A stretch of DNA of 61,602 bases, taken from assembly GCA_902790175.1 (NCBI GenBank), contig CADAQZ010000003.1:1-61602 (forward strand). The letters run 5' to 3'. Origin of the DNA: an uncultured Eubacteriales bacterium (GTDB lineage: Bacteria > Bacillota > Clostridia > Christensenellales > Aristaeellaceae). A program made the position numbers and the translations under genes. Shown here piece after piece: positions 1-61,602 of this stretch (positions are counted from its first letter, which is position 1; the number at the start of each line of letters is the position of its first letter). The notes beneath the pieces were generated by a model. It ran no database searches. It saw nothing but the letters and a program-made list of their open reading frames with translations, and was not told the DNA's origin.

Positions 1-756
1 CTTCCGATACAGGTACAGCACGTACTGGTCGTCGAAGGTGATCTGGTTGCCGTGGCGGAGGATGGCGTCGCGGACGCCGTCCAGGAAGGGCTTTTTGGCC
101 TGCGCGGTGAGGGTGATGTGGTCGGAGTGGGTGCCGATGTATTCGAGGTATTCGTCGGCGGTGTAGGTGCGGCGGCCCGGGAACGCGCGCTTTTCGACGA
201 ACGTGAAGCCGTAGGCCTCGCCGGCCATGTAGTCGAACTTTTGGCGGTAGGGCTGGTCGGAGGCGAAGCGGGTGTCGTAGAGGCGCTGGATCTCCTCGTA
301 CAGTGCCGGGTTGCTGTCCTGATAGTTGCCGACCATCAGGAACATGGCCAAAAACCCGCCCGGGCGCAGCAGCTCGAAGCACTTGCGGTAGGCGATATCC
401 TGGTCCAGCCACTGGATCGTCGCGGCGGAGTAGATGAGGTCAAAGGCGCTCGCCGCGAAGGGATGGGTCTCGAAGTCCGCGTTCACGATGGAGAAATTCG
501 GGCGATTTGCGTACTTTTCGCGCATCTTTTGCGCCAGGTGCGCGCCCAGCTCTATGGCGGTGTAGTCGCAGCCAGCGTCCAGCGCGAAGTCGGTCGCCTG
601 GCCGGTGCCGGGGCCGATCTCCAGGCAGCGTTTGCCCGGGCCGAGGCCGCAGGTCTTTACAATGTGGTCAAACAGCGCGGGGCTGTAGCGCGCGCGCCAC
701 CGGTCGAACTGCTCCGGGATGGCGTCGAACACGAGCCGCGGGTCCCTTTCTGGCAT
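1..756 (-). CDS. Class I SAM-dependent methyltransferase (3' end outside window)
   Basis: Read on the minus strand, 252 codons run to the window edge without a stop, so the C-terminus is missing. Motif I of Rossmann methyltransferases is clear at residues 46-52 (EIGPGTG), followed by an acidic residue after the second strand (IELG) and a motif IV/post-motif stretch (FDLIYSAATIQWLD, LLRPGGFLAMF). This matches the Methyltransf_11/25 type of small-molecule or tRNA/quinone methylase; the substrate cannot be read from sequence. The ATG at 756 is preceded by a near-perfect AAGGAGGG Shine-Dalgarno, which fixes the start. It is divergent from the DUF1385 gene and has its own promoter at 789-817. Confidence 0.85.
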   Translation of the reverse strand, partial: MPERDPRLVFDAIPEQFDRWRARYSPALFDHIVKTCGLGPGKRCLEIGPGTGQATDFALDAGCDYTAIELGAHLAQKMREKYANRPNFSIVNADFETHPFAASAFDLIYSAATIQWLDQDIAYRKCFELLRPGGFLAMFLMVGNYQDSNPALYEEIQRLYDTRFASDQPYRQKFDYMAGEAYGFTFVEKRAFPGRRTYTADEYLEYIGTHSDHITLTAQAKKPFLDGVRDAILRHGNQITFDDQYVLYLYRK

Positions 757-788
757 GCGAATCCCTCCTTAGAAGTTGGTGGAAGACG

Positions 789-817
789 AGTATACCACAT
801 ATCGGCCTGTATGGCAA
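789..817 (-). promoter_or_regulatory. Sigma-A-type promoter for the methyltransferase
   Basis: On the minus strand TTGCCA (817-812) and TATACT (794-789) are separated by 17 nt, about 35 nt upstream of the methyltransferase start. Confidence 0.65.
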
Positions 818-864
818 TCGGTTAGTTATTTATAATCAGTTGACAATCTTCATCTATAATGCGT

Positions 865-892
865 TTGACAATACCGAAATGCCGTGTATAAT
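865..892 (+). promoter_or_regulatory. Sigma-A-type promoter for DUF1385/LTA-synthase-like operon
   Basis: TTGACA (865-870) and TATAAT (887-892) with a 16-nt spacer. A second TTGACA at 840-845 lacks a partner at the right distance. Confidence 0.7.
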
Positions 893-939
893 AAAATAGC
901 ACGGATGTGGCGCGAACGCGCCGCGGAAAGGAATCGTTT

Positions 940-1875
940 ATGGCGACGAAAAAGACGAGCATCGGCGGCCAGGCGCTGATCGAGGGCATCATGATGCGGG
1001 GCCCGAAGAAGACGGCGATGGCGGTTCGCAATACCAAGACCCAGGAGATCACGCTGGAGGAGTACCCCACCAAGGGCGCGAATCGGGCAAAAATCTTCAA
1101 GCTGCCGTTCATACGCGGCATCTTCAACATGATCGACTCGCTCTCCTTCGGCTACAAGTGCCTGATGCGCTCGGCGGAGCTCTCGGGGCTGGAGGACGAG
1201 GAGGACGAAAAGAAGAAGGCGAAGGGGCCCAGCGTGTGGGACAAGCTGTTTGAAAAGCTGATGATGCCCATCGCGTCGGTGCTGGCTGTGGCGCTGGCAC
1301 TGGGGCTGTTCGTGTACCTGCCGATGAAGCTGTGGAGCTGGATCACGTTCTCGATGCCCACCATTGCGCAGAACTACACGCTGCGGGCATGCTTCGAGGG
1401 CGTGCTGCGCATACTGCTGTTCGTGGGCTACGTGTGGGCCACCTCGCTGATGAAGGACATCCGCCGCACCTACATGTACCATGGCGCGGAGCACAAGACC
1501 ATCTTCTGCTATGAGAAGGGCCTGCCGCTGACGGTGGAGAACGTGCGACCGCAGACCCGCTTCCACCCCCGCTGCGGCACCAGCTTCATGGTGCTGATGC
1601 TGATCGTGGGCATCCTCGTGTCGATGTTCATCCGGGTGGACAACCTGCTGCTGCGCACGGCGCTGAAGCTGCTCACGTTCCCGATCGTGGTGGGCGTGGG
1701 CTACGAGCTGATCAAGTTCGCCGGCCGACACGACAACCTGCTCACGCGCATCATCTCCGCCCCCGGCAAGTGGCTGCAGCACCTGACCACCCGCGAGCCC
1801 GACGACAGCATGATCGAGTGCGCCATCGCCGCGATGGAGAAGGTCATTCCCGAGGACGGGAGCGACAACTGGTAA
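940..1875 (+). CDS. DUF1385 (YqhQ-like) integral membrane protein
   Basis: The 311-residue protein begins with the family hallmark IGGQALIEGIMMRGP, has an acidic/lysine-rich cytoplasmic stretch near residues 85-100, and then about four hydrophobic helices (roughly 110-135, 155-175, 205-225, 235-255). The conserved HGAEHK and RFHPRCGTSF motifs lie between helices and could bind a metal, but the biochemical function of the family is unknown. I chose ATG 940, which follows GGAAAGGA, over an in-frame ATG 33 nt upstream that lacks a ribosome binding site. The LTA-synthase-like gene starts 17 nt downstream, so the two are probably co-transcribed from the promoter at 865-892. Confidence 0.9.
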   Translation: MATKKTSIGGQALIEGIMMRGPKKTAMAVRNTKTQEITLEEYPTKGANRAKIFKLPFIRGIFNMIDSLSFGYKCLMRSAELSGLEDEEDEKKKAKGPSVWDKLFEKLMMPIASVLAVALALGLFVYLPMKLWSWITFSMPTIAQNYTLRACFEGVLRILLFVGYVWATSLMKDIRRTYMYHGAEHKTIFCYEKGLPLTVENVRPQTRFHPRCGTSFMVLMLIVGILVSMFIRVDNLLLRTALKLLTFPIVVGVGYELIKFAGRHDNLLTRIISAPGKWLQHLTTREPDDSMIECAIAAMEKVIPEDGSDNW

Positions 1876-1892
1876 ATATCGGAGGTTATCAA

Positions 1893-3941
1893 ATGCCCAC
1901 CAAACCCAGGCGCGAGAAGGCGCCGCGAAGGATCGCCCACGACAACAGCCCCGTGCGCATCCGGCTGATCATGCTGCCGGTGCTGGCGCTCGCGCTGGCG
2001 CTGGTGGTGGAGTGGCTCAACCGGGGCCTGTCCCCGGTGCGGCTGTTCCAGTTCATCGGCAGAAGCCCGGTGGCGTTTTTATTCAGCGTGCTGGTGATCC
2101 TCACGTCGCTGGTGTTTTCCGAGCTGTTCAAGCGCCGCCGGGCGGTGCTTTTCACGGTGATGATCGTCTGGCTGGCGCTGGGCGTCGTGGAGTACATGGT
2201 CATCAAGGAGCGCACCCAGCCCTTCTGCTCGGTGGACATCCTGATGATCAAGGACGCCTTTTCGCTGATCACGGTCTACTACACCTGGACGAAGATCATC
2301 GTGATATTCTCCTCCGGCTTCCTGGCCATCTTCCTGGTGATCATGATGTTCGCCCGCATGAAGCGGCGCAGGCGCTACAACTTCCCGATGTCGCTGGCGG
2401 CGTTCGTGGGTTTCGTGCTGCTGACCGTGATGATCGCGGCGCTGGGCGTGCGCGCCGGGACGCTGCCCACGAAGTTTGAAAGCCTCGTGGACGCCTACAA
2501 CGACTACGGCTTCGTCACCTGCTTCACGTTCACGTTCGGCCGGCAGGGCATCGTGCGGCCGGAGGAATACTCCGCCGAGACCATGGCTGAGATCCTCACC
2601 GACATCCAGGAGGAGCCGGACGGCGACGACCTGGTGTACCCGGTGTTCGGCGCGGACGACAACCTGGCGCACCCGAACATCGTGTTCGTGCAGCTGGAGT
2701 CGTTCTTCGACGTGAACACGATCATCGGCGCGGAGTACTCCGCGGACCCGACGCCCTGGTTCAACCGGCTGTGCAGCCGCTTCCCCAGCGGGGAGCTGTA
2801 CGTGCCCACCATCGGCGGCGGCACCGCCAACACCGAGTTCGAGGTCATCACCGGCCTGAACCTGGAGTTCTTCGGCGCGGGCGAGTACCCCTACAACACG
2901 ATCCTGCAAAACACCACCTGCGAGAGCATGTGCTACAACCTGAAGGAGTACGGCTACACCTCCACCGCCATGCACAACAACTCCGGCTCGTTCTACAGCC
3001 GCAACGTGGTCTTCCCCAACGAGGGGTTCGATAGGTTCGTGCCGCTGGAGTACATGGAGGACGTGAAGTACACGCCGCTGGGCTGGGCGAAGGACACCGG
3101 GCTGACCGAGGAGATCCTCAGCGCCCTGGACAGCACCGACACGCGCGACATGGTGTTCTGCATCGCCGTGGAGACGCACGGCAAGTACAACGAGACCTAC
3201 GAGCCGAAGGAGGGGGACATCGAGGTGCTCTCCCTGCCGGAAGAGATCCCGCTGGCGCCGTTTGAGAACTTCGTCAACGCGCTGCCCGGCACCGACCGGT
3301 TCCTGCAGCAATTGACGATGGCGCTCGTGCGCTTCGACGAGCCCACCGTCGTGGTGGCCTACGGCGACCACCTGCCTGCGCTGGAATTGGAGAACGAGCT
3401 GTTGACCACCGGCAGCATCTACGCCAGCCGCTACGTGATCTGGAACAACTTCGGCGGCCAGTTCGAGGCCCCGGACCTGCAGGCCTACCGCCTGAACGCC
3501 AACGTGCTCAAGCAGCTGGGCTTTTCCGGCGGCGTGGTGACCAAGCTGCACCAGTCCGTCGAACCCGACGACACCAGCGAGGAGTACCTGGACAAGCTGG
3601 AGATGCTGGAATACGACATGCTCTACGGCGACCGCGAGGCCTTCGCGGGTGAGTTCCCCTACGAGCGCACCGACATGACCATGGGCAGCCGCGAGATCAA
3701 GATCACCGACGCCCAGCGCGAGTACCACCGCCTGCTGGTGACCGGGGAGCACTTCACCGAGTTCAGCAAGATCGTGGTCGGCGACCAGGTGCTGGATACG
3801 GTGTACGTCGACACGCACCACATCGCCGCGCCGCTGGACGACGCCACGACCCTCGAGCGCTTCTGCGTCGCCCAGATCGGCAAGGACGGCGGCGAGCTCG
3901 GAAGGACCGAAGATTTTGAGATGGAGAGCGGAGAGGGATAG
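1893..3941 (+). CDS. LTA synthase family protein (membrane sulfatase-fold phosphotransferase)
   Basis: 682 residues with about five N-terminal membrane helices (residues ~25-200) and an extracellular alkaline-phosphatase/sulfatase-fold domain. Catalytic signatures of LtaS-type enzymes are visible: VQLESFFD (metal-ligand Glu), GGGTANTEFEVITG (nucleophile Thr) and AYGDHLP (metal-ligand Asp-His). Family members transfer glycerol-phosphate from phosphatidylglycerol to build lipoteichoic acid or related polymers; whether this one synthesises or primes a polymer is inference. A C-terminal extension of roughly 130 residues follows the catalytic domain, and the last dozen codons run into a purine-rich heptamer repeat. 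Start ATG 1893 follows GGAGG. Confidence 0.88.
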   Translation: MPTKPRREKAPRRIAHDNSPVRIRLIMLPVLALALALVVEWLNRGLSPVRLFQFIGRSPVAFLFSVLVILTSLVFSELFKRRRAVLFTVMIVWLALGVVEYMVIKERTQPFCSVDILMIKDAFSLITVYYTWTKIIVIFSSGFLAIFLVIMMFARMKRRRRYNFPMSLAAFVGFVLLTVMIAALGVRAGTLPTKFESLVDAYNDYGFVTCFTFTFGRQGIVRPEEYSAETMAEILTDIQEEPDGDDLVYPVFGADDNLAHPNIVFVQLESFFDVNTIIGAEYSADPTPWFNRLCSRFPSGELYVPTIGGGTANTEFEVITGLNLEFFGAGEYPYNTILQNTTCESMCYNLKEYGYTSTAMHNNSGSFYSRNVVFPNEGFDRFVPLEYMEDVKYTPLGWAKDTGLTEEILSALDSTDTRDMVFCIAVETHGKYNETYEPKEGDIEVLSLPEEIPLAPFENFVNALPGTDRFLQQLTMALVRFDEPTVVVAYGDHLPALELENELLTTGSIYASRYVIWNNFGGQFEAPDLQAYRLNANVLKQLGFSGGVVTKLHQSVEPDDTSEEYLDKLEMLEYDMLYGDREAFAGEFPYERTDMTMGSREIKITDAQREYHRLLVTGEHFTEFSKIVVGDQVLDTVYVDTHHIAAPLDDATTLERFCVAQIGKDGGELGRTEDFEMESGEG

Positions 3942-3998
3942 AGTGGAGTGTGGAGTTGAGTAAGTGAGGAGTTTGGAGTTAGGAGTGAGGAGTGGACG
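3937..3998 (+). repeat. Purine-rich heptamer repeat tract (single arm)
   Basis: Imperfect iterations of GGAGTNN-type heptamers begin in the last codons of the LTA-synthase-like gene and run into the intergenic space. It belongs to a dispersed family seen at least nine more times in the window. Confidence 0.7.
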
Positions 3999-4012
3999 GC
4001 GGCTTGCCGCGT

Positions 4013-4113
4013 CTTCTCTTGCCTCCCCTTTATGGCCCCCTCCATGAGGGGGCTGTCAGCGCAGCTGACTGGGAGAGTTGAGGGGAGGTGGCCCATCAGG
4101 GCTGGGAGGGTTG
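4013..4113. repeat. CAGTCAGC/GCTGACTG hairpin module
   Basis: Contains CTTCTCTTGCCTCCCC, an internal CCCCCTCCATGAGGGGG palindrome, GTCAGCGCAGCTGAC and a GGGGAGGTGGCCCATCAGGGC stretch. The same ordered elements occur at 41661-41778 and in part at 56391-56451, so this is a copy of a dispersed structured repeat. Confidence 0.65.
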
Positions 4114-4133
4114 TCGGGTGCTGCATATAATAA

Positions 4134-4206
4134 GATCCTTCGCTCCGCTCAGGATGACATGATTGGCGTTGTTCAAACGTTGTCATCCTGAGCGAAGCGA
4201 AGGATC
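4134..4206. repeat. REP-like palindrome (GATCCTTCGC...GCGAAGGATC)
   Basis: Arms at 4134-4159 and 4181-4206 are inverted copies of a 26-nt unit with one mismatch, around a 21-nt loop. Copies occur at 33243-33316, 50341-50407 and 54063-54184. Each right arm carries the motif GCGAAGC. It lies between convergent genes and may also end transcription. Confidence 0.8.
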
Positions 4207-4228
4207 TTTTCAGTGTTTTATTATCGCA

Positions 4229-4633
4229 TCACCCGTAAAACGCATACCCTCCGACCGTGGCCAGCGGGGCGTCGGCGCGGGGCTGCGAGGCGGCGAGGGA
4301 CTGGTAGTAGAGGGCGTCGGGGGAGAGCGCGCGCCTTCCGGCGAGCACCGCGTGCGCGGCGCGCAGGCTCTCGGCATCGTAGCGGCGGCCGATGGGGAAC
4401 TGGTGCTGCTCGTTCAGCACGTCGCCCAGGTCGTCCGCGAACCAGACGCTGCCAACCCGGTTCATGGCCACCGTGCCGATGGCCAGCTTGGTGTCGTAGC
4501 TCTCGTTGCGCGCCAGCGCGTAGATAGCCCGGGCCAACAGCACCGTGTCCCGGTCCTCCGTGAAGCTGGCGTTCGGAGCCAGCGCGCAGGCCAGCAGCGC
4601 CGCCAGGGCCGCCAGCGCGATCCACTTACGCAT
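4229..4633 (-). CDS. Secreted SleB-like cell wall hydrolase
   Basis: A 134-residue protein with a signal peptide (residues 1-~23, MRKWIALAALAALLACAL) and a short Hydrolase_2/SleB-type domain: LLARAIYALARNES near the N-terminus includes the conserved acidic position of the fold, then a VAMNRV helix, and a C-terminal YQSLAASQ. Family members cleave peptidoglycan glycan strands in spore cortex or vegetative wall. The domain is compact and near the minimum size for the family. ATG 4633 follows GGGAGAAGGCGG; the frame stays open further upstream but the promoter at 4712-4740 lies there, so the shorter start is preferred. Confidence 0.72.
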   Translation of the reverse strand: MRKWIALAALAALLACALAPNASFTEDRDTVLLARAIYALARNESYDTKLAIGTVAMNRVGSVWFADDLGDVLNEQHQFPIGRRYDAESLRAAHAVLAGRRALSPDALYYQSLAASQPRADAPLATVGGYAFYG

Positions 4634-4711
4634 TGAAAACCGCCTTCTCCCGCCGCGCCGCGGGGCGTCTGTCGCCCGCACGGCACGCCGTTGCATACTT
4701 GAGCGAGTGTG

Positions 4712-4740
4712 ATTATACATCATTCCGTAATGGCTCGCAA
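4712..4740 (-). promoter_or_regulatory. Promoter for the SleB-like hydrolase
   Basis: Minus-strand TTGCGA (4740-4735), 17-nt spacer, TATAAT (4717-4712). Confidence 0.65.
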
Positions 4741-4799
4741 TAGATTTGCAACAAATGTGAAACAATTGCCCAGATTGACGGTTTTGGTCACAATTCCAC

Positions 4800-4828
4800 T
4801 TGCCACCGCCCCCACAATATGATAAAAT
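4800..4828 (+). promoter_or_regulatory. Promoter for scpB
   Basis: TTGCCA (4800-4805), 17-nt spacer, TAAAAT (4823-4828). The expected transcript start near 4835 excludes an in-frame ATG at 4819 and supports ATG 4861. Confidence 0.65.
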
Positions 4829-4860
4829 ATCCCGGCACACAGAAGAAAGAGGCGTACGGC

Positions 4861-5394
4861 ATGGAGAACTTATCCGCGATAATCGAGGCGATCCTGTTCG
4901 TGTCCGGCGACCCGGTGCGCGTGGACGCGCTGGCGCATGCGATGAACCTGACGGTGCTGGAGCTGGACGCGGCGCTGGCCGAGCTGGGCGACCACCTGGC
5001 GCTGGAGGACCGGGGCATCCAGCTGAACCGCAGCGGCGAGACGGTGTTTTTGTCCATCTGCCCCAAGTACGCCGAGCAGGTGGAGGCGTTTTTGCAGCCG
5101 CTGCAAAAGCAGCCGCTGTCGCAGGCCGTGCTGGAGACGCTGTCGATCATCGCCTACCGCCAGCCCGTCACCAAGGGCGACATTGAGGCCGTGCGCGGCG
5201 TGAAGTGCGATTACTCGGTGCAGAGCCTGCTGAACAAGGGCTTCATCGAGGAGCAGGGTCGCCGCGAGACGCTGGGCCGCCCGATCCTCTACGGCACCAC
5301 CGACCGCTTCCTGCAGCACTTCGGCATGGAGACCCTGGCCGACCTGCCCGCCGTGGAGGCGCTGAACCCGTCGGAGGGGGAGATCGGCGTCTGA
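4861..5394 (+). CDS. scpB: Segregation and condensation protein B (ScpB)
   Basis: 177 residues, the usual length for ScpB, with the two winged-helix domains of the family. Typical stretches are IEAILFVSGDPV at the N-terminus and LETLSIIAYRQPVTKGDIEAVRGV followed by LLNKGFIEEQGRRETLGRPILYGTT. ScpB dimerises and joins ScpA and SMC in the chromosome-condensing complex. scpA is not next to it here, unlike in many Firmicutes; the gene stands between a divergent hydrolase and a wall-binding protein and has its own promoter. Start ATG 4861 follows AAAGAGG. Confidence 0.93.
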   Translation: MENLSAIIEAILFVSGDPVRVDALAHAMNLTVLELDAALAELGDHLALEDRGIQLNRSGETVFLSICPKYAEQVEAFLQPLQKQPLSQAVLETLSIIAYRQPVTKGDIEAVRGVKCDYSVQSLLNKGFIEEQGRRETLGRPILYGTTDRFLQHFGMETLADLPAVEALNPSEGEIGV

Positions 5395-5446
5395 CAAAGG
5401 TCACAATTTCATCACAGTTTTGTAGCCCCCGCGCCATGGTTGTCGC

Positions 5447-5476
5447 TTGACGCAGCTTTGGCGCGGCGGCTATAAT
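5447..5476 (+). promoter_or_regulatory. Promoter for the anchored PG-binding protein
   Basis: TTGACG (5447-5452), 18-nt spacer, consensus TATAAT (5471-5476). Confidence 0.75.
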
Positions 5477-5519
5477 GTTAATAGGTATACATTTTGGCAT
5501 ATATCAGGAGGCTATAGAT

Positions 5520-7463
5520 ATGAGAGATTATTCCGCGAGACAGAGCGCCGCCACGAGGGCCCGCATGCGCCGTCTGCGCGCGCAATATCGCAAGCGCATG
5601 ATCGTCGTCGGGGTGATTTTGTTCATCATCGGCGCGGTGGCCGGCGTGCTGGCGGGGCGCTGGTACGACAACACCCAGCCCCGGGACTCGGCCAACGAGC
5701 TGATCGACGTCACGCCGCAGCCGACGGAGCAGCCCGCCGAGCAGCAGCCCGAGACTGAAACTCAGCCCGAGACCGAAACTCAACCCGAGACTGAATCTCA
5801 GCCCGAGGCCGAACCGCAGCCGGAAGCTGAAGCAGAGACTGAGCCCCAGAAAGACCGGCCCAAGACCGAGGCCGAGCCCGATGCCGAGCCCGATGCCGAA
5901 GGCGGCGACGGCAGCTTCGGCTGGGATATGTTCGAGGGCGTCGAGTCCGCCAGCGAGGACGAGATCTTCCCCGAGGGCGGCGAGCAGGAAGTCGCCGCGC
6001 CGGAGGGCGAGGCGGAGCCCGCGTCCGCGGACGTGGCCTTCCCCGAGGTGGATGCGTCCGTCGAGGCGGAGCCTGAGGTGGAATCCGCCGTGGCGTCGGC
6101 CATCGCGTCCGCCGAGGAACCGGCTCAGGAGCAGCCCGCGGAGGAGATCCCCGTCGAGGAGGAAGTCACCCCCGCGCCGGACATGACCTCCGGCGACGTG
6201 GAGGAGTTCGATCCCACCCAGGCCGAGGTGGGCCAGGAATACCTGTCCATCGAGGATGAAAACGGCGTGGCCGAAGCGCCCGTCGAGGAAGCCCCCGTTG
6301 AGGAAGCGTCCGTCGAGGCCGCACCCGTCGAGGAAGCGCCCGTCGAGGAAGGACCTGCCGAGGTTGCGCCTGCCGAGGTTGCGCCTGCCGAGGAAGCACC
6401 TGCCGAGGAAGCGCCCGTCGAGGAAACTCCCGCGGAGGAGGCGCCCGTCGAGGAAGTGCCCGCCGCGCCCGCCGGTCCGCAGGTGATCGCCATCGTGCCG
6501 TTCGGCGAGAGCTTCACCTACCCGACCCAGATCAAGGCCGACGGAAGCGCCCGCGTGGAGGCCACCGACGAGCCGTTCGAGACCATCAACTTCACCCAGA
6601 CCATGAAGGCGTTCATGCGCCCGACCGACTTCGCCAACAAGTACTCCACCATCTACAAGCTGCAGGGCAACGAGGCCGGGGCCGGCTTTGAGCTGATCCT
6701 GGACGACTACACCGGCCAGGCCACCGTGGTGCCGCAGAATGTGGTGGACATCACGCTGCGCAGCGAGTCCGGCGACACCGTGGAGCGCGGCTACCAGCTG
6801 ATGGACGCGGAGATGGGCGGCAACTACAACGTGGCCCTGACCACCAACGTGCCCCAGACGCTGTACAAGCGCTATGAGTATTCCACCGACCGCGAGGAGA
6901 TGGCCTACCTGGTGGTGACCACCTACAACGACGGCGTGGCCCAGCAGATCCTGTTCCAGCTGGAGAGCGACGAGCCGGAGCCGGAGCCCGAGATCGTGTA
7001 CAACACGCTGCAGCGGGGCATCAAGAGCGACGAGGTCGCCGTGGTGCAGCAGCGGCTGATCGACCTGGGCTACCTGACCGGCGCGGCGGACGGCACCTTC
7101 GGCCAGATGACCGAGGACGCCATCAAGGCGGCGCAGGAGGCCTTCGGCATGGAGGCCAACGGCATCGCCGACAACGCCTTCCAGCAGAAGCTGTTTGAGG
7201 GCGTGGAGCGGCCCGTGCCCACCGAGACCGAGGCCCCGGCCGTCACCTACGACACGCTGAAGCTGAACTCCATCGGCGACAAGGTGGTGACGCTCCAGGT
7301 GCGCCTGCGCGAGCTGGGCTACTACGAGGGCAAGGCCGACGGCGGCTACGGCTACATGACCGAGGACGCCGTGAAGAAGGCCCAGCAGGCCTACGGCATG
7401 GAGGTCAACGGCGTGGCCGACGACGCCTTCCAGCAGAAGCTGTTCAGCTCGGAGCAGCCGTAA
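5520..7463 (+). CDS. Membrane-anchored protein with Glu/Pro-rich stalk and two peptidoglycan-binding domains
   Basis: 647 residues. A basic N-terminus is followed by one membrane helix (27-46), then about 260 residues of low-complexity sequence rich in Glu, Pro, Ala and Thr (QPETET-, EAPVEE-type repeats), a globular segment of about 150 residues that I do not recognise, and two PG_binding_1 domains (about 495-555 and 578-640; each has the pattern VQQRLIDLGY...DGTFG...A...FQ). The topology suggests a stalk reaching from the membrane to the wall. No catalytic domain is visible, so a structural or anchoring role is inferred. Start ATG 5520 follows AGGAGG; it stands alone behind a strong promoter. 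Confidence 0.82.
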   Translation: MRDYSARQSAATRARMRRLRAQYRKRMIVVGVILFIIGAVAGVLAGRWYDNTQPRDSANELIDVTPQPTEQPAEQQPETETQPETETQPETESQPEAEPQPEAEAETEPQKDRPKTEAEPDAEPDAEGGDGSFGWDMFEGVESASEDEIFPEGGEQEVAAPEGEAEPASADVAFPEVDASVEAEPEVESAVASAIASAEEPAQEQPAEEIPVEEEVTPAPDMTSGDVEEFDPTQAEVGQEYLSIEDENGVAEAPVEEAPVEEASVEAAPVEEAPVEEGPAEVAPAEVAPAEEAPAEEAPVEETPAEEAPVEEVPAAPAGPQVIAIVPFGESFTYPTQIKADGSARVEATDEPFETINFTQTMKAFMRPTDFANKYSTIYKLQGNEAGAGFELILDDYTGQATVVPQNVVDITLRSESGDTVERGYQLMDAEMGGNYNVALTTNVPQTLYKRYEYSTDREEMAYLVVTTYNDGVAQQILFQLESDEPEPEPEIVYNTLQRGIKSDEVAVVQQRLIDLGYLTGAADGTFGQMTEDAIKAAQEAFGMEANGIADNAFQQKLFEGVERPVPTETEAPAVTYDTLKLNSIGDKVVTLQVRLRELGYYEGKADGGYGYMTEDAVKKAQQAYGMEVNGVADDAFQQKLFSSEQP

Positions 7464-7495
7464 ACACCAGCCGACAAGCGTCGGCGTGAACCCAT

Positions 7496-7585
7496 CCGAT
7501 CCTTCGACTTCGCTTCGCTTCGCCCGGGACGGCAGGGCCGCAACAGGCCCCCGTCCCCGCGGAGGCGCGGCCGAAGTCGAAGCGT
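7496..7585. repeat. Long intergenic hairpin related to the REP-like palindrome
   Basis: Outer arms CTTCGACTTCG (7502-7512) and CGAAGTCGAAG (7572-7582), inner arms GGGACGG (7526-7532) and CCGTCCC (7551-7557), and innermost GGGCC/GGCCC. It begins with GATCCTTCG like the REP-like family but diverges. It probably ends transcription of the upstream gene. Confidence 0.6.
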
Positions 7586-7619
7586 CTGTTTTTGGGCCCT
7601 TGCGGGCCTTCCGGCTTCC

Positions 7620-7648
7620 TTGCAAGGCCAATATTCTTGTGTTATAAT
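7620..7648 (+). promoter_or_regulatory. Promoter for the Big/GDPD gene
   Basis: TTGCAA (7620-7625), 17-nt spacer, TATAAT (7643-7648). Confidence 0.7.
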
Positions 7649-7699
7649 GGACCACAGCCGACCAAACGACACCGTTCGACAAACGAGGAGGCGAAAGCC

Positions 7700-10150
7700 G
7701 TGAAGCATAGATGCAAGCGCCTGTGCCTGGCGCTGGCGGCGTTGGCAACGCTGGCGGCGCTGCTGGCGCTGACAGCCGTTCCGGGCGCGCTGGCCGAGCC
7801 CGTGGAGGCGGAGGAACCGGCGGCGCAGGAGCTGCCGGAGTTCGACCTGCCGGGCGTCGCGCCGGAGGCGAGTGAATCCGCGCCCGTCGCGGAAGAACCC
7901 GCGCCCGTCGCGGAAGAACCCGCGCCCGTCGCGGAAGAACCCGCACCTGTGGCGGAGGAATCCGCGCCCGTCGTGGAAGAACCCGCGCCTGTGGCGGAGG
8001 AGCCTGCTCCCGTCGCGGAAGAACCCGCACCCGTCGTGGAAGAATCCGCGCCTGTGGCGGAGGAATCCGCGCCCGTCGAGGAACAGCCTGTGGCTGTCGT
8101 AGAGGAACTCGCGCCCGTCGCGGAGGAACCCGTGGCGACGGAAGGCGAGGCGGCGGTCGCCGCCCCAGAAGAAGGCGCTGCTGTGGCGGAGCCCCAGGCG
8201 GTCGCCGCGGCCGAGCCGCTGCACATGAACGCGACGGCGCTGACGCTGGGCGTGAAGGAGACCTTCGCGCTGCAGCCCCTGCCGACGGCCGGGACGGAGG
8301 GCATCGCCTTCACCTACGCCAGCTCCAACACAAAGATCGCCACCGTCAGCGCTTCCGGCGTGATCACCGCCAAGAAGCGGGGCGGCGCGACCATCTCGAT
8401 CGCGGCCTCCACCGGCGAGCAGTTCAGCTGCCAGGTGACGGTCATGAAGGCCCCGAAGAAGATCACGCTGAGCGCGACCACCGGCACGCTGGGCTTCGAC
8501 CCGGCCACCGGCGCGGGCACCCAGTACCAGCTGGGCGTGGCGTTCCCGAAGGGCGCGGGCGCGCAGGTGAGCTTCACCGGCTACGACCCGAACGTGGTGT
8601 CCGTGGCCGCGGACGGCACGATCACCGCCCGGGGCATCGGCACGACCACGGTCACCGCCTCCACCTTCAACGGCAAGACGGCCAGCTGCGCCGTGACGGT
8701 CCTCGGCGCGCCGGACGCCATCGCCTTTTCCGATCCCGCGCCCGCGATGATCGAAAAGGAGAAGCGCACGCTGGCGCTGACGACGAGCCCCGGGGGCGCG
8801 GCGACCTACGCCACCTATGTAAGCGACAACGGCGGCGTGGCCGTCGTGGATGCCGCCACCGGCGAGATCACCGCGCTGGCCATCGGCGAGGCGACGATCA
8901 CCGCCACCTCCTTCAACGGCAAGACGGCCAGTGTGAAGCTGACCGTGCTGCCAGGGCCGGACCGGATCGACGTGCCCGCCACGGTGCTGCTGGGCGTGGG
9001 CGACCAGGCGCTGCTGGGCGCGGTGCCCGTGCGCAGCGACGGCTCGGCCACCGGCACGTGCCTGAGCTACTCAAGCAGTAAGACAAAGGTCGTCACCGTG
9101 GACGCGGACGGCGTGCTGACGGGCGTGAAGAAGGGCACCGCCAAGCTGACCATCTCCGCCGCGAACGGCGTGAAGGCGGTCTGCACCGTGAAGGTCGTCA
9201 AGCCCCCCAAGAGCATTTCGCTGTCGCTGGGCCGCCGCTTTTTGAAGTTCGACGCCGCCCAGGGCATCGCCGAGCAGGTGCGCCTGAAGGTGACGCTGCC
9301 GAAGAACACGGCCTCGTCCATCGTCTACTCCGGCTACGATCCGAACGTGATCTCCGTGGCCGCGGACGGCACCGTGACGCCGGTGGGCATCGGCACGACC
9401 ACCGTCACGGCCACCACCTACAACGGCAAGAGCGCCAGCTGCAAGGTGGACGTGCGCGCCGCCGGGGATACCATCAACCGCAACGCGGTGAACGTGGCCC
9501 ATCGCGGCGGCATGGGCAACTGGACCGAGAACACGCTGGCGGCCTTCCAGCACACGGCGTCCACCGGCGCGAAGGCCGTCGAGCTGGACGCCCGCAGCAC
9601 CAAGGACGGCGTGCAGGTGATCCACCACGACGCCACCTTTGCCGTCGGCGGCAAGACGTACACGATCAAGAAGCTGAAGTTTGAACAGCTGCGCGCGCTG
9701 GACGCCAACATCTGCACGCTGGACGAGGCGCTGGACGTGCTCGGGGCGACCGACCTGGAGATCAACCTGGAGCTGAAGGATACCGCCAAGGCCGCCGCCT
9801 GCGTGAATTCGATCAAGAACCACGGCCTGCAGGGCCGCACGGTGTACATCTCCTTCAACCAGAAGCTGCTCAAGCAGGTGCGCGGCCTGGACGCCTCCGC
9901 GCGGATCGGCTATATCATCAACAATGCGCCCAAGAGCCTGGCCAAGACGCTGTCGACGCTGCGCGCGGGCTATCTGTTCCAGAAGGCGGACTACCTGACG
10001 GCGGAGAACCTGGTGGCCTGGCAGGACGCGGGCCTGAGGGTGGGCGTCTGGACCGTCAACGACCCCGCGGCCATCAAAAACTGGCTGGAGATGGGCGTGG
10101 ACTACATCACCAGCGACTACCCCGAGCGCGTGACCGAGGCGCTAAAGTAG
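7700..10150 (+). CDS. Secreted Ig-like (Big) domain protein with C-terminal glycerophosphodiester phosphodiesterase domain
   Basis: 816 residues: signal peptide (1-~33, ending GALA), an EEPAPVA-type repeat (about 54-150), about five bacterial Ig-like Big_2-type domains (about 170-588, each with VSxxGxITAxxxGxxTITA and a closing CxVTV strand), and a GDPD domain (about 599-816). The GDPD part has HRGG, ENTLAAF, VELDARSTKDGVQVIHHD and the closing VNDPAAIKNWLEMGVDYITSDYPE. GDPDs hydrolyse glycerophosphodiesters to glycerol-3-phosphate, so it may process deacylated phospholipid or glycerol-phosphate polymer outside the cell. Start is GTG 7700 behind GAGGAGG. No sorting motif was seen. Confidence 0.88.
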   Translation: MKHRCKRLCLALAALATLAALLALTAVPGALAEPVEAEEPAAQELPEFDLPGVAPEASESAPVAEEPAPVAEEPAPVAEEPAPVAEESAPVVEEPAPVAEEPAPVAEEPAPVVEESAPVAEESAPVEEQPVAVVEELAPVAEEPVATEGEAAVAAPEEGAAVAEPQAVAAAEPLHMNATALTLGVKETFALQPLPTAGTEGIAFTYASSNTKIATVSASGVITAKKRGGATISIAASTGEQFSCQVTVMKAPKKITLSATTGTLGFDPATGAGTQYQLGVAFPKGAGAQVSFTGYDPNVVSVAADGTITARGIGTTTVTASTFNGKTASCAVTVLGAPDAIAFSDPAPAMIEKEKRTLALTTSPGGAATYATYVSDNGGVAVVDAATGEITALAIGEATITATSFNGKTASVKLTVLPGPDRIDVPATVLLGVGDQALLGAVPVRSDGSATGTCLSYSSSKTKVVTVDADGVLTGVKKGTAKLTISAANGVKAVCTVKVVKPPKSISLSLGRRFLKFDAAQGIAEQVRLKVTLPKNTASSIVYSGYDPNVISVAADGTVTPVGIGTTTVTATTYNGKSASCKVDVRAAGDTINRNAVNVAHRGGMGNWTENTLAAFQHTASTGAKAVELDARSTKDGVQVIHHDATFAVGGKTYTIKKLKFEQLRALDANICTLDEALDVLGATDLEINLELKDTAKAAACVNSIKNHGLQGRTVYISFNQKLLKQVRGLDASARIGYIINNAPKSLAKTLSTLRAGYLFQKADYLTAENLVAWQDAGLRVGVWTVNDPAAIKNWLEMGVDYITSDYPERVTEALK

Positions 10151-10184
10151 ATATTTTTCACTCGACGGAAAGGAAGAATGGACC

Positions 10185-11924
10185 ATGAAAAAGCTGATGC
10201 TGGGCAACCAGGCGGTGGCGCGCGGCCTCTGGGAGGCGGGCTGCCGGTTTGTGTCGTCCTACCCGGGCACGCCGTCCACCGAGATCACCGAGCAGGCGGC
10301 GCTCTACGACGAGATCTACGCGGAGTGGGCCCCCAACGAGAAGGTGGCCGCCGAGAGCGCCGTGGGCGCGAGCCTCGCGGGCGCGCGCAGCTTCTGCGCG
10401 ATGAAGCACGTGGGCTTCAACGTGGCGGCGGACCCGCTGTTCACCGCCTCCTACATCGGCGTGAACGGGGGCATGGTGGTGTGCGTGGCGGACGACCCCG
10501 GCATGCACTCCAGCCAGAACGAGCAGGACAGCCGCCACTACGCCATCGCCGCGAAGCTGCCGATGCTGGAGCCCTCGGACTCCGGCGAGTGCGCCGCGTT
10601 TGTGGGCGAGGCCTATGAACTCTCGGAGCGCTTCGATACCCCGGTGATGCTGCGCACCTGCACCCGCGTGGCCCATTCGCAGAGCCTGGTGAAGCTGCAC
10701 GAGCGCGACGAGAAGGCGCTGAAGCCCTACGAAAAGACCCCGCAGAAGTACGTGGCCGCCCCGGCGATCTCCGTCAAGCGCCACGTGGTGGTGGAGCAGC
10801 GGATGGAAGAGCTCCGCCAGCTGGCCGAGACCACGCCGCTGAACCGCGTGGAGATGGGGGATACCGCCGTCGGCTTCGTCACGTCCGGCACCTGCTACCT
10901 GTACGTGAAGGAGGCGTTCCCGGACGCGAGTGTGCTGAAGCTGGGCCTGGTGAACCCGATGCCGGTTCAGAAGATCAGGGATTTCGCCGCGAAGGTGGAC
11001 CGCCTGATCGTGGTCGAGGAGCTGGACGGCGTGATCGAGGCGCACCTGCGCGCGAACGGCATCCGCGTGGACGGCGGCAAGGACCTGTTCGGCCCGCTGG
11101 GAGAGCTTTCGCAGAACAAGCTGCGCGCCGCGATGGGCGCGGCGCTTCCGAAGTTCCGCACCTACGATGAGGCCGTGCCGGGCCGCCCGCCGGTGATGTG
11201 CCCCGGCTGCCCGCATCGCGGCCTGTTCACGGTGCTGTCCAAGCTGAAGCTGACCGTGCTGGGCGACATCGGCTGCTACACGCTGGGAAGCGGCGCGCCG
11301 CTGAACGCGGTGGACGCCGTGCTGTGCATGGGCGCGAGCATCGGCATGGCCCACGGCTTTACGAAGATGCTGGGCGAGGACGCCGCGCGGAAGAGCGTGG
11401 CCGTCATCGGCGACAGCACGTTCATGCACTCCGGCATCACGGGCGTGGTGAACCTGGCCTACAACAAGTCCATCGCCACGGTGCTGGTGCTGGACAACTC
11501 CATCACCGGCATGACCGGCCACCAGCAGAACCCCACCACGGGGCTGACGCTGCAGAACGAAGAGACCTACCCGATCCGGATCGAGGACGTCTGCCGCGCC
11601 GCGGGCATCGAGCGCGTGCGCGTGGTGGACCCGCAGGACATGGCCGCCACCGAGGCCGCCATCCGGGAGGAGCTCGCCGCGGACGCGCCCAGCGTGATCA
11701 TCGTGCGGCGGCCGTGCGCGCTGCTCAAATACGTCAAGCACAACCCGCCGCTGTCCATCGACCCGGACAAGTGCAAGGGCTGCCGCAGCTGCATGAAGAT
11801 CGGCTGCCCGGCGATCCGCTTCACGGACAAGAAGGCCAGCATCGATCCCACCATCTGCGTGGGCTGCGGCCTGTGCGAGCAGATGTGCAAGTTCGACGCG
11901 TTTGAAGGAGGTGCCAGGGCATGA
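10185..11924 (+). CDS. iorA: Indolepyruvate:ferredoxin oxidoreductase, alpha subunit
   Basis: 579 residues, normal for IorA. An N-terminal pyrimidine-binding region (SSYPGTPSTEI) is followed by a middle domain and a TPP-binding region with GDIGCYTLG and the GDSTFMHSGITGVVNLAYN motif. Two 4Fe-4S clusters close the protein: CKGCRSCMKIGCP and CVGCGLCEQMC. With IorB it decarboxylates aryl-pyruvates made from aromatic amino acids to aryl-acetyl-CoA, reducing ferredoxin. ATG 10185 follows GGAAAGGAAG, 34 nt after the GDPD gene; the stop overlaps the iorB start by 4 nt (ATGA), which indicates translational coupling. Confidence 0.95.
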   Translation: MKKLMLGNQAVARGLWEAGCRFVSSYPGTPSTEITEQAALYDEIYAEWAPNEKVAAESAVGASLAGARSFCAMKHVGFNVAADPLFTASYIGVNGGMVVCVADDPGMHSSQNEQDSRHYAIAAKLPMLEPSDSGECAAFVGEAYELSERFDTPVMLRTCTRVAHSQSLVKLHERDEKALKPYEKTPQKYVAAPAISVKRHVVVEQRMEELRQLAETTPLNRVEMGDTAVGFVTSGTCYLYVKEAFPDASVLKLGLVNPMPVQKIRDFAAKVDRLIVVEELDGVIEAHLRANGIRVDGGKDLFGPLGELSQNKLRAAMGAALPKFRTYDEAVPGRPPVMCPGCPHRGLFTVLSKLKLTVLGDIGCYTLGSGAPLNAVDAVLCMGASIGMAHGFTKMLGEDAARKSVAVIGDSTFMHSGITGVVNLAYNKSIATVLVLDNSITGMTGHQQNPTTGLTLQNEETYPIRIEDVCRAAGIERVRVVDPQDMAATEAAIREELAADAPSVIIVRRPCALLKYVKHNPPLSIDPDKCKGCRSCMKIGCPAIRFTDKKASIDPTICVGCGLCEQMCKFDAFEGGARA

Positions 11925-12493
11925 AGACCACTTCGATCATGATCGTCGGCGTCGGCGGGCAGGGCACCCTGCTGGCCTCGAAGCTGCTGGGCAACGTGCT
12001 GCTGGGCGCGGGCTACGACGTGAAGCTCTCTGAGGTGCACGGCATGAGCCAGCGCGGCGGCAGCGTCGTGACCTACGTGAAGTACGGCGACAAGGTCTAT
12101 TCGCCCATCGTGGACCAGGGCGAGGCCGACTACATCCTCTCGTTTGAGATCCTGGAGTCCGCGCGGTGGATTTCCTACCTCAAAGAGGGCGGACACTTAA
12201 TTACCAATACGCAGAAGACCTGGCCGATGCCGGTCATCACCGGCGCGGCGGCCTACCCGGAGAACATCGTCGAAAAGCTCTCCGCGCTGGCGGACGTCAC
12301 CGCCGTGGACGCGCTCGCTCTGGCCGAGCAGGCCGGCAGCGCCAAGGCCGTGAACGTCGTGCTGATCGGCGTGCTGTCCCGGCGCATGGACATCCCCGAG
12401 GCGGCCTGGCTCAAGGCCATCGAGGAGACCGTCCCGGCGAAGTTCCTCGAACTCAACAAAAAGGCGTTCGAGCTGGGAAGGAACGCGGGGTAA
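11921..12493 (+). CDS. iorB: Indolepyruvate:ferredoxin oxidoreductase, beta subunit
   Basis: 190 residues, normal for IorB. It has the glycine-rich GVGGQGTLLASKLLG of the gamma-type domain of 2-oxoacid:acceptor oxidoreductases and the conserved EVHGMSQRGGSVVTYVKYG. It forms the catalytic complex with IorA and is translationally coupled to it. A strong hairpin follows 15 nt after the stop, so iorAB is probably the end of its transcript. Confidence 0.95.
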   Translation: MKTTSIMIVGVGGQGTLLASKLLGNVLLGAGYDVKLSEVHGMSQRGGSVVTYVKYGDKVYSPIVDQGEADYILSFEILESARWISYLKEGGHLITNTQKTWPMPVITGAAAYPENIVEKLSALADVTAVDALALAEQAGSAKAVNVVLIGVLSRRMDIPEAAWLKAIEETVPAKFLELNKKAFELGRNAG

Positions 12494-12508
12494 AACAGAA
12501 AAACACAA

Positions 12509-12539
12509 ACGCAGGGGCGGCATTGTGCCGCCCCTGCGT
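12509..12539 (+). terminator. GGGGCGGC-type hairpin after iorB, likely terminator
   Basis: A perfect 14-bp stem (ACGCAGGGGCGGCA with its complement) and 3-nt loop, then TGTTTT. The core is shared with palindromes at 17322-17365, 21966-21998, 43267-43295 and 56460-56484, so it is both a repeat-family member and a terminator. Confidence 0.75.
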
Positions 12540-12620
12540 TGTTTTGGTATACATTTTTCCGAATTGGTGCAAATATAACCGTAAATTCTTCTCTTTTGAA
12601 TATCGAAACGCGGGCGTTCA

Positions 12621-12629
12621 TGTTATAAT
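12621..12629 (+). promoter_or_regulatory. Extended -10 promoter for the ABC importer operon
   Basis: TGTTATAAT (extended TGn plus TATAAT) 32 nt upstream of the GTG start; no good -35 hexamer at 17 nt. Confidence 0.5.
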
Positions 12630-12660
12630 GTGTATATACTCACATCATGGGGGTGGCAGG

Positions 12661-14199
12661 GTGAAGGACGCGAACGCCATCGAGCTTCGGAACATATCCA
12701 AGCGGTTCGGCAAGGTGATCGCCAACGACCGGATCAACCTGTCCGTGCGCGACGGGGAGATCCTGGCGATTCTGGGCGAGAACGGCAGCGGCAAGACCAC
12801 GCTGATGAACATGATCTCCGGCATCTACTATCCCGACGAGGGGCAGATCTTTGTCCACGGCGAGGAAGTGACCATTCGCAGCCCCAAGGACGCCTTCCCG
12901 CTGGGCATCGGCATGATCCACCAGCACTTCAAGCTGGTGGACGTATTGACGGCGGCGGAGAACATCGTGCTGGGGCTGTCCGGCCCCACGAAGCTGGACA
13001 TCACCGCCGTGGCGACGCGCATCAGCAAGCTGGCCCACAAGTACGGCTTCGACATCGACCCGTTCAAGAAGATCTACGAGATGAGCGTGTCGGAAAAGCA
13101 GACGGTGGAGATCGTGAAGATGCTCTACCGCGGCGCGAACATACTGATCCTGGATGAGCCCACGGCCGTGCTGACGCCGCAGGAGACGGACGCGCTGTTC
13201 GGCGTGCTGCGCAACATGCGCGACGCCGGGAACGCCATCATCATCATCACCCACAAGCTGAACGAGGTGCTGGCCCTGTCCGACCGGGTGGCCGTGCTGC
13301 ACAAGGGCAAGTACATCGGCACTGTCGAAACCAAGGACGCCACCGTGGAGAGCCTCACCGAGATGATGGTGGGCAGCAAGGTGACGCTGGACATCGACCG
13401 GCCCGACCCCGTGGATCCGGTGCTGCGGCTGAAGGTGAAGGACGTCACCTGCGTGAACAAGGAGGGCGTCATCACCCTGAACCACGCCTCCTTTACCGCC
13501 TACGGCGGCGAGATCCTGGGCATTGCGGGCGTGGCCGGCAGCGGCCAGAAGGAGCTGCTGGAGTCCATCGCGGGCCTGACGCCCAAGGAGTCCGGCGAGA
13601 TCGACTACTATCCGCCAGACAAAGAGGCGATGGATATTACCAAGCTCTCCGCCGTGGAGATCAGCCGCCTGGGCATCAAGCTGTCCTTCGTGCCGGAGGA
13701 TCGCCTGGGCATGGGCCTGGTGGGCGCGATGGACATGGTGGACAACATGATGATCCGCAGCTATAAGAAGGGCGGCTTCTTCTGGGCCGACCGGCGCGCG
13801 CCGAAGACCCTGGCGGAGCACATCATCGGCACGCTGGAGATCGTCACTCCCGGCGTTTCCACGCCCGTGGGCAAGCTGTCCGGCGGCAATGTGCAGAAGG
13901 TGCTGGTGGGGCGTGAGATCGCTTCCGCGCCCACCGTGCTGATGGTGGCCTACCCGGTGCGCGGGCTGGACATCAACTCCGCCTATACCATCTATTCGCT
14001 GCTGAACGTGCAGAAGATGCGCGGCGTGGCGGTGCTGTGCGTGGGCGAGGACCTGGATGTGCTGCTGGCGCTGTGCGACAGGATCCTGGTGCTGTGCGAC
14101 GGCAAGGTGACGGGCATCGTGGACGCCCGCACCGCCACGAAGGAAGAGATCGGTCTGCTGATGACGCATACCGGAAAGGGGGCGCGCAAGGATGGCTAG
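12661..14199 (+). CDS. Nucleoside/simple-sugar ABC importer, duplicated ATP-binding protein (NupO/RnsB type)
   Basis: 512 residues with two ABC domains in tandem. The first has a full Walker A (GENGSGKTT), a variant signature (MSVSEKQTVEI) and Walker B (ILILDEPTAVL). The second has the relaxed Walker A typical of the family (GVAGSGQKELL), signature LSGGNVQK and a degenerate Walker B region (VLMVAYPVRGLD). This architecture belongs to importers that pair with Bmp/Med lipoproteins for nucleosides, or with ribose/galactose-type systems. GTG 12661 follows GGGGGTGG. It overlaps the first permease by 8 nt. Confidence 0.88.
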   Translation: MKDANAIELRNISKRFGKVIANDRINLSVRDGEILAILGENGSGKTTLMNMISGIYYPDEGQIFVHGEEVTIRSPKDAFPLGIGMIHQHFKLVDVLTAAENIVLGLSGPTKLDITAVATRISKLAHKYGFDIDPFKKIYEMSVSEKQTVEIVKMLYRGANILILDEPTAVLTPQETDALFGVLRNMRDAGNAIIIITHKLNEVLALSDRVAVLHKGKYIGTVETKDATVESLTEMMVGSKVTLDIDRPDPVDPVLRLKVKDVTCVNKEGVITLNHASFTAYGGEILGIAGVAGSGQKELLESIAGLTPKESGEIDYYPPDKEAMDITKLSAVEISRLGIKLSFVPEDRLGMGLVGAMDMVDNMMIRSYKKGGFFWADRRAPKTLAEHIIGTLEIVTPGVSTPVGKLSGGNVQKVLVGREIASAPTVLMVAYPVRGLDINSAYTIYSLLNVQKMRGVAVLCVGEDLDVLLALCDRILVLCDGKVTGIVDARTATKEEIGLLMTHTGKGARKDG

Positions 14200-15298
14200 G
14201 AACATACACGGCGCGCACGAGCCGCTTCTGCACATCTCCAAGCGCGAGGATTGCGGCTTCCTGCGGGCCTGCGCGGTGCGGCTGGTCGCCATCGCGCTGG
14301 CGCTGGTGGTCTGCGGCGTGGTGATCGTGGCGCTGACGGGCCTGAACCCGGTGGAGGTCTACGCGGGCGTGATCGACGGCGCGGTGGGCTCCAGCCGCCG
14401 CCTGTGGGTGACGATCCGCGACACGCTGTCGCTGCTGTTGGTGGCGGTGGCGCTGACGCCGGCGTTCAAGATGCGCTTCTGGAACGTGGGCGGCGAGGGC
14501 CAGGTGCTGATCGGCGCGACGGCCACCGCCGCGGTGATGATCAACTTCGCCGGCAAGCTGCCCGCGCCGCTGCTGTTTGTGGCGATGATCGCCGCCGCCG
14601 TCCTGGCGGGCATGGTATGGGGCGTGATCCCGGCACTGTTCAAGGCCGGGTGGAACACCAACGAGACGCTGTTCACGCTGATGATGAACTACGTGGCGAC
14701 GCAGTTCGTGGCGTTCTGCGTGGTGTACTGGGAGAACCCCGCCGGTTCCAACAGCGTGGGCATCATCAACGCCAACGACAAGGCCGGGTGGCTGCCGCCG
14801 CTGTTCGGGCTCACCTACGGCTGGAACCTGGTGATCGTGGTGCTGCTGACGGCGTTCATGTACGTCTACCTGCGCTACTCCAAGCAGGGCTACGAGATCG
14901 CCTACGTGGGCCAGAGCGTGAACACCGCGCGCTACGCCGGCATCAACGTCAAGACCGTCATCATCCGCACGATGGCCATCTCCGGCGCGCTTTGCGGCCT
15001 GACCGGCTTCATCCTCGTCAGCGGCTCCGGCCACACCATCTCCACCACGCTCGCGGGCGGGCGCGGCTTTACGGCCATCGTGGTGGCGTGGCTGAGCAAG
15101 CTCAACACGTTCACGATGATGCTGGTCTCGTTCCTGCTCACGTTCATGGCCAAGGGCGCGATCCAGATCGCCAGCCAGTTCAGCCTGAACGAAAACGCAA
15201 GCGAGATCATCACCGGCATCATACTGTTCTTCGTGCTGGGCTGCGAGTTCTTTATCAACTACCGGGTGGAGTTCCGCCACCGCCGCAGGGAGGGCTGA
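14192..15298 (+). CDS. ABC importer permease 1 (NupP/RnsC type, BPD_transp_2)
   Basis: 368 residues with about nine to ten hydrophobic segments and the BPD_transp_2 signature region (GYEIAYVGQSVNTARYAGINVK). It has the N-terminal extension usual for the first permease of nucleoside importers (GLNPVEVYAGVIDGAVGS). It starts inside the ATPase gene and ends 3 nt before the second permease. The neighbours show it is half of a heterodimeric membrane channel. Confidence 0.88.
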   Translation: MARNIHGAHEPLLHISKREDCGFLRACAVRLVAIALALVVCGVVIVALTGLNPVEVYAGVIDGAVGSSRRLWVTIRDTLSLLLVAVALTPAFKMRFWNVGGEGQVLIGATATAAVMINFAGKLPAPLLFVAMIAAAVLAGMVWGVIPALFKAGWNTNETLFTLMMNYVATQFVAFCVVYWENPAGSNSVGIINANDKAGWLPPLFGLTYGWNLVIVVLLTAFMYVYLRYSKQGYEIAYVGQSVNTARYAGINVKTVIIRTMAISGALCGLTGFILVSGSGHTISTTLAGGRGFTAIVVAWLSKLNTFTMMLVSFLLTFMAKGAIQIASQFSLNENASEIITGIILFFVLGCEFFINYRVEFRHRRREG

Positions 15299-15301
15299 GC
15301 C

Positions 15302-16282
15302 ATGGGCGTGATCACCGTATTCATCCAGAAGGCCATCGGCCAGGGCGTCTGCATACTCTTCGGCGCGAACGGCGAGATATTGACGGAGAAATCCGGCAAC
15401 CTGAACCTGGGCGTGCCGGGCATGATGTACATGGGCGGCATCGCGGGCCTCGCGGCGGCATTCATGTACGAGGGCGCGGTGGCCGTGCCCAACGCCTTCG
15501 TGGGCTTCGTGCTGGCGCTGCTGGCAGCGCTGATCGCGGGCGCGCTGGGCGGGCTGATCTACAGCGTGCTGACCATCACGCTGCGCGCGAACCAGAACGT
15601 GTCCGGCTTGGCGCTGACGACGTTCGGCATGGGCGTGGGCAACTTCTTCGGCGGGTCGCTGTCGAAGCTGTCCGGCGGCGTGGGCCAGATCTCCACGGCG
15701 GCCACCGCCAGCGCGTTTCGGCTGAAGCTGCCGCTGCTGTCCGACATTCCGGTGCTGGGCGACGTGCTGTTCAGCTACGGCATACTGACCTATTTGGCCA
15801 TCGTGCTGTCCGTCGTGCTCAGCCGCTACCTGAACCGCACGCGCCAGGGCCTGTGCCTGCGGGCCGTGGGCGAGAGCCCCGCCACCGCCGACGCGGCGGG
15901 CATCAACGTGCAGCTGTACAAGTACATGGCCACCGTCATCGGCGGGGCCATCGCGGGCCTGGGCGGCCTCTACTTCGTGATGGAGTACTCCGGCGGCACC
16001 TGGACCAACAACGGCTTCGGCGACCGCGGCTGGCTGGCCGTGGCGCTGGTCATCTTCGCGCGCTGGCGCCCGCTGAACGCCATCTGGGGCTCGCTCCTGT
16101 TCGGCGCGCTGTACATCCTCTACCTGTACATCCCCGGCCTCGGCCGCGCCACGCAGGAGATCTTCAAGATGCTGCCCTACGTGGTGACGATCATCGTGCT
16201 GATCCTCACATCCCTTCGCAAGAAGAAGGAGGACCAGCCGCCGGAGAGCCTCGGGCTGCACTACTTCAGGGAAGAACGCTGA
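15302..16282 (+). CDS. ABC importer permease 2 (NupQ/RnsD type, BPD_transp_2)
   Basis: 326 residues, multi-spanning, with the typical N-terminal motif GANGEILTEKSGNLNLGVPGMMYMGG and the cytoplasmic coupling region RQGLCLRAVGESPATADAAGINV. It pairs with the upstream permease. A strong terminator follows directly. No substrate-binding lipoprotein gene of the Bmp family is found before, inside or after this three-gene operon in the window. Confidence 0.88.
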   Translation: MGVITVFIQKAIGQGVCILFGANGEILTEKSGNLNLGVPGMMYMGGIAGLAAAFMYEGAVAVPNAFVGFVLALLAALIAGALGGLIYSVLTITLRANQNVSGLALTTFGMGVGNFFGGSLSKLSGGVGQISTAATASAFRLKLPLLSDIPVLGDVLFSYGILTYLAIVLSVVLSRYLNRTRQGLCLRAVGESPATADAAGINVQLYKYMATVIGGAIAGLGGLYFVMEYSGGTWTNNGFGDRGWLAVALVIFARWRPLNAIWGSLLFGALYILYLYIPGLGRATQEIFKMLPYVVTIIVLILTSLRKKKEDQPPESLGLHYFREER

Positions 16283-16321
16283 AATTGAGAAGGATCAGGC
16301 TGCGCCCGATCCTTCTCAATT
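16283..16321 (+). terminator. Rho-independent terminator of the ABC importer operon
   Basis: A 14-bp inverted repeat, AATTGAGAAGGATC with its exact complement, around an 11-nt loop and immediately after the permease stop codon, then TTCCCTCTTCC. Confidence 0.75.
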
Positions 16322-16327
16322 TCCCTC

Positions 16328-16356
16328 TTCCATTTTCCGTTAAAGTAGTGTATAAT
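16328..16356 (+). promoter_or_regulatory. Promoter for rubredoxin
   Basis: TTCCAT (16328-16333), 17-nt spacer, TATAAT (16351-16356). Confidence 0.6.
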
Positions 16357-16388
16357 ATCTTTACAAAATAAAAAACGGAGGTATCATC

Positions 16389-16547
16389 ATGGCGAAGTAC
16401 GTTTGCGACGCTTGCGGCTGGGAGTACGACGAGGAGCTGGGCAGCCCCGAGAACGGCATCGCTCCCGGCACGAAGTTCGAGGACCTTCCCGACGATTTCG
16501 AGTGCCCGCTCTGCGGCGTGGGCAAGGACATGTTCTCGGAGGCATGA
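16389..16547 (+). CDS. Rubredoxin
   Basis: A 52-residue protein, the normal length. Two CxxCG knuckles (CDACG at residues 6-10 and CPLCG near 39-43) provide the four Cys ligands for one iron. The conserved aromatic and acidic core ([30 protein letters not shown]) matches the family. Rubredoxins carry electrons to rubrerythrin-type peroxidases, superoxide reductases or flavodiiron oxygen reductases in anaerobes; no such partner is in this window. GGAGG lies 7-12 nt upstream of ATG 16389, and the gene has its own promoter. Confidence 0.95.
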
Positions 16548-16587
16548 TTGTCGGCGTGCTGCGCAACTCGCGCTGCGCGCTCCCTTG

Positions 16588-16624
16588 CCCGCCGACCCGG
16601 AAAACGTTCCGTTTTCCTAATCAT
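16588..16624 (+). repeat. Short dispersed palindromic repeat (copy 1)
   Basis: CCGACCCGGAAAACG followed by TTCCGTTTTCCTAATCATG. A nearly identical copy lies in inverse orientation at 39509-39545. Each can fold through GGAAAACG/CGTTTTCC. Confidence 0.65.
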
Positions 16625-16695
16625 GGGAAACAGGTCGCCCGCATCCTGCGATGCGGGCGGCTTGCTGTGAATGACAGACCGAAAAGGGGAAGACT

Positions 16696-16746
16696 GTGAT
16701 CGAGACGAAGCGGCTGTTGCTGCGCGGACGGGAGGTTTTGAATTGA
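16696..16746 (+). pseudogene. 16-codon leader ORF resembling the start of a GNAT acetyltransferase
   Basis: After AAAGGGGAAG, a GTG opens 16 codons reading (M)IETKRLLLRGREVLN, close to the MIETERLLLR opening of RimJ/RimL-type GNAT acetyltransferases. It stops at TGA 16744-16746, which overlaps the TTG start of the next gene. It may be the stump of a lost acetyltransferase now acting as a translated leader; coincidence is not excluded. Confidence 0.4.
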
Positions 16747-17207
16747 CGCGGATACTGTTTGTGTGCCTGGGGAACATCTGTAGGTCCCCGATGGCGGAGT
16801 ATGTGATGAAAAAGCTGGTGAAGGACGCGGGGCGCGAGGCGGAGTTTGAAATCGCGTCGGCGGCCACGAGCACCGAGGAGATCGGCAATTCGCTGTATCC
16901 GCCGGCGCGGCGGGAACTGGCGAAGCACGGCATATCGTGCGCGGGCCACGCGGCGCGGCAGATGACCCGGGCCGATTACGACTATTACGATTATCTGGTG
17001 GGCATGGAGCCCTACAACATCCGCAACATGACGCGCATCGCCGGGGGCGACCCCGACGGCAAGATCCGCCTGCTGATGTCGTTTGCGGGCTCGGACGAGG
17101 CCATCGACGACCCCTGGTACACCGGGCGGTTCGAGGAGGTGTACGGGCAGATCCTGCGCGGGTGCAGGGGGATGCTGAGGGAGATCAGAGTTGAGAGTGG
17201 AGAGTGA
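16743..17207 (+). CDS. Low-molecular-weight protein tyrosine/arginine phosphatase
   Basis: 154 residues when started at TTG 16743, the normal LMW-PTP length. The P-loop CLGNICRSPMAE (C-x5-R-S) is at residues 8-19 and the general-acid loop DDPWYTG is near residue 120, so the catalytic set is complete. Family members dephosphorylate protein tyrosine or, in Firmicutes such as YwlE, arginine. GGGAGG lies 9 nt upstream of the TTG. An in-frame ATG at 16671 would add 24 unrelated residues and is disfavoured. The start overlaps the stop of a short leader ORF, suggesting coupled translation. The 3' end runs into heptamer repeats. Confidence 0.88.
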   Translation: MTRILFVCLGNICRSPMAEYVMKKLVKDAGREAEFEIASAATSTEEIGNSLYPPARRELAKHGISCAGHAARQMTRADYDYYDYLVGMEPYNIRNMTRIAGGDPDGKIRLLMSFAGSDEAIDDPWYTGRFEEVYGQILRGCRGMLREIRVESGE

Positions 17208-17294
17208 AGAGTGGAGAGTTTAGAGTGAAGAGTGGAGAGTTTAGAGTGAAGAGTGGAGAGTGGAGAGTTTAGAGTGGAGAGTGAAGAGTGTGGA
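17186..17294 (+). repeat. Purine-rich heptamer tract
   Basis: About fifteen imperfect heptamers of GAGAGTG/GAGAGTT/GAAGAGT type in tandem, starting in the last codons of the phosphatase gene. Confidence 0.8.
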
Positions 17295-17319
17295 GTTGAT
17301 AGCGGCTGCAGCACGTATA

Positions 17320-17366
17320 TCGTAGGGGCGGCGTTGCGCCGCCCGCCCAGCATCGCCGCCCCTACA
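17320..17366. repeat. GGGGCGGC palindrome
   Basis: GTAGGGGCGGCG (17322-17333) and CGCCGCCCCTAC (17354-17365) flank an internal GCGTTGCGC element. Same family as the hairpins at 12509, 21966, 43267 and 56460. Confidence 0.75.
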
Positions 17367-17395
17367 GAGATGGCGCGCGACAGCAGCATTTTTCA

Positions 17396-17452
17396 TTCCT
17401 AATTCCTCATTCCTAATTCCTCATTTTCCTCACGCCTCACGCCTAACTCAAA
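17396..17452 (-). repeat. Heptamer tract at the 3' end of lgt
   Basis: On the minus strand, repeats of GAGGAAT/TAGGAAT type encode the last residues of lgt and supply its stop. The tract faces the purine tract at 17186-17294 as the opposite arm of a broken inverted pair. Confidence 0.7.
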
Positions 17453-18343
17453 CATCGTGGCGACGTGTCCGGCCAGCGCGCCAAAGGCGGGGATCAGCGC
17501 GAGGGCGAGGCGGCCGGTGAGGCAGAGGGGGGCCATGATTAAAGCGCATACGAGCGCGGCGGCGGGAGCCGTCTTTTTTGCGCTGCGGCGCAGTACGAGC
17601 ACCGCGCAGAAGATCAGCGCCGCGAGGCTCAGCAGCTGCGACACGCGCAGCGAGCCGAGGTAGAGGCTGTCGGTGCGCAGGCCCTCCACCAGCGCGCGCT
17701 CCAGCGCGTAGAGGAACGCGTAGGAAAGCAGCGTGTCGCCGTCGCGCCGCGTGCGGCGGACCCTCTCCGAGGTCAGCAGCAACAGGACGATCGCCAGGCA
17801 CCACGCGGACTCGTAGAAGAAAGTGGCGTAGTGCCACTGGCCGTCGGCCTGTATGAACACGCTGATGGGGAAGCGGCGCTGCCATTCGTGCGCGGCGATC
17901 GCGCCGTAGGCCTCCTGGTTGACGAAGTTGCCCCAGCGGCCGATGCACTGGCCCAGCGCGATCGAGGGCGCGACGAGGTCCGCCAGCCGCAAATACGGCA
18001 GCTTCTTGCGCCGCGCGTAGAAGAGCCCCGCCAGCAGGCCGCCGATGATGCTGCCGTAAATGGCCATGCCGCCCTCCCAGATGTACAGCGCGCGGATGGG
18101 GTCGTCGGCGTAGGCCTTCCAGGAGAAGATGACGTAGTACAGCCGGGCGCAGACGATGCCCGCCGGGATGCACAGCAGCGCCAGGTCCAGCGCCGTCTCC
18201 TTCGGCACGCCCAGGCGCTTCTCCCGCGCCGATGCCAGCCAGACGCCCAGCGCCATCCCGCAGACCATGATGACGCCGTACCAGTGGATCTCCAGGCCGA
18301 AGAGGCGTATATAGTTGGAGCCAAATTGAACCAAAATCGTCAC
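17399..18343 (-). CDS. lgt: Prolipoprotein diacylglyceryl transferase (Lgt)
   Basis: About 314 residues with seven hydrophobic segments. The Lgt signature GRWGNFVNQEAYG is intact, as is the N-terminal HWYGVIM. Lgt transfers diacylglycerol from phosphatidylglycerol to the lipobox Cys of prelipoproteins in the membrane; lspA lies 4 kb away. The frame is open to a TTG at 18439, but that codon is the -35 element of a good promoter, so translation must start downstream: GTG 18343 is given, and TTG 18334 with GGAAG 8 nt upstream is an equal candidate. The C-terminus (ELGVRREENEELGMRN) is written in heptamer repeat and extends past the conserved family end. Confidence 0.9.
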   Translation of the reverse strand: MTILVQFGSNYIRLFGLEIHWYGVIMVCGMALGVWLASAREKRLGVPKETALDLALLCIPAGIVCARLYYVIFSWKAYADDPIRALYIWEGGMAIYGSIIGGLLAGLFYARRKKLPYLRLADLVAPSIALGQCIGRWGNFVNQEAYGAIAAHEWQRRFPISVFIQADGQWHYATFFYESAWCLAIVLLLLTSERVRRTRRDGDTLLSYAFLYALERALVEGLRTDSLYLGSLRVSQLLSLAALIFCAVLVLRRSAKKTAPAAALVCALIMAPLCLTGRLALALIPAFGALAGHVATMFELGVRREENEELGMRN

Positions 18344-18409
18344 TTCCAGACAAAATGCTGACTTGCCAGGATTGGCAGTCGAGGGGACAAAGTCCCCATC
18401 CACATAAAC

Positions 18410-18439
18410 ATTATAATCTTTATGGCACGAAAAAGTCAA
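18410..18439 (-). promoter_or_regulatory. Promoter for lgt
   Basis: Minus-strand TTGACT (18439-18434), 18-nt spacer, TATAAT (18415-18410). Confidence 0.7.
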
Positions 18440-18449
18440 CTCATGCGCA

Positions 18450-18478
18450 TTGAATCCTAACCGAATAGGGCGTATAAT
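18450..18478 (+). promoter_or_regulatory. Promoter for the division/surface cluster
   Basis: TTGAAT (18450-18455), 17-nt spacer, TATAAT (18473-18478); divergent from the lgt promoter, with 10 nt between the two -35 boxes. Confidence 0.7.
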
Positions 18479-18561
18479 ATAGAATACGATGGTTGTACCC
18501 TGTCCATGAATACCCTGCGGCGGGACGGGGTGAACACTACACCAGGTCGGGAGCGTGGGCT

Positions 18562-19743
18562 ATGCGCAGAAAGAGAGTGGCCGGCAGGTTTTACCTGTTC
18601 GTGTTGGCCTTGCTTGTGGTCGCGTTCCTGCTGCTAAGGCCGCTGCTGGTGATGCGCTCGAAGGAGACGGTCATCATGATGGCCAACGCGGCGCAGCGCC
18701 AGACGGTGGATTGCGTGATCATCCGCGACGAGACCGTGTTCTCCTCGGAGTCCACCGCCCGCGTGGAGTACATCGCGCCGGAGGATTCGCTGGTGGAGGT
18801 GGACGACAACGTCGCCAACCTGTACACCACCGGCTATTCCGAGAACCTGCTCAACGACCTGGAGGACACGCGCAAGAAGATACAGGACTACCACAAGCAG
18901 CTGCTGGCGAACATCGTGGATACGGAGCTCTACAAGCTGGACAGCGTGGTGAACTACATGGCGCTGGAGCTGAAGGAGCTGATCACGCGCCAGACCACCG
19001 GCAACCTCAAGACCGTGACCAGCCAGCTGGAGACGGCCATGGTGAACCGGCAGGACTACCTGCGCCAGAACAAGCGCGGCGACAACAAGCTGACCAAGCT
19101 CTACGACAAGGAGAATGCCGGCCTGTCCAGCATCCAGTCGTGGCGCAAGGTGGCCAAGGCCGAGCAGGCGGGCGTGGTGTCCTTCTACATCGACGGCTAC
19201 GAGAGCGACCTGACGCCCGAGGGCCTGAAGACGCTGTCGATCGCCGATGTGCGCGCGGTGCTGGCGGGCAGCAATTTGGCCAACACGCGGCAGACCCGCA
19301 TGAACGGCATCTACCGCATCGTAGACCAGGACCACTGGTTCGTAGCCGTGCTGGCCACCGGCAGCGCCTGGACGCCCGTGGTGGGCCAGGACAACTACTT
19401 CATGCAGATGGTGGGCTTCGACGACCTGATCTTCACGGCGTCGGTCTACAGCGTGCAGAAGGAGGGGGACACCACGCTGGCGGTGTTCGAGATCAAGGAC
19501 CCCATCGGCCCGCTGATCTACCGCCGAAGCGGCAAGGCCCAGTTCAACATCGAGCTGACCGGCCTGTCCGTGCGCGTGGAGGCGCTCTACAACCAGAACG
19601 GCCAGATGGGCGTGTGGGTGTACGACGTGCCCGGCGGCACGTTCGTGCCCGTGGAGGTGCTCTCCACAGACGGCTCCATCGCCATGATCCAGCCGCTCGT
19701 GGACGGCGCGCTGCAGCTGGGACAGACGGTATTGATTAAGTGA
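18562..19743 (+). CDS. HlyD-like membrane-anchored protein upstream of yggS-sepF
   Basis: 393 residues: one N-terminal membrane helix (about 11-30, YLFVLALLVVAFLLLRPLL), a biotinyl-lipoyl-like beta region (SSESTARVEYIAPEDSLVEVDDNVANLY), a helical hairpin (about 90-190) and a C-terminal beta domain. This is the shape of the HlyD-like proteins often found directly before yggS-sepF in Clostridia; no transporter partner is present, so a role in division or envelope is inferred from position only. ATG 18562 follows GGGAGC. yggS starts 19 nt downstream. Confidence 0.75.
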   Translation: MRRKRVAGRFYLFVLALLVVAFLLLRPLLVMRSKETVIMMANAAQRQTVDCVIIRDETVFSSESTARVEYIAPEDSLVEVDDNVANLYTTGYSENLLNDLEDTRKKIQDYHKQLLANIVDTELYKLDSVVNYMALELKELITRQTTGNLKTVTSQLETAMVNRQDYLRQNKRGDNKLTKLYDKENAGLSSIQSWRKVAKAEQAGVVSFYIDGYESDLTPEGLKTLSIADVRAVLAGSNLANTRQTRMNGIYRIVDQDHWFVAVLATGSAWTPVVGQDNYFMQMVGFDDLIFTASVYSVQKEGDTTLAVFEIKDPIGPLIYRRSGKAQFNIELTGLSVRVEALYNQNGQMGVWVYDVPGGTFVPVEVLSTDGSIAMIQPLVDGALQLGQTVLIK

Positions 19744-19761
19744 GAAGTCGGAGACGATAAA

Positions 19762-20448
19762 GTGGACCGCGAAGATTTGTTGCTGAATATCGCCGAGTGG
19801 CGCTCGCGCATCGGCGAGGCGTCCGCGAAGTGGGGCGGGTGCGAGATCTGCGCCGTCAGCAAGACGGTGGACCCCGAGACCATCAACCTGGCCTGGGACG
19901 GCGGCATCCGCGTCCTGGGCGAAAACCGGGTGCAGGAGCTGCTGGGCAAGCTGGACGCGCTGAACCCCGGCTACGACATCCACCTGATCGGCCAGCTGCA
20001 GACCAACAAGGTCAAGTACATCGTCGACAAGGTGGCCATGATCCAGTCGGTGGACCGCGAGGCCCTCGCCCGGGAGATCTCCCGCCGCGCCGAGCAGGCC
20101 GGGGTGAAGATGCCGGTGCTGGTGCAGGTGAACATCGCCCGCGAGGCGCAGAAGGCGGGCGTGGACGAGGAGGAGCTCGTGCCGCTTCTGAAGCTGTGCG
20201 GCGAGTTGCCGGGGTTGAAGGTGCGGGGGTTGATGGCCATCATGCCCATCGCCGACGACCCGGAGGACGTGAGGCCGTACTTTCGACGCATGCGCGACTG
20301 GTTCGAGCGGCTCCGGGACATGAATTTGAACAACATCGAGATGCAGACCCTGTCGATGGGCATGTCCGACGACGCGATCGTCGCCGCGCAGGAGGGCGCG
20401 ACGATGGTGCGGCTGGGCCGGGCCCTGTTCGGCGCGAGGCATTACTGA
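19762..20448 (+). CDS. yggS: YggS family pyridoxal-phosphate homeostasis protein
   Basis: 228 residues, normal for YggS/YlmE/PROSC. The PLP-binding lysine is in ICAVSKTVDPETI (VSK), and the family motifs GENRVQE, HLIGQLQTNK and LSMGMSDD are all present. YggS binds PLP and balances B6 vitamers and amino-acid pools without a known enzymatic activity. In Gram-positive bacteria it usually stands directly before sepF, as here. The start is GTG 19762 after GGAGA. The downstream gap to sepF is 33 nt. Confidence 0.92.
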   Translation: MDREDLLLNIAEWRSRIGEASAKWGGCEICAVSKTVDPETINLAWDGGIRVLGENRVQELLGKLDALNPGYDIHLIGQLQTNKVKYIVDKVAMIQSVDREALAREISRRAEQAGVKMPVLVQVNIAREAQKAGVDEEELVPLLKLCGELPGLKVRGLMAIMPIADDPEDVRPYFRRMRDWFERLRDMNLNNIEMQTLSMGMSDDAIVAAQEGATMVRLGRALFGARHY

Positions 20449-20481
20449 TTTCTTCATAAGCAGATTTGGGAGTGAAAATCC

Positions 20482-21219
20482 ATGGCGCGCAATAAATCCG
20501 GTGGCTTCAACAAGCTGTTGAACTTCATAGGCCTGGTGGACGACGAGGACACCCGCGACACCTACGGCGAGGAGTATTCCGAGGGCTACGGCCGACAGTC
20601 GGGCTATTCCCCGTCGCGGCAGTCCCGCGCGGCGAGCGGCCGCAGCGCGGCCTATTCCCGGCAGGCGGACGCGGGCAGGCCGTCCGGCCGCATGCCCGAT
20701 TCCGGCAGCCGCAGCCGCTACGATGCCCCCAGCCGCTATCCGAGCCGCTACGAGAGCCGGAGTTCGTCCGTGCCCAGCCGCGCCGCGCGGGGCTACGACG
20801 ACTATCGCGTGGGCGAGCGGCGCACGCAGTCGCGCTTTGACGACAGCGGCTACGGCTCCCGCACCCAGCGCGAGCCCTCCCGCTACAACCAGCCCGATTC
20901 CCGCTACAGCAGCGCCAACGTGCCCCAGCGGACCGCGCCGCAGCGCATGCGCGTCAGCCCGCGCTCGCGCACGGTGATGTACTCGCTGCACACGCTGGAG
21001 GACTGCTGCGAGGTGATCGATCAGCTGATCGCGAACAACACCGTGGTGCTGACGATGGACGAGCTGGACGGCCGCCTGCTGCAGCGCGCGGTGGACACGC
21101 TCTCCGGCGCGGTGTTCGCGCTGCACGCCTCCATCCGAAAGGCCTCGGACAAGACCTACCTGGTCGCGCCGATGTCCGTGGAGATCAACGAGGCGTACGA
21201 CATGGATCGCCGATTCTAG
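20482..21219 (+). CDS. sepF: Cell division protein SepF
   Basis: 245 residues, longer than most SepF proteins. The N-terminal amphipathic membrane helix with LLNFIGLVDDEDT is typical. The C-terminal SepF core (about 165-245) has LHTLEDCCEVIDQLIANNTVVLTMDELD and RAVDTLSGAVFAL. Between them lies a linker of about 125 residues dominated by Arg, Ser, Tyr, Pro and Gly. SepF anchors FtsZ to the membrane through its core and N-terminal helix. ATG 20482 is 33 nt after yggS. Confidence 0.93.
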   Translation: MARNKSGGFNKLLNFIGLVDDEDTRDTYGEEYSEGYGRQSGYSPSRQSRAASGRSAAYSRQADAGRPSGRMPDSGSRSRYDAPSRYPSRYESRSSSVPSRAARGYDDYRVGERRTQSRFDDSGYGSRTQREPSRYNQPDSRYSSANVPQRTAPQRMRVSPRSRTVMYSLHTLEDCCEVIDQLIANNTVVLTMDELDGRLLQRAVDTLSGAVFALHASIRKASDKTYLVAPMSVEINEAYDMDRRF

Positions 21220-21310
21220 AGAAATATGGCGGCAATGGAAAATAAATCGTAACGTCGCGTTATGCGGCAGGAAACCGGCGCGCGGGCGTCGAAGGTAAAT
21301 GAGATAGTTT

Positions 21311-21338
21311 TTGTTTTGCACACAATAACGCATATACA
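21311..21338 (+). promoter_or_regulatory. Possible promoter for divIVA
   Basis: TTGTTT (21311-21316), 16-nt spacer, TATACA (21333-21338), within the 145-nt gap between sepF and divIVA. Confidence 0.4.
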
Positions 21339-21364
21339 TCAGCGATGAAAGGACGGGTTTGGAT

Positions 21365-21946
21365 ATGGCGATCAGCGTTAGGGACATTCAGGAGAAGGAA
21401 TTTGGCACGCAGGCCAGCGGCGGCTACAACATCGAGCAGGTGGACGATTTCCTGGACGAGATCTCCGAGCAGATGGCGGCCCTGGTGCGCGAGAACCTGG
21501 AGCTGAACAAGCAGATCAAGGCGCTGGAGGCTGACGTGAAGGCCGCGCAGCTGGCCGCCGAGGCCGCCGAGGCCAAGACGCCGGACTACAACGAGAAGAG
21601 CTACTTTGCCAACCTGCAGAACGCCATGCGCGAGAGCCTGATCGGCGCGCAGCGCATCGCGGACGAGACCATGGAGGAGGCCAACCGCAAGGCCCAGAAG
21701 ACCGTGGGCGACGCCCAGGTGCAGGCCGACCAGATCACCGTGTCCGCCAAGGAGAAGGCCGACGCGCTGCTGAGCCAGGCCCAGCAGGAGGCCGACCAGC
21801 TGACCGCCGACGCCCAGGGCCGCCTGGATACGCTGGAGAAGAAGTACGAGGCGCTGAAGACCGCCGCCGCGAACTACAAGGCGGAGTTCAACCGCATCCT
21901 CGACCAGCAGGCCACCGCGCTGCGGGAGAGCACCGGGCTGTTCTGA
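21365..21946 (+). CDS. divIVA: DivIVA domain protein
   Basis: 193 residues. The N-terminal DivIVA membrane-binding domain is clear: ISVRDIQEKEFGTQASGGYN and VDDFLDEISEQMAAL. A long, mostly alpha-helical coiled coil rich in Ala, Glu, Lys and Gln follows. DivIVA-like proteins mark curved membrane at poles and septa and organise division or wall growth. ATG 21365 is used; a TTG at 21359 is closer to the AAAGGA Shine-Dalgarno and would add two residues. A perfect GGGGCGGC hairpin follows the stop. Confidence 0.9.
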   Translation: MAISVRDIQEKEFGTQASGGYNIEQVDDFLDEISEQMAALVRENLELNKQIKALEADVKAAQLAAEAAEAKTPDYNEKSYFANLQNAMRESLIGAQRIADETMEEANRKAQKTVGDAQVQADQITVSAKEKADALLSQAQQEADQLTADAQGRLDTLEKKYEALKTAAANYKAEFNRILDQQATALRESTGLF

Positions 21947-21965
21947 TCCCAAGAGAGTTCCACCC

Positions 21966-21998
21966 AATGCAGGGGCGGCGCATCGCCGCCCCTGCATT
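21966..21998. terminator. GGGGCGGC hairpin between divIVA and the DUF5665 gene
   Basis: A perfect 15-bp stem, AATGCAGGGGCGGCG with its complement, and a 3-nt loop (CAT), not followed by a T-run. Repeat-family member; termination is uncertain. Confidence 0.6.
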
Positions 21999-22061
21999 GA
22001 CGTGGTTTGCATAATCCCGCCCACGTCTGGAAAATCTAACCATCCGAGGGGGTGGTGGGGC

Positions 22062-22334
22062 ATGACCGGGCGGGACCGGGAGCGCATCGACCGGCTGATC
22101 GCCACGCTGGAGCGGATGCGCCTGGACGAATACGTGGAGTACGTGAGCAACCGGCGGCGCATGATCGGCAGGAGCATACTGTACGGCGCGTGCCGCGGCC
22201 TGGGGTTCACGCTGGGTTTTTCGGTGCTGGGAGCGCTGCTGGCGGCGCTGCTGCGCGCCGTGGTGACGGAGAACATACCGCTGATCGGCGGTTTCCTGGC
22301 GGAGGTCATACGTGCGATTGAGGCGAGGATGTAG
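22062..22334 (+). CDS. Small DUF5665-like membrane protein
   Basis: 90 residues: a charged N-terminal helix (LEKI/LERMRLDEYVEYVSNRRRM pattern), then ILYGACRGLGFTLGFSVLGALLAALLRAV, a single membrane span with the glycine spacing of DUF5665 proteins, and a short hydrophobic tail. The function is unknown. ATG 22062 follows GGTGGGG. Its last 23 nt overlap lspA, so the two are probably coupled, which ties this small protein to lipoprotein processing or division by context only. Confidence 0.7.
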   Translation: MTGRDRERIDRLIATLERMRLDEYVEYVSNRRRMIGRSILYGACRGLGFTLGFSVLGALLAALLRAVVTENIPLIGGFLAEVIRAIEARM

Positions 22335-22770
22335 GGGCGCGTGGATCGCGCTGGCGGCGGTGCTCGTCGACCGCCTGACGAAGGCGGCGGCGCGCGCGTC
22401 GAACAGGCGCAGCCCGCTGATCCCGGGGATCGTGAACCTGCGGCCCGTGGAAAACCGGGGCGTGGCCTTTTCGATGCTCTGGGGAAGGCCGCTGCTGCTG
22501 GCGCTGTTCACGGCGGCGCTGATCGCCGGGGTCGTGGGCTGGCTGATCGCCCGGCCCGGGGCCCCGCGGCTCACGCGCGTCGGCCTTTGGCTGATCGTCG
22601 GCGGCGGGCTGGGCAACCTCTACGACCGCCTCTTCTACGGCAGCGTGACCGACTTCATCGACCTCGCCTTTGTGCGCTTCGCGGTGTTCAACGCCGCCGA
22701 CGTGTTCATCTGCGTCGGCGCGGCGCTGGTGGTGATAAGCGCGTGGAGAAACGAGAGAAAGGGGACCTGA
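22312..22770 (+). CDS. lspA: Lipoprotein signal peptidase (signal peptidase II)
   Basis: 152 residues with four hydrophobic segments. The two catalytic aspartates of this aspartyl peptidase are in GNLYDRLFYGSVTDFID and FNAADVFI, and the conserved RPVENRGVAF stretch is present. LspA removes signal peptides from prolipoproteins after Lgt has modified the Cys. GTG 22312 is 5 nt after GGAGGT. Its stop codon lies inside a perfect 17-bp hairpin that separates it from rluD. Confidence 0.93.
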   Translation: MRLRRGCRGAWIALAAVLVDRLTKAAARASNRRSPLIPGIVNLRPVENRGVAFSMLWGRPLLLALFTAALIAGVVGWLIARPGAPRLTRVGLWLIVGGGLGNLYDRLFYGSVTDFIDLAFVRFAVFNAADVFICVGAALVVISAWRNERKGT

Positions 22771-22800
22771 TTTGGCGAGCGAAGCTCGCCAAATCAGGTC
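22764..22800 (+). repeat. Perfect 17-bp GAA-loop hairpin over the lspA stop codon
   Basis: GACCTGATTTGGCGAGC (22764-22780), loop GAA, exact complement (22784-22800). The tip reads GCGAAGC, a known extra-stable DNA mini-hairpin. No T-run follows, so an intrinsic terminator is unlikely. Confidence 0.75.
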
Positions 22801-22801
22801 T

Positions 22802-23728
22802 ATGATACCTATGGCCAATACCATCATCGAATGTATCGTTCCTGCCGAAGCGGAGGGCGAGCGTCTTGACGTGTTCGCGGCGAAGGCGGCGGGCGTGACG
22901 CGCTCGCGCGCAGGCGCGCTGATTCGCGAGGGCCGCGTGCGCGTGGACGGCGAGGCGCGCGCGAAGGCCGGCTTTGTGCTGAGGGGCGGCATGGCCGTGC
23001 GCGTGGAGGTGCCCGAGGCGGCCCCCGCGGCGGCGCAGCCGGAGGACATCGCGCTGGACATCCTCTACCAGGACGAGGACATGGCCGTGGTGTTCAAGCC
23101 CTCGGGCATGGTGGTGCATCCGGCGGCGGGCAACGAGAGCGGCACGCTGGTGAACGCGCTGCTGGCGCGGCTGGACAACCTGTCCGGCATCGGTGGGGAG
23201 ATCCGCCCCGGCATCGTGCACCGCATCGACAAGGATACGTCGGGCCTCTTGCTGGTGGCGAAGAACGACATGGCGCACCTGTCGCTGTCCGAGCAGATCA
23301 AAGCGCATACGGTGCAGCGGGCCTACAGGGCCATCGTGATCGGCGGCTTTAAGGAGGCCGAGGGCACCGTCGTCGGGCCCATCGGACGGCATCCCACCGA
23401 CCGCAAGCGCATGGCCATCGTGCCGAACGGCCGCGAGGCCCAGACACACTGGACGGTGCTGGAGCCGCTGCGGGGCGCGACGCTGATCGAGGCGCGGCTG
23501 ACCACCGGGCGCACGCACCAGATCCGCGTGCACATGGCCTCCATCGGCCATCCCGTGCTGGGCGATCCGGTGTATGGGCCGAAGAAGTCGCCCTATCCGG
23601 TGGCGGGCGGGCAGCTGCTGCACGCCTTCCGGATCGGCTTCGAGCACCCCCGCACCGGCGAGCACATGCTGTTCGAGGCCGAGCCCGAGCCCCGCTTCAC
23701 CCAGTGGCTGCAGAAGTTGAGGCAGTAG
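22802..23728 (+). CDS. RluD-type 23S rRNA pseudouridine synthase
   Basis: About 308 residues. An S4 RNA-binding domain at the N-terminus (GERLDVFAAKAAGVTRSRAGALIREGRVRVDG) is followed by the RluA/RluD catalytic domain with GIVHRIDKDTSGLLLVAKN (catalytic Asp), TGRTHQIRVHMASIGHPVLGDPVYG and a C-terminal LLHAFRIGF. It makes pseudouridine in 23S rRNA; the exact sites are inferred by family. In Firmicutes this gene (ylyB/rluD) usually follows lspA, as here. Candidate starts are ATG 22802 and ATG 22811; neither has a strong Shine-Dalgarno because the preceding hairpin occupies that space. Confidence 0.9.
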   Translation: MIPMANTIIECIVPAEAEGERLDVFAAKAAGVTRSRAGALIREGRVRVDGEARAKAGFVLRGGMAVRVEVPEAAPAAAQPEDIALDILYQDEDMAVVFKPSGMVVHPAAGNESGTLVNALLARLDNLSGIGGEIRPGIVHRIDKDTSGLLLVAKNDMAHLSLSEQIKAHTVQRAYRAIVIGGFKEAEGTVVGPIGRHPTDRKRMAIVPNGREAQTHWTVLEPLRGATLIEARLTTGRTHQIRVHMASIGHPVLGDPVYGPKKSPYPVAGGQLLHAFRIGFEHPRTGEHMLFEAEPEPRFTQWLQKLRQ

Positions 23729-23829
23729 GCTGCCAACCCGCGATTGCCATCGGGAATGACAAGCGGGGAATAGTGACTGTAAAAATTGCAATAATATGAA
23801 ATAATATTTCCAATATATTACAATTTTGC

Positions 23830-23858
23830 TTGAAAAACCCTCCCGGTTGTGCTAAAAT
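23830..23858 (+). promoter_or_regulatory. Promoter for the L,D-transpeptidase gene
   Basis: TTGAAA (23830-23835), 17-nt spacer, TAAAAT (23853-23858), in an AT-rich intergenic patch. Confidence 0.7.
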
Positions 23859-23890
23859 GGATGCACCATTGAGCAAACGGGGGGATTCTT

Positions 23891-26152
23891 TTGCGCATGA
23901 AACGCATCCTCTGCCTGCTGGCGGCGATTTGCCTGCTGGCGGCGGCGCTGCCGCTGCCCCAGAACGCGGCCCGGGCGGACGAGAAATACTACATAACGGT
24001 GGACATCACCAACCAGATCGTCACCGTCTACAACAACGGCAATACCTCCGACTCCGGCATCGTGCGGCAGATGATCTGCTCCACGGGCAAGTCGGGCACG
24101 CCCACGCCCACGGGCACCTTTTCGCTGCCCTCCAAGACCTACGCGCAGGAGCGCACGGAGTGGTACTACTTCTCGGAGTACAACTGCTACGCCAAGTGGG
24201 CCACGCGCATCTACAAGGGCATACTGTTCCACTCGGTGCTCTACACCGCGGCGAAGAAGGGCCCCACGAAGGCCTCGAAGAACGCGCTGGGCTCGCAGGC
24301 CTCCCACGGCTGCGTGCGCCTGCGCGTGGAGGACGCCCAGTGGATCGCACAGAACTGCCCCGCGGGCACGAAGTGCAGGATCTACCACAGCGGCGCGAAG
24401 AACGAGGACCTGCGCAAGCGCCTGAAGAACCAGAGCTTCTACGCGGGCAGCCAGAGCTATGACAGCTTCATGGGCCGCCCCGAGGGCAGCTCCGGCCAGG
24501 CGCCCGTGGTGAAGATCAACCTGTCCCGCGGCAAGAAGGGCGAGCTGGTGGGCCAGCTGCAGAGCCGCCTGCGCGCGCTGGGCTACTATGACGGCGCCGT
24601 GGACTCGAAGTTCGGCAAGGGCACCAAGGCCGCCGTGCAGGCCTTCCAGGCGGCGGTGGGCGTCAAGAAGACCGGCAAGGTGAACAACGACCTGTGGAAC
24701 AGCATTTTTGCCGACAACGCGCCGGTGAGCTCCATCGCCACGCAGAGCGAGGGCTGGCAGGGGCCGTGCGTGGCGGCGCTGCAGCAGGCGCTGGCGACCC
24801 TCAAGATGTTCTCCGGCGCGGTGGACGGCAACTACGGCGCGGACACCACCGCCGCCGTATCGCGCTTCCAGCAGTGCTACAACCTGCCCGTGACCGGCAA
24901 GGCCGACAGCGCCATGCAGCAGGTGGCCGCCCAGAAGTCGGCCGAGGTGAAGGCGCAGTTCGGCGACGCGGCGTATGAGCTGGTGACCAGCGAGGTTCCG
25001 GCCACGCTGGCGACGATCACCGCCAAGCGCTCCGCCAATTTGCGCTCCGCGCCCAAGAAGGGCAAGAAGCTGGCCAAGCTGGCGAGAGGCACGCAGGTGA
25101 AGGTGCTGGCCGACGGCACCAAGTGGGTACAGGTGCAGTACAACGGCATCGCCGGATACGTGGATCGCAAGTACCTGAACATTTTTGCCGGCACGGAGGT
25201 GGCCGTGAGCTTCCAGCTCGTGCCGCAGGAGCCCGCGCCCTCCCTGCCCGGCGTGGAGGAGCCGGTGGTCCTGGCGCTGCCCGCGGAAGCGGCGGAAACA
25301 GCGGAGCTGGCGGAGGGCCTGATCGCCGACGCGCCTGAAGCGGTTGAGGGGACGGCTCCCTCGACCACACTGCCCGAATCGACGTCCGAAACGGTTGAAG
25401 GAACCGTTCCCGCCACCGCTGTGCAAGAGACGACGCCTGAAACGGTGGAAGAAACCGCCCCCACAACCGCCGAGCTGGCGGTTGCGAAGACGGTTGAGGC
25501 GAATGAAGCGCCCGCGGCTGCGGTCACCGCTGAAGCGAACGCAGAGCCGGTGGTCGAAGAAGCGGCCGAAGGAAATGCGGAGACGGCGGCAGAGACGCCC
25601 GTCGAGCCCGCGGCGGCGCCGGTGATCGAACCCGCGGCGGCTTCAGAGGCCGAGACCGCCCCGCTGCCGGAGGCCGAAGTCGCCCCGCTGCCGGAGACCG
25701 AGCCTGTGGCGGAGCCGGAGGCCGAGACTGCCCCGCTGCCGAAGTACGCCGTGGCGCTGGCGGGCGGCGCGGCGCTGTACGCGCAGCCGGACGCCGCCGA
25801 ACCGCTGGCGACGCTGGCCGAGGGCGAGGCGCTGGAGGTCGCGGAGGTCGCGGACGGCTGGATCGCAGTGGCTTACAACGGCGAAACGGCGTGGGTCGCC
25901 GCGGCGCAGGTCGCGCTGACGGACGCGCTGCCCGAGCCCGTCGAGGCGCAGACATCCGTCGAGGAGGAGGCCGCCGCCGAGCCCGTCGCGGAAGTGGTCG
26001 AGCCCGGCACGGAAGCTATCGAGCCCGGCACGGAGCCCGCGGAGCCTGCCGCGGAGCCTGCCGCGGAAGCGGACGGCAACGGCCTGGACATCGAGCCGGA
26101 AGCGCCTGTTTCCGAGGAAGCGGGGGAGGAGACCCTGACCCCGGCGGCGTAA
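23891..26152 (+). CDS. Secreted L,D-transpeptidase with PG-binding and SH3 domains and Glu/Ala/Pro-rich linkers
   Basis: 753 residues. Order: signal peptide (1-~29), YkuD L,D-transpeptidase (about 36-175, catalytic SHGCVRL near residue 137-143), two PG_binding_1 domains (about 209-273, 288-350), an SH3-like domain (about 375-433), an acidic Thr/Glu/Ala/Pro linker (about 446-616), a second SH3-like domain (about 618-676) and an acidic tail. The enzyme probably forms 3-3 crosslinks in peptidoglycan or attaches proteins to it. TTG 23891 is 6 nt after GGGGGGA; ATG 23897 is 12 nt away and the alternative. The next gene, an HTH regulator, starts 31 nt downstream. Confidence 0.88.
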   Translation: MRMKRILCLLAAICLLAAALPLPQNAARADEKYYITVDITNQIVTVYNNGNTSDSGIVRQMICSTGKSGTPTPTGTFSLPSKTYAQERTEWYYFSEYNCYAKWATRIYKGILFHSVLYTAAKKGPTKASKNALGSQASHGCVRLRVEDAQWIAQNCPAGTKCRIYHSGAKNEDLRKRLKNQSFYAGSQSYDSFMGRPEGSSGQAPVVKINLSRGKKGELVGQLQSRLRALGYYDGAVDSKFGKGTKAAVQAFQAAVGVKKTGKVNNDLWNSIFADNAPVSSIATQSEGWQGPCVAALQQALATLKMFSGAVDGNYGADTTAAVSRFQQCYNLPVTGKADSAMQQVAAQKSAEVKAQFGDAAYELVTSEVPATLATITAKRSANLRSAPKKGKKLAKLARGTQVKVLADGTKWVQVQYNGIAGYVDRKYLNIFAGTEVAVSFQLVPQEPAPSLPGVEEPVVLALPAEAAETAELAEGLIADAPEAVEGTAPSTTLPESTSETVEGTVPATAVQETTPETVEETAPTTAELAVAKTVEANEAPAAAVTAEANAEPVVEEAAEGNAETAAETPVEPAAAPVIEPAAASEAETAPLPEAEVAPLPETEPVAEPEAETAPLPKYAVALAGGAALYAQPDAAEPLATLAEGEALEVAEVADGWIAVAYNGETAWVAAAQVALTDALPEPVEAQTSVEEEAAAEPVAEVVEPGTEAIEPGTEPAEPAAEPAAEADGNGLDIEPEAPVSEEAGEETLTPAA

Positions 26153-26183
26153 AAGACCAAACCATCACCCGGAGGAAACCCAT

Positions 26184-26885
26184 ATGAGCCGATTGGGCGA
26201 TACCATTCGCGCGGCGCGCCTGAAGGCGAAGCTGACGGAGAAGGCGCTGGGCAAGAAGTGCGGCCTGGCGGAGAGCTATATCAAGGACCTGGAGTCGGGG
26301 CGCAAGATCGTCTCCGACGCGCAGGCCCAGCGCATCCTGAAGGTGCTGGGCGTGCAAAGCCCCGTGTCCACGGAGCTGGAGGTGGCGGCGGAGCCGGAGG
26401 TGAAGCTGCGCCCGCGGCCCCGGGCCTACGTGCTGCCGGTGGAGGAGCAGGCTGAGAACGCGAAGAAGGCCGCGGAGGAATCCTCGGACGCCTGGCTGGA
26501 CGCGCTGGGCGGCGTGGTGAAGCGGGTGCCGGTGATGTCGCCGGACGGTCTGGTGATCGACCACGTGCTCACGCCCGTCGTCAGCGGCAAGATCGAGGGC
26601 GGCGCGCCGGACAAGGTGCTCTACTATCGCGTGCCGGACGACATGCTGCGCGGCTTTCGCGTCCACGCGGGAGACCTGCTGCTCGTCACGCCCACCGCGA
26701 AGGTGGAGGACGGGGCGCTGATGCTGGTGGAGCGCGACGGCGAGCGCGTGGTGCGCAAGCTGCTGAAGCTGGACGGCGCGCGCGTGCAGATGCAGGCGTT
26801 CGACCATGAGTTCACCGCCGACGTAGCCCCCGCCGCCGAGGTGAAGGTGCTGGGTCGCTGCGTGAAGCTGGTCAGGAGTTTGTAG
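26184..26885 (+). CDS. HTH (XRE) regulator with S24-like C-terminal fold lacking the catalytic Ser
   Basis: 233 residues. An N-terminal XRE-type helix-turn-helix (GDTIRAARLKAKLTEKALGKKCGLAESYIKDLESGRK) is followed by a charged linker and a C-terminal beta region resembling LexA/CI peptidases (VPDDMLRGFRVHAGDLLLV, GALMLVERDGERVVRKLLK). Where active S24 peptidases have D-S-M, this has D-D-M, so self-cleavage looks unlikely. It follows the L,D-transpeptidase gene by 31 nt and ends at a strong terminator, suggesting one transcript. The regulated genes are unknown. Confidence 0.78.
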   Translation: MSRLGDTIRAARLKAKLTEKALGKKCGLAESYIKDLESGRKIVSDAQAQRILKVLGVQSPVSTELEVAAEPEVKLRPRPRAYVLPVEEQAENAKKAAEESSDAWLDALGGVVKRVPVMSPDGLVIDHVLTPVVSGKIEGGAPDKVLYYRVPDDMLRGFRVHAGDLLLVTPTAKVEDGALMLVERDGERVVRKLLKLDGARVQMQAFDHEFTADVAPAAEVKVLGRCVKLVRSL

Positions 26886-26888
26886 ATG

Positions 26889-26921
26889 AAAAAAGCCTTT
26901 CCCACGGGGAAGGCTTTTTTT
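26889..26921 (+). terminator. Rho-independent terminator
   Basis: AAAAAAGCCTTTCCC, loop ACG, GGGAAGGCTTTTTTT: a GC-rich stem with flanking A and T runs just after the HTH gene. Confidence 0.9.
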
Positions 26922-26922
26922 C

Positions 26923-26951
26923 TTGCCCCCGCGCGGTTTGTATGTTACAAT
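26923..26951 (+). promoter_or_regulatory. Promoter for the symporter gene
   Basis: TTGCCC (26923-26928), 17-nt spacer, TACAAT (26946-26951), directly abutting the upstream terminator. Confidence 0.6.
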
Positions 26952-27000
26952 AAATCCATCAGATTGAATGCGCGCCTTTGCGCGAGGGGGAGAAAGAGTT

Positions 27001-28368
27001 ATGAATGCAACCAAGAAGCTGTCGACGGGCAAGGTGTGGTGCTTTGCCGTGGGCCAGTTCGGGTGGTCGGTGCTGGCGGCGCTGATCTCCAGCTGGCTGG
27101 TGAACTACTACCAGCCCGACCTGGCCACCCAGCAGGCGGGCCAGCCCATCTTCATTCCGCAGGGCCTGGCGATACTGGGCGTATTGACGATCCTGGGCGC
27201 GATCACGGCGTTCGGGCGCATCTTCGACGCCGTCACCGACCCGCTGATCGCCTCGCTGTCGGACCGCTGCAAGTCGAAGGACGGGCGGCGCATCCCGTTC
27301 ATGCGCGCCGCGGCGGTGCCGTTTGCGCTGGCCTGTATCTTCACGTTCTGGTCGCCGGTGAACGGCGAGAGCTGGGTGAACGCGGGCTTCCTGTTTTTGA
27401 TGCTGATGCTGTTCTACCTGTTCATGACGATGTACTGCACGCCCTACAACGCGCTGATCCCGGAGCTGGGCGCGGACCAGAAGACGCGCATGGCCATCTC
27501 CACCTCCATCAGCTTCACCTACATCGCCGGCATGGCGATGGCGTATCTCGCGCCGGTGATCTGGGGCATGCTGCAGGGGGCGGGCCTGGAGCGCGTGCTG
27601 GCCATCCGGCTGACGTTCACGGGCCTGGCGCTGATCGGCATGGTGTGCATGTTCGTGCCGGTGTTCACGATCAAGGAGAGGGAGTATGTGACCGCCGCGC
27701 CCAGCGAGTCCACGGCGCTCAAGTCGCTGGCGGCGACGTTCCGCAACAAGGACTTCCGCGTGTTCGTGGCCAGCGACATCGCCTACTTCCTGGGCATCAC
27801 GATGTTCCAGACGGCGCTGCCGTTCTTCGTGACGAGCCTCTTGAAGCTGGACGAGGGCATGAGCACCGTGTACTTCGTGCTGATGACGGCGCTCTCCGTG
27901 CTGTTCTACGTGCCCGTCAACAAGCTGACGCCGAAGTTCGGCAAGAAGAAGCTGATCCTGTTCGCGTTCTGCGTGTTCACCGTCAGCTTCGTCTACACCG
28001 CGTTCTTCGGCCAGAGCCTGCCGATCCCGCCGGCGGTGCAGGGCTACATCCTCTGCGCGGTGGCGGCCCCGGCCATGGCGATCTTCGGCATCCTGCCGCA
28101 GGCCGTGGTGGCGGACATCTCCGAGTGCGACGCGCTGGAGAGCGGCGAGAACCGCAGCGGCATGTTCTTCGCGGCGCGCACGTTCGCGTTCAAGCTGGGC
28201 CAGTCCATCGCGATGCTGCTGGTGACGGCCTTCGCCACGATCGGCCAGGAGACCGGCGCGGGCTACCGCATCACGGCCGTGGCCGCCGCGGCGGTGTGCG
28301 TGCTGGGCGGCGTGCTGTTCATGCTGTACAATGAGAAGAAAGTCTACGCGAGGATCTTGAAGAAGTAG
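27001..28368 (+). CDS. GPH-type (MelB-like) sugar:cation symporter
   Basis: 455 residues with about twelve membrane helices. The MelB-like N-terminal pattern is present (GRIFDAVTDPLIASLSDRCKSKDGRRIPFM), which in this family includes the cation-binding aspartates and the first cytoplasmic loop, and the second half repeats it (TPKFGKKK). Family members import glycosides with Na+ or H+. No glycosidase is in the same operon; an esterase follows after a repeat hairpin and a GH127 enzyme lies 2.5 kb on, so the substrate is open. ATG 27001 follows GGGGGAGAAAG. Confidence 0.85.
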   Translation: MNATKKLSTGKVWCFAVGQFGWSVLAALISSWLVNYYQPDLATQQAGQPIFIPQGLAILGVLTILGAITAFGRIFDAVTDPLIASLSDRCKSKDGRRIPFMRAAAVPFALACIFTFWSPVNGESWVNAGFLFLMLMLFYLFMTMYCTPYNALIPELGADQKTRMAISTSISFTYIAGMAMAYLAPVIWGMLQGAGLERVLAIRLTFTGLALIGMVCMFVPVFTIKEREYVTAAPSESTALKSLAATFRNKDFRVFVASDIAYFLGITMFQTALPFFVTSLLKLDEGMSTVYFVLMTALSVLFYVPVNKLTPKFGKKKLILFAFCVFTVSFVYTAFFGQSLPIPPAVQGYILCAVAAPAMAIFGILPQAVVADISECDALESGENRSGMFFAARTFAFKLGQSIAMLLVTAFATIGQETGAGYRITAVAAAAVCVLGGVLFMLYNEKKVYARILKK

Positions 28369-28496
28369 GGAGTAGGGGATAGGGAGTAGGGAGTAGGAAT
28401 AGCTGCTACCGCGTTTTTGGCATTTCCTACTCCCTACTCCCTACTCCCTACTGCCTACTCCCTACTCCCTACTCCCTACTGCCTACTCCCTGAACA
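28367..28496. repeat. Inverted heptamer element (GGGAGTA type)
   Basis: Left arm: tandem GGGAGTA heptamers (28367-28399). Core: AATAGCTGCTACCGCG. Right arm: about ten tandem TACTCCC heptamers (28428-28495), complementary to the left. It can fold into a long, register-shifting hairpin between the symporter and esterase genes. Confidence 0.85.
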
Positions 28497-28512
28497 GACA
28501 AGGAGGTTCATC

Positions 28513-29523
28513 ATGTCCCATTCCTGCTTCAACCCCGACGGGCTGGCGCTGTCGGCGGATTACGCCCGGACGATGAACGAGGCGGCGCTGCCCGAGATCG
28601 ACGCCCGCCGCACGGACTTGCAGGTTTCCGGCGACGGCGGAAGGCCGCTGTTTGTCAGCCGATTCGACGCCGAAAATCCCTCGGGGACCGTCCTGATCGT
28701 GCACGGCTTCACCGAGAACGCCGTCAAGTTCTCCGAGCTGATCCACTCGCTGCTGGCCAGCGGCTACAGCGCGCTGGCCTACGACCAGCGCGGCCACGGG
28801 CGCTCCTGGCGCGACCCTGCGCTGGGCGACCATTCGCTGACGCACGTGGACGACTTCGACGAGTACGTGCGGGACATGGAGGCCGTGGTGAAGGGGCCCC
28901 TCTCGGGCATGCCCAGGCCGTGGTTCCTGTTCGCGCACTCGATGGGCGGCGCGGTGTCCTCGCTGTTCCTCGAGCGGCACGGCGGCATGTTCGAGCGCGT
29001 GGCGCTGTGCGCGCCGATGATCGAGGCGAACCTGGGCGGGCTGCCCGTGGGCGCGGCGAAGGCGATGTGCGGCGCGGCGAAGCTGCTGGGAAAGGGCAAG
29101 AAGCGGATATTCGCCTCGAAGCCCTACTCCGGCCCGGAGGACTTTGAAAACTCCGCCGCCGCCGGGAAGGAGCGCTTCGACTGGTACGACGCCGTGAAGG
29201 CCGCCACGCCCGCGTTCCAGAACAACGGGCCCTCCTACGGCTGGACGCGGCAGGCGATCCGGGCCAACCACATGGTGCTAGCCCCGGGCGCGGTGGAGAG
29301 GATCGACGTACCCGTGCGGGTGTACACCGCCGAGCGCGACGGCTCCGTGATGCCCGAGGCGCAGAAGGCGTTTGTCGCGCGGCTGAAAAACGGCCAGCGC
29401 GTGCTGGTGAAGGGCGCCAAGCACGAGATCTACCGCTCCCCGGACGACGTGCTGTTCCCGTGGTGGCACGAGGTGTTGGAGTACTATCGGGGGAACGTGA
29501 AAAACGACGGGAGCAATGGATAA
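28513..29523 (+). CDS. Alpha/beta hydrolase, lysophospholipase/monoacylglycerol-lipase type
   Basis: 336 residues. Oxyanion-hole region HGFTENAVKF, nucleophile elbow HSMGGA, acid residue in ERDGSVM and the catalytic His in KHEIYRSPD complete the triad. AYDQRGHGRSW is typical of Hydrolase_4/PldB proteins, which hydrolyse acylglycerols or lysophospholipids. No signal peptide, so cytoplasmic. ATG 28513 is 6 nt after a perfect AGGAGG; the frame is open further upstream only because heptamer repeats lack stops in that frame. A terminator follows. Confidence 0.88.
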   Translation: MSHSCFNPDGLALSADYARTMNEAALPEIDARRTDLQVSGDGGRPLFVSRFDAENPSGTVLIVHGFTENAVKFSELIHSLLASGYSALAYDQRGHGRSWRDPALGDHSLTHVDDFDEYVRDMEAVVKGPLSGMPRPWFLFAHSMGGAVSSLFLERHGGMFERVALCAPMIEANLGGLPVGAAKAMCGAAKLLGKGKKRIFASKPYSGPEDFENSAAAGKERFDWYDAVKAATPAFQNNGPSYGWTRQAIRANHMVLAPGAVERIDVPVRVYTAERDGSVMPEAQKAFVARLKNGQRVLVKGAKHEIYRSPDDVLFPWWHEVLEYYRGNVKNDGSNG

Positions 29524-29550
29524 AACACGCTAGGTTAAATGTTTGGTCAG

Positions 29551-29582
29551 AGCCCGTACCCCTTGCGGTGCGGGCTTTTTTT
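29551..29582 (+). terminator. Terminator after the esterase, overlapping the next promoter
   Basis: AGCCCGTACC, short loop, GGTGCGGGCT, then seven T. The -35 box of the next gene (29563-29568) is inside its loop. Confidence 0.85.
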
Positions 29583-29591
29583 ATTTATAAT
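29563..29591 (+). promoter_or_regulatory. Promoter for the RNA methyltransferase gene
   Basis: TTGCGG (29563-29568), 17-nt spacer, TATAAT (29586-29591). Confidence 0.6.
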
Positions 29592-29636
29592 AGATTGTGG
29601 AAGAATATTCAATCACTGACGGCGGAGAGGGAAGCG

Positions 29637-30767
29637 ATGAAGTGGATCGCGAGCGCCGCGTTCGGCATGGAGGGCATGACCGGGCGCGACCTGAAACACC
29701 TGGGCATGCAGGGCGTGCGCGTGATGGACGTCGGCGGCGCGGAGTTCGAGGGCGGCTTTGAGGACGCCTTCCGGGCCAGCCTCTGGCTGCGCACGTGCGA
29801 CCGCATCCTGCTGGTGATGGCGCGGTTTGAGGCGCGCACCTACGAGGAGCTGTTCCAGGGCGTAAAAGGCGTGGCGTGGGAGGAACTGCTGCCGCGCGAC
29901 GCGGGCTTTCCCATCCGCGCCAAGTGCGTAAAATCCCAGCTGATGAGCCCCTCCGACGTGCAGAAGATCGCCAAGCGCGCGATGGTGGAGCGCCTGAAAT
30001 CCGCCTACGGAGACGACTGGTTCAGCGAGACCGGGGCCGTGTTCCAGGTGGACGTGTCCATCCGGGACGACGTGGTGACCGTGGCGCTGGACGCCTCCGG
30101 CGAGCCCTTATCGAAGCGCGGCTACCGCACCTGGAACGGCGAGGCGCCCCTGCGCGAGACGCTGGCGGCGGCGCTGGTGCTGCAGAGCGGCTGGCACCCG
30201 TGGCAGACGCTGTACGATCCCTGCTGCGGCACCGGAACGATCTTGATCGAGGCGGCGTTCATCGCGCTGAACCGCGCCCCGGGCCTGACGCGCGGCTTCG
30301 CGATGGAGAAGTGGCCCGGCGTGCCCCACGCGTCGTTCGAGGCGATCCGCGCCGAGGCCCGCAAGAAGTTCGAGGAGGGCTGCAAGCGGCCGCTGAGCGT
30401 GTCCGGCAGCGACATCGACCCCGAGGCCATCGAGCTGGCCAGGCGGCACGTGAAGCAGGCCGGGCTGGCGGGGCGCATCGGCCTTAGCGTGAAGGACATG
30501 CGCGACGTGATGCCCTCGGACGTGCCGGCGAGTGACAAGCCGGGCGTGTTCATCGCGAACCCGCCCTACGGCGAGCGCCTGGACAACATGCGCGCCGCGC
30601 ACGCGGTGGCGAAGCAGCTGGGTGCGCTGCAGGGGCGCTTTACCGGCTGGAAGCTGTGCGCGTTCAGCGCGGACATGGGCTTTGAGAAGGCCTATGGCCG
30701 CCGCGCCACCCGCCGCCGACGCTACTACAACGGACGAATCGAGTGCGAGTACCGCATATTTGAATGA
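29637..30767 (+). CDS. THUMP-domain RNA (guanine-N2) methyltransferase, RlmL/YpsC type
   Basis: 376 residues. The N-terminal ferredoxin-like plus THUMP region (about 1-155, with VKSQLMSPSDVQKIAKRAMVE) precedes a UPF0020 methyltransferase domain with YDPCCGTGTILIEAA (SAM motif I) and the catalytic NPPYGERL. Family members methylate guanine N2 in 23S rRNA. The length matches the Firmicutes YpsC form rather than the fused E. coli RlmKL. ATG 29637 follows GGAGAGGGAAG. A heptamer element follows the stop. Confidence 0.92.
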   Translation: MKWIASAAFGMEGMTGRDLKHLGMQGVRVMDVGGAEFEGGFEDAFRASLWLRTCDRILLVMARFEARTYEELFQGVKGVAWEELLPRDAGFPIRAKCVKSQLMSPSDVQKIAKRAMVERLKSAYGDDWFSETGAVFQVDVSIRDDVVTVALDASGEPLSKRGYRTWNGEAPLRETLAAALVLQSGWHPWQTLYDPCCGTGTILIEAAFIALNRAPGLTRGFAMEKWPGVPHASFEAIRAEARKKFEEGCKRPLSVSGSDIDPEAIELARRHVKQAGLAGRIGLSVKDMRDVMPSDVPASDKPGVFIANPPYGERLDNMRAAHAVAKQLGALQGRFTGWKLCAFSADMGFEKAYGRRATRRRRYYNGRIECEYRIFE

Positions 30768-30853
30768 GAAATGAGAAATGAGGAATTAGGAATTAGGAAT
30801 TGAGAGTGCGAAGGCATTTTCATTCCTCATTCCTCATTCCTAATTCCTAATTA
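30768..30853. repeat. Inverted heptamer element (GAGGAAT/TAGGAAT type)
   Basis: Left arm: ATGAGAA/ATGAGGA/TTAGGAA heptamers. Core: GAGAGTGCGAAGGCATTTT. Right arm: the complementary CATTCCT/TAATTCC heptamers. It sits exactly between the RNA methyltransferase and GH127 genes. Confidence 0.85.
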
Positions 30854-30890
30854 TATCTGTGAACCCTAGTATTCTGACGAGGTGTGATCT

Positions 30891-32831
30891 ATGAAACCCA
30901 TCTTCAACCGGGCTCCGCTGACGCCCAACGCGCTCTCCCCGCTGCCGCTGGGCAGCATCCGCCCGGAGGAATGGCTGCTGGATCAGCTCCAGACCCAGCG
31001 GGACGGCATGACGGCGAAGCTGGACGAGGTCTGGAGCGCCGTGGGCGAGGACTGCGCCTGGCTGGGCGGCGACGGCGACGCCTCCGAGTGCGCGCCCTAC
31101 TACCTGGACGGGCTCGTCGCGCTGGCGTGGACGCTGGACGACGCGGCGCTGAAGGAGAAGGCGCAGCGCTACGTGGAGTGGATCATCGCCAGCCAGCGCG
31201 AGGACGGCTGGTTCGGCCCGGAGGGCAACGATGACTACTGGCCGCTGATCCTCTCGCTGCGGGCGCTTCGGCTGTACTTCACCGCCACCGGCGACAAGCG
31301 CGTGCTGGTGCTGATGGACCGGTTCTTCAAGTATCAGTACGCAAATCTGAAGGAGCATCCGCTGAAGGAGTGGGCCGTGGCGCGCGGCGGCGAGAACATG
31401 GAGCTGGCGCTGTGGCTGTACAACATCACGGGGCAGAAGCACCTGATCGAGCTGTGCAAGAAGCTGCGCGCGCAGACGCTGGACTGGCCCAACTACTTCC
31501 ACACCTTCGCCAACACCGTGCCGATGAGCAAGTCGCTGAAGTGGGATAGGCTCAAGGAGGCGCTGGGCGAGGAGAAGAACGAGCCGCTGATCGGCGAAAA
31601 GCGGCCCTACTTCCATACGCAGTATCACTTCTCCCACGGCGTGAACCTGGCCATGGGCCTGAAGGCCCCGGGCGTCGTCAACCTGTTCAAGTCCGGCTTC
31701 AAGGAGCAGGGCGGCTTCCGCTTCGGGTGGGCCAAGCTGGTGAAGCACCACGGCGTGGCCAGCGGCATGTTCATCTGCGACGAGCACCTGAACGGCAATA
31801 GCCCCACGCAGGGCAGCGAGCTCTGCGCCATCGTGGAGCTGATGGGCACGCTGGAGGCGCAGCTGGGCCTGAACGAGTTCAGCCAGGAGTACGCCGATAT
31901 TCTGGAAAAGCTGGCCTACAACGCGCTGCCCGCCGCCTTCACCGCCGATATGACCGCCCACCAGGGCGACGAGCAGGTGAACCAGGTCAAAATCTCGCGC
32001 GAGACGCGCAAGTGGTACAACCACGGAAAAAACGCCAACCTGTTCGGCTTTGCGCCCAACGACGGCTGCTGCCTGGCCAGCTGCCAGCAGGCGTGGCCGC
32101 GCTTCGTGGCCTCGCTCTGGTACGCCACCAGCGACGGCGGCCTGCAGGCTGTCAGCTACGCGCCCTGCACGGTGCGCGCGGTGCTGGAGGGCGTGCCGGT
32201 GCGCCTGCGCGTGACGGGCGGCTATCCGTTCCGGCAGTCGGTGGAGATCCAGGTGTCCGTGAAGCAGCCGTGCGATTTCCCGATGTATCTGCGCATGCCG
32301 TTCTGGACGCGCCAGCCGATGGTGTACCTGCCCGACGGCGAGATCATGCAGGTGCGCGCGGGCGACGTGACCTGCGTGCGCCGCCGCTGGCGCACGGGCG
32401 ACGTGATCCGCGTGGAGCTGCCTACGGTGCCGCGCGTGACGAAGTGGTATCACCAGTCCGGCGCGGTGGAGCTGGGGCCGCTGCTGATGGCCTTCCAGCC
32501 GGAGGAAAAGTGGGAGCAGCTGGGGGACGGCTATTGGCAGGTGACCACCGAGACGCCCTGGAACTGGGCGCTGGTGCGCGACGAGCCGATGAAGGCCGTG
32601 GATTCGCGGGGCGACCCCGCCGCGTTCGGCAAGGGCGAGGCCCCGGTGAAGGTGCTGGCGAAGGTCGCGCCGGCGGACTGGCACATGGACGGCGCCAGTG
32701 CCGCGAGCGTGCCCATGGTGCCCGTGATCCGCGAGGCGGACGCCCGCGTGATCGAGCTGGTGCCCTTCGGCGGCACGGCCCTGCACATCGGCCAGTTCCC
32801 GATCGGCCGCGGTCGGGGAGATCGGCAGTAA
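30891..32831 (+). CDS. Glycoside hydrolase family 127-type enzyme (beta-L-arabinofuranosidase-like, DUF1680)
   Basis: 646 residues forming the alpha/alpha barrel of DUF1680/GH127 with a C-terminal beta domain. Zinc and catalytic residues of the family can be traced: CDEHLNG, then TQGSELCAIVELM (Glu and Cys), and the later GCCLASCQQAWPRF with the paired Cys. Characterised members release terminal beta-L-arabinofuranose from plant glycoproteins; GH146 members look similar, so the exact activity is open. No signal peptide, so it acts on imported oligosaccharide. ATG 30891 follows GAGGTG. The VOC gene starts 1 nt after the stop. Confidence 0.88.
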   Translation: MKPIFNRAPLTPNALSPLPLGSIRPEEWLLDQLQTQRDGMTAKLDEVWSAVGEDCAWLGGDGDASECAPYYLDGLVALAWTLDDAALKEKAQRYVEWIIASQREDGWFGPEGNDDYWPLILSLRALRLYFTATGDKRVLVLMDRFFKYQYANLKEHPLKEWAVARGGENMELALWLYNITGQKHLIELCKKLRAQTLDWPNYFHTFANTVPMSKSLKWDRLKEALGEEKNEPLIGEKRPYFHTQYHFSHGVNLAMGLKAPGVVNLFKSGFKEQGGFRFGWAKLVKHHGVASGMFICDEHLNGNSPTQGSELCAIVELMGTLEAQLGLNEFSQEYADILEKLAYNALPAAFTADMTAHQGDEQVNQVKISRETRKWYNHGKNANLFGFAPNDGCCLASCQQAWPRFVASLWYATSDGGLQAVSYAPCTVRAVLEGVPVRLRVTGGYPFRQSVEIQVSVKQPCDFPMYLRMPFWTRQPMVYLPDGEIMQVRAGDVTCVRRRWRTGDVIRVELPTVPRVTKWYHQSGAVELGPLLMAFQPEEKWEQLGDGYWQVTTETPWNWALVRDEPMKAVDSRGDPAAFGKGEAPVKVLAKVAPADWHMDGASAASVPMVPVIREADARVIELVPFGGTALHIGQFPIGRGRGDRQ

Positions 32832-32832
32832 G

Positions 32833-33216
32833 ATGGGCATCGAGCACGTCGCGCTGTACGTAAGCGACCTCGAAGCGGCGCGGGACTTCTTCGTCAAATA
32901 TCTGGACGGCAAGTCCAACGGCGGCTATCACAACCCGAACACGGGTTTTCGCTCGTATTTCATCGCCTTTGACGGCGGGGCACGGCTGGAATTGATGCAC
33001 AAGCCGGGGCTCATCGACGCGGAGAAGGCGCCCGAGCGAACGGGCTACGCGCACGTCGCGTTCAGCGTCGGAAGCAAGGCGCGCGTGGACGAACTGACCG
33101 AGCGCCTGCAGCGCGACGGGTTCGAGGTAAAAAGCGGCCCCCGCACGACCGGCGACGGCTACTACGAGAGCTGCGTCGTGGGGGTCGAGGGGAACCTCGT
33201 TGAAATCACAGTATAG
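32833..33216 (+). CDS. VOC (glyoxalase/bleomycin-resistance-fold) protein
   Basis: 127 residues, the standard one-domain size. The two beta-alpha-beta-beta-beta modules are visible (IEHVALYVSDLEAARDFFVKYL and GYAHVAFSVGSKARVDELTERLQRDG), with metal-ligand positions His (IEHVAL), Glu (RLELMH), His (YAHVAF) and a C-terminal Glu (NLVEITV). The family includes glyoxalases, epimerases and dioxygenases, so the reaction cannot be named. It starts 1 nt after the GH127 gene and is surely co-transcribed; a REP-like palindrome follows. Confidence 0.82.
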   Translation: MGIEHVALYVSDLEAARDFFVKYLDGKSNGGYHNPNTGFRSYFIAFDGGARLELMHKPGLIDAEKAPERTGYAHVAFSVGSKARVDELTERLQRDGFEVKSGPRTTGDGYYESCVVGVEGNLVEITV

Positions 33217-33242
33217 TGTTTCGATTGCAGGGGAAACGAAAA

Positions 33243-33316
33243 GATCCTTCGCTTCGCTCAGGATGACAGGATTGGCGTTTGGCGCGCCATTGTCATCCTG
33301 AGCGAAGCGAAGGATC
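33243..33316. repeat. REP-like palindrome
   Basis: Arms at 33243-33268 and 33291-33316 are perfect 26-nt inverted copies around a loop that contains GGCGCGCC. It sits between convergent genes. Confidence 0.85.
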
Positions 33317-33351
33317 TTCCTTTACTTCTTTTGTTTACCCCGTCTCGTCCC

Positions 33352-34533
33352 TTACATCCCGAACAGCGTGTCCCGCGCGTAGGTGGCGCGCTTGGTGGAC
33401 TGGCTGGTGCGGGCGGCGGGGGCCTCGAAGTTGAAGCAGAAGTAGTAGCCCGCGTCGTAAGCGCCCTCGGCGGTGTTCTCCACGCTCTTCAGGTAGGCGT
33501 GCACGGAGGCGTAGCGGGTGGTGATCTCGTACTTGAAGAAGCGCAGCTGGCCCTCCAGCGTGGTGTAGTCCAGCATGTTCTCCTCGCAGTAGGCGATCAG
33601 GTTGTTCTTGCGCCCCGCGTGCCACTGGCAGATGCCGTAGCTGGTGCCGCGGTCGCCGTCGCACACCGGGCGATAGCCGGACTCGTACTTGATGTTCGCC
33701 ATTACGCCCATCGCCGCCGCGCGGTTGTAGCCCATCTCGCCGATCAGGAAGGCGTAGATGGCGTGCTCGTTGCTGTCCGCGGCGAACGGATTGCTCTTGG
33801 TCGAGGCGGTCTGGGCGCTGGAGGAGGCGCTCTCCAGGTGGGACAGCGGCATGTAGCCGATGGCCCCGCTCTTTTCCACCATGGCGCAGTCGCCCCGGAT
33901 GGCCAGCAGCGTCATCTTCGTGCCCTTGCTGACAGCCACGCTGTCGCCGGACAGGCTGGCGCTGGCGTAGACGCGGCTGTTGCGGCTGGCGGCCACGGGC
34001 GCGTTGCCGGTCTGCACGGGCGTGTCGTCGGCGGCGCTTTGCGTCGTGGTGCCGGGCTCGCCCAGGTGGCTGTAGAGCATGTAGCCCACCTTGCCGTTGT
34101 AGTTCACCTTCGCGCACTTGCCGTTGACGGCGATCAGCTCCACGGACGCGCCCTCGCTGACGGCGGCGTAGCTGGAGGCGGCGTCGGCCTTCTTGTAGAA
34201 ACGGGTCTGGCAGGTGGCGACCATGGGCTTGGTCTGCGCGGTCTGCGCCTCGGCGGCGCCCTTGACGGTCATGTCGCTCACCTGCGCCAGGCCCTTCTTT
34301 CCGCCGTAGCTGATCAGCGCCACGTAGCCCTCGTAGGCCTTCACGGTCACTTCCGTGCCCCGGGGCAGCGTGCCCAGCGACTGGTAGGGCGACTGGGTGG
34401 CGTAGACCTGCATCGAATCCACAGAGACGACCGCCTGGAAGCTCTCCGCGCGCGCGGCGGGCATGCCCGCGATCAGCAGCGCCAGAAGCAGCAGCAGGGT
34501 CAGCAGTATCCGTGGCTTACGCATTGTATTCAT
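33352..34533 (-). CDS. Secreted SH3-domain protein with phage-tail-lysozyme-like domain
   Basis: 393 residues. A signal peptide (1-~30) is followed by three SH3-like segments (about 35-75, 88-140, 155-220) and a C-terminal domain (about 240-393) like phage tail lysozyme (Phage_lysozyme2): GVMANIKYESGYRP with the catalytic-type Glu, and GTSYGICQWHAGRKNNL. It probably cleaves peptidoglycan glycan strands. ATG 34533 is 9 nt after GGAG; an in-frame TTG 15 nt upstream is less likely. It is transcribed alone from a near-consensus promoter. Confidence 0.85.
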   Translation of the reverse strand: MNTMRKPRILLTLLLLLALLIAGMPAARAESFQAVVSVDSMQVYATQSPYQSLGTLPRGTEVTVKAYEGYVALISYGGKKGLAQVSDMTVKGAAEAQTAQTKPMVATCQTRFYKKADAASSYAAVSEGASVELIAVNGKCAKVNYNGKVGYMLYSHLGEPGTTTQSAADDTPVQTGNAPVAASRNSRVYASASLSGDSVAVSKGTKMTLLAIRGDCAMVEKSGAIGYMPLSHLESASSSAQTASTKSNPFAADSNEHAIYAFLIGEMGYNRAAAMGVMANIKYESGYRPVCDGDRGTSYGICQWHAGRKNNLIAYCEENMLDYTTLEGQLRFFKYEITTRYASVHAYLKSVENTAEGAYDAGYYFCFNFEAPAARTSQSTKRATYARDTLFGM

Positions 34534-34589
34534 GGTAATACACTCCAAGGTTCCGCAATTTCGATGGTTCTTGTCATAAAACTGTAATA

Positions 34590-34618
34590 ATTATACCATT
34601 AATGCAATGCTTTGTCAA
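34590..34618 (-). promoter_or_regulatory. Near-consensus promoter for the tail-lysozyme-domain gene
   Basis: Minus-strand TTGACA (34618-34613), 17-nt spacer, TATAAT (34595-34590). Both hexamers are perfect. Confidence 0.85.
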
Positions 34619-34640
34619 CATATATTCATAAAATCAAAAT

Positions 34641-34679
34641 ATGTGGCGAGCGGATGGCATTGCCATCCGCTCGCCACAT
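34641..34679 (-). terminator. Terminator of the repressor/YbaK transcript
   Basis: A perfect 19-bp inverted repeat (ATGTGGCGAGCGGATGGCA) around one T, with a T-rich tract on the minus-strand 3' side. It lies 16 nt past the YbaK stop. Confidence 0.8.
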
Positions 34680-34695
34680 CTATGCTGTGCGCGGT

Positions 34696-35175
34696 CTATT
34701 CCTCCCGCCAGCCCTTGCACACGTCCACCCAGCCCTGAAAGTTTTGCGCGACTTCGGCCAGGCGGTCGGGGGAGAGCTCAATGGCGCTGTTGGCGCTGCC
34801 GCAGGCGGGGAACACGGTGTCAAAGCGCCGGAGCGATGCGTCCAGGTAGGTGCGCACGCCGTCGTTGATCGCGAACGGGCATACGCCGCCGACGCCGTGG
34901 CCGATCAGCGCGGCGCACTCGTCGAACGACAGCATCTTCGCCTTGGCGTGGAACTGCGCCTTGAAACGCGGGTTGTCCACCTTGGCGTCCCCGGCGGCCA
35001 CGACCAAAATCGGCCCGTCCGGCAGCATGAAGCTCAGCGACTTGGCGATGCGGGCGGGGATGACCCCGGCGGCCTCGGCGGCGAGCTCCACCGTGGCGCT
35101 GCTGGTCGTAAATTCAAGGATGTTGCCATCCAGGCCGTAGCGGCCCAGGTATTCGCGCACGCGGGCGATGGACAT
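34696..35175 (-). CDS. YbaK/EbsC-family aminoacyl-tRNA deacylase
   Basis: 159 residues, the usual size of free-standing YbaK/ProX editing domains. Signatures: the catalytic-type Lys in PARIAKSLSFM, AGDAKVDNPRFKA and GVGGVCPFAI, and the C-terminal GSANSAIELSPDRL. These proteins hydrolyse mischarged tRNAs such as Cys- or Ala-tRNAPro. It lies 19 nt after the repressor gene on the same strand and shares its terminator, so they are probably co-transcribed. Confidence 0.9.
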   Translation of the reverse strand: MSIARVREYLGRYGLDGNILEFTTSSATVELAAEAAGVIPARIAKSLSFMLPDGPILVVAAGDAKVDNPRFKAQFHAKAKMLSFDECAALIGHGVGGVCPFAINDGVRTYLDASLRRFDTVFPACGSANSAIELSPDRLAEVAQNFQGWVDVCKGWREE

Positions 35176-35194
35176 CGAAAAGCACCTCTCTTTA

Positions 35195-35845
35195 TCACAG
35201 TTGGCTGGTGAAGCCCACGGCGCGGCCCAGTATGCGGATCGTGCCGTGGTCCTTAAACGTAAACACCATGGGCGGGTAGTGGGGGTTCTCCGACAGCAGC
35301 TGCAGGCCGTCTTTGATGTGGTAGACGCGCTTCAGCGTGGCCTCGTCGTCGATCACCACGGCGGCGATCTGGCCGTCGTCCACGTCGTCCTGCGCGCGGA
35401 TGAACACGATGTCGCCGTCCCGGATGCGCGCGCCGATCATGCTGTCGCCCTTCACGCGCAGCGCAAAATCGCAGCGCAGGGCGGCGTCGCAGGCCGCGTC
35501 CAGCGCCTGCTCGGCGTAGATGGGTTGCCCCGCGGCGATGGCCCCCAGCAGCGGCACCGTCCGGCGCTGGACGGGCAGCAGCCTGTCGGCGTTGCGCAGG
35601 CCCGCCCCGGCCCTGTACACGCCGGGGATCTCGTCCGGCCCGGCGGCGCTCCGCGGGCAGAGCTCGGCCAGCGGGCAGCCCAGCGCCGCCGCCAGCGCCG
35701 CGAGCGTGGCGACGGTGGGGTTGCGGGTCTCGCCGTTGAGCAGCTTGTTCAGCGTGCCCCTCGGCACGCCCGACTTCTGCGACAGCGCCTCGGTGGTCAG
35801 TCCGTTCTCGGCCTTCAGCCGCGCCAGCTTCGCGCTCAGCTCCAT
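35195..35845 (-). CDS. LexA/CI-type self-cleaving repressor (XRE HTH plus S24 peptidase)
   Basis: 216 residues. An N-terminal HTH (LSQKSGVPRGTLNKLLNGETRNPT, a phage-like XRE fold) is followed by a linker and an intact S24 peptidase domain: Ala-Gly cleavage site in GAIAAGQPIY, catalytic Ser in VKGDSMIGARI and Lys in ATLKRVYH. Such repressors autocleave when RecA is activated by DNA damage. ATG 35845 follows AAGGGGGTG. Three palindromic operators lie upstream between it and the divergent phage-like gene, so autoregulation and SOS induction of the divergent genes are inferred. Confidence 0.88.
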   Translation of the reverse strand: MELSAKLARLKAENGLTTEALSQKSGVPRGTLNKLLNGETRNPTVATLAALAAALGCPLAELCPRSAAGPDEIPGVYRAGAGLRNADRLLPVQRRTVPLLGAIAAGQPIYAEQALDAACDAALRCDFALRVKGDSMIGARIRDGDIVFIRAQDDVDDGQIAAVVIDDEATLKRVYHIKDGLQLLSENPHYPPMVFTFKDHGTIRILGRAVGFTSQL

Positions 35846-35869
35846 ACGCCGCACCCCCTTCTGACAAAC

Positions 35870-35899
35870 AGTATAGCACGTCTCCCGCGCGTCGGACAA
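35870..35899 (-). promoter_or_regulatory. Promoter of the repressor gene
   Basis: Minus-strand TTGTCC (35899-35894), 18-nt spacer, TATACT (35875-35870). An AACCG half-operator (35898-35902) touches the -35 box. Confidence 0.6.
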
Positions 35900-35907
35900 C
35901 CGTTTTT

Positions 35908-35922
35908 AACCGAACACGGGTT
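35908..35922. promoter_or_regulatory. Operator O1
   Basis: AACCGAACACGGGTT, a slightly imperfect AACCG-N4-CGGTT palindrome. Confidence 0.65.
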
Positions 35923-35949
35923 TAAATTTGTGCGGCGACGGCCAGATAT

Positions 35950-35963
35950 AACCGTAAACGGTA
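35950..35963. promoter_or_regulatory. Operator O2
   Basis: AACCGTAAACGGTA, AACCG-N4-CGGT(T) palindrome, centred 42 nt from O1. Confidence 0.7.
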
Positions 35964-35976
35964 TACACTCAGGTTT

Positions 35977-35990
35977 AACCGAATACGGTT
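35977..35990. promoter_or_regulatory. Operator O3
   Basis: AACCGAATACGGTT, perfect in both half-sites, centred 27 nt from O2 and 46 nt before the divergent gene. Confidence 0.75.
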
Positions 35991-36035
35991 CAAAAATCGT
36001 AAAAAGACCCGAAAGCGGGGAGGGAGGATGACGAC

Positions 36036-36347
36036 ATGAATGAAAATGGATCCGTGCAGACGGTGGAGCTGGCGGGCAAGACGCTCAAGCTGCGCTACTC
36101 GGTGAACAGCCTGTGCGCGCTGGAGGACCGCGCGGGCATGCCCATCGACCGCCTGATGGACCGGCAGTTCAGCGCCACGCGGCTTTTGCTGTGGGCGGGG
36201 CTGGCCGAGGAGCAGCCGGAGCTGTCGGTGCGCGACGCGGGCGCGCTGATCGACGCCTGCGTCATGCGAGGCGGCAGCCTGGAGCAAATCGTGGACCTGT
36301 GCGCCGAGGGCCTGCGCCGCGCGGGCTTCTTCGGCCGCGAGGACTGA
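36036..36347 (+). CDS. Small protein resembling phage/GTA tail assembly chaperone (Phage_TAC_11-like)
   Basis: 103 residues: a beta N-terminus (VQTVELAGKTLKLRYSVNSLCALEDRAG) followed by helices with LLLWAGLAEEQPELSVRDAGALIDACV. The order of a short beta hairpin, an N-x-L-x-x-[LM]-E-like helix and an [LI]LWAGL stretch matches the GTA-gp10/tail-chaperone family; that match is by eye. No head, tail-tube or tape-measure genes are present, so this is a remnant or a domesticated gene. ATG 36036 is 8 nt after GGGAGG. It is divergent from the repressor across the three operators. Confidence 0.55.
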   Translation: MNENGSVQTVELAGKTLKLRYSVNSLCALEDRAGMPIDRLMDRQFSATRLLLWAGLAEEQPELSVRDAGALIDACVMRGGSLEQIVDLCAEGLRRAGFFGRED

Positions 36348-36350
36348 ACC

Positions 36351-36536
36351 GTGGCGGCGCTGCGACTGTCGGCCAACGCCTTCGTGCGCGCCGCGCCCCG
36401 CGCCGGTTCCGCGCCGCTGGGCGTGGCCCACAGGGGCGACGCCCTCGTCAGCGCCGACAGAATCACTCCGGACGGCTGGCATGCCGTCCACTGGAACGGC
36501 CGGATCGGCTGGGTGTGGGGCGGGATGGTGGAGTGA
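36351..36536 (+). CDS. Small SH3-like protein
   Basis: 61 residues from GTG 36351, 3 nt after the preceding stop. The composition and pattern (GSAPLGVAHRGDALVSADRI, DGWHAVHWNGRIGWVWGGMV) match a single bacterial SH3 domain without a signal peptide. It could be the last part of a phage lysin or tail protein. It is co-transcribed with the tail-chaperone-like gene and ends at a bidirectional terminator. Confidence 0.6.
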   Translation: MAALRLSANAFVRAAPRAGSAPLGVAHRGDALVSADRITPDGWHAVHWNGRIGWVWGGMVE

Positions 36537-36545
36537 GAACATAAA

Positions 36546-36572
36546 AAGCCTTCCCATATGGGAAGGTTTTTT
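36546..36572. terminator. Bidirectional terminator between convergent genes
   Basis: CCTTCCCATATGGGAAGG palindrome flanked by AAAAAG on the left and TTTTTT on the right, serving the plus-strand SH3-like gene and the minus-strand membrane protein gene. Confidence 0.85.
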
Positions 36573-36573
36573 A

Positions 36574-37062
36574 CTACTTCTTCTTTTTCAATACCCCCAA
36601 CAGGTGCGCCTGCATCTTCTCATCCGGCTGGATCACGAGGATGCGGGTCTTGCCGTCCTGTTTGTAGGCCAGGGCGAGGGGCGCAAGCTCGCACTGGGCG
36701 CGGGTGGCCTGCGAGACGGGCGCGTCGGGACAGCGGGCCTTGACCTCGTCGGGCGCGCCGTAGGCGACGACCTGGTTGAGCCAGACGTCCACCATGAAGC
36801 GCTCGCGCTTGCCGTAGATGCGGCACACGCGCAGGCAGTCGGCGTTGGCGGTGTAGACGAAGCGCAGCGCGTACCAGTTCAGCAGGAACCAGGCGATGGC
36901 GCAGCCGTAGGCGATGAACAGCGCCGAGGCCCACGCGCCCAGTCTCGCCTGCATGCGCGTGAAGAACGTCGAGCCCGCGACGGCCGCCAGCGCCACGAGC
37001 AGCACCAGCCCCGCGCCCTGCAAGCCCTTAGGCTGCCGGTTTTGTATCGTTTGCCGCAGCAT
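36574..37062 (-). CDS. Membrane protein of unknown function
   Basis: 162 residues with two hydrophobic helices (about 18-30 and 43-62, ASALFIAYGCAIAWFLLNWYALRFVY) and then a cytoplasmic beta-rich region (CRIYGKRERFMVDVWLNQVVAYGAPDEV, RILVIQPDEKMQAHLLGVLKKKK) that could be a PH-like fold. I do not recognise the family. The start lies 35 nt inside the upstream gene, so the two are translated as a pair. A Lys-rich C-terminus ends at the terminator. Confidence 0.65.
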   Translation of the reverse strand: MLRQTIQNRQPKGLQGAGLVLLVALAAVAGSTFFTRMQARLGAWASALFIAYGCAIAWFLLNWYALRFVYTANADCLRVCRIYGKRERFMVDVWLNQVVAYGAPDEVKARCPDAPVSQATRAQCELAPLALAYKQDGKTRILVIQPDEKMQAHLLGVLKKKK

Positions 37063-37717
37063 ATTTGCCCTCCGTCAAATCCTTTATCATCGTCTCCAGC
37101 GCCACCATCGTGGCGTCCACGTTGCCGCCGTTCTGGGCCACGCACAGGCACGCGCCCTCGTTGTTGAACGCGCCCATCTCGATCAGCGCGTCCACGCTGT
37201 CCAGCTTCAAACCGGCCAGGTAGTGGTGGTGTTCGCCGCTCTCCTCGTCGGTCCAGTCGGCGTAATAGGGCTCCAGGCCATAGTCGGCGAGCCAGCCCCC
37301 GTTCACGTATTCCTCCAGGTCCACCAGGATCTCCGAGCGCACCAGCGCCTCCGTCGCGTCGGGACTGGCGAGGAAGGCGTCGCCCTCGCCCACGGTCAGC
37401 CGCGTCATCAGCAGCATCATGCTGGTGTAGTCGTCGCCGGTGAAGCTGAGGTTCTGGAACTCCACCAGCTTGATCTTCTCGTCATAAGCCTGCGCGGCTT
37501 CGAGCATGTCCTGCGCGACGGGCGCGAGCGGGTCCGGGTTGGAGGAGATGTCCGCCAGGAAGACGGTCACGGTCTCGTCGATCGCAGGGCGGGGCTCGGT
37601 GGTGGTCCACAGCAGGCTCGTTCCCACCAGGCAGACGGCGATGCCGATCAGGTAGATCCAGAGGTAGCGGCGCAGGTGCTCCCGCAGCGCGGGCAGCGAG
37701 AATTTCGTGTTGGGCAT
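37028..37717 (-). CDS. Membrane-anchored extracytoplasmic protein of unknown function
   Basis: 229 residues: a short basic cytoplasmic N-terminus, one membrane helix (about 20-38, LWIYLIGIAVCLVGTSLLW) and an acidic outer domain (VFLADISSNPDPLAPVAQDML ... EGDAFLASPDATEALVRSEILVDLEEYVNGGWL). The last stretch recalls type-2 periplasmic-binding-protein lobes, but no firm family call is possible. ATG 37717 follows GGGAGG. It overlaps the second membrane gene by 35 nt; together they may form a complex. Confidence 0.65.
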   Translation of the reverse strand: MPNTKFSLPALREHLRRYLWIYLIGIAVCLVGTSLLWTTTEPRPAIDETVTVFLADISSNPDPLAPVAQDMLEAAQAYDEKIKLVEFQNLSFTGDDYTSMMLLMTRLTVGEGDAFLASPDATEALVRSEILVDLEEYVNGGWLADYGLEPYYADWTDEESGEHHHYLAGLKLDSVDALIEMGAFNNEGACLCVAQNGGNVDATMVALETMIKDLTEGKYAAANDTKPAA

Positions 37718-37801
37718 AGCGGCCTCCCGGAAAGTATCGTATGATTCATTATAAAACACAATCCCCGATGAGGCAAGCGAAAAAACGCGGGCGGGGGCGC
37801 A

Positions 37802-37834
37802 AAAACAGCGGGCCCCGCGTTTGCGGGGCCCGCG
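37802..37834 (-). terminator. Terminator of the HPr-like gene
   Basis: GCGGGCCCCGC, loop of 4-5 nt, exact complement, followed on the minus strand by TGTTTTTG. Confidence 0.85.
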
Positions 37835-37851
37835 TCGGTTCGATCATCCGA

Positions 37852-38112
37852 TCAGGCGCACTTGGCGTTCACGTGGCCGAGGTTCATGAAGAACTGCAGC
37901 ATGTAGTTCTCGTCGGCCTTGTTCATGCAGAACACCTCGTAGTTGTCGCCGTGGTCCTTGCACAGCTCGCCGATGGCCATGTAGCGGGAGAGCACGCTCT
38001 TCAGGTTGAACTCCTCGCGTCCGTCGGTGGAGCGCAGGATCACGTCGTCGCGGCACTTGTCCACCGCCTCGACCAGATTATCTATATCCTTCACGTTCTT
38101 CAGAAGCATCAT
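37852..38112 (-). CDS. HPr-like small protein without the phosphorylatable His
   Basis: 86 residues. The layout resembles the HPr/PtsH open-faced beta sandwich: a helix (NLVEAVDKCRDDVILR), DGREEFNLKSVLSRYMAIG in the place of the family's DAKSILGIMxL helix, and a final helix after YEVFCMNKADE. No His occupies the usual phosphorylation site near residue 15 (the segment reads DIDNLVEAVDKC), so it is not a normal PTS phosphocarrier. It may be a regulatory Crh-like relative; the call is by pattern only. ATG 38112 is 9 nt after AAAGGA. It diverges from the PucR-type gene. Confidence 0.55.
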   Translation of the reverse strand: MMLLKNVKDIDNLVEAVDKCRDDVILRSTDGREEFNLKSVLSRYMAIGELCKDHGDNYEVFCMNKADENYMLQFFMNLGHVNAKCA

Positions 38113-38219
38113 GATATCGCATCCTTTCTGCTCGTCACCAACCGCTGCCCGACGCGCGCCGGGGGATTGGATTTTGTTGTACCATTCGCTCGGTACAAGA
38201 AATATTATAGCCGCGGCGC

Positions 38220-38248
38220 TTGATTTTGCACCATGCTTTGAGTATAAT
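38220..38248 (+). promoter_or_regulatory. Promoter for the PucR-type regulator
   Basis: TTGATT (38220-38225), 17-nt spacer, TATAAT (38243-38248). Confidence 0.65.
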
Positions 38249-38287
38249 ATTTACAGAAGGATTTGTGCTGCCAGCACAGCATAGGGG

Positions 38288-39475
38288 GTGGGCGTTATAG
38301 ATCTGAAAACTTTTTTGGACGACTTTATGAACAGCGACGACCTGGACCTGCTGGTCCGGGACGCCTCGGCGCTGTTCGCCTGCCCGGTGATGGTGGTGGA
38401 CATGGCCTTTCATGCGGTGTCGTGGCACGCGCCGGCCGACTTTGAGGACCTGCCCTTCCGCACGTCCATCGAGAGCGGCAGCCTGAGCTACGAGACGGGC
38501 AGCATCCTGGCGGGCAGCGACGCGCAGGCGCACTACGTCACGCTCGAGGACAGCCCGTACCGCCGGCGCTTTTCGCTGCTGGTGACGGGCGGCGCGCCGG
38601 TGGGGTATTTGATCCTGGTGGACGTGGGCAATCGGCTGGAGCTGGAGGACGCGCGCCTGTTCCAGGCCGTGGAATCGGCGCTGGCGAAGCAGCTGATGCT
38701 GGAGGTGAACCGCGGCAGCAGCATCCAGAGCACCGAGGAGTCGGTGCTGCAGCACCTGCTGGAGGGCCGCTTCACGGACGAATCGCTGTTTGAGCTGCAG
38801 GCCGCCAGCGCGGGCCTGAAGTACCTCGCGCCGCGGCGCATCGCGCTGGCGAACCTGGAGCTGTATCGCTCGACGAACTGGTCGGAGAACGCGCTGCGCA
38901 GCACGATATTGGACGTGTTCCCGATGTCGCGTCCGCTGATCCACGACGGCGGCGTGGTGTTCTTTTTGAACAGCGACCCGGACATGCACCTGTTCAAGGG
39001 CCTGTCCGGGCAGTTCAACCTGCGCGTCGTGATCTCCGCGCCGGTGGAGCGCCTGTTCGCGCTGCCGGAGGTCTATTCGGCCACGCGCGCGCTGATGGAG
39101 CTATTGCTGCCGCGCATGCCGCATCCGTTTGCCGTGCGCGCCGAGGACTATCAGGCGCTGATGCAGCTGAAGCAGCTGGAATCGCGGCGCGATCTGGCGC
39201 TTCCCGCCGTGCGCGCGCTGGGCGAGCGCGACAAAGAGGAGGGCACGCTCTACTGCCTGACGCTCTACACCTACCTGATCTGCCACCACTCCCTGCAGGA
39301 GACCTGCGCGCGACTGTTCACGCACCGCAACACCGTGCTCTACCGCGTCAAGCGCATGCGCGAGGACTTCGACATCCCCCTCGACGACCCCGGCCAGCAC
39401 CTGGCGCTGCTGCTCTCCGCCGCGATGATGCTGATGGAGCAGGGGAGGGAGGACATATTTTTACCGGAGGCATAA
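38288..39475 (+). CDS. PucR/CdaR-type transcriptional regulator
   Basis: 395 residues. An N-terminal sensing region of about 130 residues has a GAF-like pattern (LFACPVMVVDMAFHAVSW ... GAPVGYLILVDVG). The C-terminal PucR helix-turn-helix is distinctive: LYTYLICHHSLQETCARLFTHRNTVLYRVKRM. Such regulators respond to small metabolites and usually control nearby catabolic genes; the only close neighbours are the divergent HPr-like gene and the riboswitch-controlled thiT. The GTG at 38288 is the most upstream plausible start, but the GGGGG stretch overlaps it, so the true start is uncertain by a few codons. A strong terminator follows. Confidence 0.82.
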   Translation: MGVIDLKTFLDDFMNSDDLDLLVRDASALFACPVMVVDMAFHAVSWHAPADFEDLPFRTSIESGSLSYETGSILAGSDAQAHYVTLEDSPYRRRFSLLVTGGAPVGYLILVDVGNRLELEDARLFQAVESALAKQLMLEVNRGSSIQSTEESVLQHLLEGRFTDESLFELQAASAGLKYLAPRRIALANLELYRSTNWSENALRSTILDVFPMSRPLIHDGGVVFFLNSDPDMHLFKGLSGQFNLRVVISAPVERLFALPEVYSATRALMELLLPRMPHPFAVRAEDYQALMQLKQLESRRDLALPAVRALGERDKEEGTLYCLTLYTYLICHHSLQETCARLFTHRNTVLYRVKRMREDFDIPLDDPGQHLALLLSAAMMLMEQGREDIFLPEA

Positions 39476-39501
39476 AAAAGACCGCGAACGCGGTCTTTTT
39501 T
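39474..39501 (+). terminator. Terminator of the PucR-type gene
   Basis: AAAAAAGACCGCG, loop AA, CGCGGTCTTTTTT. Confidence 0.92.
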
Positions 39502-39508
39502 GGCTTGT

Positions 39509-39600
39509 ACATGATTAGGAAAACGGGACGTTTTCCGGGTCGGTGAAGTGAAAAACCCTTAGGGTTTTTCAGTCCGCGAAGCGGACCGCGGACGGTTCAA
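39509..39600. repeat. Cluster of small hairpins, including copy 2 of the 16588 repeat
   Basis: 39509-39545 is the inverse complement of the repeat at 16588-16624. It is followed by TGAAAAACCC/GGGTTTTTCA (39548-39570), GTCCGC-GAA-GCGGAC (39572-39586) and TTCAATCC/GGATTGAA. Nothing coding is visible in 39476-39657. Confidence 0.6.
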
Positions 39601-39657
39601 TCCTGCGGATTGAAGCGCCGCGCTGGGTTCCGCAGGAACACGTCGACAATCATTATG

Positions 39658-40464
39658 TCAACCCTTTTTGCGGATCGTTTTCACCAGCCGCGGCATACCG
39701 GGGATGCAAGAAATCAGTATGCACACCAGCGCATCTGGAGCCATATAGCTGGCGTTGTAGACCATGGAGTAAACCAGCGCGTTCTGTTCACCGGCAGATT
39801 CCGCGAAGAAGATCACACCGGACAGCACGGACATGAACCAGCGCGCGATACAGGCCAAAAGCACCGCGATGGGCAGCCGCCACTGATCCTTGATGGGTAT
39901 CAACAAGGCCAGGCAGCTCAAGATCATTGCGCCGTAAGCGAGCGGATAATCCATCAGGAGCTGGATGGGATGGATGATGTAAGGGTCAGCCAGCAGCTTG
40001 AGCAGGCCGAAGACACAGCCTACGACAAATCCCTTGAGAGGCCCACAGGCCACCATGAACAGGATCAGAGGCAGCATGGAGGCGGGCGTGATGGAGCCAC
40101 CCTGAGGCATGCGATACAGCCGGATACAGCTGAGCACGAACGCGATGGCGACGCACATCGCGCCCATCGAGAGGCTGCGGCTGTCCCAACGAATCTTCTT
40201 TGCGTTCAGGGCCAGCAGTATGCCCGCGGCGACGAGGATGCCCAGGACGACCCAGGTATACCACGGTACCTCCAGCAGCTTTTTGAAAACGGGCGACACG
40301 GCGGGCGCGGCTTCCTCCGCGGCCTCCTCTTCAGTCGTCTCGGTCGCTTCCTCGGCGGCGCTTTCCGCGATATCGGCAGAGGTGTCGGCGGTCTCGGCCA
40401 GCGCGGGCGTCAGCGCCATCAGCGCCAGCGTCAGCGCGAGCAACAGGGCAAACAGTTTCTTCAT
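39658..40464 (-). CDS. thiT: Thiamine ECF-transporter S component ThiT with N-terminal signal-like segment and acidic linker
   Basis: 268 residues, well above the ~190 usual for ThiT. The C-terminal part (about 95-268) has six hydrophobic helices and the ThiT pattern MPQGGSITPASMLPLI and IIHPIQLLMDYPLAYG (thiamine pocket). The extra N-terminus is a signal-peptide-like helix (residues 1-~20), an acidic Ala/Glu/Thr linker (about 25-55) and one membrane helix (about 66-84). ThiT captures thiamine and works with EcfA1/A2/T, which are not in this window. ATG 40464 is 8 nt after AAAGGA. A TPP riboswitch precedes it and confirms the substrate. Confidence 0.9.
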   Translation of the reverse strand: MKKLFALLLALTLALMALTPALAETADTSADIAESAAEEATETTEEEAAEEAAPAVSPVFKKLLEVPWYTWVVLGILVAAGILLALNAKKIRWDSRSLSMGAMCVAIAFVLSCIRLYRMPQGGSITPASMLPLILFMVACGPLKGFVVGCVFGLLKLLADPYIIHPIQLLMDYPLAYGAMILSCLALLIPIKDQWRLPIAVLLACIARWFMSVLSGVIFFAESAGEQNALVYSMVYNASYMAPDALVCILISCIPGMPRLVKTIRKKG

Positions 40465-40493
40465 GTTTCTCATCCTTTCGCGTATTTTGCCGC

Positions 40494-40527
40494 AAAAGAA
40501 ACCCGCGCGCATTTGCATGCGCACGGG
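40494..40527 (-). terminator. Riboswitch expression-platform terminator
   Basis: On the minus strand CCCGTGCGCAT, loop GCAA, ATGCGCGCGGG (one G-T wobble), then TTTCTTTT, between the TPP aptamer and thiT. Confidence 0.8.
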
Positions 40528-40550
40528 GAAACGGACGTCAAAGATTGGCG

Positions 40551-40640
40551 TTCCGCTTCCCTACGGTGGGATTATCCACTTCAGGTTCCAAGGGACCGGA
40601 CTTTCGCCCATCTCAGCCTTTCGGCGCCCCCAGCGGTTGG
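40551..40640 (-). promoter_or_regulatory. TPP riboswitch (THI element)
   Basis: On the minus strand the aptamer signatures are in order: GGGGGCGCCGAAAGGCTGAGA, CCCTTGGAACCTGA, GTGGATAATCCCACC and GTAGGGAAGC. With the terminator at 40494-40527 it should switch thiT off at transcription level when thiamine pyrophosphate is plentiful. Confidence 0.95.
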
Positions 40641-40644
40641 TACT

Positions 40645-40673
40645 ATTCTATGCCTGCGGTGTACACCTGTCAA
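40645..40673 (-). promoter_or_regulatory. Promoter of the TPP-riboswitch/thiT transcript
   Basis: Minus-strand TTGACA (40673-40668), 17-nt spacer, TAGAAT (40650-40645), ending just before the aptamer. Confidence 0.8.
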
Positions 40674-40689
40674 GCGCGGTGTGTTAAGT

Positions 40690-40857
40690 TTCCAAGCCTT
40701 CCACTTTGGGGAAGGTGCCCCGTCAGGGGCGGAAGAGGTCTCCGACACGTTGCCTCGCGCCTCTGTTATGATAAAGGTGCGCAGTCATACGCAAAAGACC
40801 TCATCCGTCACTCCCTTCGGTCGTGCCACCTTCCCCAGAGGGGAAGGCTTTTGGTCA
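40690..40857. repeat. Inverted structured repeat (AAGCCTTCC ... GGAAGGCTT)
   Basis: AAGCCTTCCACTTTGGGGAAGGTG near 40693 and its near-complement CACCTTCCCCAGAGGGGAAGGCTT near 40828-40853 enclose about 110 nt of apparently non-coding DNA. GGTGCCCCGTCAGGGGC resembles part of the hairpin module at 4013 and 41661. Confidence 0.6.
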
Positions 40858-41601
40858 GTCGTAGATCCTGTGCCACTCTTCGGTGAACGTTCCGTCTTCG
40901 TTGCGCAGCACCAGCGGCTCCAGCCAGTGCAGGCCCTCGCCGCCCTGCTTGACGCCCTCCAGCAGCACGAACTTCGGCGCGCGGCCCGCCACGCCGTGCA
41001 CGGTGCGCAGGCGCTTGGGAGCGATGCCCGCGCCGTCCATGGCGCGCATCAGCTCGTAGGCGCGCGGGGCGGGGTAGATGGCGCAGAAGCGCCCGCCGTT
41101 TTTCAGCAGCATCGCGGCGGATTTGGCGAGGTCCGCGGGCGTGAGGTCGCCCTCGTGGCGGGCGATGCGCTTGGCTTCGCTCTGGCTCTCCAGCGCCGCG
41201 CCGCTTCTGCCGTAGGGCGGGTTGCACACCGCCAACGAGATTCGCCCCGCGCCCAGCGTCCGCCAGGCCTCGCGCATGTCCATACAGTGCACGCGCACGC
41301 GGCCCTCCAGGCGGTTCAGGGCGACGCTGCGCGCGGCCATGTCGGCGATGCCGGGCTGGAGCTCCACGGCGTCCACCTCGCAATCCGGCTGATGCGCGGC
41401 CATCAGCAGCGCGATGGCCCCGGTGCCGCAGCCCAGGTCGGCGGCCTTTTCGCCCTTGCGGGGCGCGGCAAAGTCCGCCAGCAGCACGCTGTCCGTGCCG
41501 AAGCGGAAGGCGTCCGGCCGCTGGATCAGCTTCATGCCGTTCGCCTGCAGATCGTCCAGGCGCTCGCCGGGAAGGAGAAAATTTGAATTTGAATCGCACA
41601 T
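40855..41601 (-). CDS. TrmN6/YabB-type tRNA (adenine-N6) methyltransferase
   Basis: 248 residues. The N-terminus reads LIQRPDAFRFGTDSVLLADFA, a hallmark of tRNA1Val adenine-37 N6 methylases, then SAM motif I DLGCGTGAIALLMA, acidic VDAVELQ and the catalytic CNPPYGRSG (NPPY). The C-terminal half forms the rest of the Rossmann domain (RFCAIYPAPRAYELMRAM). It modifies tRNA N6-adenosine; the exact tRNA is inferred. ATG 41601 has only a weak upstream purine stretch. It is bounded on both sides by repeats. Confidence 0.88.
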   Translation of the reverse strand: MCDSNSNFLLPGERLDDLQANGMKLIQRPDAFRFGTDSVLLADFAAPRKGEKAADLGCGTGAIALLMAAHQPDCEVDAVELQPGIADMAARSVALNRLEGRVRVHCMDMREAWRTLGAGRISLAVCNPPYGRSGAALESQSEAKRIARHEGDLTPADLAKSAAMLLKNGGRFCAIYPAPRAYELMRAMDGAGIAPKRLRTVHGVAGRAPKFVLLEGVKQGGEGLHWLEPLVLRNEDGTFTEEWHRIYD

Positions 41602-41607
41602 GGCTTT

Positions 41608-41646
41608 CGGGAGTGAGGTGTAAGGAGTAAGGAGTTAGGAGTGAAT
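41608..41646 (+). repeat. Heptamer tract (GGAGTAA/GGAGTTA type)
   Basis: About five imperfect heptamers directly upstream of the methyltransferase gene; member of the dispersed heptamer family. Confidence 0.6.
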
Positions 41647-41660
41647 GGCGAGAACGGGGG

Positions 41661-41805
41661 ACAACCCCTCAGTCAGCTGCGCTGACAGCTCCCCTTACAC
41701 AGGGGAGCCGAGGCTGCCGCGACTTCTCTTGCCTCCCCTGTGTAAGGGGAGGTGGCCCGTCAGGGCCGGAGGGGTTGTAGGGGCGCCGTTGCGGCGCCCG
41801 CCACA
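41661..41805. repeat. Complete CAGTCAGC hairpin module plus GGGGCGCC palindrome
   Basis: Outer arms ACAACCCCTC (41661-41670) and GAGGGGTTGT (about 41769-41778). Inside are CAGTCAGCTGCGCTGACAG, CTCCCCTTACACAGGGGAG, core GAGGCTGCCGCGACTTCTC and CTCCCCTGTGTAAGGGGAG. A GGGGCGCCGTTGCGGCGCCC palindrome follows. This is the fullest copy of the module in the window. Confidence 0.8.
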
Positions 41806-41809
41806 ATTC

Positions 41810-43234
41810 CTAGTCCGCGTCCCAGCAATACACCGTCGCGCCTTCCATCTCGTCCATGTAGCTGAGCACGACCCAGCCGCCCTCGGCGGTGGTGCAGATC
41901 ACCTGGCTGTCGCCCGCGCCCACGGCCAGACGGATCGTGACGGTGTCGGCGCTGGCGCTCTGGAAGGCCACGATGTCGCCGGGCTCCACGGCGGCGATCG
42001 TCTCCACCTGCCGGTCGGCCATGCGGATGAGGTCCTCCGGGAACGTGACGGGCAGCCCCGCCGACACGCACACGTACTGCACGAACGCGAAGCCGGGGTA
42101 CAGCTCGTCGTCCTCGCTGCCGAAGGAGGCCCCGACCAGCTCCCTGGCGCGCTTGGCCACGGCGGCCTGCGCGTCGGCGTTCGCGGCGTCCAGCATCAGC
42201 TGGAAGCGCTGCTGCACGATGCCGTCCAGCATCGATACCGCGCCGTCGCTGCTGAGCAGGGCGAGCGTCTCGCTGTCGATCTCGCCCGTGGGCGTCAGGT
42301 TTGCGGCCATCTGGAACAGCCGCGCGGCGGTCTCGGTGGTGTAGCCGAACACGCCGGTGATCTCGTGGTCGAAGAAGCCCAGCGCGTTGAGCCGCTCCTG
42401 GATCTGGCGGATGTTGTCGCCGTAGTCGCCGGCCTTCAGCGCCAGCGAGGGCTGGGCGGCGGCCTCGGCGTAGAGCGCGGACCACGTGAAGGCGTCGGCC
42501 TTGCCGGTGACGTTCAGGCCCCGGTCGCGCTGGTAGGCCGCGAGGGCCTCGCGCGTCAGGTTGCCGAAATTGGCGGTGCAGCTGCCGGTGAAGTAGCCCA
42601 GGGAGGCCAGCTTGCGCTGCAGCACGTACACGTTCAGCCCCGAATCGCCCTCGGAGGCGCTCATCTCGCTGAGGAACGCGGGCCAGGTGATGGGGGAATC
42701 CGCCATCAGCCGCATCAGCACCGCGCCGTCGGCCACGCCGGTCACGGGCAGGCCGTTCACCATCTGGAAGCTCTCCACCGCCTGGCGCGTGGCGTCGCTG
42801 AAGATGCCGTCCGGCTCGCCGGCGAAGTAGCCGTACTCCTTCAGCTTGCGCTGCACCGACAGCACGTCGTTGCTGGTGCTGCCCTTCTCCAGCGGCGTCA
42901 TCTGGGCGTAGGCATTGGTGAAGCGGCTCAGGTAGCCCTGGCGGGAGAGCGCGTCGGAGCTGTTCATCCGCTGGCGCGTGGCGTCGTCGGCCTCGCCGGT
43001 CACCTCCAGGCCGTTGGCCTGCTGGAAGCTCTCCAGCGCCGCGCGCGTCTGGGCGTCGAACACGCCGTCGTAGTCGTCGGACAGGTAGCCCAGCTCCCAC
43101 AGGCGCAGCTCCATGCGGTAGACCTCGTCGGAGGTCATGTCCACGAGCAGCTCGGTGTCCAGCGGCTCGGCGAGGCCCGCGCCGAGGAGCGCCGCGGCCG
43201 CCGCGAGGATCAGTATGCGTTTCAGTGCTTTCAT
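41810..43234 (-). CDS. Secreted protein with four PG-binding domains and a degenerate NlpC/P60-like domain
   Basis: 474 residues: signal peptide (1-~22), four PG_binding_1 repeats (about 30-95, 115-180, 200-260, 270-335; each with LxxLGY ... DGxF ... TRxAxxxFQ), and a C-terminal region (about 350-474) laid out like NlpC/P60 (AKRARELVGASFG ... GFAFVQYVCVSAGLPV ... VEPGDIVAF). The DCSGF-type catalytic Cys and the HVGI-type His are not present (GFAFVQ and VTIRLAVG instead), so it is probably not a peptidase. A wall-binding or regulatory role is inferred. ATG 43234 follows AGAGGGG. Confidence 0.8.
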   Translation of the reverse strand: MKALKRILILAAAAALLGAGLAEPLDTELLVDMTSDEVYRMELRLWELGYLSDDYDGVFDAQTRAALESFQQANGLEVTGEADDATRQRMNSSDALSRQGYLSRFTNAYAQMTPLEKGSTSNDVLSVQRKLKEYGYFAGEPDGIFSDATRQAVESFQMVNGLPVTGVADGAVLMRLMADSPITWPAFLSEMSASEGDSGLNVYVLQRKLASLGYFTGSCTANFGNLTREALAAYQRDRGLNVTGKADAFTWSALYAEAAAQPSLALKAGDYGDNIRQIQERLNALGFFDHEITGVFGYTTETAARLFQMAANLTPTGEIDSETLALLSSDGAVSMLDGIVQQRFQLMLDAANADAQAAVAKRARELVGASFGSEDDELYPGFAFVQYVCVSAGLPVTFPEDLIRMADRQVETIAAVEPGDIVAFQSASADTVTIRLAVGAGDSQVICTTAEGGWVVLSYMDEMEGATVYCWDAD

Positions 43235-43266
43235 GAGAATACCCCTCTGCCGGGAGAACATGATTG

Positions 43267-43295
43267 TGTAGGGGCGGTGTTTCGCCGCCCCTGCA
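43267..43295. repeat. GGGGCGGC palindrome in the leader of the PG-binding gene
   Basis: TGTAGGGGCGG (43267-43277) and CCGCCCCTGCA (43285-43295) with a 7-nt loop. It lies between the promoter at 43312-43340 and the start codon at 43234, so it is transcribed as a leader hairpin. Confidence 0.7.
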
Positions 43296-43311
43296 CGATG
43301 TCGATGGTTCT

Positions 43312-43340
43312 ATTGTAGCGCATCAGAAGGATTTTTTCAA
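43312..43340 (-). promoter_or_regulatory. Promoter of the PG-binding/NlpC-like gene
   Basis: Minus-strand TTGAAA (43340-43335), 17-nt spacer, TACAAT (43317-43312). Confidence 0.65.
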
Positions 43341-43343
43341 CGG

Positions 43344-46052
43344 TCAATCGATTTTGTTCAGATAGCGCAGCGCCACGAAGCCGCGCACGCCGTCGTATTC
43401 CACATAGGCCACGGAACGGTTGAAGGCGTACACGTGCAGCCGAGCGCCCTTGTTCACGTCCGCCAGCGCGTCGCCGGTCAGATCGGCGCTCTCGTACAGC
43501 TCCAGCCGCGCGGTGGCCTCGGCCTCGCACTCCAGGTAGCTGATGCCGTCGTCCTTTGCGGGAGCCTCCTCGGCGTTCAGCTCCAGCGCGTCCAGCGGTA
43601 TAAAGCCGGTCACGCCGTCCACGCGCACGCAGGCCCAGCGGCTGTTGTACGCGCCCAGCTGCACCTTCTCGCCCTGGCTCAGCCGCGCCAGCGGCTCCTG
43701 GGAGGTATCACGCTCGGGGTAGAGCGCCGCGCCGTCCTCGATCACGGTGGCGTACTGCGTGCCCTTCACGACGGTCACTTCGCCGCCCTCGGTCTGCGCG
43801 GGGGCGTCCGGCACCTGGTCGGTGAGCCCGCTGAGCAGCACGAAGCCGGTCATGCCGCCCGTGCGCACGCACGCCCACTCCTCGTTGTACGCGCCCAGGC
43901 GCACCTGTTCGTTGCCGGCGAGCGTGGCGAGCACCGCGGACTGGGAATCGGGCGCTTCAAACATCGGCAGCGCCGCGGCGGCGACGTAGCGATACACCTC
44001 GCCCTCCACGATCGTCACCTCGCCCGCCGCCTCGGCCGGGGCGGGCGTCTCCTGGGGCGCGTCCACCGGCGACAGGCAGCTGAGCTTCACGTAGCCGGTC
44101 AGGCCGTCCGCCGTGCGGGCGTAGGCCCAGGCGCGGTTGTAGGCCAGGATCTGCACATAGCCGCCCTTCGCGAGCGTCTGCCGGGGCGACACGGTGTCGT
44201 CCGCGTTCACGTACAGGCCGGCGTCCTCGGTCAGAAGCGCCGTCAGGTCGTCCGGCGCGGTGACGATCTCGCCGTCCTGCGCGCCATCCTCGGCCTGCAA
44301 CGTCAGCGCGCCGCGGGGGATGAAGCCCTCCGCGCCCGCCTGCGTGGTGACCAGCGCCCAGGCGTCGGTGTAGGCGCTCAGGCGCACGGTGTCGCCGCTG
44401 CTGAGCCGCTCCAGCACCCGCGCCTGCGCGACAGGCAGCTGCAGCACATCCACGGCCGCGCCGACGTGGGCGAAGGTCTCGTTCTTCACCTGCGCGGCGG
44501 TGACGCCGATCAGCGCAAAGTCGGTCAGCGCGTCGGTGTGCGCGAAGCCGTACACGCCGCCGCTGCCCAGCGCCGCCCAGTCGCCTTGCACGGCGTAGAT
44601 GTCCACGGTGGCCCCGGCGGGCAGCGTGGTGATCGCCGCCACGGACTCGTCCGGGCCCTGGTACACGCGGGTCTTCTGGCTCAGCCGCGCGCTGGCGATG
44701 GGGTCCGCGGCGGGCTCGGCGTCCTTCAGCGAGGTATCCGCCAGCGACAGTCGCACCAACTCGCAGCCGGGGTAGTAGTACTCGAGGATCTCCTCGCAGG
44801 AAAAGCCCTTCTTCGCCATGACCTGCGCGCCGCGGCGGCTCATGCCGAGGCCGGAGCCGCTGCGCCGGAATGTGACTTCAAACGCCCGGTCCGTCTCCGA
44901 GACCCACACGGTCTCGTTGGCCTCGTCGTTGATGGACAGAGCGTACCAGTCCTCGAGGCCGCCGTAGGTGGGGACCTCGGCGCGCACCTGCGCCACGCGT
45001 GTCTCGCCCGCGGCGGTCGCGCCGGTCAGCGTCAGCTGGAACGACAGCGTGGCGTAGAGGCGGCTGGGCTCGGCAAACAGCGCCTCGCCGGGATCGACGG
45101 CGTCGATGCTGTCGATGTGCGCCGTGGCGGGGTCGGCCTCCAGGCCCAGCAGCGCCAGCTGGTCGGCCGCGCCCTCGATCAGCGCGCGCTCCAGCCGGGG
45201 GTCCAGCTCCGCGGCGTCCTTGCGCAGCGAGGCCGTCTTCTTCGCGCCGGAACCCTCCAGGTCGTAGGGATCGTCGCGCAGCGTGCAGTAGGGAAGCGCC
45301 GTGCCCACGGCGTTGGCGGCGGATTCGATCTGCCCGCCGTTGGATTCGCAGAAGTAGCAGGTGGCGGGGCTGCCGTCGTAGTACAGCGCCTGGCCCTGCG
45401 TGGCGTCCACCGCGCGCGTCACCTCGGCGTACTCCGGGGCGTCGTTGAAGCCGCGGTAGCTCAGCGCGTCGCCCGAGTCCACCAGGTCATAGGCGGCGCT
45501 GGCGCGGGCGACCTTCTGGCGCAGCGCGTAGTTGCGCGCCACCACGGCCTGGGCCTTCAGCGCCTCGAAGCCGCTGGTGGGGGCCAGCTCGTAGCCCACG
45601 ACGCCGTAGAGGTAGTCCTCCACGTAGATGCGCAGCGTGGTGGTGATCGCGTCGCCCGAGGCGGTGAAGCGCAGGTCGCCGCAGAAGCGGTTGGACAGCG
45701 CGGGCGACAGAAAGCGCATGCCGGCCTCGCCCGACGCGCCGCGCACCAGCCGGGCTTCGCCGCCCAGTGACAGCTTCTTGCCGTCGGCGCTGAGCACCAG
45801 GCTGCCGTTCGAGGCGGTGAGCGTCAATTCCGTGCCCGCGGGGAAGCGCGTGGCGGGATCCGCGTCGAGGGAATAGTCACAGTCGGCGCACATTTTGATC
45901 GACGAGGGCGAGCCCAGCCGCGCCAGCTTCACGCGCAGCATGCCGTCCGTCTCCGCCATAGCGGCGACGCCCAGGCACAACAACAGCGCCAGCGCCGCGA
46001 AAAGGATGCGCGCGCAGGCGTTCGCCATGCCTCTGGATTGAGTCGTTCGCAT
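43344..46052 (-). CDS. Secreted SpoIID/LytB-domain protein with multiple SH3 domains
   Basis: 902 residues. A signal peptide (about 9-33) precedes a SpoIID domain with EDYLYGVVGYELAPTSGFEALKAQ (catalytic-type Glu) and VVARNYALRQ, ESNGGQIESAANAVG and the closing GSGLGMSRRGAQVMAKKGFSCEEILEYYYPG. The C-terminal half holds at least five SH3-like repeats (tails such as WACVRTGGMTGFVLLSGL). SpoIID-type proteins are lytic transglycosylases acting on denuded glycan; the gene does not prove sporulation. ATG 46052 is chosen; ATG 46028 is possible. The GC content is high and even, with no sign of recent transfer. Confidence 0.85.
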   Translation of the reverse strand: MRTTQSRGMANACARILFAALALLLCLGVAAMAETDGMLRVKLARLGSPSSIKMCADCDYSLDADPATRFPAGTELTLTASNGSLVLSADGKKLSLGGEARLVRGASGEAGMRFLSPALSNRFCGDLRFTASGDAITTTLRIYVEDYLYGVVGYELAPTSGFEALKAQAVVARNYALRQKVARASAAYDLVDSGDALSYRGFNDAPEYAEVTRAVDATQGQALYYDGSPATCYFCESNGGQIESAANAVGTALPYCTLRDDPYDLEGSGAKKTASLRKDAAELDPRLERALIEGAADQLALLGLEADPATAHIDSIDAVDPGEALFAEPSRLYATLSFQLTLTGATAAGETRVAQVRAEVPTYGGLEDWYALSINDEANETVWVSETDRAFEVTFRRSGSGLGMSRRGAQVMAKKGFSCEEILEYYYPGCELVRLSLADTSLKDAEPAADPIASARLSQKTRVYQGPDESVAAITTLPAGATVDIYAVQGDWAALGSGGVYGFAHTDALTDFALIGVTAAQVKNETFAHVGAAVDVLQLPVAQARVLERLSSGDTVRLSAYTDAWALVTTQAGAEGFIPRGALTLQAEDGAQDGEIVTAPDDLTALLTEDAGLYVNADDTVSPRQTLAKGGYVQILAYNRAWAYARTADGLTGYVKLSCLSPVDAPQETPAPAEAAGEVTIVEGEVYRYVAAAALPMFEAPDSQSAVLATLAGNEQVRLGAYNEEWACVRTGGMTGFVLLSGLTDQVPDAPAQTEGGEVTVVKGTQYATVIEDGAALYPERDTSQEPLARLSQGEKVQLGAYNSRWACVRVDGVTGFIPLDALELNAEEAPAKDDGISYLECEAEATARLELYESADLTGDALADVNKGARLHVYAFNRSVAYVEYDGVRGFVALRYLNKID

Positions 46053-46211
46053 GATGCCCTCGATCGTCTTTTGTAGGCGGCCCGCCGGGCCTTGAATCGA
46101 GCCCCAAATCAAGCCACATTGGAGAAATTCTCCCTTCGCTCCTGTATTCCTGCCGGGGCATATAAATGTAAGAATATCGAAAACGAATTGTCATGGCTTT
46201 GCCGCCGACAA

Positions 46212-46246
46212 AAAACAAAATCCCGCCGAAGCGGGATTTTGTTTTG
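46212..46246 (-). terminator. Terminator of the ferredoxin gene with UUCG-type loop
   Basis: On the minus strand AAAACAAAATCCCGC-TTCG-GCGGGATTTTGTTTT. The C(UUCG)G tetraloop is extra stable. Confidence 0.9.
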
Positions 46247-46255
46247 GTCGATCGA

Positions 46256-46426
46256 TTAGGCCTCGGCGGGGGCGCCCACGGGGCACACACCGGCGCAAGC
46301 GCCGCAGGACACGCAGGTATCCGCGTCGATCACAAACTTGCCGTCGCCCTCAGAGATGGCGGAAACGGGACACTCTTCAGCGCACGCGCCGCAGGCGATG
46401 CACTCGTCACTGATCTGATAAGCCAT
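46256..46426 (-). CDS. Ferredoxin, 2[4Fe-4S] clostridial type
   Basis: 56 residues, classic size. Two CxxCxxCxxxCP cluster motifs: CIACGACAEECP and CVSCGACAGVCP, separated by SAISEGDGKFVIDADT. It is the low-potential electron carrier expected for the iorAB enzyme and for clostridial fermentation. ATG 46426 is 9 nt after AGGAGG. It has its own promoter and terminator, so it is a monocistronic gene. The upstream in-frame extension lacks a ribosome binding site and overlaps the promoter. Confidence 0.96.
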   Translation of the reverse strand: MAYQISDECIACGACAEECPVSAISEGDGKFVIDADTCVSCGACAGVCPVGAPAEA

Positions 46427-46456
46427 GATAAGTACCTCCTGTATTGTTGTGCATTT

Positions 46457-46485
46457 ATTATACACCCAATCGATCAAAAGTGCAA
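46457..46485 (-). promoter_or_regulatory. Promoter for ferredoxin
   Basis: Minus-strand TTGCAC (46485-46480), 17-nt spacer, TATAAT (46462-46457). Confidence 0.75.
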
Positions 46486-46593
46486 TATCCCATTTGTCTG
46501 AAATGCATTTTTTGTAAATTTTTGTGTTATTTATGGCTAACTAAGTGGGTTAGACGCATAAAACTGCAAGGCGTGCCCAAAATGATGCAAAAA

Positions 46594-46622
46594 ACGGCTC
46601 CGGCGACGTACGCCGGAGTCGT
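46594..46622 (-). terminator. Terminator of the khpA transcript
   Basis: CGGCTCCGGCG/CGCCGGAGTCG stem with a 5-nt loop; on the minus strand it ends in TTTTTT. It lies 12 nt beyond the khpA stop. Confidence 0.85.
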
Positions 46623-46633
46623 TGAGAAGCGGC

Positions 46634-46861
46634 TCAGATGATCTCCACAAACACGGGCTTGGGGGTCTTGACCGAAGCGGCCTTCACCACCGTGCGGATC
46701 GCCTTGGCGATGCGGCCCTGCTTGCCGATGACCTTGCCCATGTCGTCGGGATCGACGCGCAGCTCGATCACGATGCTGTCCTCGTTTTCGACCTCGCGCA
46801 CATCCACGGCCTCCGGCTTCTCCACCAGGGCCTGGGCGATATACTTGACCAACTCAACCAT
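46634..46861 (-). CDS. khpA: KH-domain RNA-binding protein KhpA (YlqC)
   Basis: 75 residues, single KH domain with the GxxG loop (VIGKQGRIAKAIRTVVKAA). In Firmicutes it pairs with KhpB/Jag and influences cell elongation and RNA stability. It starts 2 nt after rpsP, as in most Firmicutes, and is followed by a terminator; the usual downstream rimM, trmD and rplS are absent here. Confidence 0.93.
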   Translation of the reverse strand: MVELVKYIAQALVEKPEAVDVREVENEDSIVIELRVDPDDMGKVIGKQGRIAKAIRTVVKAASVKTPKPVFVEII

Positions 46862-46863
46862 GG

Positions 46864-47103
46864 TTACAGGACTCCGCCCTTCTTCAGCAGCGCGCGGACG
46901 GTATCGGTGGGCTGGGCGCCCACGCCGAGCCAGTACTTGGCGCGCTCGTCGTTGATCTTCATCTCGACGGGCTCAGAGACGGGGTTGTAGTAACCGATCT
47001 CCTCGATGAAGCGGCCGTCGCGGGGGTTGCGGCTGTCGGTGACAACCAGGCGGTAGAAGGGCTTTTTCTTCATGCCCATCCTCTTCAGACGAATCTTGAC
47101 CAT
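46864..47103 (-). CDS. rpsP: 30S ribosomal protein S16
   Basis: 79 residues, normal for bS16. [39 protein letters not shown] and [25 protein letters not shown] are the family hallmarks. It assembles into the 30S body. ATG 47103 follows AAGGAGG. A heptamer repeat element separates it from ffh upstream, but the gene order ffh-rpsP-khpA is conserved. Confidence 0.97.
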
Positions 47104-47167
47104 TTGGAATTCCTCCTTAAAAGTATCGGATTGTTGTGTGTATAAATACGGTGATGTACCGGATTTA

Positions 47168-47290
47168 TTGAGGGAGTAGGGAGTAGGCAGTAGGGAGTAG
47201 GAATTGTGATTGCGGGGAGAAGCGGGAGGCTATTTCTACTCCCTACTCCCTTGTCCCTACTCCCTGCTTCTGATCTGCGAAGCAAATCAG
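47168..47290. repeat. Inverted heptamer element with GCGAAGC hairpin at the ffh 3' end
   Basis: GGGAGTA/GGCAGTA heptamers (47172-47202), core with GTGATTGCGGGGAGAAGCGGGAGG, and complementary TACTCCC heptamers (47237-47268), then CTTCTGATCTGCGAAGCAAATCAGAAG (about 47267-47293), which spans the ffh stop codon. Confidence 0.8.
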
Positions 47291-48636
47291 AAGCGCGGCA
47301 TCTTCCCGAACGGCATGCGCATCCTGCCGCGCTTGCCGGAGCCCATCATGCTCTTCATCATGCTGCGGGCCTGGTCAAACTGCTTGAGCAGCAGGTTCAC
47401 GTCCTGCACGGTGGTGCCGCTGCCGGCGGCCACGCGGCGCTTGCGGGAGGCGTTTAAGATGTCGGGATTGCGCCGCTCCATGCGCGTCATGGAGAGGATG
47501 ATGGCCTCGTTCTTCTTCTGGGCCTTCGAGACCTGCTCCTCGTCGATGTCCACGTCCTTGATCTTGCTGCCCAGGCCCGGGACCATCTTCAGAAGGTCCG
47601 TGATCGAGCCCATCTTGTTCATCTGGCGCAGCTGCTCCAGGTAGTCCTCCAGCGTGAAGGAGTTGGTGCGCATCTTGCGCGTCAGGTCGATGGCGGCCTT
47701 CTCGTCAAAGCTCTCCTGGGCCTTGTCGATCAGCGTGAGCACGTCGCCCATGCCCAGGATGCGGCTGGCCATGCGGTCCGGGTGGAAGGGCTCGATGTCC
47801 GTCAGCTTCTCGCCGATGCCGGAGAACTTGATGGGCTTGCCCGTCACCGCGCGCACCGAGATGGCCGCGCCGCCGCGGGTGTCGCCGTCCAACTTGGTGA
47901 GGATCACGCCGTCCACGCCCAATTCCTCGTTGAAGGCCTTGGCCACGTTCACGGCGTCCTGGCCGGTCATGGCGTCCACCACCAGCAGGATCTCCTTGGG
48001 CTTGACGGCCTCGCGCACGTCGCGCAGCTCCTGCATCAGCGCCTCGTCGATGTGCAGGCGGCCGGCGGTATCGATGATCACCGGGTCGCGCCCGTAGTAG
48101 CGGGCGTAGTCGACCGCTTCCTTCGCGATCTGGACCGGGTCGCCCTGGCCGCGCTCGAACACCTCGACGCCCACCTGCTCGCCGACGACCTGCAGCTGCT
48201 TGATGGCGGCGGGGCGGTACACGTCGCAGGCCACCAGCAGGGGCTTCTTGTTGTCCTTCTTGAGAAGGTTGCCCAGCTTGGCGCACATCGTGGTCTTGCC
48301 CGCGCCCTGCAGGCCCGCCATCATGTAGATCGTGGGCGCCTGGGGCGAGTAGGTCAGGCGGGCGTTGGTGCCGCCCATCAGGTTCGTCAACTCCTCGTTG
48401 ACGATCTTGATCACCTGCTGGCCGGGCGTCAGGCTCTGCATGATGTCCGCGCCGACGGCCCGCTCGGTGACCTTCTTGACGAAATCCTTGACCACCAGGA
48501 AGTTCACGTCGGCCTCCAACAGCGCCATGCGCACCTCGCGCATCGCGGCTTTGACGTCGGCCTCGCTCAGCTTGCCCTTGCTGCTCAGCTTCTTGAACGC
48601 GCCTTGCAGCTTGTCGGTCAATCCCTCAAATGCCAT
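47287..48636 (-). CDS. ffh: Signal recognition particle protein Ffh
   Basis: 449 residues. N domain (FEGLTDKLQGAFKKLSSKGKL), G domain with GLQGAGKTT (G1), DVYRPAA, DTAGR (G3) and TKLDGDTRGG (G4), then a methionine-rich M domain (KMRTNSFTLEDYLEQLRQMNKMG ... MMKSMMGSGKRGRMRM). It binds SRP RNA and signal sequences and delivers nascent membrane proteins to FtsY. The normal 430-450 length is kept. ATG 48636 follows GGAGGA; ylxM lies 26 nt upstream. The stop is in a GAA-loop hairpin. Confidence 0.97.
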   Translation of the reverse strand: MAFEGLTDKLQGAFKKLSSKGKLSEADVKAAMREVRMALLEADVNFLVVKDFVKKVTERAVGADIMQSLTPGQQVIKIVNEELTNLMGGTNARLTYSPQAPTIYMMAGLQGAGKTTMCAKLGNLLKKDNKKPLLVACDVYRPAAIKQLQVVGEQVGVEVFERGQGDPVQIAKEAVDYARYYGRDPVIIDTAGRLHIDEALMQELRDVREAVKPKEILLVVDAMTGQDAVNVAKAFNEELGVDGVILTKLDGDTRGGAAISVRAVTGKPIKFSGIGEKLTDIEPFHPDRMASRILGMGDVLTLIDKAQESFDEKAAIDLTRKMRTNSFTLEDYLEQLRQMNKMGSITDLLKMVPGLGSKIKDVDIDEEQVSKAQKKNEAIILSMTRMERRNPDILNASRKRRVAAGSGTTVQDVNLLLKQFDQARSMMKSMMGSGKRGRMRMPFGKMPRF

Positions 48637-48662
48637 GGCATGTCCTCCGGAATCGGTGTGTG

Positions 48663-49019
48663 TCAATCCTTGGGGATGATGTTCTCCAGCGCCCGCCGCG
48701 CCTCGTCCAGGGCGGGGGCGTCCTGCGGCGAGGGGGTCAGCCGCTTCAGCGCCTCCAGGCACCTCTCGGCCGCCCGGGCCTGTTCGCGGTGCCTGCGCAC
48801 CAGCCCCAGCTTTTCCTCGTAGCCCTGCAGCTGCTTCTTCGCCTTCGCCAGCGTGTCAAACACGCCCTGGCGGGTGATGGACAGCTGGTCCGCGATCTCC
48901 TGCTGGGAGAGATCCTCCTCGCAGTACAGCCGCATGACCTCCTGCCGGTGCTGGGTCAGCAGCGGGCCGTAGAAGTCCAGCAGGTAATTCAGCGCCACCC
49001 GCTCGTTCATGTCGGCCAT
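48663..49019 (-). CDS. ylxM: YlxM-type HTH protein (putative SRP regulator)
   Basis: 118 residues with the sigma-70-region-4-like HTH of the YlxM/p13 family: LNYLLDFYGPLLTQHRQEVMRLYCEEDLSQQEIADQLSITRQGVFDTLAKA. In Streptococcus YlxM tunes SRP GTPase activity; a DNA-binding role is also possible. It stands immediately before ffh, which is its conserved position. ATG 49019 is 9 nt after GGAGG; a second ATG at 49010 is possible. A near-consensus promoter drives the operon. Confidence 0.92.
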   Translation of the reverse strand: MADMNERVALNYLLDFYGPLLTQHRQEVMRLYCEEDLSQQEIADQLSITRQGVFDTLAKAKKQLQGYEEKLGLVRRHREQARAAERCLEALKRLTPSPQDAPALDEARRALENIIPKD

Positions 49020-49061
49020 CGCTCTGCGCCTCCGCAAGTCATTTTACTTGACAGCCTGATC

Positions 49062-49090
49062 ATTATACGGGATTTCGCCGTCGATGTCAA
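49062..49090 (-). promoter_or_regulatory. Promoter for ylxM-ffh-rpsP-khpA
   Basis: Minus-strand TTGACA (49090-49085), 17-nt spacer, TATAAT (49067-49062). Both hexamers are perfect. Confidence 0.85.
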
Positions 49091-49145
49091 GTGTTTTTGA
49101 TTGACGAAGCTTGGAATTTACAGAGGATTTGCAGAAAAAAGGCGC

Positions 49146-49174
49146 TTGACGGCGAGGCGAAGGAGCATTATAAT
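49146..49174 (+). promoter_or_regulatory. Promoter for the MazE/PIN pair
   Basis: TTGACG (49146-49151), 17-nt spacer, TATAAT (49169-49174). Confidence 0.7.
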
Positions 49175-49207
49175 GAAGACAGGTAAGGAATGTAAGGAGA
49201 TGATTCC

Positions 49208-49474
49208 ATGGAGATCGCGAAGATCACGAGCAAGGGCCAGATCACCATACCCATTGCCATCCGCAAGTCGCTGGGCGTTCGGGAAGGGGACAAGGTGCTG
49301 TTCATCGAGCGGGACGGCGGTGTGCTGATGATCAATTCGAGCCTCGCCGCGCTTCGCCAGGCACAGGAGGAATTTGCGGGCGAAGCCGAGCGCGCCGGAT
49401 TGAGCGACGAGGCGGACGTGGCGGCGATGCTGAGCCAGTTCAGACGGGAGCGATACGATGCGAATCATGGTTGA
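49208..49474 (+). CDS. AbrB/MazE/SpoVT-family antitoxin
   Basis: 88 residues. The swapped-hairpin DNA-binding domain is typical (MEIAKITSKGQITIPIAIRKSLGVREGDKVLFIE), with a helical C-terminus that would bind the toxin. Such antitoxins usually repress their own operon. The gene overlaps the PIN toxin gene by 17 nt, which is the common antitoxin-first arrangement. ATG 49208 follows AAGGAGATG. Confidence 0.88.
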   Translation: MEIAKITSKGQITIPIAIRKSLGVREGDKVLFIERDGGVLMINSSLAALRQAQEEFAGEAERAGLSDEADVAAMLSQFRRERYDANHG

Positions 49475-49856
49475 CACGAACGTGCTCGTCTCGGCGCTGT
49501 TGTTTCCCGCTTCCCGCGTCAGCCGCGCGCTGGAGGGCATCGTTGCCGGGCACACGCTGGTGCTGGCGTCGTTCGTGATCGACGAGCTGCGCGACGTCGT
49601 CGAGCGCAAGTTTCCGGGTAAGGCGTCGGCCATCGACCGGCTGCTGGATAGACTTAGCTATGAAACGGCGTACACGCCGCGTCGACCCGAGCCGGGTCTG
49701 TTTGAGATACGGGACGCGAAGGACTACCCCGTGCTCTACACCGCGATGACCAACGGCGTGGACATACTGGTGACGGGCGACAAGGATTTCGCGGAGGTGC
49801 GGGTGGACAGGCCGAGGATCATGACGCCCGCGCAGTTTTGCGAGGAATACCTGTAG
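49458..49856 (+). CDS. PIN-domain toxin (VapC-like ribonuclease)
   Basis: 132 residues. PIN acidic residues are present: Asp in MVDTNVLVSALLFP, Glu in VIDELRDVVERKF, Asp in IRDAKDYPVLYTA and in LVTGDKDFAEV. This matches the COG1569 'putative toxin component near PIN' group, Mg-dependent ribonucleases that cut tRNA or rRNA. It overlaps its MazE-type antitoxin and is followed 17 nt later by the fRMsr gene, which may be read through. Confidence 0.88.
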   Translation: MRIMVDTNVLVSALLFPASRVSRALEGIVAGHTLVLASFVIDELRDVVERKFPGKASAIDRLLDRLSYETAYTPRRPEPGLFEIRDAKDYPVLYTAMTNGVDILVTGDKDFAEVRVDRPRIMTPAQFCEEYL

Positions 49857-49873
49857 GGAATCAGGAGGCAGCC

Positions 49874-50329
49874 ATGGACTACGAATTGCTTTGCGCGCAG
49901 GCGAAGGCGCTGGCCGAGGAGGAGCGGTGGTACGTGCCCCTGCTGGCCAACGCCGCGGCGCTTTTGTATGATTCGATGGACGATCTGAACTGGGCGGGGT
50001 TTTACCTGATGCGCGGCGGGCAGCTCGTGCTGGGGCCGTTCGTGGGGAAGGTCGCCTGCATCCACATCCCGCTGGGAAAGGGCGTCTGCGGCGCGGCGGC
50101 CGCGCGGGACGCGACCCAGCGCGTGGCGAACGTGCACGAATTCCCCGGGCACATCGCCTGCGACGACGCGTCCAATTCCGAGATCGTGATCCCGCTGCAC
50201 AGGAACGGCGAGGTCGTCGGCGTGCTGGACATCGACAGCCCGGTGTTGGACCGGTTCGACGAGGCGGACCAGGAGGGGCTGAAGGCGTTCGCGCGGGCGA
50301 TCGAGGATGCGATCGATTTCGATGATTGA
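49874..50329 (+). CDS. Free methionine-(R)-sulfoxide reductase (GAF-domain fRMsr)
   Basis: 151 residues, one GAF domain. The fRMsr signatures and its three Cys are there: VACIHIPLGKGVCGAAAA and HIACDDASNSEIVIPL, with LNWAGFYL early on. The enzyme reduces free methionine-R-sulfoxide through a Cys thiol cycle with thioredoxin and protects against oxidation. ATG 49874 follows AGGAGG. It is 17 nt after the PIN gene; a REP-like palindrome follows. Confidence 0.92.
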   Translation: MDYELLCAQAKALAEEERWYVPLLANAAALLYDSMDDLNWAGFYLMRGGQLVLGPFVGKVACIHIPLGKGVCGAAAARDATQRVANVHEFPGHIACDDASNSEIVIPLHRNGEVVGVLDIDSPVLDRFDEADQEGLKAFARAIEDAIDFDD

Positions 50330-50340
50330 AGAGAGCTAAA

Positions 50341-50407
50341 AAATCCTTCGCTTCGCTCAGGATGACAAGCTTGTATCAGTGTCATCCTGAACGAAGTGAA
50401 GGATCTT
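50341..50407. repeat. REP-like palindrome
   Basis: ATCCTTCGCTTCGCTCAGGATGACA-type left arm (50343-50367) and TGTCATCCTGAACGAAGTGAAGGAT-type right arm (50380-50404) with two substitutions and a 12-nt loop, between convergent genes. Confidence 0.8.
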
Positions 50408-50423
50408 TCCAAATTGAACGCCG

Positions 50424-51680
50424 TCAATACTCCACCTTCCACACCGCGCAGTCGTGCGGGGCGAGGCGGGCGATGAAGCGCCCCCGGCGGGCGCGCCGAC
50501 CCGTCCAGAGCTCGGTGGCGTGGGCAAAGTCATGCTCGACAGATGCCGGGTCGAGTTCGAGCCGCCGCGCCCGGTCCGCCAGGTTGAACAGCGCGACGTA
50601 GCAGCCGGTCGCGTCCTTGCGCGGGGCGATCCAGGCGGCCTCGTCGTCCGTCGTGAAGAGCGGGTGCGCGCACCAGCTCTGCTTCTCGATCTCCAGCACG
50701 GCGTCGTTCGTCAGCAGCGCCAGCGTGAAGTCGTCGTTCTTGGGCATGTTCCCGCCGATCATCAGCGGCGAGCGCATCATGCACCACAGCGCCATCATCG
50801 TGCGCTGCTCGGCGGGCGTGAACCGCGTCCACTTGCCGTTGGGGTGATTGTCGTAGCACTGCCTGAGCGCGCCCACGGGCAGCATGTCGGCGTCCGGCCA
50901 GTGCCCGGGCGCGGCGTGGACACACCACTTTTCCGCGCGCTCGAACATGCCTTTGAGCAGCCGCCACTCGTCCCAGAAGTCGTCCGTGATGCGCCACATG
51001 TTGGCGTATTTTTTCAAGTGCTCGGCGCGCTCCAGCGGCGCGGGGCCGGGGGACAGGCTCAGCACGATGTCGCGCCCGCAGCCGCGGCAGGCCGCGGAGA
51101 TCACCTCGATCTCCTTTTCGCACCGCGGGTATTCGCGGGCGATGTCGTCGCACTTGACGAAGTCCACGCCCCACTCGGCGTAGAGCCTGAAAATGCTGTC
51201 GTAGTAGGCGCGCGCGCCGGGATGGTCGCATCTGAGGCCGTACATGTCCGGGTTCCAGGCGCAGATGGAGTTCGGGTCGGCCGCCGCGTCGCAGGTGTAT
51301 GCGCTGCCGAGGATCGGCAGATGCTGGTGCGCCGCCGCGCGGGGCATGCCGCGCATGATGTGGATGCCGAACTTGAGGCCCAGGCCGTGCACGTAGTCCG
51401 CCAGGGGCTTGAACCCCGCGCCGCCCGCCGCGCTGGGGAAGCGGTTTTCCGCTGGCGTCATGCGGCCATGGGCGTCCATGGAATACTCGGAGAAGGGCTC
51501 GTAGTCGTGCGTGGAGGCCGTGGGCTGATACCACTGGATGTCCACCACCATGTACTCCCAGCCGTGCGCCTTCAGGTGTTCGGCCATGTATTCGGCGTTG
51601 CGGCGCACGTCCGCCTCGGTGACCGCCGCGCCGTAGCAGTCCCAGCTGTTCCAGCCCATGGGGGGAGTTTGAGCGAGCAT
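50424..51680 (-). CDS. Glycoside hydrolase family 27 (alpha-galactosidase type)
   Basis: 418 residues. The N-terminal PPMGWNSWDCYGAAVTEADV is a GH27 hallmark. The nucleophile Asp is in VDFVKCDDIA and the acid/base Asp in MWRITDDFWD; WPDADMLPVG and the C-terminal beta domain complete the fold. Members cleave alpha-galactosides or alpha-N-acetylgalactosaminides. There is no signal peptide, so it acts in the cytoplasm. ATG 51680 follows AAAAAGGAG. A heptamer element lies between it and thrS, and no clear own promoter was found. Confidence 0.92.
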   Translation of the reverse strand: MLAQTPPMGWNSWDCYGAAVTEADVRRNAEYMAEHLKAHGWEYMVVDIQWYQPTASTHDYEPFSEYSMDAHGRMTPAENRFPSAAGGAGFKPLADYVHGLGLKFGIHIMRGMPRAAAHQHLPILGSAYTCDAAADPNSICAWNPDMYGLRCDHPGARAYYDSIFRLYAEWGVDFVKCDDIAREYPRCEKEIEVISAACRGCGRDIVLSLSPGPAPLERAEHLKKYANMWRITDDFWDEWRLLKGMFERAEKWCVHAAPGHWPDADMLPVGALRQCYDNHPNGKWTRFTPAEQRTMMALWCMMRSPLMIGGNMPKNDDFTLALLTNDAVLEIEKQSWCAHPLFTTDDEAAWIAPRKDATGCYVALFNLADRARRLELDPASVEHDFAHATELWTGRRARRGRFIARLAPHDCAVWKVEY

Positions 51681-51699
51681 GAGGATCGTCTCCTTTTTA

Positions 51700-51787
51700 G
51701 AGGGATTAGGGACTAGGGATTAGGAAATGCTGCTGCCGCGCGGTAGCCACTATTTCTTATCCCTAATCCCTATTCCCTAATTCCTCT
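51700..51787. repeat. Inverted heptamer element (GGGATTA type)
   Basis: GGGATTA/GGGACTA heptamers (51703-51724), core AAATGCTGCTGCCGCGCGGTAGCC, and complementary TAATCCC/TATTCCC heptamers (51757-51785), between GH27 and thrS. The core is like that at 28400. Confidence 0.85.
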
Positions 51788-51796
51788 TTGTATTGA

Positions 51797-53686
51797 TTAC
51801 GCTTCGGTTACGGAGCCGATCAGCTCCAGGCACCTGGTATCGTTCATCTGATTGCACATCTCGACCAGCTTCTCCAGCGGCACGTTGTGCAGCTGCTGCT
51901 TCTGGCCGCGCACCGTGATGGACACGGTGCCGTCGGCGGCCTCCTTGTCGCCCACGACGACGATGTAGGGGTCCTTCATCGTCTTGTAGAACTTGATCTT
52001 CTCGTTCATGTTCTTGTCGGCGTAGTCGACCTCCACGCGGATGCCCTCGTCCTCCAGCGCCTCGACCACCTTCCTGGCGTAGTCGTTGTGCTCGGGACGG
52101 ATCGGCACCACGGCCACCTGGTAGGGGCTGAGCCAGAAGGGGAACGCGCCCTTGAAGTTCTCGATGATGATGCCGATGAAGCGCTCCAGCGAGCCATACA
52201 GCGCGCGGTGGATGACCACGGGCATCTCCAGCGTGCCCTCCTTGGTGGTGTAGGTCAGGCCGAAGTTGTGCGGCAGCTGGAAGTCCAGCTGGATGGTGCC
52301 GCACTGCCACTCGCGGCCCAGGGCGTCCTTGATCTGAAGGTCGATTTTCGGCCCGTAGAACGCGCCGTCGCCCTCGTTGATCTCGTACTGGCCCTCGCCG
52401 TACTTCTTGTCCAGGATCTTTTTGAGCGCGGCCTCGGCGCGGTTCCAGACCTCGATATCGCCCATGAAGTCGTCCGGCCGGGTGGAGAACTCGGCGCGGT
52501 AGGTGACGCCGAAGGTGGCGTAGATCTCGTCCGCGATGGCGATGATGTCGGCGATCTCGTCCTCGATCTGGTCCTCGGACACGAAGGTGTGGTCGTCGTC
52601 CTGGCGGAACTCCTGCACGCGGAACAGGCCGTTCATCTGGCCGGACTTCTCCTTGCGGTGCAGCACGTCGTATTCGCTGTAGCGGATCGGCAGCTCCTTG
52701 TAGGAGTGCAGCGTGCGCTTGTAGGTCATCATCGCGTTGGGGCAGTTCATGGGCTTGGCGCCCATCGTGTCGTCCAAGTCGCGGTCAAACACCGGCGCGC
52801 CCGCGGGCAGCTTCACCGTGGCCGTCTCGTCCAGGCCGGCCATCGGGTTGTCCAGCACGCCGGGGATCTCGGCGTCGGCGGCCAGACGACCCGTGATGCC
52901 GGGCACCATGAACATGTTGTTCTGGTAGTGCGCCCAGTGGCCGGAGATCAGCCACAGCTTCTTCTTGTTGATCAGCGGCGCGGAAATCTCGGTATAGCCG
53001 TGCTTGGCCTGTAGCTTGCGGGAGTAGGCCAGCAGCGTCTGGTAGAGGATCCAGCCGCGGGGCAGCCAGTAGGGCATGCCGGGCGCGGTCTCGTCGAACA
53101 TGAACAGGTCCAGCTCCTTGCCCAGCTTCTTGTGGTCACGCTCCTGGGCCTCGCGGATCATGGCCAGGTGGGCCTTGAGCTGCTGCTGGTCCGGGAAGGC
53201 GTAGACGTACACGCGCTGGAGGCTGTCGCGCTTCTCATCGCCGCGCCAGTAGGCACTGGACACGGCGCGGATCTTGTACGCGACGGAGAGAAGCTCTGCG
53301 GAGTTCTCCACGTGCGGGCCGCGGCAGAGGTCCACAAAGTCGTCGCCCGTGTAGTATACCGTGATGGTCTCGCCCTCGGGCAGGTCGTTGATCAGCTCTT
53401 CCTTGTACTTCTGGCCCTTGAAGATCTCCAGAGCTTCTTCCTTACTGACCTCCTTGCGGGTCCAGGCCTCCTTGCGCTTCATGATCTCCTTCATCTTTTG
53501 CTCGATGGCGGGGAAGTCCTCGGTGGAGATGCCGCGGGGCAGCAGGAAATCGTAGTACATGCCGTCGGCGATCTGCGGGCCGATGGCGATCTGCACGTTC
53601 TCGCGGCCGAAGATCTCCATGACGGCCTTGGCGAGGATGTGCGCCAGCGAGTGGCGGTAGACTTCGTTGAACTGTTCGCGATCCAT
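51797..53686 (-). CDS. thrS: Threonyl-tRNA synthetase lacking the TGS domain
   Basis: 629 residues. It starts directly with the editing (N2) domain: MDREQFNEVYRHSLAHILAKAVMEIFG. HSLAH and a later YWRGDEKRDSLQRVYVYAF mark that domain. The class II core has the motif-2-like RVQEFRQDDDHTF and zinc ligands (PMNCP, AFYGPKIDL, VIHRA). The anticodon domain follows (FPFWLSPYQVAVVPI). The TGS (N1) domain that opens most bacterial ThrRS proteins is missing, and an insertion of about 30 residues (AADAEIPGVLDNPMAGLDET) sits in the core. ATG 53686 follows AAAAGGAG; a T-box leader precedes it. Confidence 0.93.
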   Translation of the reverse strand: MDREQFNEVYRHSLAHILAKAVMEIFGRENVQIAIGPQIADGMYYDFLLPRGISTEDFPAIEQKMKEIMKRKEAWTRKEVSKEEALEIFKGQKYKEELINDLPEGETITVYYTGDDFVDLCRGPHVENSAELLSVAYKIRAVSSAYWRGDEKRDSLQRVYVYAFPDQQQLKAHLAMIREAQERDHKKLGKELDLFMFDETAPGMPYWLPRGWILYQTLLAYSRKLQAKHGYTEISAPLINKKKLWLISGHWAHYQNNMFMVPGITGRLAADAEIPGVLDNPMAGLDETATVKLPAGAPVFDRDLDDTMGAKPMNCPNAMMTYKRTLHSYKELPIRYSEYDVLHRKEKSGQMNGLFRVQEFRQDDDHTFVSEDQIEDEIADIIAIADEIYATFGVTYRAEFSTRPDDFMGDIEVWNRAEAALKKILDKKYGEGQYEINEGDGAFYGPKIDLQIKDALGREWQCGTIQLDFQLPHNFGLTYTTKEGTLEMPVVIHRALYGSLERFIGIIIENFKGAFPFWLSPYQVAVVPIRPEHNDYARKVVEALEDEGIRVEVDYADKNMNEKIKFYKTMKDPYIVVVGDKEAADGTVSITVRGQKQQLHNVPLEKLVEMCNQMNDTRCLELIGSVTEA

Positions 53687-53702
53687 ATTCTAACACTCCT
53701 TT

Positions 53703-53766
53703 TTTGGGATTAGGGATTAGGGATTAGGGATTAGGGAGTAGGGATTAGGGATTAGGGATTAGGGAA
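53703..53766 (+). repeat. Heptamer tract (GGGATTA) in the thrS leader
   Basis: Nine heptamers, eight GGGATTA and one GGGAGTA, between the T-box terminator and the thrS ribosome binding site. In the mRNA they read as pyrimidine-rich TAATCCC units. Confidence 0.85.
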
Positions 53767-53773
53767 GAGGACG

Positions 53774-53987
53774 AAAAAACGCCCGTCCCTGTGCCGGGAC
53801 GGACGCAATATCCGTGGTTCCACCCTGCTGATCGATTGCTCGATCGCTCTGTCGCGCTGTATCGCGCGCGAAACGCCTGTCATCGAGGGCCGGTATTCCG
53901 CGGCGGCTGCGGCGGGGGCTTTCAGCCGATGACCCCTGCTCTCTTGCGCGCCTCTCCGGGGAACGTGCTCCCTGTCATTTGATCGGT
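53774..53987 (-). promoter_or_regulatory. T-box leader of thrS
   Basis: The minus-strand T-box sequence AGGGTGGAACCACG (53826-53813) is followed by a terminator (CCGTCCC/GGGACGG, 53802-53783, with TTTTTT to 53774). A stem I-like region upstream has GGAATACCGG (about 53902-53890), in which ACC would be the threonine specifier codon. Uncharged tRNAThr should favour the antiterminator. Confidence 0.92.
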
Positions 53988-53993
53988 AGATTG

Positions 53994-54022
53994 ATTCTAT
54001 CACGTTAAAGGGAAGATGTCAA
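53994..54022 (-). promoter_or_regulatory. Promoter of the T-box/thrS transcript
   Basis: Minus-strand TTGACA (54022-54017), 17-nt spacer, TAGAAT (53999-53994). Confidence 0.8.
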
Positions 54023-54060
54023 CGTCTGAATAGCGAATCGCACGCCTTTAACAATTTGTA

Positions 54061-54184
54061 CAGATCCTTCGCTTCGCTCAGGATGACACACGACAGGCAT
54101 CGGCATAATCTGTCATCCTGAGCGAAGCCTTGCGAACAGCAAGGCGCAGTCGTGCCGCAGGCCTAGCGTAGCGTCAAGGATCTG
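54061..54184. repeat. REP-like palindrome interrupted by a 47-nt insert
   Basis: Left arm 54063-54088. The right arm begins at 54111 (TGTCATCCTGAGCGAAGC), is broken by 54129-54175 (starting CTTGCGAACAGCAAG, itself a hairpin), and ends with AAGGATCTG. The insert is unlike anything else in the window. Confidence 0.75.
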
Positions 54185-54216
54185 TACACATCGATTATGG
54201 ACAGCGTTTTGTGCAG

Positions 54217-56205
54217 TCAGACCCGAATCACTCGTATCCCGTTCACCTCGATCTCCGTCCGGCCCCCGACCTTCTCCCCGGTCAGGGCGTCGATGCCCGC
54301 GGGGAGGGAGAGCGCGACGGGGCGGCGGGCGAAGTTCATCACGAACAGCGCGTCTCCGCGCCGCGTCGCCTGCACGCCGGCGGGCAGGTTGTCCACGAGG
54401 GGACGGACGCCGAGGCCGTCCAGCAGGTCGCGGTAGAAGTCGTCGAGGAAGGCGGCGTCGGGGCGGGTGGCGACGTAGCAGGCCGCGCCTTTGCCGAAGG
54501 CGTTGCGGGTGACGCAGGGCCGCCCTGCGTAGAAGTCGGCCGTGTACGCGCCCAATACCTGCGCCGTCTCGGCGTGGATCAGGTCGCAGAGCGTGGAGCA
54601 GGCGTAGGTCCTGCCGTTCATCGCGATGCCGTTCGCCTCGCCGTCGTAGAGGCCGTCGGTCTCCTCGCACCACACGCCCAGCACCTCGCGCAGCGGGCCG
54701 GGGAAGCCGCCGAGGAAGCACAGGTCGTCGCGGTCCACGCGGCCGGTGAAGGCGGTGCAGACGAGCGTGCCGCCGTTCTTGACGTATTCGTCCAGCCGTT
54801 CGGCCACGCCCGGGCGCAGCATGTACAGCATCGGCGCGGCGACGAGCCTGTAGCCGGAGAAGTCGCGCGTTTCGTCGATCACGTCGATGTTCACGCCCCG
54901 GCGCGACAGCGCGCGGTAGTGCTCCAGCACCGTCTCGATGTATTGAAGGTCCCTGCGCGGGCCCTGGCAGTCCTCCAGCGCCCAGCGGTTTTCGGTGTCG
55001 CAGATCAGCGCCACGGGGGCCTCGGGCATCGTGCCCAGCACCCCGCTCAGCTTCTTCAGCGCCTCGCCCACGGCCTGCACGTCGCGGAACGTGCGCGTGT
55101 GCTCGTGCCCGGCGTGGTCTACCACCGCGCCGTGGAACTTCTCGCTGCAGCCGCGGCTCTTGCGCCACTGGAAGTACTGCACCGTGTCCGCGCCGTGGGC
55201 GACGGCCTGGAGGCTGGACAGCAGGTGCATACCCGGCTTCTTCAGCTTGCAGACCTCCTGCCAGTTCACCTGCGAGGGCGTGGACTCCATCAGCGCGAAC
55301 GGCCGTTGCTTCAGGCAGCGCATAAGGTCGTAGTTGAAGGCCGCGCCGACGGCGGTCCACTCCTCGTCCGGCCCGCCCCAGCGGGGGTAGCTGTCGTAGC
55401 TGGCGAAGTCGATCTCCTTCGCCAGCTCAAAGTAGTTCAGCTGGCCGTAGAGCTCCATCAGGTTGGTGGTCACGGGCAGGTCCGGCGAAAGCTCGCGCAG
55501 CGGGGCGGCCTCGGCGCGGATGAAGTCGGCGGTCTGGCGCGTGACGAAGCGCTGCCAGGCCAGGTTCAGCCCGTGCACGGACGTCTCGCCGATCGGCGTC
55601 GGACTGTGCAGCTGCGACCAGTCGGTATAGGTGTGGCTCCAGAAGCCCGTCCACCAGGCCCGGTTCAGCGCGTCCAGCGTGCCATATTCTTCCTTTAGAT
55701 AATCCCGGAACGCGGCCTGGCAGAGTTCGCAGTGGCACTCGCCGCCGAATTCGTTGGAGATGTGCCAGCCGACCACCGCCGGATGGTGGCCGAAGCGCTG
55801 CGCCAGCGCGGCGTTCATGTGGTTCACGAAGCCGCGGTAGGTGGGGGAGGTGTAGCAGTGGTTGTGCCGCCCGCCGTGCAGGTTGCGCCCGCCGTCGGGG
55901 CGCACGCGCAGCACCTCCGGGTATTTCTCGCTCATCCACGCGGGGCGCGCGCCGCTGGGCGTGGCGAGGAAGGCCGAGACGCCCGCCGCGTGCAGGCGGT
56001 CCAGCACGTCCTCCAGCCAGTCGAAGTCGTATCTTCCCTCCTCCGGCTCCAGCGCCGACCAGGCGAAGATGCCCAGGCTCATCAGGTTGCAGCTCGCCAG
56101 CTGCATCAGGCGGATGTCCTCGTTCAGGATCTCGGGATACTCGCGCCACTGGTCGGGGTTGTAGTCGCCGCCGTGGCCCAGGAAGGGCAGGTTCAGGGTG
56201 GGCAT
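54217..56205 (-). CDS. Glycoside hydrolase family 42 beta-galactosidase
   Basis: 662 residues, normal GH42 length. The TIM barrel starts GHGGDYNPDQWREYPEIL. The acid/base Glu is in VVGWHISNEFGGEC, the nucleophile Glu in PFALMESTPSQVNW, and HCELCQAAF carries Zn-type cysteines. A trimerisation domain (LEHYRALSRRGVNIDVIDE) and a C-terminal beta domain follow. Members release beta-galactose, often from plant galactans. No signal peptide, so cytoplasmic. ATG 56205 follows GGAGGG and has its own promoter. Confidence 0.93.
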   Translation of the reverse strand: MPTLNLPFLGHGGDYNPDQWREYPEILNEDIRLMQLASCNLMSLGIFAWSALEPEEGRYDFDWLEDVLDRLHAAGVSAFLATPSGARPAWMSEKYPEVLRVRPDGGRNLHGGRHNHCYTSPTYRGFVNHMNAALAQRFGHHPAVVGWHISNEFGGECHCELCQAAFRDYLKEEYGTLDALNRAWWTGFWSHTYTDWSQLHSPTPIGETSVHGLNLAWQRFVTRQTADFIRAEAAPLRELSPDLPVTTNLMELYGQLNYFELAKEIDFASYDSYPRWGGPDEEWTAVGAAFNYDLMRCLKQRPFALMESTPSQVNWQEVCKLKKPGMHLLSSLQAVAHGADTVQYFQWRKSRGCSEKFHGAVVDHAGHEHTRTFRDVQAVGEALKKLSGVLGTMPEAPVALICDTENRWALEDCQGPRRDLQYIETVLEHYRALSRRGVNIDVIDETRDFSGYRLVAAPMLYMLRPGVAERLDEYVKNGGTLVCTAFTGRVDRDDLCFLGGFPGPLREVLGVWCEETDGLYDGEANGIAMNGRTYACSTLCDLIHAETAQVLGAYTADFYAGRPCVTRNAFGKGAACYVATRPDAAFLDDFYRDLLDGLGVRPLVDNLPAGVQATRRGDALFVMNFARRPVALSLPAGIDALTGEKVGGRTEIEVNGIRVIRV

Positions 56206-56242
56206 GGCTTTCCCTCCGTTTTCTGTGGGTTTTCCTGTTGGA

Positions 56243-56271
56243 ATTATAGGGCATCGCGAGGGAAAAGGCAA
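56243..56271 (-). promoter_or_regulatory. Promoter for GH42
   Basis: Minus-strand TTGCCT (56271-56266), 17-nt spacer, TATAAT (56248-56243). Confidence 0.7.
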
Positions 56272-56275
56272 GGGG

Positions 56276-56352
56276 GGAGGGAGTTGAGAGTTTAGAGTTT
56301 AGAGTGGAGAGTGAAGATTGGAGAGTGGAGAGTGGAGGGTGAGGAGTGAACG
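56276..56352 (+). repeat. Heptamer tract (GAGAGTT/GGAGAGT type)
   Basis: About ten purine-rich heptamers upstream of GH42, running into GCGGCAACCGTAGGGACGCC. Confidence 0.75.
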
Positions 56353-56359
56353 CGGCAAC

Positions 56360-56486
56360 CGTAGGGACGCCATAATTGGCGTCCGCGGCTGACAACCCCT
56401 CAGTCAGCTGCGCTGACAGCTCCCCTTACACAGGGGAGCCAAGGCTGCCGCTATTCCTCGTAGGGGCGGCGATGCGCCGCCCGCCC
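56360..56486. repeat. Composite repeat: GGGACGCC palindrome, half CAGTCAGC module, GGGGCGGC palindrome
   Basis: GGGACGCC/GGCGTCC (about 56362-56383), then ACAACCCCTCAGTCAGC through CACAGGGGAGCC (56391-56440), GGCTGCCGC, and GTAGGGGCGGCGATGCGCCGCCC (56460-56482). Only the left half of the CAGTCAGC module is present. The rest of the 577-nt gap (to 56620) shows a GC-rich patch (GCGCGGCAGC...GCTGCCGCGC) and no gene. Confidence 0.7.
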
Positions 56487-56620
56487 AGATTCGGTCATCG
56501 TTTTCGCAATACCGCGCGGCAGCGAGTGGAACCCGGCGCTGCCGGGGGTGGCTGCCGCGCGGAGAGTTACTTGTGAATGTAAATTTTACTATAGCAACGC
56601 AATTTGGGCGGCGTGAGAGG

Positions 56621-56649
56621 TAGACTTTGCAAACCGATTGTGATATAAT
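56621..56649 (+). promoter_or_regulatory. Promoter for the oligopeptide ABC operon
   Basis: TAGACT (56621-56626), 17-nt spacer, TATAAT (56644-56649). The leader to the first gene would be about 127 nt and contains CCCCGTTTGATTCAAAAACGGG. Confidence 0.6.
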
Positions 56650-56782
56650 AGCACCCATCATTAAAAAGGGGCGTTTCTTGCATTTTCACGACCCCGTTTG
56701 ATTCAAAAACGGGCGACGCGCAGGCGCGGCAAATCGCGCCGGGCGCGCGAAGGGGCCCCTCCCGAAAGAAAGGTTGTTTCCG

Positions 56783-57694
56783 ATGCTCAAGTACACCGTC
56801 AAGCGCGTGCTGTTGGCCGCGGTCACCGTGTTCATCATCGCGGCGATCACGTTCTTCGCCATGAACGCTATCCCCGGCGGGCCGTTTGACAAGGAGAAGG
56901 CGCCCGACCCCGCCGTGCAGGCGGTGCTGGAGGCGCGCTTCAACCTTGACAAGCCCGTGGCCCAGCAGTTCATCATCTACCTGGGCAACCTGCTGCACGG
57001 GGATTTCGGCATCTCCCTGAAGACCGGGCGCGAGATCTCCCAGATCATAAGGGAGAAGTTCGCGGTCTCGGCCAAGCTGGGCGGCATGGCGGCGGGCTTT
57101 GCGATCCTGCTGGGGCTGATCCTGGGCTCCATCGCGGCGCTGTGCCGCAACCGCTGGCCCGACCGCGTGATCATATTCCTCACGACGTTGTTCGTGTCGG
57201 TGCCCAGCTTCGTGCTGGCGACGATCCTGCTGTTGGTGTTCGCGCTGACGCTGAAGTGGGTGGGCGTGTTCTCAACCACGAACCCGAACTACGTGCTGCC
57301 GGTCATCTCGCTGATGCTCTACCCGATGAGCTACATCACGCGCCTGACGAAGTCGTCCATGCTGGACGTGCTGGGGCAGGACTACATCCGCACGGCCCGC
57401 GCGAAGGGCGTGCGCGAGGGCTTCGTGATCTTCAAGCACGCGCTGCGCAACGCGCTGATTCCCGTCATCACCTACGTCGGCCCGATGATCGCCGGCATAC
57501 TGACCGGCTCAATGGTCATCGAGACCGTGTTCACCATCGGCGGCCTGGGCACCGAGTTCGTGCGCTCCATCAACAACCAGGACTATCCGATGATCATGGC
57601 CACCACGATCTTCCTGGCGGTGCTGATGGTCATCGCCACGCTGATCAGCGATCTGGTGTACAAGCTGGTGGACCCGAAGATTACGTTTGACTGA
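56783..57694 (+). CDS. oppB: Oligopeptide ABC transporter permease OppB/DppB type
   Basis: 303 residues with about six membrane helices. The N-terminal MLKYTVKRVLLAAVTVFIIAAITFFAMNAIPGGPFD is the OppB pattern, and the coupling EAA loop reads YIRTARAKGVREGFVIFKHALRN. It forms the membrane channel with OppC. ATG 56783 is 10 nt after GAAAGG; an in-frame TTG 9 nt upstream is less likely. The next permease starts 13 nt after the stop. Confidence 0.93.
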   Translation: MLKYTVKRVLLAAVTVFIIAAITFFAMNAIPGGPFDKEKAPDPAVQAVLEARFNLDKPVAQQFIIYLGNLLHGDFGISLKTGREISQIIREKFAVSAKLGGMAAGFAILLGLILGSIAALCRNRWPDRVIIFLTTLFVSVPSFVLATILLLVFALTLKWVGVFSTTNPNYVLPVISLMLYPMSYITRLTKSSMLDVLGQDYIRTARAKGVREGFVIFKHALRNALIPVITYVGPMIAGILTGSMVIETVFTIGGLGTEFVRSINNQDYPMIMATTIFLAVLMVIATLISDLVYKLVDPKITFD

Positions 57695-57707
57695 GGAGGG
57701 CGACGAT

Positions 57708-58784
57708 ATGACCTACAACGCGGACAAGCTGCCGAAGAAAAACCTCCTCAGCCTGCAGATCGACCCGAGGAAGTTCGAGTGGGCCTCGGACGAGGAGAAG
57801 GCGCAGCACGAGACCATGCGCGAATCGACCACGTTCTTCCGCGACGGCATGCGCAAGCTGCGCCGCAACCCGCTGGCCGTGGCCAGCCTGATCGTGCTGG
57901 TGTGCCTGGTGCTGACGATCGTGATCGTGCCGATGTTCTATCCCTACAGCTATGAGCAGATGATCTCCGTCAACGGCAAGCGCGACAAGACCGCCAAGAA
58001 CCTGGCCCCGTTCCAGTATTCCAAGAACGAGATGAAGGCCATCGAGGACGGCGCGAAGATCTTTCCGCACATCTTCGGCACCGACGAGCTGTGCCGCGAC
58101 TACTTCATCCGCGTGCTCTACGGCGCGAGGGTGTCGCTGGCGGTGGGCCTGTTCGCGAGCTTGATCGTGCTGGTGATCGGCCTGCTCTACGGCTCGATAT
58201 CCGGCTATTTCGGCGGGAAGGTGGACATGGTGATGATGCGCATCGTCGACATCATCTACTCCCTGCCCGACACATTGATGGTGATATTGCTCTCCGTGGT
58301 GCTGAACCAGGTGCTCGGCACGACGCTGCAGGGCACGGTGCTGGCGAAGGTCGGCACGAACATGATCTCGCTGTTCGTGGTGTTCGGCGTGCTCTACTGG
58401 GTGGGCATGGCGCGTCTGGTGCGCGGCCAGATCCTGTCCATCAAGACGAACGAGTACGTGCTGGCCGCCCGCGCGATGGGCGCCAAGCCCGGCCGCATCA
58501 TCCGGCGGCACATCCTGCCGAACTGCATGTCCGTCATATTCATCTCCGTGGCGCTGCAGATCCCCTCGGCCATCTTCACCGAGAGCTTCCTCTCGTTCAT
58601 CGGCCTGGGCGTGCAGGCGCCGATGCCCTCGCTGGGGTCGCTGGCCAACGCGGCGCGCGGCGGCATGCAGAGCTACCCCTACAAGATGGTGTTCCCCGCG
58701 GTCATCATCTGCCTGATCGTGCTCAGCTTCAACCTGCTGGGCGACGGCCTGCGCGACGCATTCGACCCGAAGCTGAGGAGGTAA
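57708..58784 (+). CDS. oppC: Oligopeptide ABC transporter permease OppC/DppC type
   Basis: 358 residues. A cytoplasmic N-terminal segment of about 50 residues precedes the first helix (LAVASLIVLVCLVLTIVIVPM), then an outer loop with OppC-type HIFGTDELCRDYFIRVLYGARVSL, further helices, and the EAA loop (EYVLAARAMGAKPGRIIRRHILPN). It is the second half of the peptide permease. ATG 57708 follows GAGGAGGG. Confidence 0.93.
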   Translation: MTYNADKLPKKNLLSLQIDPRKFEWASDEEKAQHETMRESTTFFRDGMRKLRRNPLAVASLIVLVCLVLTIVIVPMFYPYSYEQMISVNGKRDKTAKNLAPFQYSKNEMKAIEDGAKIFPHIFGTDELCRDYFIRVLYGARVSLAVGLFASLIVLVIGLLYGSISGYFGGKVDMVMMRIVDIIYSLPDTLMVILLSVVLNQVLGTTLQGTVLAKVGTNMISLFVVFGVLYWVGMARLVRGQILSIKTNEYVLAARAMGAKPGRIIRRHILPNCMSVIFISVALQIPSAIFTESFLSFIGLGVQAPMPSLGSLANAARGGMQSYPYKMVFPAVIICLIVLSFNLLGDGLRDAFDPKLRR

Positions 58785-58789
58785 TCGAC

Positions 58790-59799
<1,010 letters not shown>

Positions 59800-59803
<4 letters not shown>

Positions 59804-60765
59804 GCGAATACCTCCTCGAGGTACGGGATTTAAAGCAGTACTTCCCCGTGCGCACCGGCTGGTTCACCAGCAAGCCGCTGAAGGCGGTGGACGGCGTGTC
59901 CTTCGCCATCAAGCCCGGCGAGACGCTGGGCCTGGTGGGCGAGTCCGGCTGCGGCAAGACCACCGTGGGCCGCACGATATTGCACCTGTACAAGCCCACC
60001 GCGGGCGAGATCCTCTACAACGGCACGCCCGTGACGCCGCAGAACGTGCGCAACTTCCGCCAGGAGATGCAGATCGTGTTCCAGGACCCGTACTCCTCGC
60101 TGAACCCGCGCATGACGGTGTCCGACATCGTGGGCGAGCCGCTGGACATCCACGGCCTGTACAGCACCCGCGAGGAGCGCGCCGAGCGCATCACGGAGCT
60201 CTTGAACCTCGTGGGCCTGAACTCTGACCACGCGCGCCGCTACGCGCACGAGTTCTCCGGCGGCCAGCGCCAGCGCATCGGCATCGCCCGCGCCCTGGCC
60301 GTGAACCCGAAGTTCATCGTCTGCGACGAGCCGGTGAGCGCTCTGGACGTGTCCATCCAGGCGCAGGTGATCAACACGTTCGAAGACCTGCAGAAAAAGC
60401 TGGGCATCGCCTACCTGTTCATCGCCCACGACCTGCTGGTGGTGCAGCACATCAGCCAGCGCATCGCGGTGATGTACCTGGGCAGGATCGTGGAAATCGC
60501 CGACGCCGACGAGGTCATCGCGCACCCGATGCACCCTTACACGCAGTCGCTGATCTCCGCCATACCGATCCCCGACCCCAACACGGCCCGTACCCGCAAG
60601 CGCATCCCGCTGGAGGGCGACGTGCCCAGCCCGCTGAACATGCCTTCGGGCTGCGCTTTCAGGCCCCGCTGCCGCTACGCCACCGAGCGCTGCGCCAAGG
60701 AGTGCCCGAGCCTGACCGAGATCGCCCCGGGCCACCAGATCGCGTGCTGGAACCCGCACGAGTGA
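59800..60765 (+). CDS. oppF: Oligopeptide ABC transporter ATP-binding protein OppF/DppF type
   Basis: 321 residues. Walker [13 protein letters not shown]-loop [12 protein letters not shown], signature FSGGQRQRI, Walker [13 protein letters not shown] and the switch His (FIAHDLL) are intact, followed by the OppF-type C-terminus [20 protein letters not shown]. It forms the ATPase heterodimer with OppD. Translation is coupled to oppD through the ATGA overlap. A heptamer element follows, then the binding protein gene. Confidence 0.95.
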
Positions 60766-60853
60766 GTGAGGAGTTTGGAGTGTGGAGTGAGGAGTTGAAG
60801 ATAGTGTATGAAGCAAGAATAACTCCACACTCCACTCTCCACACTCCACACTG
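60766..60853. repeat. Inverted heptamer element (GGAGTGT/GAGTGAG type)
   Basis: Left arm GTGAGGAGTTTGGAG... (60766-60794), core AGATAGTGTATGAAGCAAGAA, right arm of complementary ACTCCAC heptamers (60821-60853). It sits between oppF and the binding protein gene and could lower or separate their transcription. Confidence 0.85.
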
Positions 60854-60914
60854 AAATCTGAATCTCTAACGGCCCTGCCGTTTCAGATAATATCTTTTAG
60901 GAGGAAGACCCATT

Positions 60915-61602
60915 ATGAAGAAGCTGCTTGCAGCGCTGCTGGCCATGATGATGCTCCTGGCCTGCGTCACCGCCGCCCTGGCGGACGAGGGCTCCGAGCC
61001 CGATTGGACCGAGTATGACAAGCTGATCGCCGAAGTCAAGGCCGAGACCGACTTCGAGGCCCGCGAAGCCAAGATGCACCAGGCCGAGGACATCCTGATG
61101 GATACCGGCTGCATCGTGCCGATCTACTACTACAACGACCTGTACATGCAGAAGGCTTCCGTGGATGGCATCTATGCCAACCTGTTCGGATTCAAGTTCT
61201 TCCAGTACGCCACCGTGGAGGGCTCCGACACCCTGCGCCTGAACCTGGCGTCCGAGCCGGATCACCTCGACCCCGCCCTGAACAGCTCCGTGGACGGCGC
61301 GTGCCTGGCCATCGCCTCCTTCGGCGGCCTGTACACCTACGACGCCGAGGGCAACCTGAAGCCCGACTTCGCCACCGGCTATGAGATGAGCGAGGACGGC
61401 CTGACCTACACCTTCACCATGCGCGAGGGCCTGAAGTGGTCCGACGGCGCCGACCTGACCGCCAAGGACTTCGAGTACAGCTGGAAGCGCGCCGCCGCCC
61501 CCGAGACCGCCGCGGACTACAGCTACATGTTCAACGGCATCAAGGGCTATCCCAGCGATCTGGCCGTGACCGCCTCTGAGGACGGCACCACCCTGACCGT
61601 CG
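60915..61602 (+). CDS. Oligopeptide-binding protein (SBP_bac_5), apparently beginning with the family's C-terminal segment; 3' end outside window
   Basis: 229 codons visible. A signal peptide (1-~23; LLAC at 14-17 could be a lipobox, ALAD at 21-24 a type I site) is followed by residues 32-100 that look like the C-terminal end of OppA-type proteins: YDKLIAEVKAETDFEARE, MHQAEDILMDTGCIVPIYYY, then a GFKFFQYAT tail. Only at about residue 105 does the usual mature N-terminus begin (DTLRLNLASEPDHLDPALNSS, GGLYTYDAEG, LTYTFTMREGLKWSDG, LTAKDFEYSWKRAAAPETAA). This suggests a circular permutation or a duplicated C-terminal segment. ATG 60915 follows AGGAGG. Confidence 0.85.
   Translation, partial: MKKLLAALLAMMMLLACVTAALADEGSEPDWTEYDKLIAEVKAETDFEAREAKMHQAEDILMDTGCIVPIYYYNDLYMQKASVDGIYANLFGFKFFQYATVEGSDTLRLNLASEPDHLDPALNSSVDGACLAIASFGGLYTYDAEGNLKPDFATGYEMSEDGLTYTFTMREGLKWSDGADLTAKDFEYSWKRAAAPETAADYSYMFNGIKGYPSDLAVTASEDGTTLTV

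Follow-up and report, generated by a model that had tools for sequence, protein, structure and literature searches.

The locus and its binding-protein gene

The window, the whole stretch of 61,602 nucleotides analysed here, belongs to an uncultured Eubacteriales bacterium and ends within a gene for a peptide-binding protein. Upstream on the same (forward) strand are two permease and two ATPase genes, which we take to be oppB (56774–57694, start codon uncertain), oppC (57687–58784), oppD (58790–59803, 337 amino acids from a start at 58790), and oppF (59800–60765). Homologues of these genes stand in the same order beside relatives. Between oppF and the binding-protein gene, the window harbors an inverted-repeat-like GAGTGTGGAGTG element seen by eye (60768–60860). 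The corresponding spacer of locus L039 in another assembly, which encodes the same protein, is different and harbors three 56-base tandem repeats (5722–5889).

The binding-protein reading frame (60915–61602, forward strand) is open at the contig end, and the gene continues beyond the window. By reading of the translation, residues 1–23 (60915–60983) form a signal peptide cut after ALA, with LLAC as a possible weak lipobox instead. Residues 28–100 (60996–61214) are a segment, here termed the tail, whose two helices and one strand close conventional OppA and DppE proteins; the assignment is based on phmmer matches to two Bacillus subtilis structures, 8are and 8ay0, and on a structural model. The joint between the old C-terminus and the old N-terminus was placed by alignments at about residues 101–102 (61215–61220), and matches to PDB chains assign residues 103–229 (61221–61601) to the first part of the core.

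An earlier note on this DNA, made from its letters, had read residues 32–100 as the C-terminal segment of the family and proposed recovering the missing 3′ end, inspecting the real C-terminus, and aligning the protein to OppA structures. In a search of the same genome with the SBP_bac_5 profile, the window fragment covers profile positions 2–66, and a second match covers positions 64–367 near the end of contig C20. An exact overlap of 99 bases between the ends of the two contigs supplies the missing 3′ end, so that the core runs on to residue 555 on the minus strand of C20 (L003, ORF 1480–2556). The joined protein has 555 residues and the C-terminus SGNNDVQFGR; the chain stops just before the conventional start of the tail, and no tail is found there. 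By eye, the 400 bases from the stop on contain no tail-like sequence in any of the three frames. In L039 (assembly RUG11878), a single contig carries the gene for an identical protein of 555 residues.

A circularly permuted segment order

A phmmer comparison of window residues 25–229 with PDB chains yields two pieces in swapped order. In B. subtilis OppA (8are, a chain of 525 residues), window residues 102–213 correspond to chain residues 17–128 and residues 32–97 to 455–520, while in DppE (8ay0, 521 residues) the second piece corresponds to 451–516. In a PDB-chain search with the joined protein, residues 102–551 match OppA 17–450 and residues 32–97 match 455–520, and the swap recurs with DppE and MppA. 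In the identical protein of L039, the core (positions 1–453) and the tail each occur once, with the tail first. Because every segment occurs once, the arrangement is a circular permutation: the window protein is a clean permutation of the SBP_bac_5 (OppA/DppE) fold in which the last ~73 residues follow the signal peptide and precede the old N-terminus. The reading of the earlier note thus stood, with two corrections to its borders: the tail starts at about residue 28, and the ordinary N-terminus, which had been put at about residue 105, is represented by LASEPDHLDP from residue 111.

The Pfam SBP_bac_5 model (PF00496) recognizes both the window fragment (78.2 bits) and the 554-residue homologue L014 (281.4 bits) well above its curated cut-off of 32.4. 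It covers residues 148–548 of L014 and stops before the tail; therefore, it is no test of the permutation.

The gene does run off the contig end, as it would if two gene ends had been misjoined there, but such an assembly error, which the earlier note had named as a possible refutation, is ruled out for all practical purposes by the occurrence in L039 of a letter-for-letter identical protein encoded on a single contig, by the same order in 79 of 79 loci from named genomes, and by the permuted order in the one-contig genome G1445. The earlier note had also left open whether the tail was moved or duplicated. A duplication would have placed an extra tail in front while the normal one was retained at the end, and two tandem proteins with Chloroflexi labels (L064 and L078) lend this some color. 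However, the window's own gene ends tail-less, and among the 79 named loci all 75 tail-bearing reading frames with an intact 3′ end run to core residue 450 or later of 453 and continue at most 13 residues beyond, with a tail behind the last core in none of the 75. The tail was therefore moved, and a retained second copy is ruled out with near certainty.

Predicted fold, conservation, and operon context

AlphaFold predicts a confident structure for the permuted chain (pLDDT 91.2, pTM 0.87), with blocks over residues 31–100 at 91–96. In this model the tail forms helices 32–43 and 47–63 and a strand at 67–79. The best Foldseek match is OppA 8are (E 1.6e-36; TM by target 0.73, aligned in sequence order only), and the window protein is accordingly modeled as a two-lobe protein of the OppA fold. 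OppA Asp419, which presumably holds the amino end of the peptide, corresponds to residue 531 as read off the alignment. W528, D531, D534, and P535 are invariant in all 50 aligned permuted proteins, which were chosen from 70.

The signal region varies. A strict lipobox is present in 30 of the 70 permuted proteins, a looser one in 56, and an AxA pattern in 46; at the position of the window's signal-peptide cysteine, relatives have either Cys or no Cys. As many members of the window's clade have no clear lipobox, the tether may be other than lipid. Some fronts are more divergent. The permuted protein at L113:1262-3259 begins, by reading, with what resembles a membrane helix and a coiled coil, with no cleaved signal peptide, and those at L054:5236-7602 and L107:3-2531 carry Glu/Ala-rich repeats of more than 200 residues before the tail, which are possible spacers.

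In 32 of 36 loci, oppB, oppC, oppD, and oppF are followed by the binding-protein gene, an order shared by the window (56774–60765, then the gene), and each of the 36 contains one match to the binding-protein core. L080, counted among the 32, has OppC in two frames. Of the four loci lacking the full order, three lie on stretches that are too short, and in the fourth, L216 of G1445, the binding-protein gene stands before an oppB. In two genomes whose proteins are cut at a different place (site B, below; L169 and L176), the gene adjoins the operon on the opposite strand. On this sequence evidence, the permuted protein would serve in peptide uptake: the chain would take the ordinary two-lobe peptide clamp and feed OppBC.

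Degenerate or broken copies of permuted genes do exist, one beside an intact gene in L136 and others in the frames of L158 and L196, as would be expected if the permuted protein were a functionless, decaying by-product. This is very improbable for the family, in which long intact frames occur in dozens of species and each of the 36 loci has its one core match, placed after the four opp genes in 32. NG86 dN/dS values below 1 in all seven pairs, each taken against L039, for the whole gene (0.21–0.47) as well as for the tail (0.24–0.59), also tell against decay.

Three cut places

Relatives of the window protein are cut at three places. Site A is the cut of the window protein, site B lies 80–90 residues earlier, and site C precedes site B by about 90 residues. 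Site-B proteins (L122 and L150–L153 of family f112, and L141 of G130) start at core 365–373 after the signal peptide, continue through the tail, and end at core 344–357; L149 is of the same kind and begins at a contig edge. Site-C proteins (L142 of G617 and L157 of G969) start at core 264–275 and end at core 267–274, and L158 is of this kind in two frames. No cuts at core 60–260 were found among the matches to a model of the joint, where they should have shown because the model extends about 60 residues into the core.

In the AlphaFold model, all three cut places are in or at the edge of loops. Their hand-read OppA positions are near 278–287 for site C, near 353–358 for site B, and after 440 for site A, all within what we take to be domain III, the lobe that lacks the normal chain ends. 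Since all three new ends lie in this opposite lobe, each permutation would shift the membrane tether, whether signal peptide or lipid, from lobe I to lobe II, and this is possibly what selection acts on.

Distribution among relatives

The guess of the earlier note that gut-bacterial relatives might share the permutation proved right. In a search with the window fragment, at least 37 of 199 relatives have, among the matches listed, a single match running from query residue 40 or earlier to residue 169 or later; at least 17 of the 27 same-genus relatives are among these 37, as is G130, which is cut at a different place. In named genomes, the best 80 of 534 relatives gave 79 loci, and all 79 are permuted, which is no measure of frequency because they were selected with a query spanning the joint. 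These genomes are nearly all metagenome bins, named as Clostridia/Clostridiales, Lachnospiraceae, Ruminococcaceae/Oscillospiraceae, and Christensenellaceae, with three Chloroflexi/Anaerolineaceae labels (L064, L078, and L083).

Frequencies were estimated from draws of class, phylum, order, and family genomes searched with joint model A3. At class level, a match through the joint at E up to 1e-25 was found for 4 of 391 genomes (own included), and another 4, which match with the tail alone, have the conventional order; among the joint matches, G061 and G293 are cut at site A and G535 at site B. At phylum level, 2 of 398 genomes (own included) match through the joint at 1e-18, and 5 further genomes, all conventional, match by the tail alone. 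Within the order, 13 of 396 genomes (own included) match at 1e-27. Family f58 has 23 of 299 genomes at 1e-20, all of them site A, and the family of G535 has 8 of 23 at 1e-18, six of site B and two of site C. In the family of G130 the figure is 2 of 5, one of each of sites B and A, and in that of G1228 it is 1 of 43. Overall, the permuted order is uncommon across the phylum and concentrated in certain families.

Repeated changes of order

Trees were built with all proteins rotated to one order, first with 65 rows and then with 62. Near-identical rows, truncated or broken rows (by a coverage filter, including L158 and L196), and L001, L138, and L149 were left out; L002 served as outgroup in the 65-row tree only, and L004 was dropped. 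In the 65-row tree, L121 is the sole conventional row inside the main clade, and genomes added afterwards made the mixing of orders clearer.

The best 62-row tree has 11 order changes, and its starred branches alone force 4 for site A, 8 for the conventional order, and 2 each for sites B and C; some deep branches are weak, and L157 is a long branch. In the main clade of site A, the 30 permuted proteins have 7 conventional ones scattered among them. A single clade of the 30 permuted rows is rejected (p-AU 2.1e-45; 2.2e-58 for the core alone), as is one of the 7 conventional rows (p-AU 3.1e-6), although these values flatter because the tested clades were picked after the trees had been seen. In both trees, a mostly conventional clade, whose members have an insert of ~26 residues before the tail, contains, at separate positions, L166 and L167 cut at site A, L141 cut at site B, and L142 cut at site C. 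The site-B proteins of f112 and L157 fall outside it, such that sites B and C each occur in two separate clades. Within the limits of tree support, the relatives are thus permuted at three loops, with site-A and conventional orders interspersed among orthologous operons. Parsimony suggests that the ancestor of the main clade may have been permuted, with later returns to the conventional order, although the switches may instead be repeated gains. Neither the different loops nor the repeated changes of order had been foreseen in the earlier note, whose interpretation is otherwise supported.

The pattern could also reflect replacement between two old paralogues of different order, or errors in the trees, instead of switching in place. 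Operons of this kind often undergo replacement and transfer, and several branches are weak. In the OppB+C+D+F tree (31 loci; without L212, L216, L217, L080, and L170), which lacks the permuted G1305 because its stretch is short, there are 3 switches, fewer than in the protein tree; 6 of the 8 conventional loci form one clade (98/98), a result that favors replacement, though it was obtained without G1305, and the other two stand beside the permuted L100. However, old paralogues should split the protein tree by order, and no such split is seen for the whole chain or for the core alone. The OppD+F tree, moreover, repeats the mixed groups of the protein tree. It covers 35 loci, with L212, L217, L080, and L170 but not L216, takes in G1305, and has 5 switches, of which the starred branches force 3. 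The permuted G1305 groups with the conventional G1266, G1400, G1414, and G503 in the OppD+F tree (100/100) and the protein tree (100/99), and the permuted L100 groups with the conventional G1398 and G1494 in both (98/87 and 100/95). That partners and binding protein share these mixed groups speaks for switching in place, and paralogue replacement or faulty trees are an unlikely explanation. It is because of the OppD+F partner tree that in-place switching, at first given an even chance, is now moderately favored: in the same operon, the same binding protein probably switched in place several times between conventional and permuted orders at exactly the same joint, while two other loops were permuted in separate clades.

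Possible origin and driving force

Taken together, the window gene very probably encodes the peptide-binding protein of an OppBCDF importer, a circularly permuted member of an SBP_bac_5 family that has been repeatedly permuted at three loops and whose permuted chains would fold and transport. The permutations would arise by tandem duplication followed by deletion and truncation; permutation by duplication is described as one of two main models (PMC3320104).

Adjacent permuted copies occur in 2 of the 79 named loci. The two Chloroflexi-labeled proteins (L064:3724-7593 and L078:3634-7593, about 1300 residues) each contain two tandem permuted units in the order tail–core–linker–tail–core, and the units are 92% and 85% identical, respectively. 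Their linker is long and rich in Ala, Val, and Glu, and a lipobox and a Thr/Pro/Glu-rich spacer stand in front. At L136:1827-2420 (minus-strand count), a decayed tandem copy lies beside an intact permuted gene, with its tail in one frame, the core end in another, and the middle gone. No locus examined had an intermediate in which a single core carries a tail at each end. Among repeats able to move the tail, no inverted repeat was found in L039:5700-7800, and the sole short pair spanning the right distance is a weak one of 15 bases (87%; at 6039 and 7512).

The switching may be neutral, in that these loops can accommodate new chain ends and changes of order simply follow tandem duplication. The two loci with adjacent permuted genes and the location of the three cuts in or at the edge of loops in the model agree with neutrality, to which we give slightly less than an even chance. 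Two observations tell against neutrality yet are compatible with it all the same: the three cuts fall in a single lobe, and whole clades retain permuted forms. Alternatively, because all cuts put the new ends in the opposite lobe, selection on the place of the tether to the membrane or pump may be guessed to drive the switching.

Relation to known permuted proteins and significance

B. subtilis OppA (8are) and DppE (8ay0) belong to the same fold family as the window protein, with both core and tail aligning, but have the conventional order in which the tail forms the last ~70 residues, whereas in the window protein it comes first. The operon partners of B. subtilis OppA are presumably of the same kind as those of the window gene.

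ABC binding proteins with a natural circular permutation are already known. TpMglB-2 (Tp0684) of Treponema pallidum is a circularly permuted glucose-binding protein with permuted homologues, and its authors raise anchoring as a possible reason (PMC4990184, in the part available). It is, in contrast, a Type I/cluster B sugar binder in which N-terminal strands have moved to the C-terminus and match poorly in sequence (13% identity), and the available part of that report describes one cut place (PMC4990184), compared with three among the SBP_bac_5 relatives. Pfam and Foldseek place the window protein with OppA and not with the Type I/cluster B fold, outside the TpMglB-2-like “cluster Bc”. Glycine-betaine-binding proteins are related by permutation to molybdate-binding proteins and CysB; as far as the accessible text goes, that relationship was found by structure between distant families of less than 24% identity (PMC2395249), whereas here close orthologues are involved. 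The cpRAS GTPases, unrelated in fold and function, are described as a fold family with a second site of permutation (PMC2430557).

In a preprint on permutation-blind search (PMC12667903), the words periplasmic, solute-binding, substrate-binding, ABC transporter, extracellular, and peptide-binding are absent. No description of a permuted SBP_bac_5 protein was found among the matches listed from the open PubMed Central literature, subscription papers lying outside this scope. Permuted binding proteins being already known, what is new here is circular permutation in a new class of binding protein, with repeated events and several cut places.

For annotation, the Pfam model that ends before the tail illustrates that a clean family match can conceal a rearrangement. 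To our knowledge, most known cases of natural circular permutation are single ancient events linking distant proteins. Recurrence at three places among close relatives provides natural pairs for testing how a protein alters its chain order and whether that order matters.
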